64,000 bases of DNA from Sphaerotilus sp. (GTDB taxonomy: Bacteria > Pseudomonadota > Gammaproteobacteria > Burkholderiales > Burkholderiaceae_C). The stretch spans positions 34,164 to 98,163 of the forward strand of contig JAAFKB010000002.1 in NCBI GenBank assembly GCA_013299055.1, in the 5' to 3' direction. The notes beneath the pieces are model-generated. The model ran no database searches. It worked only from the letters and a program-made list of their open reading frames with translations, and had not been told where the DNA came from. The position numbers and the translations under genes were made by a program. Every line of letters starts with the position of its first letter. Positions within the stretch are counted from its first letter, which is position 1. Below are positions 1 to 64,000 of this stretch, one piece after another.

Positions 1-2
1 GG

Positions 3-929
3 GTGACCGTGCTCCGGGGGGGCGACAAGCGCGGCAAGTCGGCGCGCCGGGTGGTGGCGCGGGCGGCGGTCGCGGCCGAGCCGCCCCGGCTGTCCTTCGG
101 CGAGGCGGGCGGGCTGCACGCCGTGCGCGATCCGCTGGACCTGAAGTCCAGTGTCGCGCTGGTGGTCGACCAGGACACCTCCGAAGTGCTGTTCAGCAAG
201 AACTCGCAGGCGGTCCTGCCGATTGCCTCGCTGACCAAGCTGATGACGGCGCTGGTGGTGGTCGAGTCCAGGGCAGCCATGGCCGATCTGCTGCAAGTGA
301 CCGAGGACGACATCGACACCGAGAAGGGCAGCCGCTCGCGTCTGGTGGTGGGCTCCGAACTCAGCCGGGGCGAGCTGCTGCACCTGGCGCTGATGTCGTC
401 GGAAAACCGCGCCGCCAATGCGCTGGGCCGCCACCATCCCGGCGGGCTGCCGGCGTTTGTCGCGGCGATGAACCGCAAGGCCGCCAGCCTGGGCATGACC
501 ACGACCCGGTTCGTCGAGCCGACCGGGTTGTCGAGCGACAACCAGTCCAGTGCGTCCGATCTGGCCCGCCTGGTCAAGGCGGCTTACCAGTACCCGCTGC
601 TGCGCGAGCTGTCGACCTCGCCGGAGCTGGCCGTGGCGCTGGGGCACCGCACGGTCCAGTTCCACAACACCAACAAGCTGGTCCTCAATCCCACCTGGGA
701 GATCGGGCTGCAGAAGACCGGCTACATCGTCGAAGCCGGGCGCTGCCTGGTCATGCAGGCGCGGCTGGCTGGACGGCAGCTCATCCTGGTGTTCCTGGAT
801 TCGACCGGCAAGTATTCGCGCCTGGGCGATGCCGAGCGGGTGCGCCGCTGGCTGGAGTCGGCGGAGGGTGTGCGCCCGGTACGGCACCTGCCAGGCCGCG
901 CCACGACGGGTCCGGCCTCGGTCTCCTGA
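3..929 (+). CDS. pbpG: D-alanyl-D-alanine endopeptidase (PBP7-like serine peptidase S11), probably 5'-truncated by the window edge
   Basis: Contains SLTK (SxxK), SEN (SxN) and QKTG (KTG) motifs of the S11 penicillin-binding fold; no signal peptide visible, so the true start is probably upstream. Confidence 0.85.
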   Translation: MTVLRGGDKRGKSARRVVARAAVAAEPPRLSFGEAGGLHAVRDPLDLKSSVALVVDQDTSEVLFSKNSQAVLPIASLTKLMTALVVVESRAAMADLLQVTEDDIDTEKGSRSRLVVGSELSRGELLHLALMSSENRAANALGRHHPGGLPAFVAAMNRKAASLGMTTTRFVEPTGLSSDNQSSASDLARLVKAAYQYPLLRELSTSPELAVALGHRTVQFHNTNKLVLNPTWEIGLQKTGYIVEAGRCLVMQARLAGRQLILVFLDSTGKYSRLGDAERVRRWLESAEGVRPVRHLPGRATTGPASVS

Positions 930-956
930 GCTGGCGGCGCGCAGGCCCAGGGCAGA

Positions 957-1733
957 TCAGGGCAGATGGTGGCCCAGCGCCGTGGAGATGGCCGAGGCCG
1001 TGTCCCGCAGGCGCTCGCACCAGCTCTCCTCCAGACGATCCGCCGGCGCGGAGATCGAGAGGCCGGCAATCAACCGGCCCTGGTCGTCGTGGATGCCCGC
1101 GGCCATGCACCGCACACCGAGTTCGAGTTCCTCGTTGTCGCGCGCGATTTCGGTCTGGCGCACGCGGGCGAGTTCGCGCTCCAGCAGCGCAGGATCGGTG
1201 ATGCTGTTGCGGGTGTGGCCGGCCAGTCCCGTGCGCGTGGCGTAGGCGCGCACGCGCTGCGGATCGTCGTGGGCCAGGAACAGCTTGCCCACCGAGGTCA
1301 GGTGCAGCGGCGCCCGACCGCCGACCGCCCGCACCACCTGCATGCCCGAACGTTCGGAGTAGGTGCGCTCGATGTAGACGATCTCGTCGCCCTGGCGCAC
1401 CGAGAGGTTCACCGGCTGGTGGGTCAGCTTGTGCAGCTCGCGCATGGGGCCGAGCGCCGCGTCGCGCACATCCAGTCGTGCCTTGACGAGATTGCCGAGT
1501 TCAAGAAGTCGCATCCCGAGGCGATAACTTCCCGCTTCTGGACGATCGACGAAGCGACCAATGGCCAGATCGTTCAATATCCGGTGCGCGGTCGACGGGT
1601 GCAGACCCGTCTGCTCGCTGATCACCTTCAGCGAGACAGGATCCTGGTGTGCGGCCAGCACGTTCAGCAGGGTGAACATGCGGTCCATGACCTGAATGGC
1701 CGGTGTCTGGCTGGAGCTGTCCTTTTTCGTCAT
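957..1733 (-). CDS. IclR family transcriptional regulator
   Basis: N-terminal HTH (LKVISEQTGLHPSTAHRILNDL) and IclR effector domain (GMRLLELG, APLHLTSVGKLFLA, GVRCMAAGIHD). Confidence 0.9.
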   Translation of the reverse strand: MTKKDSSSQTPAIQVMDRMFTLLNVLAAHQDPVSLKVISEQTGLHPSTAHRILNDLAIGRFVDRPEAGSYRLGMRLLELGNLVKARLDVRDAALGPMRELHKLTHQPVNLSVRQGDEIVYIERTYSERSGMQVVRAVGGRAPLHLTSVGKLFLAHDDPQRVRAYATRTGLAGHTRNSITDPALLERELARVRQTEIARDNEELELGVRCMAAGIHDDQGRLIAGLSISAPADRLEESWCERLRDTASAISTALGHHLP

Positions 1734-1767
1734 GGTGACTCGTTTGAAATTCGGAACTTATTTTTAC

Positions 1768-2916
1768 ATGGCGAAACCCGTTTGGCGCGTGCTGCGCAGG
1801 ATCGCGGCGGGATTGGGGCTGGCGTGGTGCGCTCCTGGGGTAGGTGCCCAGGCACAGGATCCGGTCGCACCGAGCGCCAGCGGCGTGCAGGCCGTGGCCG
1901 CCAGCGGACCTGCCGCGAACCGCGCCCGGCTGCTGGTGCGGGTGCCGCGGGTCATCGGGCGTCTGCGCGCCAGCGATCTGGGGCTGGTGATCAACACCGC
2001 CGACCCGGTCTCGGTCGAGGTCGGCGAACATTACCGCCGCGCCCGGGGCATCCCCGAAGGGCAGGTGCTGCGGGTCGAGCTGCCGCTGCAGCCCCGGCTG
2101 AGTCCCGCTGACCTGGAGCGCCTGCGTCGGCGCATCGACGAGCAGTTCGGCCCCAGCGTGCAGGCGCTTGCGCTGGCCTGGACGCAGCCCTTCGCGGTCG
2201 AGTGCCAGTCGATCACCTCCGCCGTGACGCTCGGGTTTGATCCGCAGGGCTGCCAGCAGCTGTGCGGCCGGCGCGCGCCGTCGCCGCTGTTCAACTCCGC
2301 CACGGCCATGCCGTACAAGGATCTGGGCGTGCGGCCGTCGATGCTGCTGGCCGGGTCGGACCTGGAGCGCGTGCGCCGGCTCATCGACCGCGGGGTCGCG
2401 GCGGACCACACGCTCGGGCGGGTGGGTGCCGCACCCGTGCAGGCCCACTTCATGACGACCACCGACAGCGTGCGCAGCGTGCGCTCGGCGCTCTTTCCTC
2501 CGCCGGGGCTGCAGCGCCGCATCGGGCTGGACAACCGGCTGGGCGAGGGCGATCTGCCACGCGAGACCGACCGGGTCGTGCTGGTGCAGACCGGCGTGGC
2601 GCAGTTCCAGGGCGCCGACACCATCGACTGGGTGCCCGGCGCGCTGGCCGACCACCTGACCTCGTTCGGCGGCGTGCTCGACCGCTCGGGCGGGCAGAGC
2701 ACGGTGCTCGATTGGCTGGATGCGGGTGTCACGGCCAGTTATGGAACTGTCAGCGAACCGTGCAACCATCTGCAGAAGTTCCCGCATCCGCAAATCCTGC
2801 TGCTGCATTACCTGCAAGGCAGCACCGCGCTCGAAGCCTACTGGAAGAGCGTGGCCTGGCCGCAGCAGGGCGTGTTCGTGGGGGAGCCTCTGGCCGCGCC
2901 ATTTGCGCGCCAGTGA
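1768..2916 (+). CDS. TIGR03790-like family protein of unknown function, secreted
   Basis: ORF 1696..2916; likely start is ATG 1768 (MAKPVWRVLRR...), giving a signal peptide; LGLVINTADPVSVEVGEHYRRARGIPEGQVLRVELP resembles TIGR03790 proteins. Confidence 0.65.
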   Translation: MAKPVWRVLRRIAAGLGLAWCAPGVGAQAQDPVAPSASGVQAVAASGPAANRARLLVRVPRVIGRLRASDLGLVINTADPVSVEVGEHYRRARGIPEGQVLRVELPLQPRLSPADLERLRRRIDEQFGPSVQALALAWTQPFAVECQSITSAVTLGFDPQGCQQLCGRRAPSPLFNSATAMPYKDLGVRPSMLLAGSDLERVRRLIDRGVAADHTLGRVGAAPVQAHFMTTTDSVRSVRSALFPPPGLQRRIGLDNRLGEGDLPRETDRVVLVQTGVAQFQGADTIDWVPGALADHLTSFGGVLDRSGGQSTVLDWLDAGVTASYGTVSEPCNHLQKFPHPQILLLHYLQGSTALEAYWKSVAWPQQGVFVGEPLAAPFARQ

Positions 2917-3142
2917 GCGGATTTGCAACACCATGACGAGGAGCACCGTGCCATGACGACAGACACGCCAGACCTGCCGCACGCCGGTGCTACAGTCATA
3001 GGCTTGACTTTTTAGGTCCTTCCCGTCCCCTTTCCTGGCAACAGCTAAGGCGGGTCGCGATCCGCCAATCGGTTTAGCCGAGTCGCGGAAGGTTGTCCAA
3101 CCCATCGGAGCCCCGGATACCAGGGCGCAAGGTGAGCGAAAT

Positions 3143-5998
3143 ATGATGCAGCAACACAGGTCGAACTCGTACCTCTTCGGCGGCAATGCCCCGTATGTCG
3201 AAGAAATGTACGAGGCGTACCTCGACAATCCGGGCTCGGTCCCGGACAACTGGCGCGACTACTTCGACGCCCTCCAGCATGTGCCTGCGGTCGATGGCTC
3301 CGACAGCCGCGACGTGGCCCACGCGCCGGTCATCGAATCCTTCGCCCAGCGTGCCAAGGCCAACGCCTTCGCCCACAAGGCCAGCGAGACCGATCTGGCC
3401 ATCGCCCGCAAGCAGGTCCACGTCCAGTCCCTGATCGCCGCCTACCGCTCGCTCGGTTCGCGCTGGGCCGACCTGGATCCGCTCAAGCGCACCGAGCGTC
3501 CCAAGATCCCCGAACTCGAACCGGCGTTCTACGACCTGGTCGAGTCCGACATGGACATCACGTTCTCGGCCACGAACACGTATTTCACCAAGGCCGACAG
3601 CATGACCTTGCGCGAGATCGTGCAGGCCCTGCGCGAGACCTACTGCGGCACGCTCGGCGCGGAGATCATGCACATCACCGAGCCGACCGAGAAGCGGTGG
3701 TGGCAGGAGCGCCTGGAGTCGATCCGCAGCAAGCCCACCTTCGACGCGGACAAGAAGAAGCACATCCTTGACCGCCTGACCGCTGCGGAAGGTCTGGAGC
3801 GTTTCCTCCACACCAAGTACGTCGGCCAGAAGCGTTTTTCGCTGGAAGGTGGCGAGAGCTTCATCGCCGCGATGGACGAGCTGGTGCAGTGCGCCGGCGA
3901 GAAGGGCGTGCAGGAAATCGTCATCGGCATGGCCCACCGCGGCCGTCTGAACGTGCTCGTCAACACCCTGGGCAAGATGCCCAAGGATCTGTTCGCCGAG
4001 TTCGACCACACCGCCCCGGAAGACCTGCCGGCCGGCGACGTGAAGTACCACCAGGGCTTCAGCTCCGACATCTCGACCCCCGGCGGCGCGGTTCACCTGA
4101 GCCTGGCGTTCAACCCGTCGCACCTCGAAATCGTCAACCCGGTGGTCGAAGGGTCGGTGCGTGCCCGTCAGGACCGGCGCGAGGACAAGACCGGTGCGCA
4201 GGTGCTGCCGGTGCTGGTCCACGGCGACTCGGCCTTCGGCGGCCAGGGCGTGAACCAGGAAACCCTGATGCTCGCGGCCACCCGTGGCTACTCGACGGGC
4301 GGCACGGTCCACATCATCATCAACAACCAGATCGGCTTCACCACGTCCGATCCGCGCGACCTGCGCTCGACGCTGTACTGCACCGACATCGTCAAGATGA
4401 TCGAGGCGCCGGTGCTGCATGTGAACGGTGACGATCCGGAAGCGGTCGTGCTGGCCACGCAGCTCGCGCTCGACTACCGCATGACCTTCCGCAAGGACAT
4501 CGTGGTGGACGTGATCTGCTTCCGCAAGCTGGGCCACAACGAGCAGGACACGCCGAGCCTGACCCAGCCGCTGATGTACAAGAAGATCAGCGCGCATCCC
4601 GGCACCCGCAAGCTCTATGCCGACAAGCTGGCCACGCAAGGTCTGGGCGAGACGCTGGGCGACGACATGGTCAAGGCCTACCGGGCCGCCATGGACGCCG
4701 GCCGCCACACCATCGACCCCGTCATCAGCAACTTCAAGAGCAAGTACGCGGTGGACTGGTCGCCGTTCCTCGGCAAGAAGTGGACCGACGCCGCCGACAC
4801 CGCCATCCCGCTGACCGAGTGGAAGCGCCTGGCCGCCCGCCTGACCACCATTCCGGCGAGCGTCAACCCGCACCCGCTGGTCAAGAAGGTCTATGACGAC
4901 CGCGCCGCGATGGGCCGTGGCGAGGTCAATGTCGATTGGGGCATGGGCGAGCACATGGCGTTCGCGTCGCTGGTCGCTGCTGGTTATCCGGTGCGCCTGT
5001 CGGGCGAGGACTGCGGCCGTGGCACGTTCACGCACCGCCACGCCGTGGTCCATGACCAGAAGCGCGAGAAGTGGGACGAAGGCACCTACATCCCCGCGCA
5101 GCACGTCGCCGACAACCAGGCCACCTTCACCGTCATCGACTCGATCCTGTCGGAAGAGGCGGTGCTGGGTTTCGAGTATGGCTACGCCGCCGCCGAACCC
5201 AACACGCTGACCATCTGGGAAGCCCAGTTCGGCGACTTCGCCAACGGCGCGCAGGTGGTGATCGACCAGTTCATCGCCTCGGGCGAGGTGAAGTGGGGTC
5301 GCGTCAACGGCCTGACGCTGATGCTGCCGCACGGCTACGAAGGCCAGGGTCCGGAGCACTCCTCGGCCCGCCTGGAGCGGTTCATGCAGCTCGCCGCCGA
5401 CGCCAACATGCAGATCGTGCAGCCGACCACGGCCAGCCAGATCTTCCATGTCCTGCGCCGCCAGATGGTGCGTCCGCTGCGCAAGCCGCTGGTGCTGTTC
5501 ACGCCGAAATCCCTGCTGCGCAACAAGGACGCGACCTCCCCGGTGAGCGAGTTCACCAAGGGCGAGTTCCGCACCGTGATCGGCGAGCAGAAGGCCGAGA
5601 TCGTGGCCGACAAGGTCAAGCGCGTGATCGCCTGTTCGGGCAAGGTCTACTACGACCTGGTCAAGAAGCGCGAAGAGAAGAAAGCCAATGACGTGGTGAT
5701 CGTCCGCGTCGAGCAGCTCTACCCCTTCCCGCACAAGGCGTTTGCCAACGAGCTGAAGAAGTACCCGAACGTGACGGACCTCGTGTGGTGCCAGGACGAG
5801 CCGCAGAACCAGGGCGCCTGGTTCTTCGTGCAGCACCAGATCCACGAGAACATGCAGGAAGGCCAGCGTCTCGGCTACGCCGGTCGTGCTGCTTCTGCCT
5901 CCCCCGCCGTCGGTTACGCCCACCTGCACCAGGAGCAGCAGAAGGCGCTGCTCGACCAGGCATTCGCCAAGCTCAAGGGCTTCGTGCTGAACAAGTGA
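3143..5998 (+). CDS. sucA: 2-oxoglutarate dehydrogenase E1 component
   Basis: 951 aa; N-terminal SYLFGGNAPYVEEMYEAYLDNPGSVPDNWRDYF, thiamine-dependent core (GMAHRGRLNVLVN, HGDSAFGGQGVNQE), followed by sucB and lpdA. Confidence 0.98.
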   Translation: MMQQHRSNSYLFGGNAPYVEEMYEAYLDNPGSVPDNWRDYFDALQHVPAVDGSDSRDVAHAPVIESFAQRAKANAFAHKASETDLAIARKQVHVQSLIAAYRSLGSRWADLDPLKRTERPKIPELEPAFYDLVESDMDITFSATNTYFTKADSMTLREIVQALRETYCGTLGAEIMHITEPTEKRWWQERLESIRSKPTFDADKKKHILDRLTAAEGLERFLHTKYVGQKRFSLEGGESFIAAMDELVQCAGEKGVQEIVIGMAHRGRLNVLVNTLGKMPKDLFAEFDHTAPEDLPAGDVKYHQGFSSDISTPGGAVHLSLAFNPSHLEIVNPVVEGSVRARQDRREDKTGAQVLPVLVHGDSAFGGQGVNQETLMLAATRGYSTGGTVHIIINNQIGFTTSDPRDLRSTLYCTDIVKMIEAPVLHVNGDDPEAVVLATQLALDYRMTFRKDIVVDVICFRKLGHNEQDTPSLTQPLMYKKISAHPGTRKLYADKLATQGLGETLGDDMVKAYRAAMDAGRHTIDPVISNFKSKYAVDWSPFLGKKWTDAADTAIPLTEWKRLAARLTTIPASVNPHPLVKKVYDDRAAMGRGEVNVDWGMGEHMAFASLVAAGYPVRLSGEDCGRGTFTHRHAVVHDQKREKWDEGTYIPAQHVADNQATFTVIDSILSEEAVLGFEYGYAAAEPNTLTIWEAQFGDFANGAQVVIDQFIASGEVKWGRVNGLTLMLPHGYEGQGPEHSSARLERFMQLAADANMQIVQPTTASQIFHVLRRQMVRPLRKPLVLFTPKSLLRNKDATSPVSEFTKGEFRTVIGEQKAEIVADKVKRVIACSGKVYYDLVKKREEKKANDVVIVRVEQLYPFPHKAFANELKKYPNVTDLVWCQDEPQNQGAWFFVQHQIHENMQEGQRLGYAGRAASASPAVGYAHLHQEQQKALLDQAFAKLKGFVLNK

Positions 5999-6007
5999 CC
6001 TGGACCG

Positions 6008-6029
6008 GAGGCCGCACCCCCGCGGCCTC
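6008..6029 (+). other. intercistronic hairpin between sucA and sucB
   Basis: Perfect 8-bp stem GAGGCCGC-accccc-GCGGCCTC; no following T tract. Confidence 0.6.
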
Positions 6030-6060
6030 TCCTCGCTAACTTCACAAGATTCGAACCACC

Positions 6061-7293
6061 ATGACCATCGTAGAAATCAAAGTCCCCCAGTTGTCCGAGT
6101 CGGTTGCGGAAGCGACCATGCTGCAGTGGAAGAAGAAGCCCGGTGATACCGTGGCGATCGATGAAATCCTCATCGAGATCGAGACCGACAAGGTCGTGCT
6201 CGAAGTGCCGGCACCGGCTGCGGGCGTGCTGGTCGAGCTGGTCGTGGGTGACGGCGGTACCGTCGCCAGCGAACAGGTGATCGCCCGGATCGACACCGAA
6301 GGCAAGGGGGCCGTTGTGGCCGCCGCTCCTGCCGCTGCTGTGGTTGCCGCCGCTCCGGCCGCTGCCGCCAGCAAGGGCGATGTCGCCATGCCGGCCGCTG
6401 CCAAGCTGCTGGCTGACAACGGCCTGAGCGTGCGCGATGTTGCCGGCTCCGGCAAGGACGGTCGCGTCACCAAGGGCGACGTGCTCGGCGCCGTGGCTGC
6501 CGGTGCCAAGGCCGCTCCTGCCCCAGTGGCGGCTCCGGTGGCTGCCAAGCCGCTGCCGGCTGTGGCCGTTGCCGCTCCGGTGAGCCTGGGTGACCGCTCG
6601 GAACAGCGCGTGCCGATGAGCCGCCTGCGTGCCCGCGTGGCCGAGCGCCTGCTGCAGTCGCAGTCGCAGAACGCCATCCTGACCACGTTCAACGAAGTGA
6701 ACATGGCGCCGGTCATGGACATGCGCAAGCGGTTCCAGGACAAGTTCGAGAAGGAGCACGGCATCAAGCTCGGCTTCATGTCGTTCTTCGTCAAGGCTGC
6801 CGTGGCCGCGCTGAAGAAGTTCCCGGTGCTGAACGCCTCGGTGGACGGCAATGACATCGTCTACCACGGCTACTTCGACATCGGCATCGCCGTCGGCACG
6901 CCGCGTGGTCTGGTGGTGCCGATCCTGCGCAACGCCGACCAGATGAGCTTCGCCGACATCGAGCTGAAGATCGCCGAGTTTGGCAAGAAGGCCAAGGAAG
7001 GCAAGATCTCGATGGACGATCTGACGGGCGGCACGTTCTCGATCTCGAACGGCGGCACCTTCGGCTCCATGCTGTCCACGCCGATCATCAACCCGCCGCA
7101 GTCGGCCATCCTGGGCGTTCACGCGACCAAGGACCGCGCGGTGGTCGAGAACGGCCAGGTCGTGGTGCGCCCGATCAACTACCTCGCCATGTCCTACGAC
7201 CACCGCATCATCGACGGCCGCGAAGCCGTCCTGGGTCTGGTGACGATGAAGGACGCGCTGGAAGACCCGGCCCGCCTGCTGTTCGACATCTGA
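6061..7293 (+). CDS. sucB: 2-oxoglutarate dehydrogenase E2 (dihydrolipoamide succinyltransferase)
   Basis: Lipoyl domain ([18 protein letters not shown]), E3-binding domain, catalytic domain ending [32 protein letters not shown]. Confidence 0.98.
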
Positions 7294-7326
7294 TCGACCC
7301 TCGATCGACACCGCGTCAGTCGCAAG

Positions 7327-7346
7327 CGCCCCTTCGGGGGCGTTTT
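7327..7346 (+). terminator. intrinsic-terminator-like hairpin between sucB and lpdA
   Basis: CGCCCC-TTCG-GGGGCG stem-loop followed by TTTT. Confidence 0.6.
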
Positions 7347-7384
7347 GCCAAGTTCGCCCAGTTTTCAGGATTCAGGAATTCACC

Positions 7385-8812
7385 ATGTCCAAGCAATTTG
7401 ATGTCGTCGTCATCGGCGGCGGCCCCGGTGGCTACATCGCCGCGATCCGCGCAGCGCAACTGGGTTTCCAGGTCGCCTGCATCGACGAGTGGAAGAACGA
7501 CAAGGGTGGCCCGGCCCCCGGCGGCACCTGCACCAACGTCGGCTGCATCCCGTCCAAGGCCCTGCTGCAGTCGTCGGAGCATTTCGACCACGCCGCCCAC
7601 CACTTCAACGACCACGGCATCAGCCTGGACAACCTGAAGATGGACGTGGCCAGGATGGTCGGCCGCAAGAACACCGTCGTGAAACAGAACAACGACGGCA
7701 TCCTGTTCCTGCTGAAGAAGAACAAGGTCAGCTTCTTCCACGGCCGTGGTTCGTTCGCCAAGGCGGTCGAGGGTGGCTATGAAATCAACGTCGCCGGCGC
7801 TGCCAACGAGGTGCTGACGGCCAAGAACGTCATCGTCGCGACCGGCTCCAACGCCCGTGCGCTGCCGGGTGCCGCGTTCGACGAGGACAAGATCCTGTCG
7901 AACGATGGCGCGCTGCGCTTGGGTGCGGTGCCGGCCACGCTGGGCGTGATCGGTTCGGGCGTGATCGGGCTGGAGATGGGTTCGGTCTGGCGCCGCCTGG
8001 GTGCGGAAGTCACCATCCTGGAGGCGATGCCCGGTTTCCTGGGCGCTGCCGACGAAGGCGTGGCCAAGGAAGCCCTGAAGGCGTTCAAGAAGCAGGGCCT
8101 GAAGTTCGAGTTCGGCGTGAAGATCTCCAAGGTCGATGCGTCGGGCGAGGGCGTGGTCGTGTCCTTCGCCGATGCCAAGGGCGTGGAGCAGACGCTGGCG
8201 GTGGACAAGCTGATCGTGTCGATCGGCCGCGTCGCCAACACCATCGGCCTGAACCCGGAAGCGGTCGGTCTGGCTCTGGACGATCGCGGCATGGTGGTCG
8301 TGGACGGCGATTGCAAGACCAACCTGCCGGGCGTGTGGGCGGTCGGTGATGTGGTGCGCGGCCCGATGCTGGCGCACAAGGCGGAAGAAGAGGGCGTTGC
8401 CGTCGCCGAGCGCATCGCCGGTCAGCATGGCCACGTCAACTTCGCGACCATCCCCTGGGTGATCTACACCAGCCCGGAAATCGCCTGGGTCGGCCGCACC
8501 GAGCAGCAGCTCAAGGCGGACGGCGTCGCGTACAAGGCAGGCCAGTTCCCCTTCCTGGCCAACGGCCGCGCCCGTGCGCTGGGGGACACCACCGGCTTCG
8601 TCAAGTTCCTGGCCGACGCCACGACCGACGAGATCCTGGGCGTCCACATCGTCGGCCCGATGGCATCCGAGCTGATTTCGGAAGCCGTCGTGGCGATGGA
8701 GTTCAAGGCTTCGGCCGAGGACATTGCCCGCATCTGCCACGCGCATCCCTCGCTGTCGGAGGCCACCAAGGAAGCGGCGCTGGCCGTGGACAAGCGCACG
8801 CTGAACTTCTGA
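7385..8812 (+). CDS. lpdA: dihydrolipoyl dehydrogenase (E3)
   Basis: FAD motif [17 protein letters not shown], redox-active [14 protein letters not shown]-terminal [17 protein letters not shown]. Confidence 0.98.
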
Positions 8813-8836
8813 GCAGACTGAACGGATCGACCTGCC

Positions 8837-9937
8837 ATGCCCACCGTCACCGAGATCTACCACCAGACCTTGGCCGAACGCGGCTACCAGGCCGATCCGG
8901 CCCAGTTGCGTGCCGTGGCCGCCTTGCAGCGTTGCCAGGACGAATGGATCGCCTACAAGTCACGCCGCAGCAATGCGCTGACCAAGGCGCTCATCCGTCC
9001 GCCGCTGCCGCGCGGTGTCTACATGCACGGCGGGGTGGGGCGCGGGAAAAGCTTCCTGATGGACAGCTTCTTCCAGGCCGTGCCGCTGCAGCGCAAGACA
9101 CGGCTGCATTTCCACGAGTTCATGCGCGAAGTCCACCGCGAGCTGCAGGAACTCAAGGGCATCGCCAACCCGCTGGACGAGCTGGGCAAGCGCATCGGGC
9201 GGCGCTTCCGGCTGATCTGCTTCGACGAGTTCCACGTCGCGGATGTCACCGACGCGATGATCCTGCACCGGCTGCTCGACGCGATGTACGCCAACCGCGT
9301 GTCGATCATCACCACGTCGAACTTCCACCCGGACGGGCTGTACCCGAACGGCCTGCACCGCGACCGCATCCTGCCGGCGATCGAGCTGTTGAAAGCCAAG
9401 CTCGAAGTCATCAACGTGGACAACGGCACCGACTACCGGCGCCGCACGCTGCAGCACGTCCAGCTCTACCACACGCCGCTGGGTGCGCAGGCCGACGCCG
9501 CGATGACGCAGGCGTTCGACGAGCTGGCCGAGGTCAAGGACGAGTCCCCCGAGCTGCGCATCGAGAGCCGCACGATCCAGGCGCGGCGCAAGGCGGGCGG
9601 GGTGGTGTGGTTCGATTTCAAGCAGCTCTGCGGCGGCCCACGCTCGCAGAACGACTACCTGGAGCTGGCCACGCAGTTCCACACGCTGCTGCTGTCGGAC
9701 GTGCCGATGATGCCGCCGCGGCTGGCGTCCGAGGCACGGCGCTTCACCTGGCTGATCGACGTGCTCTACGACCGGCGCGTCAAGCTGATCCTGTCAGCCG
9801 CCGTGCCGCCGGAGCAGCTCTACACCGAAGGCCCGATGTCGCACGAGTTTCCCCGCACGGTGTCGCGGCTGACCGAGATGCAGTCCGAGGAGTTCCTGGC
9901 GCTGGAGCGGCGCGACGTGGACACGTCGCTGACCTGA
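8837..9937 (+). CDS. zapE: cell division protein ZapE (AFG1-like ATPase)
   Basis: Walker A GGVGRGKSFLMD, FDEFHVADVTDAMIL, STSNFHPDGLYPNGLHRDRILPAI. Confidence 0.95.
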   Translation: MPTVTEIYHQTLAERGYQADPAQLRAVAALQRCQDEWIAYKSRRSNALTKALIRPPLPRGVYMHGGVGRGKSFLMDSFFQAVPLQRKTRLHFHEFMREVHRELQELKGIANPLDELGKRIGRRFRLICFDEFHVADVTDAMILHRLLDAMYANRVSIITTSNFHPDGLYPNGLHRDRILPAIELLKAKLEVINVDNGTDYRRRTLQHVQLYHTPLGAQADAAMTQAFDELAEVKDESPELRIESRTIQARRKAGGVVWFDFKQLCGGPRSQNDYLELATQFHTLLLSDVPMMPPRLASEARRFTWLIDVLYDRRVKLILSAAVPPEQLYTEGPMSHEFPRTVSRLTEMQSEEFLALERRDVDTSLT

Positions 9938-9955
9938 ACCTCGACCGTAGCAGTC

Positions 9956-10723
9956 TCAGCCCAGCGTGTCGAGCCGAACGAGGGCGAGCGAGAGGTTGTC
10001 GCCGCCGCCGCGGGCCCGCTGGCGCGCCTTGCTGATCAGCATCTTGCTGGCGTCACGCGGCTTGAGCGCGTTGACGATGGTGCCCAGCTCGCGGCTGGTG
10101 AAGTAGTGCCACAGCCCGTCGCTGCACACCAGCAGCGAGTCCCCCGTCTCCAGCCGGTCCAGCCGGGCCAGCGTGATCGGCGGGTCTTCGTCGGCGCCGA
10201 GGCAGCCGGTCAGCAGGTGGGCGTGCGGGTGGTCGTTGGCCTCTTCCTCGTCGATCTCGCCGTCTTCCACCATGCGCTGCACCAGCGAGTGATCGAAGGT
10301 GCGCGTCATCATGTTCGAGCCGCGGAAGGTGTATACCCGCGAGTCGCCCGCGTGGATGATGTGGCACTCGCGGTTGGGCAGGATGAGGAAGGCGGCCAGC
10401 GTGCTGTGCGGCTCCTGCTCGGAGGTGATCGCGGTCAGCTTGATCATGAGGTGCGATTCGAGCACGATCTTGCGCAGCAGCTCGGACGCGGAGTCCTTGG
10501 CCGGCGCGAACCGCTCGAACAGCTGGCGGGCGATCAGCAGCACCTGGTCGGCCGCCTTGCGCCCACCGCTCTTGCCGCCCATGCCGTCGGCCAGGATCGC
10601 GAGCAGGCAACCGTCAGCGCGGGGGTGCGTGAAGACCTCCACCTGATCTTGTTGATACAGTCGATCACCGCGGTCAATGCCTGTGGCCGCCAATAATCGA
10701 TATCCAGGGGAGTCCGGTGTCAT
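9956..10723 (-). CDS. PP2C-family serine/threonine protein phosphatase
   Basis: Start at ATG complement 10723 (MTPDSPGYRLLAATGIDRGDRLYQQDQ); LAILADGMGGKSGG, IIHAGDSRVYTFR, LLVCSDGLWHYF, GGGDNLSLALVRL motifs. Confidence 0.88.
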   Translation of the reverse strand: MTPDSPGYRLLAATGIDRGDRLYQQDQVEVFTHPRADGCLLAILADGMGGKSGGRKAADQVLLIARQLFERFAPAKDSASELLRKIVLESHLMIKLTAITSEQEPHSTLAAFLILPNRECHIIHAGDSRVYTFRGSNMMTRTFDHSLVQRMVEDGEIDEEEANDHPHAHLLTGCLGADEDPPITLARLDRLETGDSLLVCSDGLWHYFTSRELGTIVNALKPRDASKMLISKARQRARGGGDNLSLALVRLDTLG

Positions 10724-10762
10724 GGCGAAAACTATAAACGGTTCACCCCCCATTTCCGGCCG

Positions 10763-12781
10763 ATGATGCAAATGCCAGCGCCAATACCGGCAATCCGCGC
10801 ACGATCTGCCTTGCGCGATGAAGTGGCCCGCGCCTTCGCGGCCGAGGGAGACCTGGCCCGCGCCGCGCCGCGCTTCCAGCCCCGCGAGGTCCAGACCACG
10901 CTGGCTGACGCGGTGGCCGAGACGCTGGAGTCGCGCAGCGTGCTGGTGGCCGAGGCGGGCACGGGGGTGGGCAAGACCTATGCCTACCTGGTGCCGCTGC
11001 TGCTGTCGGGCCTGCGTGCGATGGTCAGCACGGCCACCAAGAGCCTGCAAGACCAGCTCTTCCTGCGCGATCTGCCGGGTTTGATGCGCATCTTCGGCTT
11101 GCCGGTCCAGATCGCGCTGCTCAAGGGACGGGGCGCCTACCTGTGCCTGCACCGCATGGAGCAGGCCCGCCACGCCCAGGACTGGCCCAACCCGCAGACC
11201 CTGCGCCAGCTCGCCCGCATCGAGGTCTGGGCGCAGAGCACCCGCAGCGGCGATCTGGCCGAACTCGACACCCTGGACGAACGCTCGCCGGTGATTCCGC
11301 TGGTCACGTCCAGCCGCGAGAACTGCCTCGGCAGCGAATGCCCGAAATTCCGACAGTGCCACGTCGTGCAGGCGCGGCGGCTGGCGTTGCAGGCCGACAT
11401 CGTGGTCGTCAACCACCACCTGTTCTTCGCCGACATGGCGCTCAAGGACACCGGGATGGCCGAGCTGCTGCCCACGGTGGACGCCGTGGTCTTCGACGAG
11501 GCGCACCAGCTCAACGAGGCCGGCGTGCAGTTCCTGGGCAAGCTGCTCGGCACCAGCCAGTTGCTGGACTTCAGCCGTGACCTGCTGGCCATCGGGCTGA
11601 CGGAGGCCCGTGGCTTCGGTCCGTGGACGGAGCTGGCGGCCCGCTGCGAGCTGGCGGCGCGGGAGCTGCGGCTGGCGAGTGCCGGGCCGCTGCGCGGGGC
11701 CGTGCGGCTGCGCTGGGAGGAGCGGGCGACGCAGCCAGCCTTTGCCGAGGCGCTGCAGCGTGTGCTCGCTGTCTGCCAGGAGGCGCGCACCCACCTCGCC
11801 CATGTGGACAACGGCGGGCCGGATCTGGCCAAGCTGGACGACCGGGCGCGGCTGCTGGCGGCGCGGGCCGAGGCGTTCCTGCAGCCGGCGGCGCCGGACC
11901 ATGTGCGCTGGATCGACCTGACCGCCCACCAGGCGCGGCTGACCGAGGCCCCGCTCGACATCCGCGAGACGCTGCGGGCGCAGGTCGAGGGCGGCAGCCG
12001 GGCGTGGCTCTTCACCTCGGCGACGCTGGGCCACGATGCGGCGCTGAGCTGGTTCACGCGCAGCGTCGGCATGGAGGAGGCGCGCACCTTGCAGGCGGGC
12101 AGCCCCTTCGACTACGCGGCCCACGCCCGCCTGTTTGTGCCGACGCGTTTCCCCAAGCCGGGCGAGGCGGCGCATCCGGGGGCGGTGGCGGCGCTGGCCG
12201 GGCGGTGCGCGCTGGCGCTGGGCGGTCGCACCTTCGTGCTGACGACGACGCTGCGGGCCTTGCAGCAGATCGGTGCTGCGCTGCGTGAACAGCTCGCTGC
12301 AGACGGCATCCAAGTCTTCGTGCAAGGGGAGGCGCCGAAGCGGGCGATGCTGGCGCAGTTCCTGGCGGCGCCGCGCGGGGTGCTGGTCGGCTCGCACAGC
12401 TTCTGGGAGGGGATCGACGTGCCGGGGGATGCACTGCAATGCGTGTTGATCGACAAGCTGCCGTTTCCGCCGCCCAACGATCCGCTGGCGGAGGCCCGTA
12501 GCCGCCAGATCGAGGCCGAAGGCGGCAATGCGTTCCACGACTACTTCATCCCCGAGACGGCGATCGCGCTGAAGCAGGGCGCCGGTCGGTTGATCCGCAG
12601 CGAGCGCGACCGCGGGCTGCTGGTGGTGTGCGACAGCCGGCTGGTGCAGATGCCTTATGGGCGGCGGCTGCGGGCGGCGCTGCCGGCGATGGCACCGCTG
12701 GGGACGGAGGACGAGGCGCTGGACTGGCTCAGGACGCTGGCCGAAGGGCACGCCGTGCCACGCGGGGTGGCGCCGGTGTAG
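10763..12781 (+). CDS. dinG: DinG/YoaA-type ATP-dependent DNA helicase
   Basis: Walker A VAEAGTGVGKTYAYLVP, DEAH box VVFDEAHQL, cysteines CLGSECPKFRQC, QGAGRLIRSERDRG. Confidence 0.9.
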   Translation: MMQMPAPIPAIRARSALRDEVARAFAAEGDLARAAPRFQPREVQTTLADAVAETLESRSVLVAEAGTGVGKTYAYLVPLLLSGLRAMVSTATKSLQDQLFLRDLPGLMRIFGLPVQIALLKGRGAYLCLHRMEQARHAQDWPNPQTLRQLARIEVWAQSTRSGDLAELDTLDERSPVIPLVTSSRENCLGSECPKFRQCHVVQARRLALQADIVVVNHHLFFADMALKDTGMAELLPTVDAVVFDEAHQLNEAGVQFLGKLLGTSQLLDFSRDLLAIGLTEARGFGPWTELAARCELAARELRLASAGPLRGAVRLRWEERATQPAFAEALQRVLAVCQEARTHLAHVDNGGPDLAKLDDRARLLAARAEAFLQPAAPDHVRWIDLTAHQARLTEAPLDIRETLRAQVEGGSRAWLFTSATLGHDAALSWFTRSVGMEEARTLQAGSPFDYAAHARLFVPTRFPKPGEAAHPGAVAALAGRCALALGGRTFVLTTTLRALQQIGAALREQLAADGIQVFVQGEAPKRAMLAQFLAAPRGVLVGSHSFWEGIDVPGDALQCVLIDKLPFPPPNDPLAEARSRQIEAEGGNAFHDYFIPETAIALKQGAGRLIRSERDRGLLVVCDSRLVQMPYGRRLRAALPAMAPLGTEDEALDWLRTLAEGHAVPRGVAPV

Positions 12782-12796
12782 CGTGGAGACGGCCCG

Positions 12797-13621
12797 TCAC
12801 CACAGGCGCCACCAGCTCGCCTTGTCCTCGTAGCCGCGGCCGATCCACGGGCTGCGCGGGTAGTTGGTCTTGAGCACGCGCTGGGCGTCGTCGCGCAGCG
12901 CGGCCATGCCGAGCTTGTCGTAGCTGGCGGCCATCAGGAACAGCGCCTCTTCGGCCGCCGGGACACCGCGGAAGTCCTGCAGCGCCTGCTGGGCGCGGTT
13001 GGCGGCGGCCAGGTAGGCGCCGCGCATGTAGTAGTAGCGCGCCACATGCACCTCGTAGGAGGCCAGCGCGTTGACGATGTACTTCATGCGGACCTTGGCG
13101 TCCGGCGCGTACTTCGAGTCCGGGTAGCGGTCCACCAGCTGCTTGAAGCTCTGGTAGGCGTCGCGAGAGGCTTGCTGGTCGCGTTCGGACAGGTCCTGCC
13201 TGGCCAGGTTGCCGAAGAAGCCCAGGTCGTCGTTGAAGTTGATCAGCCCTTGCAGGTAGTAGGCATAGTCGCCGGCCGGGCTGGTCGGGTGCAGCTTCAG
13301 GAAGCGTTCGACCACGGCCAGGGCGCGCGCCTTCTCCTGCTGCTTGTAGAGCAGGAACGCCTGTTCGAGCTGTGCCTGCTGCGACAGCAGGGTGCCGGCG
13401 GCGCGGCCCTCGATGCGCTCGTAGAGCTTGATGGCCCGGTCGTTGGCACCGGCAGAGGCTTCCTCGCGGGCCTCTTCGTACAATTTGGCAATGCTCTTGC
13501 CGTCGTCGGCGTTCTTGGGGTCGGTCGCACAGCCCCCCAGTTGACAAGCCACAGCCACCCCGAGCACGAGGGAAGCAAGGCGCAGGGCCGGTGTCGGGCA
13601 AGGCTTGAACATGGTGGTCAT
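12797..13621 (-). CDS. bamD: outer membrane protein assembly factor BamD (ComL lipoprotein)
   Basis: Lipobox QLGGC, TPR repeats, YPDSKYAPDAKVRMKYIVNALASYEVHVARYYYMRGAYLAAANRA. Confidence 0.93.
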   Translation of the reverse strand: MTTMFKPCPTPALRLASLVLGVAVACQLGGCATDPKNADDGKSIAKLYEEAREEASAGANDRAIKLYERIEGRAAGTLLSQQAQLEQAFLLYKQQEKARALAVVERFLKLHPTSPAGDYAYYLQGLINFNDDLGFFGNLARQDLSERDQQASRDAYQSFKQLVDRYPDSKYAPDAKVRMKYIVNALASYEVHVARYYYMRGAYLAAANRAQQALQDFRGVPAAEEALFLMAASYDKLGMAALRDDAQRVLKTNYPRSPWIGRGYEDKASWWRLW

Positions 13622-13671
13622 GGGTCGGACCCGCAGATCGGGCCAGATGGAAGATGGGAAACAGAGCGTGA

Positions 13672-13677
13672 ATTATA
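13672..13677 (-). promoter_or_regulatory. candidate -10 element for bamD
   Basis: TATAAT on the minus strand about 50 nt upstream of the bamD start; -35 not clear. Confidence 0.4.
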
Positions 13678-14681
13678 TGAACGGGCCCCAGGGCCAGCAT
13701 GAAGCATTGGACGTGGCCGAGGACATCGACCCCGGCGCGGGCGCGGAAGTCGAGTCCCGGCAGGCCGAGGTCGACCGGGTCTCGCACGGCCTGCGGCTGG
13801 ACAAGTGGCTGGTCGGGCTTGCGCCGGAGTTCTCGCGCAGCCACCTGCAGCAGCTCATCGAGGCGGGCCATGTGCGCAGCGCCGGGCAGGTGCTGACCAG
13901 CGCCTCGCGCAAGGTGGGCGCCGGACAGATCATCGAGGTCGCGCTGCAGCCCACCGCGCAGAGCAGCGCTTTCCGGGCCGAGCCGATCCCGCTGGAGATC
14001 GTCTACGAGGACGATGCGCTGATGGTGGTCCACAAGCCAGCGGGGCTGGTGGTCCACCCGGCGGCGGGGCACTGGTCAGGCACGCTGCTCAACGGGCTGC
14101 TGGCGCACCATGCGGGGGCGGCATCGCTGGCGCGGGCGGGCATCGTCCACCGGCTCGACAAGGACACCTCCGGGCTGATGGTCGTGGCCAAGACCCAGCT
14201 CGCCCAGACGGCGCTGACCCGCGCCATCGCCGCACGCGAGGTGCAGCGCGAGTACCTGGCGCTGGTCCACGGGCTGGTCGACGAGGAACCGTTCACCATC
14301 GAGGCGCCGATCGGGCGCGATCCGGTCTCGCGCATCAAGATGGCGGTCGTGACCAGCGGCAAGCCGGCGCGCACGGACGTGACCTGTCTGGGTGTCCGCG
14401 ATTTCGGGCCGGCGCCGCAGGCTGGGCGGGTGAGCGCGGTGCGCTGCAAGCTGCACACCGGGCGCACGCACCAGATCCGCGTCCACCTGGCGCGGCGCGG
14501 CCATCCGCTGCTGGGCGACGGGGTCTACGGGGGCAAGCCAGTGCTGGGCGTGACGCGCCAGGCGCTGCACGCCACCCACCTCGGGCTGGCCCATCCGCGC
14601 ACGGGCGAATGGCTGTCCTTCGACGCGGCATTGCCAGCGGACCTGACGGTGGCGTGGGCGCAGGTCGCGGCCGGTTGCTGA
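13677..14681 (+). CDS. rluD: 23S rRNA pseudouridine synthase RluD
   Basis: S4 domain plus RluA-family catalytic GIVHRLDKDTSGLMVVAKT and LHTGRTHQIRVHLA; ORF opens at 13605, ATG 13677 chosen. Confidence 0.93.
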   Translation: MNGPQGQHEALDVAEDIDPGAGAEVESRQAEVDRVSHGLRLDKWLVGLAPEFSRSHLQQLIEAGHVRSAGQVLTSASRKVGAGQIIEVALQPTAQSSAFRAEPIPLEIVYEDDALMVVHKPAGLVVHPAAGHWSGTLLNGLLAHHAGAASLARAGIVHRLDKDTSGLMVVAKTQLAQTALTRAIAAREVQREYLALVHGLVDEEPFTIEAPIGRDPVSRIKMAVVTSGKPARTDVTCLGVRDFGPAPQAGRVSAVRCKLHTGRTHQIRVHLARRGHPLLGDGVYGGKPVLGVTRQALHATHLGLAHPRTGEWLSFDAALPADLTVAWAQVAAGC

Positions 14682-14700
14682 GGGACTGGGCGTTCGGCGC

Positions 14701-14706
14701 TAGAAT
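14701..14706 (+). promoter_or_regulatory. candidate -10 (gcTAGAAT) upstream of scpB
   Basis: TAGAAT in the rluD-scpB intergenic region; same hexamer precedes several other genes here. Confidence 0.35.
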
Positions 14707-14868
14707 GTGGTCCAATCCGGTCAGAACCGGAACGCGCCCAGCGCCTGCGTCCTGCGAGTCCCGTCCCGGAGTGGACCGGACTCCCTCCCCAACACCCGAT
14801 CGCGAAATTTTCCAGATGGCCGCCTGGCGTGCGGATCTGTCTGGGTCGCCCAGGTACCTGACGAATCC

Positions 14869-15402
14869 ATGAACACACGGGATGCCCGACGCGTCCTTGA
14901 AGCCGCGCTCATCTGTGCGCAGCAGCCCTTGTCGGTGCGAGAACTCCGGCACCTCTTCGACGGGATGCTGAGCGCCGACAGCGTGCGGATGTTGCTGGAC
15001 GATCTGGCGCGCGACTGGCAGGACCGGGGCGTCGAGCTGGTGTGCGTGGCCAGTGGCTGGCGTTTCCAGAGCCGGCCGGAGATGCGGGTACACCTGGACC
15101 GGCTCTACCCGGACAAGCCGGCACGCTATTCCCGCGCCACGATGGAGACCTTGTCCATCGTGGCGTACCGACAACCCGTCACCCGTGGTGACATCGAAGA
15201 CATCCGTGGCGTGACGGTCAGCACGCAGATCGTCCGGCAGCTCGAAGAGCGTGGCTGGATCGAGGTGATCGGGCACCGCGAGGGCCCCGGGCGTCCGGCG
15301 CTGTATGCGACGACCCGACAATTTCTGGACGATCTGGGCCTGAAGTCCCTGGATCAACTGCCATCCCTGGATTCTCTTCCCGACTCTCTTCCCGAGGCCT
15401 GA
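14869..15402 (+). CDS. scpB: segregation and condensation protein B
   Basis: Winged helix: ARYSRATMETLSIVAYRQPVTRGDIEDIRGVTVSTQIVRQLEERGWIEVIGHREGPGRPALYATT; internal ATG at 14869 chosen. Confidence 0.92.
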   Translation: MNTRDARRVLEAALICAQQPLSVRELRHLFDGMLSADSVRMLLDDLARDWQDRGVELVCVASGWRFQSRPEMRVHLDRLYPDKPARYSRATMETLSIVAYRQPVTRGDIEDIRGVTVSTQIVRQLEERGWIEVIGHREGPGRPALYATTRQFLDDLGLKSLDQLPSLDSLPDSLPEA

Positions 15403-15412
15403 GGCCGAACGC

Positions 15413-17497
15413 ATGAACCAACATCAAGACACCGCAGACCAGACTGGCGCCGACGCCGCTGCAGACGCCACCGAGGCGCCGAAGAAGCGTCGTGCCCCCC
15501 GCAAGACGGCGGCGACCGTCGCGGCGACCGTGCCGGTGGCGGCCGAGGCGACGGTCACCGTGGTCAAGAAGCCCCGTGCGCCCCGCAAGGCTGCTGCCCC
15601 CGTGACCGACGTGCAGACCGAGCCGCAGGCCGCGCTGCAGGCCGAACCCGAGGCATCGCCGGTTGCCGCCCCTGCGCCACGGCCTTCCCGCAGCCGCAAG
15701 ACGGCGGCGGGTGCCGTCGAGGCGCCAGTGGTGGTCGAGCCGGCTGTGGTCGTCCCGGCGCCTGTCGTGGCCCCTGTGGCCGCCGCGGCTGCCGTGATCC
15801 CCGTGGATCCGGCCAGTCCCTCTGACGCCGCTGCGCTTCCGGAGGCTGCCGCCGGCGACGCATCTGCGCAGGACGCCGCGTCCGAGGCTTCCGCCACCCC
15901 GCGCCGCCGTGAGCGTGACCGCCAGCGCCGCAAGGACCGCCGCGTCCAAGGCCCCCGTGAAGACGGCGCCGTCGTCGCTCCGGTGGGCGAGGAGGAGGAA
16001 TTCGAGGTCATCGTCGTCAGCGGCGGTGACGACGATGACCTGGTGGACACCGACACGCTGTTCGCGGAAGTCATTTCCGGCGACTACGATACCGAGTTCA
16101 CGCCCGACGCCGATGAGCTGCAGGCTGACCCTGGCAAGCGCGTGCTGCGTCCCGAACCCGAGGCGCCCAAGCTGCACAAGGTCTTGGCGCAGGCGGGCAT
16201 CGGCTCGCGCCGCGAGATGGAGCAGCTGATCCAGGACGGGCAGGTCTCCGTCAACGGCGAAGCGGCCCACATCGGCATGCGCATCGCCCAGGGCGACCAG
16301 ATCCGCATCGCCGGCCGTCCGATCAAGGTCCGCATCGCGCCGCCGCCGGCCCGCGTGCTGGCGTACCACAAGGAAGTCGGTGAAGTCGTCACCCACCACG
16401 ACCCCGAAGGCCGTCCCACCGTCTTTCGCCGCCTGCCCCGCCTGCACACGGGCAAGTGGCTGTCGGTGGGGCGCCTGGACATCAACACCGAAGGGCTGCT
16501 GCTGTTCACCAACTCCGGCGATCTGGCCAACCAGCTCATGCACCCGCGCTTCGGCGTGGAGCGCGAGTACGCGGTGCGCGTGCTGGGTTCGCTGTCCACC
16601 GAGCAGCGCGCTCGCTTGCTCGATGGCGTGGACATCGAGGGGCAGAAGGCAGCCTTCAAGTCCATCGAAGACGGTGGTGGCGAGGGCATCAACCGCTGGT
16701 ACCGCGTCGTCATCACCGAAGGCCGCAACCGCGAGGTGCGCAAGCTCTTCGACAAGGTGGGTCTGGCCGTGAGTCGCCTCATCCGCATCCGCTATGGCAC
16801 CGTGGTGCTGCCGCGCGGCCTCAAGCGCGGGGTGTGGGTGGAGCTGGAAGAGCACGACGTGCGCACCATCCGCACGCTCGCCAGCCCCGAGCAGGCGCCG
16901 GCCCGCGTGGTGCTGCCGGATGCGCCCCGACTGGGTGCAAAGCCGCCGAAGGCCCGTGGGCAAGAGCGCGGTGGGGAGCGGACCGAACGTGGCGAGCGCG
17001 GTCCGCGCGGCGGTGGCGAGGCCCGTGCCGAGCGCGATCCGCAAGCCCCGCGTGGCAAGGGCGCCCAGCATGGCGGCGACCGTGGCGATCGTCCGCGCCA
17101 GAACCAGAACCAGAACCCGCAGGCCGGTGGCGCGAACCCGGGCCAGCAGAACCGCCCGCCCCGTGGCCCCCGTCAGGATGGTCCGCGCCAGGATGGCCCG
17201 GCGCATGGCGGCGGGGGGGGGCGTGGCGGGCGTGGCGATGGCGACGATCCGCTGCACATCCCGAACCCGCTGGAGCAGACCTTCGACAAGCGCTTCGTGT
17301 CGGGATCCAAGCGCATCACCACGGGCTTCGGTCGCCCCACCGAAGAGCCGACGCCGGGTGGCAATGGCGGCGGCAACCGCAAGGGCGAGCCGCGCCAGCC
17401 GGACCCGATGCAGACCTCGGTCGGCTACATCGGCGCCGAGGCGTATTTCACGCGCCCCGGTGGTGGCAACAAGGGCCGTGGCGGTCGTCGGCGCTGA
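15413..17497 (+). CDS. rluB: 23S rRNA pseudouridine synthase RluB with extended Lys/Ala/Pro N-terminus and Gly/Arg-rich C-terminus
   Basis: S4 domain KLHKVLAQAGIGSRREMEQLI and catalytic VGRLDINTEGLLLFTNSGDLANQLMHP, EGRNREVRKLFDKVGL. Confidence 0.92.
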   Translation: MNQHQDTADQTGADAAADATEAPKKRRAPRKTAATVAATVPVAAEATVTVVKKPRAPRKAAAPVTDVQTEPQAALQAEPEASPVAAPAPRPSRSRKTAAGAVEAPVVVEPAVVVPAPVVAPVAAAAAVIPVDPASPSDAAALPEAAAGDASAQDAASEASATPRRRERDRQRRKDRRVQGPREDGAVVAPVGEEEEFEVIVVSGGDDDDLVDTDTLFAEVISGDYDTEFTPDADELQADPGKRVLRPEPEAPKLHKVLAQAGIGSRREMEQLIQDGQVSVNGEAAHIGMRIAQGDQIRIAGRPIKVRIAPPPARVLAYHKEVGEVVTHHDPEGRPTVFRRLPRLHTGKWLSVGRLDINTEGLLLFTNSGDLANQLMHPRFGVEREYAVRVLGSLSTEQRARLLDGVDIEGQKAAFKSIEDGGGEGINRWYRVVITEGRNREVRKLFDKVGLAVSRLIRIRYGTVVLPRGLKRGVWVELEEHDVRTIRTLASPEQAPARVVLPDAPRLGAKPPKARGQERGGERTERGERGPRGGGEARAERDPQAPRGKGAQHGGDRGDRPRQNQNQNPQAGGANPGQQNRPPRGPRQDGPRQDGPAHGGGGGRGGRGDGDDPLHIPNPLEQTFDKRFVSGSKRITTGFGRPTEEPTPGGNGGGNRKGEPRQPDPMQTSVGYIGAEAYFTRPGGGNKGRGGRRR
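17213..17221 (+). repeat. G9 homopolymer inside rluB
   Basis: Nine consecutive G in the RluB C-terminal tail coding sequence. Confidence 0.9.
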
Positions 17498-17518
17498 GTT
17501 GCTGACACGCTTCAAAGC

Positions 17519-17524
17519 TAGAAT
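17519..17524 (+). promoter_or_regulatory. candidate -10 (gcTAGAAT) upstream of ndk
   Basis: TAGAAT in the rluB-ndk intergenic region, followed by a GCCGGG/CCCGGC hairpin. Confidence 0.35.
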
Positions 17525-17598
17525 GCCGGGTTTTCCCCGGCTTCGACCCCACAACGTCGACCGAATCGATTCAACCTGTCCGTCAAGGAAACCATTTC

Positions 17599-18024
17599 AT
17601 GGCCATCGAACGCACCCTGTCCATCATCAAGCCCGACGCCGTCGCCAAGAACGTCATCGGCCAGATCTACGCCCGCTTTGAAGGCGCTGGCCTGAAGATC
17701 GCTGCCGCCAAGCTGGTGCAGCTGTCGCGCGCCGATGCCGAACAGTTCTACGGTGTCCACAAGGCCCGCCCGTTCTTCAACGACCTGGTCAGCTTCATGA
17801 TCTCCGGCCCGGTGATGATCCAGTGCCTGGAAGGCGAGAACGCCATCCTGAAGAACCGCGAGCTGATGGGTGCCACCGACCCGAAGAAGGCGGAAGCCGG
17901 CACCATCCGCGCCGACTTCGCCGACTCGATCGACGCCAACGCCGTCCATGGCTCCGACGCGGCTGAAACCGCTGCTGTCGAAATCGCGTTCTTCTTCCCC
18001 GGCATGAACGTCTACAGCCGCTGA
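17599..18024 (+). CDS. ndk: nucleoside diphosphate kinase
   Basis: [21 protein letters not shown] and catalytic NAVHGSDA. Confidence 0.98.
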
Positions 18025-18032
18025 GCTGCACC

Positions 18033-19190
18033 ATGACGGACGCGGTCAACCTGCTCGATTTCGACCTTGATGGGCTGGCCGCGCACTGCGAGCGGCTGGG
18101 CGAGAAGCGGTTCCGCGCCGTCCAGCTCTTCCGCTGGATCCACCAGCGGGGTGCCCGCGACTTCGACCAGATGAGCGATCTGGCCAAGTCGCTGCGGGCC
18201 AAGCTGGCCGGCAGCGCGGAGATCCGCCCGCTGCCGGTCCTCTCCGAACACCGCTCCACGGACGGCACGGTCAAGTGGCTGTTCGACGTGGGCGCCGGCA
18301 ATGCGGTCGAGAGCGTGTTCATCCCCGAGGATGACCGTGGCACGCTGTGCCTCTCGTCGCAGGCCGGCTGTGCGGTGGGTTGCCGCTTCTGCTCGACCGG
18401 GCACCAGGGCTTCTCCCGCAACCTGAGCACGGGCGAGATCCTGGCCCAGCTCTGGCATGCCGAGCACACGCTGCGCCGCGACCTGAACCGCCCGGAGCGG
18501 CAGGCGGGCGAGCGCGTGATCACCAACGTCGTGATGATGGGCATGGGCGAGCCGCTGCAGAACTACGGCGCACTGGTGCCGGCGCTGCGCGTGATGCTCG
18601 ACGACCATGGCTACGGCCTGTCGCGCCGTCGCGTGACGGTGTCCACGTCGGGCGTCGTGCCGTTCATGGACCGGCTGCGCGACGACCTGCCGGTGGCGCT
18701 GGCGGTGTCGCTGCATGCGCCCGACGACACCCTGCGCAACGAACTCGTGCCGCTGAACCGCAAGTACCCGCTGGCCGAGCTGCTGGCCGCATGCAAACGC
18801 TATCTGGACACGGCGCCGCGCGACTTCATCACGTTCGAATACTGCATGCTCGACGGCGTCAACGACAGCGACGAGCAGGCGCGGAGGCTGCTGGCGCTGG
18901 TGGGGCCGAAGGGTCCGGTCGGGCGGCTGCCGTGCAAGTTCAACCTGATCCCGTTCAATCCCTTCCCGGCGTCGGGGCTGAAACGCTCGGACAACGCCCG
19001 CGTGCAAGCCTTTGCCAAGGTGCTGATCGAAGGTGGTCTCGTCACCACCGTGCGCAAGACACGTGGGGACGACATCGACGCCGCCTGTGGGCAACTGGCC
19101 GGCGAAGTGCAGGACCGCACCCGCGCCCATGAGCGCATGGTGCGCGCGCCGATCCGCGTGGTCCGCCCGCCGCCGGCCTCCGCCACCTGA
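18033..19190 (+). CDS. rlmN: 23S rRNA (adenine-C2)-methyltransferase RlmN
   Basis: Radical SAM CxxxCxxC ([12 protein letters not shown]), [20 protein letters not shown]. Confidence 0.97.
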
Positions 19191-19210
19191 GTCCACACCC
19201 GCTGCTGTCC

Positions 19211-20131
19211 ATGTTCACACTGCTGCATCGCGTCGCGTGGGGTGCCGGCCAGGCCGGGGCCCTGGTCGCGCTGGCACTCTGGGGGTTGACGGGCTGTGTC
19301 TCCGGGCCGGCACTGCCGGTGCCGATGGGCGAGGCCAGCCCCACCACCCTGACCCCCGTCCGCCCCGCCGGCACCGGTACCGGTACCGGTGCCGCGGGTT
19401 CGACCGTGAACACCGGCAACCGCCGCGACCTCGTGACCTCGTCCGACGAGTCCGACACCGCCCGGCGTGCCCGCATCCGCACCGAACTCGCCGGGGCCTA
19501 CTTCAGCCAGGGCCAGTTCATCACCGCCCTCGACGAGGTCAAGCGCGCCTTGTCGGTCGATCCCGACCACGTCCCGGCGCTGAACCTGCGCGGACTGGTC
19601 TACGCCAACATGGGCGAGTTCGCGCTGGCCGAAGAGAGCTTCCGGGCGGCGCTCGGCCTGCGCCCGGCCGACGCCGACACGCTCCACAACTACGGCTGGT
19701 TCCTCTGCCAGCAACGCCGTTTTGTTCCCGCGCGCCAGCAGTTCGAGGCCGCCATGGCGGTGCCGCAGTACCGCGAAGGTGCCCGCACGCTGCTGGCCGC
19801 CGGCATCTGCGAGGCCCGCGCCGGCGAGCTGCAGGCCGCCCAGATCATCCTGCAGCGCAGTTTCGACCAGGAGCCGGGCAACCCTGCCACGGTGTTCAAC
19901 CTGGCCGACGTGCTGCGTCGCCGAGGTGAACTCGAACGTGCATTCCTGTACCTCCAGCGGCTGAACCAGACGCCCGAGCTGGTGAGTCCGGAGACGCTGT
20001 GGCTGTCAATCCGGATCCAGCACCGGCGAAATCTGGCCGCGTCCGTGGAAGAATTGGGGGCACTGCTGCGCACGCGATTCCCGAAGTCACGGGAAGCAGC
20101 CGCCTACGACCAAGGACAGTTTGATGAGTGA
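19211..20131 (+). CDS. pilW: type IV pilus biogenesis/stability protein PilW (PilF), TPR lipoprotein
   Basis: Lipobox LTGC, TPRs (ALNLRGLVYANMGEFALAEESFRAAL, HNYGWFLCQQRRF); conserved order rlmN-pilW-rodZ-ispG. Confidence 0.88.
   Translation: MFTLLHRVAWGAGQAGALVALALWGLTGCVSGPALPVPMGEASPTTLTPVRPAGTGTGTGAAGSTVNTGNRRDLVTSSDESDTARRARIRTELAGAYFSQGQFITALDEVKRALSVDPDHVPALNLRGLVYANMGEFALAEESFRAALGLRPADADTLHNYGWFLCQQRRFVPARQQFEAAMAVPQYREGARTLLAAGICEARAGELQAAQIILQRSFDQEPGNPATVFNLADVLRRRGELERAFLYLQRLNQTPELVSPETLWLSIRIQHRRNLAASVEELGALLRTRFPKSREAAAYDQGQFDE
19369..19394. repeat. 26-bp perfect palindrome built from ACCGGT-type hexamers within pilW
   Basis: CGGCACCGGTACCGGTACCGGTGCCG equals its reverse complement. 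Confidence 0.85.
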
Positions 20132-21059
20132 CGTGACACCGCCGACCGCCGGCACCTCCACCGCTGGCGCCATGCTGCGCGCCGCGCGGCAGGCCCGAGG
20201 CATGGAATTGGACACCCTGTCGCAGGTGCTGAAGGTGCCCGAGCGCAAGCTGGCCGCCCTGGAAGCCGATCGCTACACCGAGTTGCCGGGCATGGCCTTC
20301 GCGCGCAGCCTGGCGCAGTCGTATGCACGGCAGGTGGGCCTGGACGCGGCGGTGGTGCTGGCCCAGCTGCCTGGCGCCGGTCCGCAGCCGCAGCAACGTC
20401 TCGAAAGCGTGTCCCGTGGCCTGCAGACGCCCTACCGCGAAGGGGCGAGCGGTGCCACGTTCGGCCGCAGCGGCTCGGCCTGGCCGGAGTGGCTCAAGCC
20501 GGTGTTCCTGCTGCCGGCCGTGCTGCTGCTGGCGGCACTGGCGTTCTGGTTCGCGCCACCCATGCACACGATGTTCGGCGGACTGGGCTGGCCGGACGCC
20601 GAGACGGGGTCTGACGCCACCGCGATGGTGGTCGAGTCCGCACCGGTGCCGGTTGCCGCCTCCGCTGCGGGTGTCGTGGTCGGCGTACCCGTGGCTGTCG
20701 TGGCCGAGCCGCCTGTCGCTCCGGCGTCTGCTGTGGCGCCCACCATCACCGCCGTCTCCGAGACCGTGCATTCCACGCCCAGCGAGCCGGCCGCCAGCGC
20801 CACCAGCGCACCGTCTGCCGCCTCCGGCGTGGTGGTGCTGCGCACGACGGGCGAGTCATGGATCGAGGTGCGGGACGCGGCGGGCGCGGTGCTGCTGTCG
20901 CGCACGGTGCTGCCGGGCGAGGTGATCGGCCTCGACGGTGCGCTGCCGATGCGCCTGAAGGCTGGCATCGCCAACGTGACCCAGGTGACGCTGCGGGGCG
21001 AGCCCTTCAGCCTGGCCCCGTTCACCCGCGGCAACATCGCCACCGCCATCCTGAAGTGA
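20121..21059 (+). CDS. rodZ: RodZ-like cytoskeletal protein (HTH, TM, DUF4115)
   Basis: N-terminal [55 protein letters not shown], one TM, DUF4115-like end ([22 protein letters not shown]). Confidence 0.88.
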
Positions 21060-21067
21060 GTCCGACC

Positions 21068-22351
21068 ATGCAAGCCACTGTGCCCACCTCCGAACAGCCG
21101 ATCCCTCTGGGCGAACCCGCCGCCCGGCGCAGCCTGCAGGCGCGGGTGACGTGGGGTGACCGTGTGGTCACGGTGGGCGGCAATGCGCCGGTGCGGGTCC
21201 AGTCGATGACCAACACCGACACGGTGGACGTGATCGGCACGGCGATCCAGGTGAAGGAACTCGCGCTGGCAGGCTCCGAGATGGTCCGCATCACGGTGAA
21301 CACGCCCGAAGCCGCCGAGGCCGTGCCGCACATCCGCGAGCAGCTCGACCGCATGCAGATCGACGTGCCGCTGATCGGCGACTTCCACTACAACGGCCAC
21401 CGCCTCCTGACCGAATACCCGGCCATGGCGCAGGCGCTGTCCAAGTACCGCATCAACCCCGGCAACGTCGGCAAGGGCGACAAGCGCGACCGCCAGTTCG
21501 GCATGATGATCGAGGCGGCGATCCGCCACGACAAGCCGGTGCGCATCGGCGTGAACTGGGGCAGCCTGGACCAGGAGCTGCTCGCCATGCTGATGGACAC
21601 GAACGCCAGCCGCGCCCAGCCCTGGGAAGCACGCCAGGTGATGTACGAGGCGCTGATCCAGTCGGCGCTCGACTCGGCGGCCTACGCGGTCGAACTCGGC
21701 ATGCGGCGGGAGCAGGTGCTGATCAGCTGCAAGGTCAGCGGCGTGCAGGATCTGGTGGCGGTGTACCGCGAACTCTCGAAACGCTGCGACCATCCGCTGC
21801 ACCTCGGCCTCACCGAAGCCGGCATGGGCACCAAGGGCACGGTGGCGTCCGCGACGGCGCTGGGCATCCTGCTGCAGCAGGGCATCGGCGACACCATCCG
21901 CGTGAGCCTGACCCCCGCGCCGGGCGAGGCGCGCACGCAGGAGGTGACGGTGGCGCTGGAGATCCTGCAGTCGCTGGGCCTGCGCACCTTCGTGCCGAGC
22001 GTGACGGCCTGCCCCGGCTGTGGCCGCACGACGAGCACGACGTTCCAGGAACTGACGCAGCAGATCGACCACTTCCTGCGCGCGCAGATGCCCGTCTGGC
22101 GCGCGAAGTACCCCGGCGTCGAGGCGATGAAGGTGGCCGTGATGGGCTGCATCGTCAACGGCCCCGGCGAGAGCAAGCACGCCGACATCGGCATCAGCCT
22201 GCCCGGCACGGGCGAGGCGCCCGCCGCCCCCGTCTACATCGACGGCGAGAAGGCCATGACGCTGCGTGGCGAGGGCATCGCCAGCGAGTTCCAGGCCGTG
22301 GTCGAGCAGTACATCGAGCGCCGCTTCGGCCAGAAGACCGCTGTGTCCTGA
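21068..22351 (+). CDS. ispG: 4-hydroxy-3-methylbut-2-enyl diphosphate synthase
   Basis: Start ATG 21068; [36 protein letters not shown], Fe-S ligands TACPGCGRT and GCIVNGPGE. Confidence 0.97.
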
Positions 22352-22393
22352 GTCCCTGACTTTCCGATTTCCTGCTTTCCTGCTGAATTCCTG

Positions 22394-23677
22394 ATGAGCG
22401 AAAAACTACAAGCCGTCAAAGGCATGAACGACCTCCTGCCGCCGGACTCGGCCCGCTGGGAATGGTTCGAAGGCTGCGTGCGCGCCTTGATGCAGCGTTA
22501 CGGCTACGCCAACATCCGCACCCCCATCGTCGAGCCGACCCCGCTGTTCGTGCGCGGCCTGGGCGAGGTGACGGACATCGTCGAGAAGGAGATGTATTCC
22601 TTTGAGGACAAGATGAACGGCGATCGGCTCACCTTGCGTCCGGAAGGGACTGCCGGTGTCGTGCGCGCCGTGGTCCAGCACAACCTGCTGTACGAAGGCC
22701 CGAAGCGGCTGTTCTACATCGGCCCGATGTTCCGCCACGAGCGTCCGCAGAAAGGGCGCTACCGCCAGTTCCACCAGGTCGGCGTCGAGGCGTTGGGGTT
22801 TGCCGGTCCGGACGTGGATGCCGAGGTGATCCTGATGGCGCGCAGCCTCTGGCGTGACCTGGGTCTGACGGATGTGCGGCTGGAGATCAACAGCCTGGGC
22901 CAGCCCGAGGAGCGCAAGGCCCACCGCGCCGCTCTGATCGTCCACTTCGAGGCCCACGCCGACCTGCTGGACGAGGAGGCCCGGCGCCGCCTGCACAGCA
23001 ACCCGCTGCGCATCCTGGACACCAAGAACCCGGCGATGCAGGCGGTGGTCGAGGCCGCGCCGAAGCTGATGGACTTCCTCGGCGAGGCCTCGCTGAAGCA
23101 CTTCGACGCCGTGCGCGCCGTGCTGGACGCGGTGGGCCAGCCCTACCGCATCAACCCGCGTCTCGTGCGCGGCATGGACTACTACAACCTGACCGTCTTC
23201 GAGTGGGTCACGGACCGGCTCGGCGCACAAGGCACGGTCTGTGGCGGCGGGCGCTACGACGGCCTGATCGAGCAGATCGGTGGCAAGCCGGCGCCGGCGG
23301 TGGGCTGGGGGCTGGGCATCGAGCGGGTGCTGGCGCTGCTGGAAGACAGCGGCGTGCCGGTGCCGGCGCAGGTGCCCGACGCCTACGCCGTGGTGCCGGA
23401 CGCCGCGGCCCTGGCGACGGCGACCGTCACGGCGGAAGCCCTGCGTGCGCTCGGGCGCAAGATCGTGCTGCACGGCGCGGGCAAGGACGGCCCCGGCAGC
23501 ATGAAGTCGCAGTTCAAGAAGGCCGACGCCAGCGGCGCCCGCTACGCGCTGGTCTTCGGCGCCGACGAACTCGCGCAGGGCATGGTGGCGGTCAAGCCGC
23601 TGCGCGAGGGCGGGCGGTCGCAGGCGCTGCGTCCGCTGGCCGACGTGGCGCGCTGGGCGGCCGAGATCAGCGACTGA
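22394..23677 (+). CDS. hisS: histidyl-tRNA synthetase
   Basis: [72 protein letters not shown]. Confidence 0.98.
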
Positions 23678-23751
23678 CCGGCCGCGGTTCGGCCGCGACC
23701 CGCATAATCCTTCCCCTCACGGTTACACCTCCGACACACGGCACCACGCGC

Positions 23752-24414
23752 ATGGCATCCCATCTCGACCTCGAAGAACAGGAACAGCTTGACCAGCTCA
23801 AGCATTTCTGGGGCAAGTTCGGCAACCTCATCACCTGGGTGCTGCTGGTGGTGCTGACCGCCTACGCCGGCTGGAACGGCTGGCAGTATTGGCAGCGTGA
23901 CCAGGCAGCCAAGGCGGGCGGCATCTACGACGCCCTCGAACGTGCCGCCCAGACCGGTGACGCCGAGCGTGTCACCAAGGTCTGGGCTGACCTGCAGGGC
24001 CGCTACCCCTCGACGGCGTTTGCGGAGCAGGGCGGCCTGCTGGCGGCCAGGGTCCAGTTCGACAAGGGCCAGGCCGACACCGCCCGTGCCACGCTGGAAT
24101 GGGTGGCCGCCAACGCCAAGGAAGACGAATACCGGGCGCTGGCGCGGCTGCGTCTGGCGGGGTTGCACCTGGAGGCCAAGCGCCTGGACGAGGCCCTCAA
24201 GCTGGTCTCCACCGAGGTGCCCGAGTCGCTGGCCGCGCTGGCCGCCGACCGCCGGGGCGACATCCTGCAGGCCCAGTCCAAGTCCGCAGAGGCCGTGACC
24301 GCCTACCAGCAAGCCTGGAAGGCGCTGGGCAAGGACGTGGACTACCGCCGTCTGGTCGAGGCCAAGCTGGTCGCGCTGGGTGCTGCGCCCGAGGCCGAGG
24401 GGGCTGCGAAATGA
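23752..24414 (+). CDS. yfgM: YfgM-like tetratricopeptide protein (SecYEG ancillary subunit)
   Basis: MASHLDLEEQEQLDQLKHFWGKFGNLITWVLLVVL N-terminal TM; between hisS and bamB. Confidence 0.87.
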   Translation: MASHLDLEEQEQLDQLKHFWGKFGNLITWVLLVVLTAYAGWNGWQYWQRDQAAKAGGIYDALERAAQTGDAERVTKVWADLQGRYPSTAFAEQGGLLAARVQFDKGQADTARATLEWVAANAKEDEYRALARLRLAGLHLEAKRLDEALKLVSTEVPESLAALAADRRGDILQAQSKSAEAVTAYQQAWKALGKDVDYRRLVEAKLVALGAAPEAEGAAK

Positions 24415-25547
24415 CCGCCACGCCCGTCCGACGTCCGGGTCGCTGGCGCTGGCTGGCGGCGTCGGTGGCCTTGGCGCTGGCTGCCTGCACGTCGGTCGAC
24501 AAGCCCAAGCCCACGCCGCTGGAGCCGCTGACCACGCGCATCGCCGGCAAGCAGGTCTGGCGCCAGAGCGTGGGCAAGCCGCTGCCGGGCCTGTCGGTGG
24601 CGGTGCTGGGCGACCGCTTCCTGCTGGCCAGCGTGGACGGGCGGCTGACCAGTCTGGACATCGGCACGGGCGCGGTGCGCTCGCAGATCGCCGTGGGCGG
24701 CACCTTGACCGCCGGCGTGGGCAGCGATGGCCGTCACGCCGCCGTGGTGACGCAGAACAACGAACTCGTGGTGGTCGACGGCCAGCGCGAGGTCTGGCGC
24801 ACGCGGCTGAACTCGCGGGTCGTCACGGCGCCGCTGGTGGCCGGCGAGCGGGTGTTCATCCAGGCGGTGGACCGCAGCGTGCTGGCCTTCGACGTGTTCG
24901 ACGGCCGGCGCCTGTGGTCGGTCGGCCGCTCCAGCGAAGCCTTGTCGCTGGCCCAGCCGGGTGTGCTGCTGGCCTACCGCAACACGCTGCTGGTGGGCAT
25001 GGGGGCGCGTCTGCTGGCGCTGGATCCGCTCACGGGCAGCCTGCGCAGCGACAGCACGCTGGCTGCGCCGCGTGGCACCAACGAGGTCGAGCGTCTGGCC
25101 GACCTGGTGGGCCCCGCGGCACGGCTGGGCGAGGTCGTGTGCGCCCGTGCCTTCCAGACCAGCGTGACCTGCCTGAACGCCGAGCGCAATGCCGTGCTCT
25201 GGAGCCGCGCACAGACCGGCTTCGAGGGGCTGGCCATCGACAACGAGTTCGTGGCGGGTGCCGATGCCAACGACCGCATCAGCGTCTGGCGCCGCACGAC
25301 AGGTGACCTGGCCTGGACGTCGGATCGCCTGCGCCACCGTGGCCTGACCGCGCCGCTGTCGGTCGGCTCGACACTGGTGTTCGGCGACAGCGAGGGCTGG
25401 CTGCATGTGCTCTCGCACGACCGGGGCGAGCCGCTGCTGCGCCTGGCCACCGATGGCAGTGCGGTCGTGGCGCCGCTGGTGCGCTCCGGGCTGACGGTGC
25501 TGGCCGTGACCCGCTCGGGCAACGCCTTCGCCTTCCGGCCGGAATGA
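24411..25547 (+). CDS. bamB: outer membrane protein assembly factor BamB
   Basis: Lipobox ALAAC and PQQ-like beta-propeller repeats; order yfgM-bamB-der. Confidence 0.93.
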   Translation: MTATPVRRPGRWRWLAASVALALAACTSVDKPKPTPLEPLTTRIAGKQVWRQSVGKPLPGLSVAVLGDRFLLASVDGRLTSLDIGTGAVRSQIAVGGTLTAGVGSDGRHAAVVTQNNELVVVDGQREVWRTRLNSRVVTAPLVAGERVFIQAVDRSVLAFDVFDGRRLWSVGRSSEALSLAQPGVLLAYRNTLLVGMGARLLALDPLTGSLRSDSTLAAPRGTNEVERLADLVGPAARLGEVVCARAFQTSVTCLNAERNAVLWSRAQTGFEGLAIDNEFVAGADANDRISVWRRTTGDLAWTSDRLRHRGLTAPLSVGSTLVFGDSEGWLHVLSHDRGEPLLRLATDGSAVVAPLVRSGLTVLAVTRSGNAFAFRPE

Positions 25548-25631
25548 GGCCGCGCCAGGCCCGGCGCTTCGGCTGATCCGGGCTGATCCTTTCCCTACAA
25601 CAACTCAACTGCTACAGATCGGAACCGACCC

Positions 25632-26975
25632 ATGAAACCCGTGATTGCCCTCGTCGGACGTCCCAACGTCGGCAAGTCCACGCTGTTCAATCGACTCACC
25701 GGACGCCGCGATGCGATCGTGGCCGACTACGCCGGACTGACCCGCGACCGCCACTACGGCGATGGCGCGCTGGGCGGTCATGAATTCATCGTCATCGACA
25801 CCGGCGGCTTCGAGCCCGACTGCACGGCCGGCATCTTCCAGGAAATGGCCAAGCAGACCCGCCAGGCCGTGGCCGAGGCGGATGCGGTGATCTTCGTCGT
25901 CGACGTGCGCGCAGGCTTGTCTGCGCAGGACCACGACATCGCCCGCTACTTGCGCACCACTGGCAAGCGCGTGCTGCTGGCGGCGAACAAGGCCGAGGGC
26001 ATGAAGGGCGGCCCGCAGCTGGCCGAGTTCCACGAGCTGGGCATCGGCGAGCCGCTGGCGGTGTCGTCGGCCCACGGCCACGGCATCCGCGATCTGGTGG
26101 ACCTGGCGCTGGAGGGCATCGAGCCACCCGCCGAGGACGAAGACGACGCGCTGCCCGAGGACGAGCGCCCGACCCGTCTGGCGGTGTGCGGCCGCCCCAA
26201 CGTCGGCAAGTCCACGTTGATCAACACCTGGCTGGGCGAGGAACGCCTGGTGGCCTTCGACCTGCCGGGCACGACGCGCGACACGATCGAGGTGCCGTTC
26301 GAGCGCAATGGCCGACGTTACAAGCTGATCGACACGGCTGGCCTGCGCCGCAAGGGCAAGGTGTTCGAGTCGATCGAGAAGTTCTCGGTCGTCAAGACGC
26401 TGCAGGCCATCGGCGACGCCAACGTCGTGCTGCTGCTGATCGACGCCACCGAAGGTGTGTCGGACCAGGACGCGCACATCGCCGGCTACATCCTGGACGC
26501 CGGCCGCGCGGTGGTGATCGCCATCAACAAGTGGGACGCGATCGACGAGTACCAGCGCCAGACGCTGCAACGCTCGATCGAGACGCGACTGGCCTTCCTG
26601 AAATTCGCGCCGATCCTGCACATCTCCGCCAAGCGCCGACAGGGGCTGGGGCCGCTGTGGAACGCCATCGACGAGTCCTGGGCGTCGGCCAAGCGCAAGC
26701 TGCCCACGCCGGTGCTGACGCGGCTGCTGCAGGAAGCGGTCGACTTTCAGCAACCCAAGCGGGCGGGGGTGTCCCGTCCGAAACTGCGTTATGCCCACCA
26801 AGGTGGGCAGAACCCGCCGGTGATCGTGATCCATGGCAATGCCGTGGAGCACATCACCGACGTGTACAAGCGCTATCTGGAGAGCCGGTTCCGCGAGCAC
26901 TTCAAGCTCGTCGGCACTCCGTTGCGCATCGAGTTGCGCGCCTCGCGCAATCCCTTCACGGAAAAGGATTCGTGA
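25632..26975 (+). CDS. der: GTPase Der (EngA)
   Basis: Two G domains, each with GRPNVGKST, plus DTGGF/DTAGL and C-terminal KH-like domain. Confidence 0.98.
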
Positions 26976-27050
26976 CCTTTCCGGTCGTGGTCCCGGGCGT
27001 GTGATAACGTGCGGGACTTCTTGAACTCCATTTCCAACACGGAGAATATC

Positions 27051-27293
27051 GTGAGCAACAAAGGGCAACTGCTACAAGACCCCTTCCTCAACCTGCTGCG
27101 CAAAGAGCATGTGCCGGTGTCGATCTACCTCGTCAACGGCATCAAGCTGCAGGGCCACATCGAGTCTTTCGATCAGTATGTGGTGCTCCTTCGCAATACC
27201 GTCACCCAGATGGTCTACAAGCACGCGATCTCGACCGTCGTGCCAGGTCGACCGGTGAACTTCCACGCGGCTGAAGCGCCGGAAGCCAACTGA
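27051..27293 (+). CDS. hfq: RNA chaperone Hfq
   Basis: GTG start 27051; [62 protein letters not shown]. Confidence 0.98.
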
Positions 27294-27334
27294 CCGCCCG
27301 CAGCGGCCAGCCATACGCGCCAACTCGAAGCACC

Positions 27335-28570
27335 TTGACTGCACCGGACTCTTCCCCTCTCCCACGCGCTGTTCTGGTCGGGGTCGATATCGGCGCAAGC
27401 GCGGACTTCGACGCGACGCTGGATGAGCTGGCCCTGCTTGCGCAGTCTGCCGGCGATGATCCGGTCGCCCGGATCATCTGCCGCCGTCGTGCCCCGGACG
27501 CCGCGCTGTTTGTCGGCTCCGGCAAGGCCGACGAGATCAAGCTCGTCGTGGCCGAGCACGGCGCCCAGTGCGTGATCTTCGATCAGGCGCTGGGCCCGGC
27601 TCAGCAGCGCAATCTGGAGCGCCACCTCGGCGTCGAAGTCCTCGACCGCACGGCGCTCATCCTCGAAATTTTTGCCGCCCGAGCGCGCAGCCATGAAGGC
27701 AAGCTTCAGGTCGAACTCGCGCGGCTGCAATACCTCTCCACCCGCCTCGTGCGCCGCTGGTCCCACCTGGAGCGCCAGCGCGGCGGGGTCGGTCTGCGCG
27801 GGGGTCCGGGCGAAACCCAGATCGAGCTGGACAAACGCATGATCGTCGTGCGCATCAAGGCCGTGAAGGACCGGCTCGACAAGGTCAAGCGCCAGCGTGG
27901 CACGCAGCGCAAGGCCCGCGAGCGCCAGGGCACCTTCCGCGTCTCGCTGGTGGGCTACACCAATGCCGGCAAGAGCACGCTGTTCAATGCGCTGGTGAAG
28001 GCGCAGACCTATGCCGCCGACCAGCTCTTCGCCACGCTGGACACCACCACGCGCCAGATGTACCTCGAAGACGCGCAGCGCAGCGTCTCCCTTTCCGACA
28101 CGGTGGGCTTCATCCGCGCGCTGCCGCACACCCTGGTGGACGCGTTCCAGGCGACGCTCCAGGAGGCCATCGACGCCGACGTGCTGCTGCACGTGGTCGA
28201 TGCGGCCAGTCCGTTCTGGCTCGACCAGATCCGTGAAGTGCAGCGTGTCCTGCACGAGATCGGGGCCGGGGACGTGCCGCAGCTGCTCGTGTTCAACAAG
28301 CTCGACGCGCTGGAGCCGGCGCAGTGGCCGCGGGCGGTGTCGGATGTGTACGAGCTGGAGCCGGGTCGCACCGTCCCCCGCTGGCATGTCAGTGCCCGCA
28401 CTGGCGAGGGGCTGCACGCCCTGCGCCAGGCCATCGCCGAGGTGGCCCTGCACCAAGACCGCCAGTCCACTGCAGGGCAGCCCGACCCGCGCTTCGATCC
28501 CGCGCGCACCGCGGCCGATGACACGGCACCCGAATCGATCGAAACCCTGCTCATGCCCCCGGTGGTGTGA
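27335..28570 (+). CDS. hflX: GTPase HflX
   Basis: LVGYTNAGKSTLFNAL, DTVGFIRALPHTLVDAF, VFNKLDAL; next to hfq. Confidence 0.96.
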   Translation: MTAPDSSPLPRAVLVGVDIGASADFDATLDELALLAQSAGDDPVARIICRRRAPDAALFVGSGKADEIKLVVAEHGAQCVIFDQALGPAQQRNLERHLGVEVLDRTALILEIFAARARSHEGKLQVELARLQYLSTRLVRRWSHLERQRGGVGLRGGPGETQIELDKRMIVVRIKAVKDRLDKVKRQRGTQRKARERQGTFRVSLVGYTNAGKSTLFNALVKAQTYAADQLFATLDTTTRQMYLEDAQRSVSLSDTVGFIRALPHTLVDAFQATLQEAIDADVLLHVVDAASPFWLDQIREVQRVLHEIGAGDVPQLLVFNKLDALEPAQWPRAVSDVYELEPGRTVPRWHVSARTGEGLHALRQAIAEVALHQDRQSTAGQPDPRFDPARTAADDTAPESIETLLMPPVV

Positions 28571-29919
28571 TGCGTGTTGTAATTTCGGACATGAACAAGA
28601 CGAATCCGATGGATGCTCACACGCCTGAACAGGCCCCGCTCGGGGCGGTGGCGCAGTCTGGAGCCACGCTGGTCCGTGCCGCGGTGCAGTCGCTGCTGCG
28701 GCGCCTGCGTGGCGCGGACGTGATGGCCAGCTCCGGCCGCAACGATGGTCCGCCGGATCTGGACGAACTCTGGCGCGACTTCAATCAGAAGCTGGGTGGC
28801 CTGTTCGGTGGCAAGACGCCAGCAGGGCGCGACAGCGGCGGTGCGCCCCCTCCGGGCGGACGCCCCGATCCTTCGCCGGACGGCCGCCTGTTCGGCATGG
28901 GTGGTGGCCTGGTGCTGGGCGTGGCGGCGCTGCTCTGGCTGGGCAGCGGCTTTTTCATCGTGCAGGAAGGTCAGCAAGCTGTGATCCTGACCTTCGGCAA
29001 GTTCAGTCGAACGGTGGATGCCGGCATCCAGTACCGCTGGCCGGGGCCTTTCCAGTCGCATGACATTGTCAGCGTCACCCAGACCCGTTCCACCGAGGTG
29101 GGACGCAATTCGGTGGTGCAGGCCACGGGGCTGCGTGACTCGTCCATGCTGACCCAGGACGAGAACATCGTGGACATCCGCTTCACGGTGCAATGGCGCC
29201 TGAAGCAGGCCAAGGACTTCCTGTTCGAGAACCGCAACGTCGAGGAAGCTGTCCAGCAGGCGGCGGAGTCGGCGGTGCGCGAGATCGTCGGGCGCGGCAC
29301 GATGGACTCGGTGCTGTACGAGCAGCGCGATGCGATCGCGGTCGATCTGGTCAAGTCGATCCAGTCCCAGCTCGACCGTCTGAAGGCCGGCATCCTGGTC
29401 ATCAACGTGAACGTGCAGAGCGTGCAGGCGCCCGAGCAGGTGCAGGCGGCCTTCGACGATGCCTTCAAGGCTGGTGCCGACCGCGAGCGCCTGAAGAACG
29501 AAGGCCAAGCCTACGCCAACGACATCATCCCCAAGGCACGCGGCACCGCAGCGCGGCTGTCGGAAGAGGCCGAAGGCTACCGCGCCCGCGTGGTGGCCCA
29601 GGCCGAGGGCGACGGCGAGCGTTTCCGCAGCGTGCTCACCGAGTACCAGAAGGCGCCCGGCGTGACCCGCGACCGCATGTACATCGACACCATGTCGCAG
29701 CTCTACGCCAACGTGAGCAAGGTGATGGTCGACTCGCGCAATGGCAGCAACCTGCTGTACCTGCCGCTGGACAAGCTGATGCAGCAGTCGGCGGGTGGCG
29801 TGGCCGGTGCGGCGTCGGCCGTGCCCCTGGTGCCATCAAGCACCGATGGCGCATCGGGCAGCAGCGTGGACGTGCGTTCACGCGACGGACAACGCGGCCG
29901 TGACCGTGACGGGCGCTGA
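28567..29919 (+). CDS. hflK: FtsH protease activity modulator HflK
   Basis: SPFH domain; GGPPDLDELWRDFNQKLGGLFGGK-like N-terminus; start may be GTG 28567 or ATG 28591. Confidence 0.94.
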   Translation: MMRVVISDMNKTNPMDAHTPEQAPLGAVAQSGATLVRAAVQSLLRRLRGADVMASSGRNDGPPDLDELWRDFNQKLGGLFGGKTPAGRDSGGAPPPGGRPDPSPDGRLFGMGGGLVLGVAALLWLGSGFFIVQEGQQAVILTFGKFSRTVDAGIQYRWPGPFQSHDIVSVTQTRSTEVGRNSVVQATGLRDSSMLTQDENIVDIRFTVQWRLKQAKDFLFENRNVEEAVQQAAESAVREIVGRGTMDSVLYEQRDAIAVDLVKSIQSQLDRLKAGILVINVNVQSVQAPEQVQAAFDDAFKAGADRERLKNEGQAYANDIIPKARGTAARLSEEAEGYRARVVAQAEGDGERFRSVLTEYQKAPGVTRDRMYIDTMSQLYANVSKVMVDSRNGSNLLYLPLDKLMQQSAGGVAGAASAVPLVPSSTDGASGSSVDVRSRDGQRGRDRDGR

Positions 29920-29934
29920 GCAGGGGAACACGAG

Positions 29935-30813
29935 ATGAATCGAATCGGACTTATCGCGGTCAGCGGGCTGATGGCGCTGCTGGTCACCACCTCGATGCTC
30001 TTTGTCGTCGACCAGCGCAACTTTGCCGTCGTCTACGCCCTGGGTGAAATCAAGGAAGTCATCGCCGAGCCGGGCCTGAAGTTCAAGCTGCCGCCGCCGC
30101 TGCAGAACGTGATCTTCATCGACCGGCGCACCCAGACGCTGGACAGCCCCGAGACGCGCCCGGTGTTCACCGCCGAGAAGCAGAGCCTGGTGATCGACTG
30201 GCTGGTCAAGTGGCGCATCACCGAGCCGCGCCAGTTCATCCGCAACACCGGGGTCGATCTGCGCAACGCCGAGGCACGCCTGTCTCCCATCGTGCAGGCG
30301 GCGCTGAACGAGGAAGTCACCAAGCGCACCGTGCGGGCGATGCTGTCCACCGAGCGTGACAAGGTCATGCAGGGTGTGATGCAGCGCCTGAGCGATGACG
30401 CGAAGAACTTCGGCATCGAGATCGTCGACGTACGCATCAAGCGGGTCGACTTCGCCTCCACCATCACCGAGTCGGTCTACCGGCGCATGGAGTCCGAGCG
30501 CAAGCGCGTGGCCAACGAGCTGCGTTCGGAAGGGGCGGCCGACGGCGAGAAGATCCGCGCCGATGCGGACCGCCAGCGTGAAGTGATCCTGGCTGACGCC
30601 TACCGCGAAGCCCAGAAGGTCAAGGGCGAGGGCGATGCCAAGGCGTCGGCGATCTATGCGGAATCGTTCGGACGCGATCCGCAGTTCGCCCAGTTCTACC
30701 GCAGCCTGGAAGCCTATCGGGCCAGCTTCCGCAGCAAGAGCGATGTGCTGGTGGTCGATCCGTCCAGCGAGTTCTTCCGCGTGATGCGCAGCGGCGGTGT
30801 CGGTGGCAAGTAA
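29935..30813 (+). CDS. hflC: protease modulator HflC
   Basis: SPFH domain; FVVDQRNFAVVYALGEIKEVIAEPGLKFKLPPPLQNVIFIDRRTQTLD. Confidence 0.96.
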   Translation: MNRIGLIAVSGLMALLVTTSMLFVVDQRNFAVVYALGEIKEVIAEPGLKFKLPPPLQNVIFIDRRTQTLDSPETRPVFTAEKQSLVIDWLVKWRITEPRQFIRNTGVDLRNAEARLSPIVQAALNEEVTKRTVRAMLSTERDKVMQGVMQRLSDDAKNFGIEIVDVRIKRVDFASTITESVYRRMESERKRVANELRSEGAADGEKIRADADRQREVILADAYREAQKVKGEGDAKASAIYAESFGRDPQFAQFYRSLEAYRASFRSKSDVLVVDPSSEFFRVMRSGGVGGK

Positions 30814-31002
30814 GTGAGTGGAGAGACACTGTTGTCGGCGCTTGCGCTGGTGCTGGTGATCGAAGGCTTGATGCCACTGCTTGGCCCAGCGCAGTGGCGC
30901 AAGTTCTTCGAGCAGGTGCTGGCCCTGCACGATGGCCAGATCCGCTTCATCGGACTGGCCAGCGTCCTGGCGGGCTTGCTGCTGTTGCTCTTCGTCGGCT
31001 GA
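30814..31002 (+). CDS. DUF2065 family small membrane protein
   Basis: 62 aa: LALVLVIEGLMPLLGPAQWRKFFEQVLALHDGQIRFIGLASVLAGLLLLLFVG; adjacent to hflC. Confidence 0.85.
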   Translation: MSGETLLSALALVLVIEGLMPLLGPAQWRKFFEQVLALHDGQIRFIGLASVLAGLLLLLFVG

Positions 31003-31050
31003 ACCGGGTTTCCCCGGCGTTCAGGCCTGCTACTGGAGCGTTCGCCCGGT

Positions 31051-31056
31051 AGAATC
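31051..31056 (+). promoter_or_regulatory. candidate -10 (TAGAAT) upstream of hisZ
   Basis: TAGAAT 26 bp before the hisZ start; -35 not clear. Confidence 0.35.
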
Positions 31057-31081
31057 CGCCCTTTTGATTCCCTGACCTGCT

Positions 31082-33648
<2,567 letters not shown>

Positions 33649-34206
33649 ATGTCCGCCCCGCCCACGCAAGGACAAGGAATCCACATGCTCACCGACGATG
33701 GCAAACACCTGTACGTGTCCTGGGACGAGTACCACCTGTTGATCGAGAAGCTCGCGCTCCAGGTCCACGCGTCCGGCTGGGAGTTCGACCAGATCCTGTG
33801 CCTGGCGCGTGGGGGCTTGCGGCCTGGCGACGTGATGTCGCGCGTGTTTGACAAGCCGCTGGCGATCATGGCCACCAGCTCCTACCGGGCCGAGAGCGGC
33901 ACCATCCAGGGCCGGCTTGACATGGCCAAGTACATCACCATGCCCAAGGGCGAACTCGCCGGGCGGGTGCTGCTGGTCGATGACCTGGCGGACTCTGGCG
34001 TGACACTGCAGGCTGTGGTCGATCGGCTGCGGGGCATGCCGGCGATCCGGGAGCTGCGGTCGGCGGTGCTGTGGGTGAAGGGCGTGTCGTGCTATACGCC
34101 AGACTACTACGTCGAGTCGCTGCCCACCAGTCCGTGGATTCACCAGCCCTTCGAGGAATATGACGCGATGCGGCCGGATGCGCTGAGTCGCAAGCTGTCG
34201 GTCTGA
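33649..34206 (+). CDS. purine (hypoxanthine/xanthine-type) phosphoribosyltransferase
   Basis: PRTase loop VLLVDDLADSGVTLQ, CLARGGLRPGDVMSRVFDKPLA; downstream of purA; alternative start at 33673-33685. Confidence 0.88.
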   Translation: MSAPPTQGQGIHMLTDDGKHLYVSWDEYHLLIEKLALQVHASGWEFDQILCLARGGLRPGDVMSRVFDKPLAIMATSSYRAESGTIQGRLDMAKYITMPKGELAGRVLLVDDLADSGVTLQAVVDRLRGMPAIRELRSAVLWVKGVSCYTPDYYVESLPTSPWIHQPFEEYDAMRPDALSRKLSV

Positions 34207-34211
34207 ATCAG

Positions 34212-34247
34212 AAACCTCGCTGTCTCGAAAGAGCAGCGGGGTTTTTT
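34212..34247 (+). terminator. intrinsic terminator after the phosphoribosyltransferase gene
   Basis: Hairpin cctcgctgtctc-gaaa-gagcagcgggg followed by TTTTTT. Confidence 0.7.
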
Positions 34248-34290
34248 GATGTTTTGCGCGACTTGTCGTCAGCAGTTGTCCACGTGAAAT

Positions 34291-34319
34291 AAAAAAGCCA
34301 GCTTGAAAGCTGGCTTTTT
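34291..34319. terminator. bidirectional intrinsic terminator between phosphoribosyltransferase and tRNA-Leu genes
   Basis: AAAAAAGCCAGCTTGAAAGCTGGCTTTTT: 7+ bp stem with A tract and T tract on opposite sides. Confidence 0.85.
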
Positions 34320-34328
34320 GTCTTGTGT

Positions 34329-34413
<85 letters not shown>

Positions 34414-34494
34414 CTTGAAATCCTGATTACGAACACAAACTCGGATTTCATGAGTCTGTGCAAGTGGTTGAATTCGGCGTATGCTGAATCCATT

Positions 34495-34579
<85 letters not shown>

Positions 34580-34662
34580 TTTCTTCGCGTTTCAGGAATT
34601 TCCCCTGAGCAGCGCAGAACGCTAGTGTAGCATGACTTCAAATCGAAACGCAAGGACTCTCG

Positions 34663-36909
34663 TTGAACAACAGCACTCTCTTGAATGAAGTCGATGGCAC
34701 GGTGCAAGGTCACCGGGATGGTCATGGCTTTGTGGTCCTCGACAACGGGGATGCCGACATCTATCTGGCGCCGCAGGAAATGCGTGCGGTGCTGCATCTG
34801 GACCGTGTGCGGGTGCGCGTGCTGCGGCTGGACCGCAAGGGCCGCCCGGAAGGCCGGGTGCTGGAGATCCTGGCGCGCCGCAAGACACCGATCATCGGCC
34901 GGCTGCTGCTCGAAAACGGCGTCTGGGTGGTCGCGCCTGAGGACAAACGTTACGGCCAGGACATCCTGATCCCCAAGAACGCCACGGCGAATGCGGAGGC
35001 CGGGCAGGTCGTGGCCGTGGAGCTGACCGAGCCGCCGTCACTGCACGCCCAGCCTGTGGGCCGCATCGCCGAAGTGCTGGGCGACATCGACGATCCCGGC
35101 ATGGAGATCGAGATCGCGGTGCGCAAGTACGAGGTGCCGCACCGCTTCTCGCCCGAGACGCTGGCCCAGACCGGCAAGCTGCCCGACAAGGTCCGGCCGA
35201 GCGACATGAAGCACCGGATCGACCTGACCGATGTGCCGCTGGTGACGATCGACGGCGAGGACGCCCGCGACTTCGACGACGCCGTCTACTGCGAGCCGGC
35301 CAGGGTCGGGCGCAAGAAGGGCTGGCGGCTGCTGGTGGCCATCGCCGACGTGAGCCACTACGTCAAGCCGGGCGACCCGCTCGACGACGACGCCTACGAG
35401 CGCGCCACCTCGGTCTACTTCCCGCGCCGGGTCATCCCGATGCTGCCGGAGAAGCTCTCCAACGGCCTGTGCTCGCTCAATCCGCACCAGAACCGCCTGT
35501 CCATGGTCTGCGACATGCTGGTGGACGGCGAGGGCGAGGTCACGGCCTACCAGTTCTACCCGGCCGTCATCTGCTCGCACGCGCGGCTGACCTACACCGA
35601 AGTGGCCGCCGTGCTGGCCAACACCCGCGGCCCGGAGGCCCAGCGCCGCGCCGACCTGGTGCCGCACCTGCTCCACCTGCACGAGGTCTACCGCCTGCTG
35701 CTCAGGCAGCGCGCCAGCCGCGGCGCCATCGACTTCGAGACCACCGAGACCCAGATCGTCTGCGACGAGAACGGTCGCATCGACAAGATCGTCCCGCGGG
35801 TGCGCACCGAGGCCCACCGCCTGATCGAGGAGGCCATGCTCGCGGCCAACGTCTGTGCTGCCGACTTCATCCAGGCCGGCAAGCACCCTTCGCTCTACCG
35901 CGTCCACGAAGGCCCGACGCCAGAAAAGCGTCTGGCCCTGCAGAACTACCTGCGCAGTCTTGGCCTGAACCTCACTGTCAGCGACGAGCCCACCCCTGGC
36001 GAGCTGCAGGCCCTTGCCCAGCAGACCCGCGACCGGCCTGACGCCACGCAGATCCACGCCATGCTGCTGCGCTCCATGCAGCAGGCGATCTACACCCCGT
36101 TCAACAACGGGCACTTCGGCCTGTCCTACACGGCCTACACCCACTTCACCAGTCCTATCCGGCGCTACCCGGACCTGCTGATCCACCGCGTCCTCAAGGG
36201 GCTGCTGTCGGGCAAGAAGTACGGGCTGGTGGTGAAGGCTGCCACTCCAGGGCGGCTGCCGCCGCCACCGCGACGGCGCCAGCCGGTGAAGGTGGCGGGG
36301 CCTGCGCCGCGGGTCGAGGGCATCGCGCCGCGGGATCTGGAGGCATGGGAGGCTGCGGGTGCGCACTGCAGTGCCAACGAGCGCAGGGCGGACGAAGCCT
36401 CGCGCGACGTGGAGGCGTGGCTCAAGTGCAAGTACATGCGCGACCGCCTGGGCGAGGAGTACAGCGGCACCATCAGCTCCGTCACCAGCTTCGGCCTGTT
36501 CGTGCAGCTGGACGCGCTGTACGTGGAGGGGCTGGTCCACATCACCGAGCTGGGCGGCGAGTATTTCCGCTACGACGACGTGCGCCACGAACTGCGCGGC
36601 GAGCGCACCGGCATCCGCCATGCGGTGGGTGGACGCATCCAGGTGCAGGTCAGCCGCGTGGATCTGGATGGCCGGCGCATCGACTTCCGGCTGGTGCGTG
36701 ATCCGCTGACGCCTGCGGTCGCGCCGCCCATTGCCAGGCCGGGTGGCCGCGAGCGCCAGGTCTCGGCGCAGGACGAGCTGTCGGTGCTGCAGGCCTCTGA
36801 CCGCGCCGAGCGCCGGGTAACGCGCAAGACGGCAGCGCGCAAGTCAGGTCCGCGGACCGGCAAGTCCGCGGGCAAGGCGGCCGGCAAGTCCTCCGGCGGT
36901 CAGCGTTGA
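34663..36909 (+). CDS. rnr: ribonuclease R
   Basis: TTG start; RNB domain (TIDGEDARDFDDAVYCE, YTAYTHFTSPIRRYPDLLIHR), C-terminal S1 domain and basic tail. Confidence 0.95.
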   Translation: MNNSTLLNEVDGTVQGHRDGHGFVVLDNGDADIYLAPQEMRAVLHLDRVRVRVLRLDRKGRPEGRVLEILARRKTPIIGRLLLENGVWVVAPEDKRYGQDILIPKNATANAEAGQVVAVELTEPPSLHAQPVGRIAEVLGDIDDPGMEIEIAVRKYEVPHRFSPETLAQTGKLPDKVRPSDMKHRIDLTDVPLVTIDGEDARDFDDAVYCEPARVGRKKGWRLLVAIADVSHYVKPGDPLDDDAYERATSVYFPRRVIPMLPEKLSNGLCSLNPHQNRLSMVCDMLVDGEGEVTAYQFYPAVICSHARLTYTEVAAVLANTRGPEAQRRADLVPHLLHLHEVYRLLLRQRASRGAIDFETTETQIVCDENGRIDKIVPRVRTEAHRLIEEAMLAANVCAADFIQAGKHPSLYRVHEGPTPEKRLALQNYLRSLGLNLTVSDEPTPGELQALAQQTRDRPDATQIHAMLLRSMQQAIYTPFNNGHFGLSYTAYTHFTSPIRRYPDLLIHRVLKGLLSGKKYGLVVKAATPGRLPPPPRRRQPVKVAGPAPRVEGIAPRDLEAWEAAGAHCSANERRADEASRDVEAWLKCKYMRDRLGEEYSGTISSVTSFGLFVQLDALYVEGLVHITELGGEYFRYDDVRHELRGERTGIRHAVGGRIQVQVSRVDLDGRRIDFRLVRDPLTPAVAPPIARPGGRERQVSAQDELSVLQASDRAERRVTRKTAARKSGPRTGKSAGKAAGKSSGGQR

Positions 36910-36935
36910 CACGTTGACGACAGCGTCGCCCTGCG

Positions 36936-38540
36936 TCAGCTGCCGGACGAGGGCACCAGCCGGCTGGCGATGAGTACCTCTCCCGCCGGCCTGTACTGCT
37001 CGGCGCGCAGGCCGTGCTGGTGGACGGCGTGGCGGGCGGCCCGCGCCGCGTCGTGCCAGAGTGGTGCGGCATCCGGGCGTGCCGTGCCGCCGGAGAGCTG
37101 GCTCCACAGGCCGCCGATCCAGCCTGCCAGCACGTCGCCGCTGCCCGGCGTGGCCAGCGCGGCGTTGCCACTGGCGTTGATCCAGGGGGCCTGTCCCGGT
37201 GCGGCGACCACGCTGCCCGAACCCTTGAGCACCACGACCGCACCGGTGTCGGCCGCGAGTGTGCGGGCGGCGTGCAGGCGGTCGGACTGGACCTCGGCGG
37301 TGTTGCACCCGAGCAGGCGCGCGGCTTCGAGTGGATGGGGTGTGAGCACGGTGGCCAGTCCATGGCCGTGGCGTTCGCGCAGGCGCTGGCGCAGCGTGGT
37401 GTCGGCCGCGACCGCGTTCAAGGCATCAGCGTCCAGCAGCAGCCTGGCGGCGTGCGTCAGCAGATCGGGCAGGCAGGTGCGGATCGCCCGACCGCCGCCA
37501 CAGCCTGCCACCACCGTCGCCTGTGCCAGCAGGTCCGGCGTGGGGGGGCCGGCCAGCATCAGCTCGGGGTGGACGGGGTCGAGATGCGGCGCGTCTGGGT
37601 CCAGCGGATGCGCGTACACGCGGCCCGCTCCGACGCCCAGCGCCGCACGGGCCGCCAGCAGCACCGCGCCCGCCATCGACCGGTCGCCGCCCACTACCCG
37701 CACGTCGCCGAAGCTGCCCTTGTGCTGCGCGTGGCGGCGGTCGGGCCAGGCCATGGCGGGGTGTCGACCCGTGTGCAGCCAAGCAGCGGGGGCGTGGGAC
37801 GCGAAGGGGGTGTCATGCCAGTCCAGGCCGAGTCCATCCCACCAGACTTCGCCCGCGTGGTCGCGCCCATCGGCGGTGAAGAGGCCCGGCGCCAGACCCA
37901 GCAAGGCCAGGGTCCAGCGTGCCCGCACGCAAGCGGTCTGTGGCGCCAGCGCACCGGTGTCGCCCGGCAATCCCGAGGGCAGGTCCACGGCCAGCACGGG
38001 GATGGTCGAGTCCGTGTGCGCCAGTTGTCGGATCGCCTGTGCCATGGCGCCGTCCGCTGGCCGGCTCAAGCCGCGGCCGAGCAAGGCGTCGAGGACCAGA
38101 TCGGCATGGTCGAGGTCGGTGTCGCCCAGTCCCTGGACGATCGGCACGCCCGCGTCTTGTGCGCGCTGACGGCTGGCCGCGGCATCGGGCGGGCAGGCGT
38201 GGCCGCTATCCAGGAGGTGCAGCACGACGTCTCGGCTGCTGGGGTGTTGCCGCCGGTGCAGATGCTGGTGCAACTGCAGCGCCGCCTCGAAGCCGTCACC
38301 GCCGTTGTTGCCCGGCCCCGCCAGCACGACGATCCGCCGCGCATGGGGCGCCACGGCCTGCGCCAGCCGCGCCACGCCGAGGCCGGCGCGCTGCATCAGC
38401 GTGTGCGGTGACAGGGGCGAGGCGGCGGTCGCCTCGATCTGGCGGGACGTGGCGGCGTCGTGCAGCGGCCAGCCGTCGGGTGTGGGGGCCGGGGCTGTGC
38501 CGATGCGCAGCGGGGCGGGGTGGCGGGCAGACGAGGTCAC
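36936..38540 (-). CDS. nnr: bifunctional NAD(P)H-hydrate epimerase / ADP-dependent (S)-NAD(P)H-hydrate dehydratase
   Basis: VLAGPGNNGGDGFEAA (YjeF N-terminal domain) and LATPGSGDVLAGWIGGL (carbohydrate kinase-like); GTG start at complement 38540 overlaps upstream stop. Confidence 0.92.
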   Translation of the reverse strand: MTSSARHPAPLRIGTAPAPTPDGWPLHDAATSRQIEATAASPLSPHTLMQRAGLGVARLAQAVAPHARRIVVLAGPGNNGGDGFEAALQLHQHLHRRQHPSSRDVVLHLLDSGHACPPDAAASRQRAQDAGVPIVQGLGDTDLDHADLVLDALLGRGLSRPADGAMAQAIRQLAHTDSTIPVLAVDLPSGLPGDTGALAPQTACVRARWTLALLGLAPGLFTADGRDHAGEVWWDGLGLDWHDTPFASHAPAAWLHTGRHPAMAWPDRRHAQHKGSFGDVRVVGGDRSMAGAVLLAARAALGVGAGRVYAHPLDPDAPHLDPVHPELMLAGPPTPDLLAQATVVAGCGGGRAIRTCLPDLLTHAARLLLDADALNAVAADTTLRQRLRERHGHGLATVLTPHPLEAARLLGCNTAEVQSDRLHAARTLAADTGAVVVLKGSGSVVAAPGQAPWINASGNAALATPGSGDVLAGWIGGLWSQLSGGTARPDAAPLWHDAARAARHAVHQHGLRAEQYRPAGEVLIASRLVPSSGS

Positions 38541-39010
38541 GCGGGCTGGAGCGGCCGGGCGAGCGCCCAGGCTTCGGGTGTGAGGATGGCCACGCCCAGC
38601 GGCCGGGCACGCCGTGCGAGGCGCCGCAGGGCGTGGTCGCGGGTCAGCAGGCAAGGCGTGCGCCGGGCGATGGCCAGGTCGATGAAGCACTGGTCGTCCG
38701 GGTCGGTGCAGCGCAGCCGCTCGCCGTAGGGCAAGGGGCCTGGCGGCGGAACCGGGTGGGCCCAGGTGGCGAGGCCGGCCATCGCGGGGGCGTGGCGGTG
38801 GCTCCAGCGCAGCAGCGAGGGCCGGTGCAGCAGCCGCCCGAGGACATCGACCAGCTCCTCGTGCATCGCCGGGCTGGCGATCCAGCGCAGCTCGCCGGCG
38901 GCTACCGAACGGCCAATCGCCAGCCCGCTGTGGTGCTCGAACACCAGCCAGTCGAGCACGACGTTGGTGTCGAGGATGATGTCCTGTGGTGCGGTGGTGG
39001 CGTGTGTCAT
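38537..39010 (-). CDS. PIN-domain (PilT-type) putative toxin/ribonuclease
   Basis: IILDTNVVLDWLVFEH, conserved acidic motifs, CTDPDDQCFIDLAIARRTPCLLTRDHALRRLARR. Confidence 0.85.
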   Translation of the reverse strand: MTHATTAPQDIILDTNVVLDWLVFEHHSGLAIGRSVAAGELRWIASPAMHEELVDVLGRLLHRPSLLRWSHRHAPAMAGLATWAHPVPPPGPLPYGERLRCTDPDDQCFIDLAIARRTPCLLTRDHALRRLARRARPLGVAILTPEAWALARPLQPA

Positions 39011-40332
39011 GCGCTGCGTCCAGGCTGCAGGGCGGCTTCCACGGCCAGCGCGGCCCCCAGCAGCCGCTCGTCCTGTTCCCCGACAGCCCAGAGCATCAGG
39101 CCGACCGGCGCACTGCCCGGTCGCTGGCACGGCAGGCTGATGGCGCAGCCGTCCAGCAGGTTCACCACCGACGGGTTGCGCAGCAGGCGGGCGTTGGTGT
39201 CGAAGAAGAGTGCATCGTCGGCCAGCAGCGGCCCCAGCGGCGGCGCCACCATCGGCACGGTCGGGCTGAGCACCACGTCCACGCCGTCCAGCGCCTGGCC
39301 CATGCGCAGGATCCACTGGGCGCGCAGGCGGTGCAGGGCTGCGACGGAGGCGGGCGTGGCCGTGGCGCCTCGGCGGATGCGGGTGGCGACGCGGTGGTCA
39401 TACTGGTCGCCGCGCCGGACGATCAGGTCGTGGTGCCACGCCCAGCTTTCGGCGGCGGGCAGTCCCCCGTCCTGCTGAAGCGCCGGGAGGTCGACCAGCG
39501 GCGCCAGCGTGGTGTGGCCGATGCGGGCACCCGCGCGTGACAGGGTGGCGAGGCTGTCAGCGAAGGTGCTGGCCACTGCAGCATCCAGGCCGTCCAGGAA
39601 CAGCGGTTCGACGACGGCGAAGCGCCAGTCCGCGAGCGGGCGCAGCTGTGGCGTCAGGCGGGTGCCCGCGAGCACGCCATGCACCTCCACCGCGTCGCGC
39701 ACGGTGCGGGTGATGGCGCAGACGGTGTCCAGACTGGGTGACAGGGGCAGAGCGCCTGCGGTGGGTGTGCGACGCTGGGTGTTCTTGAAGCCGACCAGCC
39801 CCTGCAGTGCCGCCGGGATGCGGATCGAGCCGCCCGTGTCCGAGCCCAGTGCTGCCCACGCTGCCCCGGTGGCCACCGACACTGCGCCGCCCGAGGTCGA
39901 GCCGCCCGGGATGCGGGCCACGGGGTCGATCGCCGCCATCGCGGGGTTCGTGGGGGTGCCGTGGTGGGGATTGATGCCGACGCCGGAAAAGGCGAACTCC
40001 GTCATCTGCGTGCGGCCGATGAGCACGGCGCCGGCCCGGCGCAGCCGAGCCACGGCGAGGGCGTCCTCGGCGGCGTGGGGCTGGTCGGCCAGGGCGGTGG
40101 AGCCGGCGGTGGTGGTCTGTCCGGCGATGTCGAACAAGTCCTTGACGCTGACGACACGGCCATCGATCGCCGACGCAGGCTGAAGGCGCTGCAGGCGTTG
40201 CGCTGCGGCATCGGCCGCCTGCTGCGCCCCGATCGGGTCGAGTCGGACGAAGGCTGCGCAGGCCGTGGTGCGGGCCGTGTGGAGGGCGGACGCGAGGTCA
40301 GCCTGGGGGTGGACTGGATCAGTGGTGGTCAA
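39007..40332 (-). CDS. amidase (amidase signature family)
   Basis: VSVKDLFDIAGQTTTAGS, GGSTSGGAVSVATGAAWAALGSDTGGSIRIPAALQGLVGFKNT; proposed TTG start at complement 40332. Confidence 0.9.
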   Translation of the reverse strand: MTTTDPVHPQADLASALHTARTTACAAFVRLDPIGAQQAADAAAQRLQRLQPASAIDGRVVSVKDLFDIAGQTTTAGSTALADQPHAAEDALAVARLRRAGAVLIGRTQMTEFAFSGVGINPHHGTPTNPAMAAIDPVARIPGGSTSGGAVSVATGAAWAALGSDTGGSIRIPAALQGLVGFKNTQRRTPTAGALPLSPSLDTVCAITRTVRDAVEVHGVLAGTRLTPQLRPLADWRFAVVEPLFLDGLDAAVASTFADSLATLSRAGARIGHTTLAPLVDLPALQQDGGLPAAESWAWHHDLIVRRGDQYDHRVATRIRRGATATPASVAALHRLRAQWILRMGQALDGVDVVLSPTVPMVAPPLGPLLADDALFFDTNARLLRNPSVVNLLDGCAISLPCQRPGSAPVGLMLWAVGEQDERLLGAALAVEAALQPGRSA

Positions 40333-40338
40333 GGCTGC

Positions 40339-40344
40339 TACAAT
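40339..40344 (+). promoter_or_regulatory. candidate -10 (TACAAT) for the rpsB transcript
   Basis: gcTACAATctcgg about 200 nt upstream of rpsB, beginning a hairpin-rich leader. Confidence 0.45.
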
Positions 40345-40361
40345 CTCGGGGTTTTTCCGAT

Positions 40362-40423
40362 GCCGCAATCCTCTGCGGCGCGCTGACCGGTGCATGGTGC
40401 ACCGGCAGATCCCGGGCTCCGGG
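40362..40423 (+). promoter_or_regulatory. structured rpsB 5' leader (three consecutive hairpins)
   Basis: GCCGCA/TGCGGC (40362-40379), CCGGTGCA-tgg-TGCACCGG (40387-40405), CCCGG-gct-CCGGG (40411-40423). Confidence 0.55.
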
Positions 40424-40545
40424 CGGAAGAACCAATCCCGAGTCCGACTGGCTGAAGGTGTTGCGCCGAGTGCGGTGTTGACTGCGCACTGCGTGCAATT
40501 CGAGTCGGATTCTAGATCCAACCTTTGGAACCATTGGAGTTACCC

Positions 40546-41295
40546 ATGTCCTTCACGATGCGTGAAATGCTGGAAGCCGGCGTCCACTTCGGCCACCAGA
40601 CCCGTTTCTGGAACCCCAAGATGGCGCAGTACATCTTCGGTCACCGCAACAAGATCCACATCATCAACCTGGAAAAGACGGTCCCGCTGTTCCAGGAAGC
40701 CACCAAGTTCGCCCGTTCGCTGGCCGCCAAGCGTGGCACCGTGCTGTTCGTCGGCACCAAGCGCCAGGCCCGTGACATCGTCGCCGAAGAAGCGCAGCGC
40801 GCCGGCATGCCCTACGTCGACCAGCGCTGGCTCGGCGGCATGCTGACCAACTTCAAGACGGTCAAGGGTTCGCTGAAGAAGCTCAAGGACATGCAGGTCC
40901 AGGTGGAAGCCGGTCTGGAGTCGATGAGCAAGAAGGAAGGGCTGCTGTTCCAGCGTGAACTGGCCAAGCTCGAAAAGGACATCGGCGGCATCCAGGACAT
41001 GGCAGCGCTGCCGGACGCGATGTTCGTGATCGACGTGGGCTTCCACAAGATCGCCATCGCTGAAGCCAAGAAGCTGGGCATTCCGGTCATCGGCATCGTG
41101 GACACCAACCACAATCCGGTCGGCATCGACTACGTCATCCCTGGCAACGACGACTCGGCCAAGGCCGTGGCGCTGTACGCCCGCGTGATGGCCGACGCCG
41201 TCCTCGAAGGCAAGGCCCAGTCGATGAACGAAGTGGTCGAAGCCGTCGCCGCGCCGAGTTCGGACGAATACGTCGAAGAGAACGGCGCCGCCTGA
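40546..41295 (+). CDS. rpsB: 30S ribosomal protein S2
   Basis: [29 protein letters not shown] 40546. Confidence 0.99.
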
Positions 41296-41315
41296 GACCC
41301 CTCGGGTCGATGCGC

Positions 41316-41341
41316 AAGGGGCTGAATTCAGCCCCTTTTTT
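41316..41341 (+). terminator. intrinsic terminator/attenuator between rpsB and tsf
   Basis: AAGGGGCTGAATTCAGCCCCTTTTTT. Confidence 0.85.
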
Positions 41342-41397
41342 ACAAGATCTGAACTGATTGGGATTCGGGTCTTCACCCGAGTTCATGGAGAACTGAC

Positions 41398-42294
41398 ATG
41401 GCTGCAATTACCGCCAAGATGGTCGGCGACCTGCGCGCGAAGACCGACGCTCCGATGATGGAGTGCAAGAAGGCCCTGACCGAAGCCGATGGCGACATGG
41501 TCCGCGCCGAAGAGATCCTGCGTGTCAAGCTGGGCAGCAAGGCCAGCAAGGCCGCCTCCCGCGTGACGGCCGAAGGCGTCATCGCCGCCGCCGTGTCGGG
41601 CAACACCGGCGCGCTGGTCGAAGTCAACTGCGAAACCGACTTCGTCTCCAAGAACGACCTGTTCCTGGCCTTCGTGCAGGCATGCGCCGATCTGGTCGTG
41701 GCCCACAACCCGGCCGACGTTGCCGCGCTGTCGGCCCTGCCGCTGGCGCTGGAAGACTTCGGCCCGACGGTCGAGGACGTGCGCAAGGGCCTGATCGGCA
41801 AGATCGGCGAGAACATGGCCATCCGACGCTTCAAGCGTTACGCCGACGGTGGCCAACTGGCGCATTACCTGCACGGCGTGCGCATCGGCGTGATGGTGGA
41901 GTTCACCGGTGACGCCGTTGCCGCCAAGGACGCCGCCATGCACATCGCTGCCATGAAGCCGGCCGCGCTGTCGTCGGCCGAAGTGCCGGCCGAACTGGTC
42001 GAGAAGGAGCGCAAGATCGCCGCCGAGAAGGCGGCTGAATCCGGCAAGCCGGCCGACATCGTCGCCAAGATGGTCGAAGGCTCGGTGCAGAAGTTCCTGA
42101 AGGAAGTCTCGCTGCTGGACCAGGTCTTCGTGAAGGCTGCAGACGGCAAGCAGACCGTCGGCGCCTACCTGAAGAGCACCGGCACCGCCGCCGCTGGCTT
42201 CACGATGTTCGTCGTCGGCGAAGGCATCGAGAAGAAGCAGGACGACTTCGCGGCCGAAGTGGCAGCGCAGGTCGCGGCAGCCAAGGGCCAGTAA
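41398..42294 (+). CDS. tsf: elongation factor Ts
   Basis: [44 protein letters not shown]. Confidence 0.99.
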
Positions 42295-42346
42295 CTTTCC
42301 TGCCCTACACTCGCGATCGTCCGAATTTCCGTTTCGAGGTCACTAC

Positions 42347-43057
42347 ATGCCCGCTTACAAACGCATCCTGCTCAAGTTGTCTGGTGAAGCCCTGATGGGC
42401 GACGATGCTTACGGCATCAACCGTGCCACCATCGTGCGCATGGTGCGCGAGGTGCAGGAAATCACCCAGCTGGGATGCGAAGTGGCGGTGGTGATCGGCG
42501 GCGGAAACATCTTTCGCGGAGTGGCCGGTGGTGCGGTCGGCATGGACCGCGCCACCGCCGACTACATGGGCATGCTGGCGACCGTGATGAACGCGCTGGC
42601 ACTGTCCGACACGATGCGCCAGGAAGGCATGACCGCCCGCGTCATGTCTGCCCTGAGCATCGACCAGGTCGTCGAACCGTATGTGCGTCCCAAGGCGCTG
42701 CAGTATCTGGAAGAGGGCAAGGTCGTCATCTTCGCAGGTGGCACCGGCAATCCCTTCTTCACCACCGACACGGCCGCCGCCCTGCGCGGCGCGGAAGTCG
42801 GCGCGCAGATCGTGCTGAAGGCGACCAAGGTGGACGGCGTCTACACGGCGGATCCGAAGAAGGATCCGACGGCCACGCGCTACGCCACGCTGACCTTCGA
42901 CGAAGCGATCAGCCGCAACCTGGCGGTGCTGGATGCGACCGCGTTTGCGCTGTGCCGTGACCAGAACCTGCCGATCAAGGTATTCTCGATCTTCAAGCCG
43001 GGCGCCCTCAAGCGCGTCGTCATGGGCGAAGACGAAGGCACGCTGGTCCACGTCTGA
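42347..43057 (+). CDS. pyrH: UMP kinase
   Basis: [44 protein letters not shown]. Confidence 0.99.
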
Positions 43058-43084
43058 CCGGACCGGCACCGCAGGAGCACCACC

Positions 43085-43645
43085 ATGAGCATTGCCGACA
43101 TCAAGAAGAACGCCGAAGCCAAGATGGCCAAGTCCATCGAGTCCTTCAAGAATGAACTCCAGAAGATCCGCACCGGCCGCGCCCACCCCGGCATCCTGGA
43201 CCAGGTGCAGGTCGAGTACTACGGCTCGCTGCTGCCGATCAGCCAGGTGGCCAACGTGTCGCTGATCGACGCGCGTACCATCAGCGTGCAGCCGTGGGAG
43301 AAGAGCATGGCCAAGCCGATCGAGAAGGCCATTCGCGAATCGGATCTGGGTCTCAATCCGTCCTCGCTGGGCGACCTGATCCGCGTGCCGATGCCCGCGC
43401 TCACCGAAGAGCGCCGCCGCGACCTGACCAAGGTCGTGCGCAACGCCGGTGAAGACACCCGCATCGCTGTGCGCAACCTGCGCCGCGACGCCAACGACCA
43501 GGCCAAGCGTCTCCTCAAGGACAAGCTGATCTCCGAAGACGAAGAGCGCCGTTCGGTGGACGACGTGCAGAAGCTCACCGACCGCGTCATCACTGAAATC
43601 GACCGGTTGGTACAGGCCAAGGAAGCGGAAGTTCTGGCGGTCTGA
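43085..43645 (+). CDS. frr: ribosome recycling factor
   Basis: [44 protein letters not shown]. Confidence 0.99.
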
Positions 43646-43648
43646 GCC

Positions 43649-44407
43649 ATGGCTGACCACGCCAAACCCCAGCGCGTTCCCCGCCACGTCGCCGTCGTCA
43701 TGGACGGCAACGGACGCTGGGCCAACAAGCGCCTGATGCCCCGCATCGTCGGCCACAAGTACGGTGTGGATGCGCTGATCGGCTGCATCAACACCTGCGC
43801 CGACCGGGGCATCGAGTTCCTGACCGTCTTCGCCTTTTCGTCCGAGAACTGGAAGCGTCCCGAGGACGAGGTCTCCGGCCTGATGAACCTGGTGCTGACG
43901 GCGGTGGCCAAGTACCTGACGCGGCTGTCGGACATCGGGGTGCGCATCCAGATCATTGGCGACCGGGCGGCGGTGTCCGAGAAGGTGCGTGCCGCCTGGG
44001 AGCACGCCGAACGTGCCACTGCAGGCAATACCCGCATCACGCTGTCGGTCGCCTTCAACTACGGCGGCCGCTGGGACATCGTGCAGGCGTGCCGGCGTGC
44101 GGTGGCCGATGGGGCGCGGGCCGACCAGATCGACGAGGCACTGCTGTCGAAGTACATGGCCCTGGCCTACGCGCCCGATCCGGACCTGTTCATCCGCACC
44201 GGCGGCGAGGTCCGCATCTCCAACTTCCTGCTGTGGCAGGTGGCCTATTCGGAGCTGTACTTCACCGACTGCCTCTGGCCGGACTTCGACGCCGCCGAGA
44301 TCGACAGGGCCCTGGCCGACTATGCTGCCCGTGATCGCCGCTACGGTGGCGTGAAGACTGACATCTCGGCCAGCGGGCAGAAGATCACCCTGGCGCCCGA
44401 CGCCTGA
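43649..44407 (+). CDS. uppS: isoprenyl (undecaprenyl) diphosphate synthase
   Basis: HVAVVMDGNGRWANKR, FAFSSENWKRP, DLFIRTGGEVRISNFLLWQVAYSELYFTD. Confidence 0.98.
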   Translation: MADHAKPQRVPRHVAVVMDGNGRWANKRLMPRIVGHKYGVDALIGCINTCADRGIEFLTVFAFSSENWKRPEDEVSGLMNLVLTAVAKYLTRLSDIGVRIQIIGDRAAVSEKVRAAWEHAERATAGNTRITLSVAFNYGGRWDIVQACRRAVADGARADQIDEALLSKYMALAYAPDPDLFIRTGGEVRISNFLLWQVAYSELYFTDCLWPDFDAAEIDRALADYAARDRRYGGVKTDISASGQKITLAPDA

Positions 44408-44423
44408 CCGACCCCTGCCCCTC

Positions 44424-45260
44424 ATGCTCAAGCAGCGCATCATCACCGCAGTCCTCATGCTGCTGGTGCTACTCCCGGCGCTGTTCGCGCAGGCGGTCTG
44501 GCCCTTTGCCCTGCTGACGCTGGCGATGGTCGCGGCGGCAGGCTGGGAGTGGGGGCGGCTCAACGGTTTTCCTGGCGTGCCTGCGCTGCTGACTGGTGCC
44601 GTCGTGGCCGCGGGTGCTGCGCTGATGTGGCAGGCCGGCTGGATCGGCCACACGCCCGGCGTGCTGTGGGTGCTGGCCATGCTGGTCTGGGTGCTGGGCG
44701 GTGCGCTGGTGCTGCGGCGCGGCGTGATCGCATGGCCCCAGACCCCTCGCACGCTGCGGCTGGTCGGCGGTGTCCTGCTGCTGTGGCTGGCGTGGCTGGC
44801 CATCGCCGAGGGCAAGGCGCGTGGCCTCAACTTCCTGCTGTCGGTGTTCTGCCTGGTCTGGATGGCGGACATCGCGGCGTATTTCAGTGGTCGAGCCTTC
44901 GGTCGCCGCAAGCTGGCCCCCGCCATCAGTCCCGGCAAGAGCTGGGAAGGGGTGTATGGCGGCATGGTCGGCGTCTTCCTGCTGGCGCTGGCCTGGATTG
45001 CCTTCGACCAGCGCGGCGCGGTCGACAGCGCCAGTCTCTACACCCTGCTGCTGCAACGCTGGGGCTGGGCCGGGCTGGTGGTGTCGTGCCTGTTCCTGGC
45101 CAGCCTGAGCGTGGTGGGCGACCTGTTCGAGTCGCTGGTCAAGCGCAGTGCCGGGGCCAAGGACAGCAGCGCCTTGCTCCCCGGCCACGGCGGCGTGCTC
45201 GACCGGATCGACGCGCTGCTGCCGGTCTGCCCGCTGGCCCTTGCCCTGGTACTCACATGA
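44424..45260 (+). CDS. cdsA: phosphatidate cytidylyltransferase
   Basis: Multi-TM; SPGKSWEGVYGG and SLSVVGDLFESLVKRSAGAKDSSALLPGHGGVLDRIDALL signature. Confidence 0.97.
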   Translation: MLKQRIITAVLMLLVLLPALFAQAVWPFALLTLAMVAAAGWEWGRLNGFPGVPALLTGAVVAAGAALMWQAGWIGHTPGVLWVLAMLVWVLGGALVLRRGVIAWPQTPRTLRLVGGVLLLWLAWLAIAEGKARGLNFLLSVFCLVWMADIAAYFSGRAFGRRKLAPAISPGKSWEGVYGGMVGVFLLALAWIAFDQRGAVDSASLYTLLLQRWGWAGLVVSCLFLASLSVVGDLFESLVKRSAGAKDSSALLPGHGGVLDRIDALLPVCPLALALVLT

Positions 45261-46474
45261 CATTTCCCGCTTCCGCTCCTTCCGCCACGCCGCGCCAGCG
45301 CGTGACAGTGCTCGGCTCGACCGGCTCCATCGGCACCAGCACGCTGGATGTCCTCTCGCGTCACCCCGACCGCTACGAAGTCTTCGCGCTCACTGCCCAC
45401 AGCCGGGTGCACGAACTCGCCGACCAGTGCCGCGTCTGGCGCCCGCGCTTTGCCGTGGTGCCGACGCCTGAACAGGGCCGCGCCCTCACCGACCGCCTGC
45501 GCACGGACGGACTGACCACCGAGGTGCTGCTCGGGCCCGCCGCGCTCGACGAGGTGGCTGCGCACCCGGAGGTGGACAGCGTGATGGCCGCGATCGTGGG
45601 GGCGGCCGGTCTGTCGCCGTGCCTGGCGGCTGCGCGGGCCGGCAAGCGGCTGCTGCTGGCCAACAAGGAAGCCCTGGTGGTCGGCGGCGCGCTGTTCATG
45701 GCGGCGGTGCGCGAGGGCGGGGCGCAGCTGCTGCCCATCGACAGCGAACACTCCGCCATCTTCCAGTGCCTGCCCGAAGACCGCAGCACCTGGGCACAGC
45801 GCATCGACCACATCGTCCTGACGGCCTCCGGTGGCCCCTTCCGCGACCGTGATCCCCGGACGCTGCGCGACGTCACCCCCGACCAGGCGTGCGCCCACCC
45901 GAACTGGGTCATGGGCCGCAAGATCTCGGTGGATTCGGCCACGATGATGAACAAGGCGCTCGAAGTGATCGAGGCGCGCTGGCTGTTCGATCTGGCGCCC
46001 CGGCAGGTCAAGGTCGTGATCCACCCGCAGAGCATCGTCCACTCGATGGTGGTCTGCCGCGACGCCTCGGTGCTGGCGCAGCTGGGCACGCCGGACATGC
46101 GCGTGCCGATCGCCTACGGCTTGTCGTGGCCAGCGCGCATCGCGTCGGGTGCGTCGCAGCTCGATTTCCTGTCGCTCCAGCCGCTGACCTTCGAGCCGGC
46201 CGACGCCGAGCGTTTCCCCGGGCTGCAACTCGCCTGGGCGGCGCTGGAGGGCACGCCGGGCAGCACGGCCGTGCTCAACGCCGCCAACGAGGTGGCGGTG
46301 GCGGCGTTTCTCGACCAGCGTCTGCGCTTCGACCAGATCCACGCCGTCAACGCCGAGACGCTGGCGCGCACCACGGTACCGGCGGACGCGACCACCTCGG
46401 TGGACGGTCTGCTGGACCTCGACCAGCGGGCCCGTCGCCTGGCGGCTGAACTTGTCGGGCGCTGCGGCGTCTGA
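45257..46474 (+). CDS. dxr: 1-deoxy-D-xylulose 5-phosphate reductoisomerase
   Basis: ATG 45257; VTVLGSTGSIGTSTLDVLSRHPDRY, LLANKEALVVGG, PIDSEHSAIFQCL. Confidence 0.98.
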   Translation: MTFPASAPSATPRQRVTVLGSTGSIGTSTLDVLSRHPDRYEVFALTAHSRVHELADQCRVWRPRFAVVPTPEQGRALTDRLRTDGLTTEVLLGPAALDEVAAHPEVDSVMAAIVGAAGLSPCLAAARAGKRLLLANKEALVVGGALFMAAVREGGAQLLPIDSEHSAIFQCLPEDRSTWAQRIDHIVLTASGGPFRDRDPRTLRDVTPDQACAHPNWVMGRKISVDSATMMNKALEVIEARWLFDLAPRQVKVVIHPQSIVHSMVVCRDASVLAQLGTPDMRVPIAYGLSWPARIASGASQLDFLSLQPLTFEPADAERFPGLQLAWAALEGTPGSTAVLNAANEVAVAAFLDQRLRFDQIHAVNAETLARTTVPADATTSVDGLLDLDQRARRLAAELVGRCGV

Positions 46475-46480
46475 TCTGGC

Positions 46481-47845
46481 ATGAACGCGCTGCTGGCTTT
46501 TCTCGTCACCCTCGGGGTGCTGATCGTCGTCCACGAATGGGGGCACTACCGGGTGGCCCGCGCCTGTGGTGTCAAGGTGCTGAAGTTCTCGATCGGCTTC
46601 GGTCCGACGCTCTGGAAACGCCAGATCGGCGAGACCGAATGGGCGATCAGCGCGCTGCCGCTGGGCGGTTTCGTGCGCATGCTCGATGAACGTGAAGGTC
46701 CGGTGGCGCCCCACGAACAGCACCGCGCCTTCAACCGCAAGTCGCTGCGGCAGAGGGCGGCGGTGGTCGCGGCGGGGCCGGTCGCCAATCTCGTGCTCGC
46801 GGTGCTGCTCTATGCCGCCTCATCCTGGATCGGCACGCAGGAGCCGCGTGCGGTGATCGGCTCGCCAGTGGCGGACAGTCTGGCCCAGCGCGCCGGGATG
46901 CGGGCAGGGGAATGGGTGCGCCGCTGGAGTCCGGTCGAGGCGCAGGACTGGCAGGACGTCGTCTCGCTGACGGACCTGCGCTGGCAGCTCACGCGGGCGG
47001 CGCTGGACGGCCGCGACCTGCGTCTGGACGTCACGCACGGGCAGGGCGGCGGGCGGCGCGAGGTGACGCTGGCGCTGTCTGGCTTGCAGGCGGGCGAAGC
47101 CGACCCGGAACTCGTGCGCCGCATCGGCCTGGTGTCGCCGTATTCCGAGCCTGTGCTGGGCGATGTCAAGCCGGGTGGGCCAGCCGAGCGGGCGGGTCTG
47201 CGGGCTGGTGACCGGGTGTTGCGGGTCGACGGCCGCGAGGTGGTCGATGCGACCAGCCTGCGTGCCCAGATCCGGGCGTCCGGCGAGCGTGGTGATCCGC
47301 TGCCACAGGCGTGGCAGATCGACCGCAGCGGCCAGCAGCTCACCCTCACGGTGCAGCCGATGCGCATCGAGGACGGGGCGCTGCGCGTCGGCCGCATCGA
47401 GGCGGTCGTGGGCAGCCGGCCGCAGATGGACCTGGTCAGCTTGGGTTTTGCTGAAGGGCTGTGGCGCGGTGTCGAGCGGACATGGGAGATGTCGTCGATG
47501 TCGCTGCGCATGTTCGGCCGCATGCTCATCGGCGAAGCCTCGCTGAAGAACCTCAGCGGCCCCTTGACGATCGCCGACTACGCCGGGCAGTCCGCCGAGC
47601 TGGGACTGGCCTACTACCTGGGCTTCCTGGCCGTGGTGAGCGTCAGCCTGGGCGTGCTGAACCTGCTGCCGCTGCCGATGCTCGATGGTGGACACCTCCT
47701 GTATTATCTGATCGAGGGTGTCACGGGTCGCCCCCTGTCCGACCTCTGGACCGCCAGACTGCAGCGAGGCGGTTTCATGGTGATCCTGCTCATGATGTCA
47801 CTCGCCCTCTACAACGACGTGGCCCGCTACCTGGGCCTGCACTGA
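46481..47845 (+). CDS. rseP: RIP metalloprotease RseP (site-2 protease)
   Basis: HEWGH zinc motif, PDZ domains, NLLPLPMLDGGHLLYYLIE. Confidence 0.97.
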   Translation: MNALLAFLVTLGVLIVVHEWGHYRVARACGVKVLKFSIGFGPTLWKRQIGETEWAISALPLGGFVRMLDEREGPVAPHEQHRAFNRKSLRQRAAVVAAGPVANLVLAVLLYAASSWIGTQEPRAVIGSPVADSLAQRAGMRAGEWVRRWSPVEAQDWQDVVSLTDLRWQLTRAALDGRDLRLDVTHGQGGGRREVTLALSGLQAGEADPELVRRIGLVSPYSEPVLGDVKPGGPAERAGLRAGDRVLRVDGREVVDATSLRAQIRASGERGDPLPQAWQIDRSGQQLTLTVQPMRIEDGALRVGRIEAVVGSRPQMDLVSLGFAEGLWRGVERTWEMSSMSLRMFGRMLIGEASLKNLSGPLTIADYAGQSAELGLAYYLGFLAVVSVSLGVLNLLPLPMLDGGHLLYYLIEGVTGRPLSDLWTARLQRGGFMVILLMMSLALYNDVARYLGLH

Positions 47846-47863
47846 TCGCTGATCGCTGACCGC

Positions 47864-50167
47864 ATGCGCGTACCCACCTGCCTATTCGCCCTGTCTCCTC
47901 GTGCCTGCGCCGTTGCGGTGTTGGTGGCATCCGCGGCCCCGTCCGCTCTGGCCGTGCAGCCCTTCGTGCTCAAGGACATCCGTGTCGAAGGGCTGCAGCG
48001 CACCGAGGCCGGCACGGTCTTCGCTGCGCTGCCCTTCCGCGTGGGCGACACCTACAGCGACGAGAAGGGCGCTGCGGCACTGCGGGCACTGTTCGCCACC
48101 GGCCTGTTCAAGGATGTGCGCATCGAGGTCGAGGGTCAGGTCGCGGTGGTCGTCGTCGAGGAGCGTGCGGTCATCGCCAGTGTCGACTTCACCGGCACCC
48201 GCGAGTTCGAGCGTGACACCCTGGTCAAGGCGCTCAAGGACATCGGCGTGGGCGAAGGCCAGCCCTTCGACAAGGCGCTGGCCGACCGTGCCGAGCAGGA
48301 ACTCAAGCGCCAGTACCTCACCCGCAGTCTCTACGGCGCCGAGGTGGTCACGACCATCACGCCCGTGGACCGCAACCGCGTCAACGTCACCTTCGCCGTG
48401 ACCGAGGGAGGCATCGCGCGCATCCGCGACATCCACATCACCGGCAATGAGGCGTTCAGCGAAGGCACCCTGCTTGGTCAGCTCGACCTGACCACCGGTG
48501 GCTTCATGACCTGGTACACCAAGAGCGACCGCTACGCCCGCACCAAGCTCAACGCCGACCTGGAGACGCTGCGCGCCTGGTACCTGAACCGCGGCTACCT
48601 CGAATTCAACGTCGAGTCCACGCAGGTCGCGATCTCGCCCGACAAGCAGGACATCTCGATCACCATCAACATCAAGGAAGGCCAGCGTTACACCGTCACG
48701 GGCGTCAAGCTCAGCGGCGACTTCCTCGGCAAGGAAGAAGAGTTCAAGGCGCTGGTCAGGGTCCGCCCCGGCGAGCCCTACAAGGCCGAAGACGTGGCCA
48801 CCACCCAGAAGGCGTTTGCCGACCGCTTCGGCCTGTTCGGCTACGCCTTCGCCAAGGTGGAACTGGTGCCGCAGATCGACCGCAACACGGGCCGCGTGCA
48901 GATCGTGCTGAACGCCGAGCCGGGTCGCCGTGTCTACGTGCGCCGCATCCTGGTGTCGGGCAACACCCGCACCCGCGACGAGGTGATCCGCCGCGAGATG
49001 CGCCAGTTCGAGTCGGCCTGGTATGACGGTCAGCGCATCAAGCTCTCGCGTGACCGGGTGGACCGCCTGGGCTACTTCAGCGACGTGGACGTGGACACCA
49101 GCGAAGTGCCGGGGACGTTCGACCAGGTCGACCTGACCTTCAACGTCAAGGAAAAGCCCACCGGCAGCTTGCTGCTGGGCGCCAACTTCTCCAGCGCGGA
49201 CAAGTTCTCCTTCACCGGCTCGATCAAGCAGGACAACGTGTTCGGCTCGGGCAACTACCTGGGCATCGACCTCAACACCAGCAAGTCGGCCCGCACGCTG
49301 GTGCTGTCGAGCGTCGATCCCTACTTCACACGTGATGGCGTCTCGCGTGCGCTGGACATCTTCTACCGCACCAACAAGCCACTGAACAGCCAGGGCGAGG
49401 CGTATGAGCTGGTGACGCCGGGGGCGGCGGTGCGCTTCGGGGTGCCTTTCTCGGACTACGACACGGTCTACTTCGGCATCGGGGCCGAGCGCACCAGCAT
49501 CCGCTCGGCCACGGCGCTGCCGGAGAGCTTCTACCGCTACCGTGCCACCTACGGCCAGTCGAGCACCTCCGTGCCGCTCACCCTGGGCTGGCAGCGCGAC
49601 GGCCGTGACAGCGCCCTGGTGCCCACCGACGGCCGTTACCAGCGGGTGAACCTGGAGTGGGGCGCCTTCGGGGACACCCGCTACCTGCGCACCAACTACC
49701 AGCTCCAGCAGTATTTCCCGATCAGCAAGAAGCTCACCCTGGGCCTGAACGCCGAAATCGGCCACGGCATCGGCCTGGGCGGACGGCCCTTCCCGATCTT
49801 CAAGAACTTCTTCGGCGGCGGCCTGGGCACGGTGCGCGCCTTCGACCAGAACTCGATGGGACCGGTGGACGTGACGGGGGCCTACCTGGGCGGCACCAAG
49901 CGCATCAACCTCAACAGCGAGCTGTACTTCCCCTTCCCCGGCACGGGCAACGACCGCACGCTGCGCTTCTTCGGCTACGTCGACGCCGGCAACGTCTGGG
50001 GCGACGACGAGAAGCCGACGCTGGCCTCGTTCCGCACCTCGGCGGGTCTGGGCCTGTCCTGGATCTCGCCGGTCGGCCCGCTCAAGCTCAGTTGGGGTCA
50101 ACCTATCCGCAAGTTCGCTCAGGATAGAATCCAGCGCTTCCAGTTCCAGATCGGCACCGCATTCTGA
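47864..50167 (+). CDS. bamA: outer membrane protein assembly factor BamA
   Basis: POTRA repeats and C-terminal barrel ending FAQDRIQRFQFQIGTAF. Confidence 0.98.
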   Translation: MRVPTCLFALSPRACAVAVLVASAAPSALAVQPFVLKDIRVEGLQRTEAGTVFAALPFRVGDTYSDEKGAAALRALFATGLFKDVRIEVEGQVAVVVVEERAVIASVDFTGTREFERDTLVKALKDIGVGEGQPFDKALADRAEQELKRQYLTRSLYGAEVVTTITPVDRNRVNVTFAVTEGGIARIRDIHITGNEAFSEGTLLGQLDLTTGGFMTWYTKSDRYARTKLNADLETLRAWYLNRGYLEFNVESTQVAISPDKQDISITINIKEGQRYTVTGVKLSGDFLGKEEEFKALVRVRPGEPYKAEDVATTQKAFADRFGLFGYAFAKVELVPQIDRNTGRVQIVLNAEPGRRVYVRRILVSGNTRTRDEVIRREMRQFESAWYDGQRIKLSRDRVDRLGYFSDVDVDTSEVPGTFDQVDLTFNVKEKPTGSLLLGANFSSADKFSFTGSIKQDNVFGSGNYLGIDLNTSKSARTLVLSSVDPYFTRDGVSRALDIFYRTNKPLNSQGEAYELVTPGAAVRFGVPFSDYDTVYFGIGAERTSIRSATALPESFYRYRATYGQSSTSVPLTLGWQRDGRDSALVPTDGRYQRVNLEWGAFGDTRYLRTNYQLQQYFPISKKLTLGLNAEIGHGIGLGGRPFPIFKNFFGGGLGTVRAFDQNSMGPVDVTGAYLGGTKRINLNSELYFPFPGTGNDRTLRFFGYVDAGNVWGDDEKPTLASFRTSAGLGLSWISPVGPLKLSWGQPIRKFAQDRIQRFQFQIGTAF
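50125..50130 (+). promoter_or_regulatory. candidate internal -10 (TAGAAT) inside the bamA 3' end, upstream of skp
   Basis: ggaTAGAATcc 37 bp before skp; matches hexamer found upstream of other genes; -35 not defined. Confidence 0.3.
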
Positions 50168-50721
50168 TGATGACTCCTACCCCACGTCCGATGATGGCCA
50201 AGGCCCTGCTCGCCCTCACCAGCCTGGCTGCGTCCGTGGCGCTGCTGGCATCGCCTGCGGCGTCGGCGCAGGAATTCAAGATCGGCTACGTCAACAGCGA
50301 CCGGATGCTGCGCGACGCGGCTCCGGCCAAGGCCGCACAGGCCAAGCTGGAGACCGAGTTCGGCAAGCGCGAGAAGGAACTCAACGACGCCGCCGCCAAG
50401 CTCAAGACCGCTGCCGACAAGTTCGAGAAGGACCAGGTCACGCTGGCCGAGTCCGAGCGCAGCCGCCGCCAGCGCGACCTCGTCGAGCAGGAGCGTGACC
50501 TGCAGCGCAAGCGCCGCGAGTTCCAGGAAGACCTGAACCAGCGCAAGAACGAAGAGCTGTCCTCGGTGGTCGAGCGTGCCAACCGCGTCATCAAGCAGAT
50601 CTTCGACGCGGAAAAGTACGACCTCATCCTGCAAGACCCGGTGGTGTTCGCCGGTCCCCGCGTGGACATCACGGACAAGGTGATCAAGGCGCTCAACGCC
50701 GCACCCGCGCCGACCAAGTGA
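50167..50721 (+). CDS. skp: OmpH/Skp family periplasmic chaperone
   Basis: Signal peptide, [19 protein letters not shown], coiled-coil region; between bamA and lpxD. Confidence 0.93.
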
Positions 50722-51788
50722 GTTCCGTCTTCTCCGTGCGTCTGCACGCGCTGCAGGCGGCACTCGGGGGAGAACTGGTCTCGAACGCCGCCGCCGACAC
50801 CACCGCCACCGCGCCCGGTGAACGCCTGATCCAGCGCATCGGCCCGCTGGACAGCGCCGATGCCACGACGATCGGTTTCCTGTCGAATCCCCGCTACCGC
50901 AGCCAGTTGCACGACACGGCCGCCGGCTGCGTCATCGTGGCACCTGCAGTGCAAGGCGATGTGCGGCCGGGCTGCGTGGCCCTTGTCACCCCCGACCCTT
51001 ACCTCTACTTCGCCCGCCTCACGCAGTGGTGGGCGGCGCGCACGCGCGCGGCTCCGCCGATGGGCATCCACCCCAGCGCCGTGGTCGCCCCCGACGCCGT
51101 GCTGGGCGAGGGCGTCTCGGTCGGCCCGCTGGCGGTGATCGAAGCGGGTGCGGTGATCGGCTGCCACGCGGTGATTGGCGCCCATGTCTTTGTCGGCGCG
51201 GGTGTCGAGATCGGCGAAACCACCCGGCTGGCCCCCCGCGTGACGCTGATGTCTGGCACACGCCTCGGGGCACGCTGCCTGCTGCACAGCGGTGTCGTCG
51301 TCGGCGCGGACGGCTTCGGCTTCGCGCCCACCGCGGGTCGCTGGGAAAAGATCGAACAGCTCGGGGGGGTGTGCATCGGCGACGATGTGGAGATCGGCGC
51401 CAACACGTGCATCGACCGCGGCGCCCTCGACGACACCGTCATCGGCCACGGCGTCAAGCTCGACAACCTCATCCAGATCGGTCACAACGTCCAGATCGGC
51501 GACCACAGCGCGATGGCGGGCTGCGTCGGCGTGGCCGGCAGTGCACGCATCGGCAGCGGCTGCACGGTGGGGGGAGGGGCGATCGTGCTGGGCCACCTGA
51601 GTCTGGCGGATGGTGTCCACATCTCCGCGGCCAGTGTCGTGATGCGCTCGATTGCCAAGCCCGGCCAGTACAGCGGGGTCTTCCCGCTCGACGACAACGC
51701 CGCGTGGGAGAAGAATGCCGCCACCCTGCGCCAGTTGCACACCTTGCGCGACCGCCTGCGCGCCCTCGAAAAGAAGATGACACCATGA
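50718..51788 (+). CDS. lpxD: UDP-3-O-(3-hydroxyacyl)glucosamine N-acyltransferase
   Basis: Left-handed beta-helix hexapeptide repeats, [12 protein letters not shown] start. Confidence 0.96.
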
Positions 51789-52285
51789 CCACGACGCCGA
51801 TCCTGCCCGCCGACATGACCGAGACGCCCGCTCCGGTGCTGCTCAAGATGGACATCCACCAGATCCTCAAGAAGCTGCCGCACCGCTATCCGATCCTGCT
51901 GGTGGACCGCGTGCTGGAGATCGAGCTGGGCAAGCGCATCAAGGCGCTCAAGAACGTCTCGATCAACGAGCCGATCTTCCTCGGCCACTTCCCGCACCGT
52001 CCGGTGATGCCGGGCGTGATGATCCTGGAAGCCCTGGCGCAGGCGTCGGCGCTGCTGTCGTTCGCGACGATGGGCGAGGATCCGGGCGAGGACACGGTGG
52101 TGTACTTCGCGGGCATCGACGGCGCGCGCTTCAAGCGTCCCGTCGAACCGGGCGATCAGCTGATCCTCGAATCGACCCTGGAGCGTTCCAAGGGCGGCAT
52201 CTTCAAGTACAAGGCCCGTGCCACGGTCAACGGCGAGTTGGCGACCGAGGCCGAGCTGATGTGCACGATGCGCAAGATCGCCTGA
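51785..52285 (+). CDS. fabZ: 3-hydroxyacyl-[ACP] dehydratase FabZ
   Basis: [43 protein letters not shown]. Confidence 0.98.
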
Positions 52286-52298
52286 CCGCGGCCCGCGC

Positions 52299-53087
52299 AT
52301 GAGCAGCATCCACCTCACCGCGATCGTCGATCCCGCCGCCGAGCTGCACCCCTCGGTCGAGGTCGGCCCGTACTCGATCATCGGCGCCCACGTCCACCTC
52401 GGCGAAGGCACGCGTGTCGGTCCGCACTGCGTCATCGACGGACACACCACCATTGGCCGCGACAACCGCTTCTACCCCTTCTGCTCGATCGGCTCCGATC
52501 CGCAGGACAAGAAGTACGCCGGCGAGCCGACCCGGCTGGAAATCGGCGACGGCAACACCTTCCGCGAATCCTGCACCGTCTCCACCGGCACCACGCAGGA
52601 CGAAGGTGTCACCCGCATCGGCGACGACAACTGGCTCATGGCCTACGTCCACATCGCCCACGACTGCCGCATCGGCAGCCACACCATCATGGCCAACGTC
52701 ACGACGTTGGCCGGCCATGTGCAGGTGGGCGACTGGGCCATCATCGGCGGCCTGACCGGCATCCACCAGTTCAGTCGCGTCGGCGCCCATGCGATGGCCG
52801 GGTTCGCCTCGCGCATCGCGCAGGACGTGCCGCCCTTCGTCATGGTCGCCGGCAATCCCTGCGAGGCCCATGGCTTCAATCAGGAAGGCTTGAAGCGCCG
52901 CGGTTTCAGCCCGGAGCGCATCGCCATGGTCAAGCAGATGTACCGCGCGCTCTACCGCAAGAGTCTCACGCTCGACGCTGCCAAGGCCGAGATCGAGGCC
53001 CTGCTCGGCACGGTGCCGGACGCGGACGGCGAGGTGCGGCTGATGCTGGACTTCCTCGCCCACGCACCCCGCGGCATCGTCCGCTGA
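52299..53087 (+). CDS. lpxA: UDP-N-acetylglucosamine acyltransferase
   Basis: Hexapeptide repeats; FYPFCSIGSDPQDKKYAGEPTRLEIGD, MAYVHIAHDCRIG. Confidence 0.98.
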   Translation: MSSIHLTAIVDPAAELHPSVEVGPYSIIGAHVHLGEGTRVGPHCVIDGHTTIGRDNRFYPFCSIGSDPQDKKYAGEPTRLEIGDGNTFRESCTVSTGTTQDEGVTRIGDDNWLMAYVHIAHDCRIGSHTIMANVTTLAGHVQVGDWAIIGGLTGIHQFSRVGAHAMAGFASRIAQDVPPFVMVAGNPCEAHGFNQEGLKRRGFSPERIAMVKQMYRALYRKSLTLDAAKAEIEALLGTVPDADGEVRLMLDFLAHAPRGIVR

Positions 53088-53101
53088 ACGGGTCTGACCC
53101 G

Positions 53102-54256
53102 ATGGACATGCAGACGACCGATCCACGCCTGGCCCTGGTGGCGGGTGAGCCTTCCGGGGATCTGCTGGCTGGCCTGCTGCTGGGCGGGCTCAGGCAGCGT
53201 TGGCCGGATCTGCAGTCTTCGGGCATTGGCGGGCCGCAGATGGCGCGCCACGGCTTCGAGGCGTGGTGGCCCCATGACCTGCTGGCCGTGCATGGCTACA
53301 GCGTCGAGCTGCTGTGGCGCTTGCGGCGGCTATTCGCGCTGCGCACCGCGCTGGGGGACCGCCTGCTGAAGGACCGCCCCGATGCGTTCATCGGTGTCGA
53401 TGCGCCGGATTTCAACCTCGGGCTGGAAACACGCCTGAAGGCGGCCGGCGTCAAGACCATCCACTTCGTCAGCCCGTCGATCTGGGCCTGGCGGGGCACG
53501 CGCATCCACAAGATCCGCAAGGCGGTGGACCATGTGCTGTGCCTGTTCCCGTTCGAGCCGGAGCTGTACCAGCGCGCTGGCATCGCAGCCACCTACGTGG
53601 GCCACCCGCTGGCGGATGCGATCCCGATGGAGGTGCCCCGCGACGCGGCCCGCAACGCGCTGAACCTGCCGCCGGACGCGACCGTGATCGCTTTGTTGCC
53701 GGGCAGTCGCCGCGGCGAGATCCGCTACATCCTGCCGAGTCTGCTGGGTGCGGCGGCGTTGTTGACGAGACAGCGGCCTGGTTTGACGTTCGTGCTGCCT
53801 GCCATGCGCGGTGTGCGCGATCTGGTCGATCCGCTGGTGGCGAAGCACGCCGGGCAGATCGACCTGCAGGTGCTCGATGGACGCTCGCACGAGGCGCTGG
53901 CGGCGTGTGACCTCACGCTGATCGCCAGCGGCACTGCCACGCTCGAAGCCGCCCTGTTCAAGCGCCCGATGGTCATCACCTACAACATGCACTGGCTGTC
54001 GTGGCTGCGCATGAAGCGCATGGCCTACCAGCCGTGGGTGGGCTTGCCGAACATCCTGTCGCGTGGCTTTGTCGTGCCGGAGCTGCTGCAGGATTCCTGT
54101 ACCCCCGAGGCGCTGGCCCAGGCCGCCGGGCAATGGCTCGACAGCCCCGCCCGCTGTGAAGGCGTGCGCCAGCGTTTCACCGAGCTGCACCACCTGCTGC
54201 GCCAGGACACGGCGCGGCGAGCCACCGATGCCATCGCGCAAATCCTCGGCCGCTGA
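53102..54256 (+). CDS. lpxB: lipid-A-disaccharide synthase
   Basis: [40 protein letters not shown]. Confidence 0.97.
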
Positions 54257-54260
54257 GCCC

Positions 54261-54893
54261 GTGCGCTTCATCAGCGAGCAGTTCGCGCTGAGCTTCGACC
54301 GCCCCGGCCTGATCGCGGGCGTGGACGAGGCCGGGCGCGGGCCGCTGGCGGGGCCGGTCGTGGCGGCGGCCGTGATCCTCGACGACCTGCAGCCCATCAC
54401 GGGTCTCGCCGACTCCAAGGTGCTCACGGCCAAGCGGCGCGAGCAGCTTTTCGACGAGATCCGCGCCAAGGCACTGGCTTGCTGCATCGCCGAAGCGACG
54501 GTGGAGGAAATCGACCAGCTCAACATCCTGCACGCGACCATGCTGGCGATGCGCCGCGCCGTCGAGGGCCTGCGGCTGCGGCCGGTCAAGGTGCTGGTCG
54601 ATGGCAACCGCATCCCAACCCTGCGCATCCCCGCCGAGGCCATCGTCAAGGGGGATTCCAAGGTGCAGGCCATCTCGGCGGCGTCGATCCTGGCCAAGGT
54701 CCACCGCGACCGGCTTTGCGCCGAGTTGCATGTGCGTTATCCGCAATACGCCTTCGACGTTCACAAGGGCTACCCGACCGCGGCCCACCTCAGCCTGCTG
54801 CGCGAACACGGCCCCTGCGAGCAGCACCGCCATTCCTATGCGCCGGTTCGCGCCGCCGCCTTGCTGCACCCGAACCCGAAGCCGATCCCATGA
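54261..54893 (+). CDS. rnhB: ribonuclease HII
   Basis: [27 protein letters not shown] 54261 (alternative ATG 54228 overlapping lpxB). Confidence 0.95.
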
Positions 54894-55678
54894 AAGAACC
54901 CCGCCACATCACCTCCCGCAGCAGCCCGCTGGTCAAGGACTTGCGACGCCTCGCCCAGGAGCCAGGCGCCTACCGCAAGCTCGGACTCGTCTGGCTGGAG
55001 GGCGATCACCTGTGCCGGGCATTTCTGGCGCGGGGCGGGCGGCCGAAGCAGGCGGTGGTCGGCGCGAGCGCGTGGCTGCAACCCGGCCCGCGCGAGCTGG
55101 CGCTGAAGGCGGACGAGATCAGCGTGCTCGACGACAGCCTGCTGCCCGAGATCAGCTCGCTGGAGTCGCCCGCCCCGATCGGTTTCCTGATCGACGGTCC
55201 GTCTAAGGGGCAGGCGCCGCTGGCGGGCGTGGCGACGGTGGTGCTCGACCGCCTGCAAGACCCTGGCAACGTCGGCACCATCCTGCGCAGCGCGGCGGCC
55301 TTGGGCGTGAAGCAGGTGCTGACGATGCGGGGCAGCGCGGGCCTGTGGTCGCCGAAGGTGCTGCGGGCGGGCATGGGGGCGCACTTCGCCTTGCACCTCG
55401 TCGAAGGGGTCATCGTCAGCGAACTGGACTCGCTCGGTGTGACCCTGATCGCCACCAGCTCGCACGCCGCGCAGGCGCTGCACGAACTGACGCTGCCTTC
55501 GCCCTGCGCCTGGGTGTTCGGCCACGAAGGGCAGGGCGTCACCGAGCCGCTGATGCAACGCTGCGGCCTGACGGTGCGCATTCCGCAGCCCGGGGGCGAG
55601 GAGTCGCTCAACGTGGCGGCGGCGACAGCGATCTGTCTGTACGAGTCGGCCCGGCAGGCGTCGCCACACCGGGCCTGA
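54890..55678 (+). CDS. SpoU/TrmH-family RNA 2'-O-methyltransferase
   Basis: [68 protein letters not shown]. Confidence 0.93.
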
Positions 55679-55783
55679 CATCGACTTGAGTCCGAAATGC
55701 AGGGCTTCAGGCCACATCATGCTGGCTTGGACTCCTCAGGTCGAAGCCGAGAATCCAGGGAAAATAATTCACCTTGGAAGGCC

Positions 55784-57322
55784 ATGAACACTTGTCTGAT
55801 TCACCCTCTGCGCGGTGTTGGCGTAGCGTACTGTCTGGCGCTGCTGGGCGGATGTGCCACGGTGGCGCCCGTGCCGCTGACCGACGATGAACTCCACCGT
55901 GCCGTGTCCTCCTCGGTGGAGCGCGTTGCTGCGCGCCAGGAGCCGATTGCCGCACCCATCGGCCTGTACGAGGCCATGGCCCGGGCGCTCAAGTACAACC
56001 TGGACTACCGCGTGGAGCTGATGTCCCAGGCGCTGCGTGTGAGCGAGCTGGACCTGACGCGCTACGACATGCTGCCGCAACTGGTGGCCAACGCTGGCTA
56101 CAGCGCGCGCAACAACCAGGCAGGATCCAGCAGCCTGTCGCTGCTGAGCGGTCGAGAGTCGCTGGAGCCGTCCACCTCGACCGACCGGCGCCTGTTCACG
56201 TCCGATCTGACGCTGTCGTGGGACATCCTCGACTTTGGCTTGTCTTATGTGCGTGCGCAGCAGAAGGCCGATGAAGTGCTGGGCACCATGGAACAGCGCC
56301 GCAAGGTGGCCAACCGGATCGTCGAGGACGTGCGCACGGCCTATTGGCGTGCGGTGAGTGCCGAGCGGCTGCTGGACAAGATGCAGGAGCTGGAAACCAC
56401 GGTGCGCAGCGCCCTGGAAGAGTCGCGCACGCTGGAAAAGCGGGGTACCACCTCGCCGCTGGCTGCCCTGAATTTCCAGCGAGAGCTGATCCAGATCCGG
56501 GCCGAACTCCAGCGCCTGCAGCGTGACCTGGTCATCTCCAAGCGCCAGCTGGGGGCCCTGATGAACGTGCCACCCGAGCAGGATTTCCAGCTGGTGCTGC
56601 CGGCCCGCGAGTCCACGGCCCAGGGCATCGACATGACCCCGAGCGACATGCTGACCAGTGCGCTGTACCACCGCCCGGAGCTGCGCGAGGTGCGCTATCG
56701 GGCACGGGTGAACCGCCGGGAGATGGAGGTCGTGCTGCTCAAGGCCATGCCCAGCCTGAAAGCATTCGCAGGGATCCAGTACGACTCGAATTCCTATCTG
56801 TACCAGCAGGACTGGGTCGGCATGGGCGCCCGCGCCAGCTGGAACCTGATCAACGTCTACCGCTATCCGGCGGCCAAGAAGGCGGTGCAGGACCAGCAGG
56901 CCCTGCTGAGCGAGCGCGAGCTGGCCCTGACGATGGCGGTGATGACCGAGGTGCATGTGAGCCGGATCCGGTTCGGGCACCTGTCGGCCGAGCTGGCCAC
57001 GGCGGGCGAGCGTCTGGATGTCCAGAAGCGCATCCTCGACAAGATCCGCTCGGGCATGCAGGCCGGCTCGGTCAGCCAGCAGACCCTGATCCGGGAAGAG
57101 ATGAACACGCTGACCGAAGAGGTGCGGCACGACATCGTGTTCGCTGATCTGCAGAACGCCCGTGCCAACACGTATGCTGCCATCGGCATGGACACCTTCG
57201 GTCCGGAGGTCTCCGGGCGCGAGTCGATCACCACGCTGGCGGCGTCGCTGGAGCGGCTGTGGACCGGACGCGAGCGGGGCCAGGATCCCGCTGTGACGCC
57301 GGCCTCGGGGAGCGCACGATGA
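55784..57322 (+). CDS. TolC-family outer membrane efflux lipoprotein
   Basis: Lipobox LLGGC; duplicated TolC/OEP coiled-coil domains (LSWDILDFGLSYVRAQQKADEVL..., ASWNLINVYRYPAAKKAVQDQQ). Confidence 0.88.
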   Translation: MNTCLIHPLRGVGVAYCLALLGGCATVAPVPLTDDELHRAVSSSVERVAARQEPIAAPIGLYEAMARALKYNLDYRVELMSQALRVSELDLTRYDMLPQLVANAGYSARNNQAGSSSLSLLSGRESLEPSTSTDRRLFTSDLTLSWDILDFGLSYVRAQQKADEVLGTMEQRRKVANRIVEDVRTAYWRAVSAERLLDKMQELETTVRSALEESRTLEKRGTTSPLAALNFQRELIQIRAELQRLQRDLVISKRQLGALMNVPPEQDFQLVLPARESTAQGIDMTPSDMLTSALYHRPELREVRYRARVNRREMEVVLLKAMPSLKAFAGIQYDSNSYLYQQDWVGMGARASWNLINVYRYPAAKKAVQDQQALLSERELALTMAVMTEVHVSRIRFGHLSAELATAGERLDVQKRILDKIRSGMQAGSVSQQTLIREEMNTLTEEVRHDIVFADLQNARANTYAAIGMDTFGPEVSGRESITTLAASLERLWTGRERGQDPAVTPASGSAR

Positions 57323-58143
57323 GCGCCACCTCCAGATTCCGGCATGGCGTGTGGACGCTGGCGAGCCTTCTGCTGGGTGGACCGGCTGTCGCCGCTGCGC
57401 CCGTGGCGTCCACGGTGGCCGCTGTATCCGCAGTGGCTGCCCCCGTGGTGGTGGCAGCGCCGACGCCTGCCGCCGCGGGCGACGCCGTGCGTGGGGTGGT
57501 CCGTGCCCGCCACGTCGCGGTCCTGTCGTCTCGCTTGTCGGCCTTGATCACACGGCTGCCGTTCCAGGAGGGGCAGGCGTTCCGCAAGGGTGACTTGCTG
57601 GTGGCCTTCGACTGCGAGCGGCAGCAGGCAGAGTCCCGAGCCGCCGCGGCGGCCCACCGTGCGCACCAGAAGACCTTCGAGGTGCAGAGCGAGCTGCTCA
57701 GCCACCAGGCGATCGGGCGCATGGAGGTGGAAGTGACCCAGTCCCAGATGGACAAGGCGGCGGCGGATGTGGCGGCGCTGGCGGCCGTGCTGCGGGAGTG
57801 TCAGGTCCATGCGCCCTACGCCGGGCGTGTGGTGGAGGCGCTGGCACAGGCCCACGAGGTGGCCGGCCAGGGGCAGCCGCTCCTGCGCATCCAGGGACTG
57901 GACGATCTGGAGGTCCAGCTCATCGTGCCATCGCTGTGGATGTCGTGGCTGCGTCCGGGCACAGGCTTTTCGTTCCGGATCGATGAAACCGGGGAGTCGG
58001 TGAGCGCCGCCGTCACGCGGGTGGGGGCGGCGGTCGATCCGGTCAGCCAGACGGTGAAGCTCATGGCGCGCCTGCCGGGCGGGCGCGTCCAGGTCCTGCC
58101 GGGAATGAGTGGCACGGCGGAATTCAAGCGGTCGACTCGCTGA
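57319..58143 (+). CDS. HlyD/AcrA-type periplasmic adaptor
   Basis: Signal peptide; biotinyl-lipoyl-like LITRLPFQEGQAFRKGDLLVAFDCERQQAE, coiled coil, VHAPYAGRVVEAL; ATGA overlap with upstream gene. Confidence 0.87.
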   Translation: MSATSRFRHGVWTLASLLLGGPAVAAAPVASTVAAVSAVAAPVVVAAPTPAAAGDAVRGVVRARHVAVLSSRLSALITRLPFQEGQAFRKGDLLVAFDCERQQAESRAAAAAHRAHQKTFEVQSELLSHQAIGRMEVEVTQSQMDKAAADVAALAAVLRECQVHAPYAGRVVEALAQAHEVAGQGQPLLRIQGLDDLEVQLIVPSLWMSWLRPGTGFSFRIDETGESVSAAVTRVGAAVDPVSQTVKLMARLPGGRVQVLPGMSGTAEFKRSTR

Positions 58144-58154
58144 GAGGAGGGGCC

Positions 58155-59513
58155 ATGCCTGAGGTGACACCCTCCCCGTCGGCGGCGCCAAGCGGTGCTG
58201 TCTCGCTGCTGCAGTTCGAAGCCGAGGTGCGCCAGCAGGCCACGCTGGGCGAGCTGCGCTTCCATCTGGTCAACGAGATGCGCCGGGTGCTGCGCTTTCG
58301 CCAGGGATTCGCCCTGGAGGTGTTCTCGGGGAACCGGGTGCAGGTCATGGCGGTGTCCAGCCTGGCGACGGTCGATGCCGACTCCGGGCTGGTGCGCTGG
58401 GCCCATGCCACTCTGCAGGGGCTGCAGGCCGACGCTGGACTGGCACGGCTGCTGTGCTTTGACGCCAAGGCGTACGCCGATCCTGCGCTGGACACCGGGC
58501 TGGACTATCCCTTCACATTCCTGATGTGGCTGCCGCTGCAAGACCGTGCCGGTGTCGTGTTCGCCGGGGCGCTGCTGGCCGACAGCCAGCCCTGGCGCCA
58601 GGCGGATCTGGTGATCGCCACCCGCCTGGGCGCGACCTACGCCCATGCCTGGCTGGCGCTCGCGCCCCACCAGGGTTCGCGGTGGTGGCTGCCACCGTGG
58701 CGTGCCAGCCGCTGGTGGTGGCTGGGGGCTGGCACGGCGGCCGTGGGTGTGCTGGCGTTGCCGGTGCGCTTGAGCGCGTTGGCACCAGTCGAGGTCAGCC
58801 CGGCGCAGCCTGTGGTGCTGGCAGCGCCGATCCAGGGCGTGATCCACAAGGTCCACGTCGCGCCGAACACGGCGGTCAAGGCCGGTGAGGTGGTCCTGAG
58901 TTTCGATGACACGCGCTTGCGCAATGAGCTGGCATTGGCCGAGCAGCGGCTGGCGGTGGCGCAGGCCCGCACGCTGCGCTCTTCCCAGGCCGCCTTCGGC
59001 TCCAGCGAGGCCAGCCATGACGTGGCCATCAACCGGGCTGAACTGGATCTGGCCACGGCAGAGCGCCAGTACGCCGCCGATGCGCTGGCGCGCACCCGTC
59101 TGACGGCTCCGATGGACGGGGTGGTGGTCTACAGCGACCGGCGTGATCTGGAAGGCCGTCCGGTCGAGATCGGGCAGCAGCTGCTGTTGCTGGCCGATCC
59201 GAGCCGGGTCGAGCTGCGCATCGAGCTGCCCGCCCGGGACAGCATCGTCATTGCCGACGGTGCACTGGTGACGGCGTATCTCGACAGTGCGCCGCTGGAG
59301 CCGGTGACCGCCCGGCTGGTGCGGGCCGGCTACCAGGCCCGGCCCACGGCCGACAAGGTGCTGGCCTTTCATCTGGCGGCCGAGCCTGCGGCAGAGACGC
59401 CGCTGCGCATCGGTTCTCGTGGCACGGCCCAGGTGTACGGAGACCGTGTGCCGCTGGTGTTCAAGATGTTGCGCCGGCCGCTGGCGGCGCTGCGGCAGTG
59501 GGTGGGTCTGTGA
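58155..59513 (+). CDS. GAF-like N-terminal domain / TM / HlyD-type adaptor fusion protein
   Basis: N-terminal ATLGELRFHLVNEMRRVLRFRQGFALEVFSGNRVQVMAVSSLATVDADSGLVRW (GAF-like), TM near WWWLGAGTAAVGVLALPVRL, then PIQGVIHKVHVAPNTAVKAGEVVLSFDDTRLRNEL. Confidence 0.78.
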   Translation: MPEVTPSPSAAPSGAVSLLQFEAEVRQQATLGELRFHLVNEMRRVLRFRQGFALEVFSGNRVQVMAVSSLATVDADSGLVRWAHATLQGLQADAGLARLLCFDAKAYADPALDTGLDYPFTFLMWLPLQDRAGVVFAGALLADSQPWRQADLVIATRLGATYAHAWLALAPHQGSRWWLPPWRASRWWWLGAGTAAVGVLALPVRLSALAPVEVSPAQPVVLAAPIQGVIHKVHVAPNTAVKAGEVVLSFDDTRLRNELALAEQRLAVAQARTLRSSQAAFGSSEASHDVAINRAELDLATAERQYAADALARTRLTAPMDGVVVYSDRRDLEGRPVEIGQQLLLLADPSRVELRIELPARDSIVIADGALVTAYLDSAPLEPVTARLVRAGYQARPTADKVLAFHLAAEPAAETPLRIGSRGTAQVYGDRVPLVFKMLRRPLAALRQWVGL

Positions 59514-61720
59514 GCGGGGCCATGGGGAGTCTGGCCGGGCGACCGGCAGGCGTGGCACCGACGGCGGCCTCATCTGAGACCGCATCGGCGGCCAGCAACG
59601 ATGCCTTGCCACGGCTGCGCGACGAGCTGCGCATCGAGCGTGCAGCGCCGTTGGCCGATGGCGCACCCTGCTGGACGCTCATCGACTCGGTGGCCCACCG
59701 CTATTTTCAGCTGGGGCAACGCGAGCTGGAACTGTTGCGCCACTGGAAGCTGGGCACTGGCAAGGCACTGGCCGTCGCCTTGCAGCAGCGTGGTGCGCCG
59801 CTGGGTCCGCAAGAACTGAAGGTGTTCACGGCTTTTCTGGTCCAGCATGGTCTGGTCGAGCTGGACACGCCCCAGACATCTCAGCACCTCCAGGCGCGTG
59901 CCCAGGCCCAGCGGTCCGGTGGCCTGACCTGGCTGCTGCACCACTACCTGTTCTTCCGCATTCCCTTGCTCAGACCCCAGGCGCTGCTGCGGCGCACGCT
60001 GCCCTGGGCTCGGCAGCTGTGGTCACCACCCGCCTGGATGGCCCTGGCTGCGCTGGGGCTGCTGGGGGGCTATCTCGTGTCCCGGCAGTGGGATGCCTTC
60101 GTGACGACGTTTGCCGAGATGCTGTCCTGGCGTGGGCTGCTGTCCTACCTGGCGGCGGCGGTGCTGGTCAAGACTGCGCACGAATTCGGCCATGCGTATG
60201 TCGCGACCCATTTCGGCTGTCGGGTGCCGACGATGGGGGTCGCGGTGATGATGGGGTTGCCGATGCTGTACTCGGACACCACGGCCTCGTGGCGCCTGAC
60301 GAGTCGGCGCGCCCGGGTGCTCATCGACGCGGCCGGGGTGCTGGCGGAGCTGCAGGTGGCGGTTCTTGCCACGGTGCTGTGGGCATTCTTGCCCGATGGC
60401 GCCGTGCGCGGTGCGGTCTTCGTGCTGGCCACGTCGAGCTGGATGATGTCGCTGGCCGTCAACCTGAACCCCTTCATGCGGTTCGACGGGTATTACCTGC
60501 TGTCCGATGCCCTGGGGCAACCCAATCTGCAGCCGCGGGCGTTCGCGCTGGCGCAGTGGCATCTGCGGGAGGTCCTGCTGGGGCTGGGGGCGCAAGTGCC
60601 CGAGCCCCTCACGCCCAGTGTCCGGCGCGGCATGATCCTCTACGCTTGGGCGACCTGGGTGTACCGGGTGGTGCTGTACGCCGGGATTGCGCTCGCGGTG
60701 TACCACGCGTTTTTCAAGCTCCTGGGACTGGTGCTGTTCGCGGTCGAGGTGGGCTGGTTCCTCGTGCGGCCGGCCTGGACTGAACTGCGGCTGTGGTGGG
60801 GGTGGCGGGCGAAGATCGGCCAGTCCTGGCGTGCCCGCTGGATGGGTGTCGGACTGGCGGGGCTGCTGCTGCTGGGGGTGTTGCCACTGGACCGCAGCGT
60901 GAGCCTGCCGGCGGTGCTGGCCCCGACCCAGGAGGTGCCGCTGTTTCCGCCCGCACCGGCGCAGATCATCGCAGTGCTGGTCCGCGATGGCCAGCAGGTG
61001 CAGCAGGGGCAGGTGCTCATGCGACTGGCGTCGCCGATGCTGGTGCATGAGCAGGCGCTGGCACAGACCCGGCTGAACCTGGCCCGTGCCCGGCTCAACC
61101 GCATCGCGGGTGCCCCACGCGAGCTGGCCCAGGCGCTGGTGCTGGCGCGGGATGTGGACATGCACCAGCGTGCCTTGCAGTCGCTGAACGAACAGCAGGC
61201 CTTGCTGGAGATCCGCGCGCCGTTCGATGGCCGGCTGCTGGATGTCGACGCAGGCCTGCACGCCGGTCGGTGGGTGGACCGTCAGCAGGTGCTGGGCCGG
61301 GTGGTGAGCGGCGAGCAGCTGGATCTGCGGGCCTATGTACCCGAAACCCATGTCTGGCGCCTGGCGCTGGGACAGACGGCGCGCTTCCTGGCAGACGATG
61401 CCCGCCTGGCGCCACTCGACGCACGGGTGGCGGAAATCGCAGGGCAGGCCAGCCAGACGATCGATCTGCCGCTGCTCAGCGCCACGTACGACGGTCCGAT
61501 CGCCATACGGGACGATGTGTCCAGCGGGCTCAAGCCGCTGCAGGCCCAGTACCACGTCCGCCTGACCCCGGATGCGGCCTCGCTGGCCAGCGCGACGGCC
61601 AAGGCGGGGGTGCCGCGCCAGATCGTGGGCTCGGTGCATCTGGAGGCCGAGCCGCAGAGCTGGCTGTCGACCGTGGCTGCCCAGATCCTGCGGGTACTGG
61701 CCCGGGAAGCGGACCTCTGA
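59510..61720 (+). CDS. M50 (site-2-protease-like) membrane metallopeptidase with PqqD-like N-terminus and HlyD-like C-terminus
   Basis: HEFGH zinc motif (60179-60193), NLNPFMRFDGYYL second motif (60461-60499), N-terminal WTLIDSVAHRYFQLGQRELELLRHW, C-terminal PLFPPAPAQIIAVLVRDGQQVQQGQVLMRL and LLEIRAPFDGRLLDVD; GTGA overlap with upstream gene. Confidence 0.87.
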   Translation: MSGAMGSLAGRPAGVAPTAASSETASAASNDALPRLRDELRIERAAPLADGAPCWTLIDSVAHRYFQLGQRELELLRHWKLGTGKALAVALQQRGAPLGPQELKVFTAFLVQHGLVELDTPQTSQHLQARAQAQRSGGLTWLLHHYLFFRIPLLRPQALLRRTLPWARQLWSPPAWMALAALGLLGGYLVSRQWDAFVTTFAEMLSWRGLLSYLAAAVLVKTAHEFGHAYVATHFGCRVPTMGVAVMMGLPMLYSDTTASWRLTSRRARVLIDAAGVLAELQVAVLATVLWAFLPDGAVRGAVFVLATSSWMMSLAVNLNPFMRFDGYYLLSDALGQPNLQPRAFALAQWHLREVLLGLGAQVPEPLTPSVRRGMILYAWATWVYRVVLYAGIALAVYHAFFKLLGLVLFAVEVGWFLVRPAWTELRLWWGWRAKIGQSWRARWMGVGLAGLLLLGVLPLDRSVSLPAVLAPTQEVPLFPPAPAQIIAVLVRDGQQVQQGQVLMRLASPMLVHEQALAQTRLNLARARLNRIAGAPRELAQALVLARDVDMHQRALQSLNEQQALLEIRAPFDGRLLDVDAGLHAGRWVDRQQVLGRVVSGEQLDLRAYVPETHVWRLALGQTARFLADDARLAPLDARVAEIAGQASQTIDLPLLSATYDGPIAIRDDVSSGLKPLQAQYHVRLTPDAASLASATAKAGVPRQIVGSVHLEAEPQSWLSTVAAQILRVLAREADL

Positions 61721-61730
61721 AGCGCGGGCC

Positions 61731-62558
61731 TCAGTAGATCAGCCGGTCCGGCCGGATGTCCCGCAGGATCGTCGTGGCGATCTCCTCGATCGACTTGTGC
61801 GTCGAGGACAGCCACGCGATCCCTTCGCGCTTCATCATGCGCTCGGCCTCGTTGATCTCGGCACGGCAGTTCTCCAGCGCGGCGTACTTGCTGCCCGGGC
61901 GGCGCTCGTTGCGGATCTGGCTCAGGCGGTCGGAATCGATGGTCAGGCCGAAGCACTTGCGCTTGTGCGGCTTGAGCATGGTGGGCAGGCTGTCGCGCTC
62001 GAAGTCCTCGGGGATGAGCGGGCAGTTGGCGGCCTTGATGCCGTGCTGCATCGCCAGATACAGCGAGGTCGGCGTCTTCCCGCAGCGGCTCACGCCCACC
62101 AGGATCACGTCTGCCTCGGCCAGGTTGCGCGCCGACTGGCCATCGTCGTGCGCAAGCGAGAAATTGATCGCCTCGATGCGGTCGTGGTACTCCTGACTCT
62201 TGGCCACGTCCGAGAAGCGCCCCACCCGGTGGTTGCTCTTGACGCCCAGCTCGATCTCGATCGGCTCGACGAAGGTGCGGAACATGTCCAGCACCAGCGC
62301 GTTGCACTGCGCGCTCACCATGTCGCGCACGTCCTCCTTGGCCAGCGTGATGAAGACGATCGGGCGCTGGCCTTCCTGGAGGGCGAGCTGGTTGATCTCG
62401 CGCACGACGTGCTCGGCCTTTTCCTGCGTGTCGATGAAGGGGCGGCGGATCTGGCGGTGTCCGGTGGGGAACTGCGCCATGATGGATTTGCCAAAGGTTT
62501 CGGCCGTGATGCCGGTGCCATCGGAGACGAAGAAGACGGTGCGGTTGGGCATGAACAT
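61731..62558 (-). CDS. ppsR: phosphoenolpyruvate synthase regulatory protein (bifunctional kinase/pyrophosphorylase)
   Basis: RTVFFVSDGTGITAETFGKSIMAQFP, VILVGVSRCGKTPTSLYLAMQHGIKAANCPL; divergent from ppsA. Confidence 0.95.
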   Translation of the reverse strand: MFMPNRTVFFVSDGTGITAETFGKSIMAQFPTGHRQIRRPFIDTQEKAEHVVREINQLALQEGQRPIVFITLAKEDVRDMVSAQCNALVLDMFRTFVEPIEIELGVKSNHRVGRFSDVAKSQEYHDRIEAINFSLAHDDGQSARNLAEADVILVGVSRCGKTPTSLYLAMQHGIKAANCPLIPEDFERDSLPTMLKPHKRKCFGLTIDSDRLSQIRNERRPGSKYAALENCRAEINEAERMMKREGIAWLSSTHKSIEEIATTILRDIRPDRLIY

Positions 62559-62608
62559 GGTCGCATGAAATGGGTACAGGCGAGGTACATCATAGGCGGG
62601 CCTGCCCC

Positions 62609-62614
62609 TAGAAT
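62609..62614 (+). promoter_or_regulatory. candidate -10 (cTAGAAT) for ppsA
   Basis: TAGAAT in the ppsR-ppsA divergent region, 135 bp before the ppsA start. Confidence 0.35.
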
Positions 62615-62654
62615 GGCACCCAATCGCTTCTCGCCATGCCACGCCCGATCCCCT

Positions 62655-62730
62655 CCCCACACGAACAACCACCACCAAGCGGGTGGGGGATGACGGCTGG
62701 CGTTCGCCGCAGGGAAGCCCCCGATTTTTT
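62655..62730 (+). promoter_or_regulatory. candidate attenuator leader upstream of ppsA
   Basis: GGGGG (62685-62689) can pair with CCCCC (62718-62722) followed by GATTTTTT; GTGGGG (62683-62688) can alternatively pair with CCCCAC (62655-62660) or GGTGG with CCACC (62672-62676). Confidence 0.4.
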
Positions 62731-62748
62731 ACATCACGGAGCTTTGTC

Positions 62749-64000
<1,252 letters not shown>

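Follow-up and report, generated by a model that had tools for sequence, protein, structure and literature searches.

Several described systems share parts with the locus reported here. Type I secretion of large adhesins (the LapA/LapBCE kind) resembles it in having an HlyD adaptor and a TolC-family channel beside a giant repeat adhesin. The M50 proteases of daptide and YydH/LiaK epipeptide systems likewise have the M50 fold and an HExxH motif, and some of them carry an N-terminal PqqD-like domain. Gram-positive accessory SecA2 systems have a second SecA-like ATPase that serves a giant repeat adhesin whose N-terminal signal is unusual, and the family entries LEPR-XLL (NF012209) and DUF4347 (PF14252) are both listed without a function. 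Here, we analyzed a four-gene cluster in a 64-kb stretch of Sphaerotilus DNA (the window), which belongs to a genome of 4.1 Mb in 239 contigs. With a probability of about 0.72, we read this cluster as a machine dedicated to exporting giant repeat adhesins that bear an N-terminal LExRxxFDAA/FDGA leader and to displaying them on the cell surface. Its features are as follows.

55784..57322, + strand: TolC-family outer-membrane protein, predicted lipoprotein (Pfam OEP, E=3.7e-31; LLGGC lipobox with Cys24 in the translation)
57319..58143, + strand: periplasmic HlyD-family adaptor with an N-terminal hydrophobic signal (HlyD_3, E=2.4e-15; RND_mfp TIGR01730 above cut-off)
58155..59513, + strand: second HlyD adaptor, with a single TM segment and, at its N-terminus (about residues 1-180), a cytosolic domain that is weakly GAF-like (HlyD_3, E=1.6e-13)
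59510..61720, + strand: RRE-M50 intramembrane metalloprotease-HlyD fusion (GTG start)
59615..59854, + strand: predicted PqqD/RRE-like domain of the fusion, residues 36-115, beta-beta-beta-alpha-alpha-alpha (AF2 model, Foldseek, hhalign)
60179..60193, + strand: HEFGH zinc-binding motif, residues 224-228 (H, E and H unvarying across 27 aligned homologues)
60485..60487, + strand: Asp326 of NPxxRxDG, the expected third catalytic ligand for M50 (unvarying across 27 aligned homologues)
60890..61717, + strand: C-terminal HlyD domain of the fusion, barrel-sandwich and hairpin (HlyD_3, E=1.6e-11; Foldseek)

A preliminary description of this DNA had placed four same-strand genes here, and Pfam searches and the translations bore out their coordinates, strand and identities as a TolC-like lipoprotein, two HlyD adaptors and an M50-HlyD protein. 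The flanks also agreed with it, a SpoU rRNA methylase gene lying upstream and a Kinase-PPPase gene (ppsR) downstream on the opposite strand. The short overlaps that it reported throughout exist between genes 1 and 2 (ATGA) and between genes 3 and 4 (GTGA), but genes 2 and 3 are separated by an 11-base gap (stop 58143, ATG 58155). The likeness of the cytosolic N-terminal domain of the second adaptor to a sensor is weak: the domain of the window protein has zero Pfam matches, and the 18 homologues include three with a Pfam GAF match, the best at E 5e-4. The HlyD adaptor and TolC channel expected of type I secretion are present (Pfam, Foldseek). No pump gene lies inside the window cluster, which therefore lacks the energised RND, MFS or ABC inner-membrane pump of tripartite multidrug efflux.

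The Pfam Peptidase_M50 match of gene 4 (1e-4) falls slightly below the gathering score, and the HEFGH and NPxxRxDG motifs lie there. Moreover, the AF2 model predicts many TM helices in this part, so that the protein has the HExxH, the downstream NPxxxDG and the membrane helices of peptidase family M50. Foldseek searches with the fusion gave ZneB, MacA and MexA as best matches (E 1.9e-12), and among the matches listed for the full-length model only HlyD folds appear. At the N-terminus, the model (block-mean pLDDT at least 93 over residues 31-110) predicts a RiPP-recognition-element (PqqD) fold of three strands and three helices. Zero Pfam matches to PqqD were obtained for this domain and a PDB sequence search with it returned nothing useful; the likeness emerged by profile-profile and fold comparison. 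In Foldseek against the PDB, TbiB1 with its leader peptide ranked first (5v1v; probability 1.00, TM 0.71 by target), with an E value of 0.018 that is modest, as expected of a domain this small (about 80 residues), followed by CteB, with SuiB and TglHI among further matches. In addition, hhalign matched the domain to stand-alone PqqD proteins with 89% probability (E 2.4e-6), and Pfam PqqD is above cut-off at the equivalent position in paralogues of a second subfamily (type B, see below), one of them in the source genome.

A scan of 85,462 genomes yielded 519 relatives of the M50 protein, and 80 loci with flanks were retained. The closest outside relative, from a Sphaerotilus metagenome genome, is 65% identical. 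Dozens of loci, with identities of 34-65%, share the gene order, which is far beyond chance, and the order TolC, HlyD, GAF/HlyD, M50/HlyD is found in Alpha-, Beta- and Gammaproteobacteria and in Nitrospira; a homologue of the TolC gene is present in 64 of the loci clustered. Clustering of neighbour genes revealed a single partner that recurs widely: 54 of the 80 loci encode a very large protein of cadherin/Ig repeats, and a comparable repeat protein at 6 Azospirillum loci brings the total to 60/80. No other neighbour family recurs widely among the frames of at least 70 aa that were scored, and a tiny precursor below that length may thus exist at these loci. The neighbourhood comparison that the preliminary description had proposed thereby supplied a recurring substrate gene, which encodes a giant repeat adhesin bearing a leader of the LEPR type. 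The conventional ABC or RND pump that it had named as contrary evidence was looked for in the homologous clusters, and among the 80 loci the cluster has no recurrent association with any ABC, RND or MFS gene family; ABC ATPases are scattered and distant at 14 loci and, by sequence reading, resemble uptake types. Drug efflux was consequently ruled out on the absence of a pump and the recurrence of a giant substrate, and the suggestion of protease-coupled export or surface display made in its place is well supported, export and cleavage being the inferred parts.

The retrieved DNA includes the start of 24 giants, and 22 of these carry the leader LExRxxFDAA/FDGA within about the first 80 residues (one as a type-B variant), usually followed by DUF4347. 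The two leaderless giants (loci L011 and L057, the latter with Ns) look like internal starts of broken frames. The leader is related to LEPR-XLL, and the type-B leader matches that model above its cut-off. No occurrence of the motif was found in shuffled N-termini of 1,816 open frames. In one Sphaerotilus relative, a natural mini-substrate of 370 residues consists of the leader, DUF4347 and a C-terminal domain without repeats, and its gene directly precedes the TolC gene. The C-termini of the giants vary by clade, some being conserved; the exporter-linked feature is the N-terminal leader.

The M50-HlyD proteins fall into two score groups without overlap (590-1037 and 210-339 bits). Type A, to which the window protein belongs, goes with LExRxxFDAA/FDGA and type B with LEPRxLYSAD (30:0 and 0:11), and HExxH is kept in 117/117 type-A and 22/22 type-B proteins. 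Type-B loci have the order GAF/HlyD, M50/HlyD, SecA-like, HlyD, giant. Their SecA-like protein can be aligned with solved structures of SecA and comprises SecA_DEAD, preprotein-binding and P-loop domains. Its gene occurs in 38 of 41 locus records of type B and in none of 133 of type A (some of these overlap, so that not all are independent); the window subfamily thus lacks the substrate-linked second SecA of SecA2 systems. Extra SecA copies per genome match the type-B loci, with one accessory SecA per locus (1+3 in the source genome), and each of 18 type-A-only genomes has exactly one SecA. Accordingly, the absence of a transport engine noted earlier is true of the window cluster and of type A, but not of type B, which has a dedicated SecA-like ATPase beside the M50 gene. 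This ATPase in the sister subfamily suggests that the M50 protein is probably a subunit that recognises and processes the leader rather than the pump itself.

The pairing of leader and exporter was examined in a fixed set of 348 proteobacterial genomes with an exporter profile, DUF4347 and a 26-residue leader profile (E up to 0.005), which was built from linked substrates with nothing forcing its absence elsewhere. Leader and type-A exporter were both present in 56 genomes and both missing from 290, with one genome having the leader only and one the exporter only (Fisher p ~1e-62), and the corresponding counts for DUF4347 and the exporter were 56 with both, 17 and 18 with either alone and 257 with neither (p 1.6e-33), the p values being descriptive since the genomes are related and not phylogenetically independent. 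Every leader genome of this set has some M50-HlyD protein. The best control is a natural one, namely the 17 genomes that have DUF4347 giants without the exporter, none of which (0/17) has the leader. Ten exporter-less DUF4347 loci of this set were read: four of the proteins have ordinary Sec signals, one lies beside an ABC+HlyD pair and five are leaderless, some with T1SS-like tails. Conversely, in two exporter genomes without DUF4347, leader-bearing giants adjoin the exporter. DUF4347 itself as the recognition element was therefore ruled out, because exporter-less DUF4347 proteins use other signals and DUF4347-less exporter genomes keep the leader. These data establish a strong pairing between leader and exporter.

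No substrate or leader lies inside the 64-kb window. Four M50-HlyD loci are present in the source genome, along with four hits to the leader profile. Three of these hits are linked to type-B loci on contigs C1, C24 and C207, the last a marginal hit (E 0.007) with no clean start readable. The fourth is a contig-truncated giant on C72 with a type-A leader, ALEARMMFDGAA, nearly identical to that of the Sphaerotilus mini-substrate. As the other three hits are tied to type-B loci, leader class and elimination indicate that the C72 giant is probably the substrate of the window cluster, its linkage being unseen because of contig ends.

Complete units are also carried by plasmids. The plasmid records in which a search detected relatives of the M50-HlyD protein include 18 from Escherichia and 8 from Citrobacter, and the M50 gene is present in 24 of 5,426 E. 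coli genomes. The E. coli G5 and Kosakonia plasmids have the order giant, TolC, HlyD, HlyD, M50-HlyD, with no pump. Their giants begin with the leaders ALESRQLFDGAA (E. coli) and SLEPRMLFDGAI (Kosakonia), both outside the set from which the profile was built, which provides an independent check.

Taken together, we propose the following model. The leader of the nascent giant would be captured by the cytosolic RRE-like domain of the M50-HlyD protein, as the predicted fold and the pairing of leaders with subfamilies suggest that this domain binds the leader peptide. The chain would then cross the inner membrane through the Sec channel, with housekeeping SecA as the putative motor in type A and the dedicated SecA-like ATPase in type B. 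The M50 active site, given its conservation and position, may next cleave the leader or a neighbouring segment, inside the membrane or close to it, and so commit the chain. Finally, judging from homology and conserved order, the TolC lipoprotein would join with the HlyD domains contributed by three proteins to form the conduit to the cell surface for display. The preliminary description had anticipated protease-coupled export, which is well supported, but the RRE-like domain, the leader and the substrate were missing from it.

The weakest link of this model is the engine of type A, for which Sec is most likely the first step by analogy with type B. With KD values of 0.8-1.7 against 1.9-2.3, the leaders fall short of true Sec signals in hydrophobicity and do not qualify as classical ones, a motor gene is missing from type-A loci, and the M50 part has many predicted TM helices; these points would fit a Sec-independent route in which M50-HlyD and its partners form an inner-membrane pore, perhaps PMF-driven, that type-B SecA-like proteins feed instead of SecY. 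We regard this as unlikely, since the accessory SecA has the preprotein-binding and motor domains of a true SecA and we know of no M50 protease that is a protein channel. An unlinked T1SS-type ABC exporter could also serve as the engine, which would make the cluster a type I system whose pump has been displaced. By three curated cut-offs, such an exporter is encoded somewhere in 13 of 18 type-A genomes, but none is above them in the other five (G142, G048, G083, G224 and G076), and it is therefore dispensable. ABC exporters moreover recur as a family at none of the 80 loci, plasmid units travel without one, and the position of the substrate leader at the N-terminus differs from that of T1SS signals, so that a displaced pump appears improbable.

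The role of the protease and the nature of the cargo could be read differently as well. Other giant adhesins are under the control of dedicated proteolysis, and the GAF-like domain of gene 3 suggests signal input; the M50 protein might thus release or retain the adhesin at the surface, as LapG does for LapA, or act as a signalling site-2 protease rather than process the leader. The RRE-like domain fused to the protease and the tracking of protease subfamily by leader class (30:0 and 0:11) point instead to the N-terminal leader, leaving this role little likelihood. RRE domains are typical of RiPP enzymes, and the nearest M50 models in NCBIfam are daptide and epipeptide proteases (daptide_HExxH 2.5e-43 and YydH/LiaK 3.5e-5, both below cut-off), as would be expected if a small modified RiPP-like peptide were exported and the giant genes were unrelated neighbours. 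This is very improbable, because it is the giant protein that bears the leader motif, whose presence follows that of the exporter across whole genomes, and no other family recurs widely at the 80 loci among the frames of at least 70 aa that were scored.

Our preferred reading, leader-guided export of giant adhesins, would extend TolC/HlyD conduits beyond ABC, RND and MFS pumps, show that RiPP-style leader recognition can sort giant proteins, and give LEPR-XLL and DUF4347, families of unknown role, a pathway. It would also explain the possible display of proteins of 2,000 to >10,000 residues by many environmental Proteobacteria, Nitrospira and some plasmid-bearing E. coli, and two short leader classes with two exporter subfamilies make the idea directly testable by swapping. 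In the open-licence literature, the scope of our search, we found no description of the combination of RRE-M50-HlyD, TolC and giant adhesin; an earlier one in subscription papers or preprints is possible. Vibrio mfpABC was considered as a known relative and set aside: its abstracts describe a membrane-fusion/biofilm locus and contain nothing tying it to an M50-HlyD fusion. The export machine thus appears to be previously undescribed and, as a predicted system, categorically new. Whether it amounts to a new Gram-negative secretion type, in which an RRE-protease-HlyD protein selects giants, Sec or a dedicated SecA powers the crossing and a TolC lipoprotein displays them in two leader-matched subfamilies, we hold to be evenly balanced.

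Compared with known systems, on sequence evidence, type I secretion and tripartite efflux are excluded by the absence of a pump and the curated daptide and epipeptide protease families by their cut-offs, with the window M50 protein scoring 148.7 against 300 bits (daptide, NF041824) and 23.6 against 225 bits (YydH-LiaK, NF058609). Unlike LapA/LapBCE type I secretion, the cluster has no ABC transporter, its leader is N-terminal, and it adds an inner-membrane M50 protease with an RRE-like domain and two extra HlyD-bearing subunits. In contrast to the daptide and YydH-LiaK proteases, the window protein is fused to HlyD and paired with TolC, and its substrates are thousands of residues long. Type B resembles the Gram-positive SecA2 systems in its second SecA-like ATPase, but this protein is short (~670 aa), the window subfamily has none, SecY2/Asp are not conspicuous among the recurring neighbour families, and the substrate must also cross an outer membrane. 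The type-B leader matches LEPR-XLL, and DUF4347 follows in most substrates; beyond these entries, our analysis links the leader to a particular exporter and adds FDAA/FDGA as a second class of leader.

Complete five-gene units of type A, the subfamily of the window's M50-HlyD protein (a giant, proposed as the substrate, followed by TolC, two HlyD proteins and M50-HlyD), were found on two enterobacterial plasmids:
L275, 4837-22215: E. coli G5 IncHI1B plasmid
L274, 1280-14094: Kosakonia plasmid
The M50 gene was present in 24 of 5,426 E. coli genomes and was chromosomal in 4 of its 25 places. Within the last 160 residues of the giants (loci L012-L041), many type-A substrates have a conserved C-terminal domain, LPxWIRxDxRGLAI, and an LLAAF-like tail at the very end; domain and tail are possibly an anchor or a second export signal.

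Type-B M50-HlyD genes, the sister subfamily, adjoin short SecA-like ATPases (about 670-740 aa) in Gram-negative bacteria, which may represent an accessory Sec branch there:
L141, 3116-5122: contig C24 of the window's own genome
Contigs C1 and C207: paralogues, same genome
L213, 5080-7119

Extremely long open frames with DUF4347 or leader matches occur in three genomes:
G066, C1:2731072: 14,920 aa
G074, C29: 11,649 aa
G121, C115: 19,427 aa, leader match marginal

DUF4347 proteins lacking the M50 system (L257, L259, L260, L261, L263 and L268) have ordinary Sec signals or adjoining ABC and HlyD genes, and therefore at least three export routes carry DUF4347. Within this domain, the stretches HxxSHG and YGC(D/N), judged by eye, are conserved (L063, L032 and P0006) and resemble a His-Cys dyad of caspase-like peptidases.
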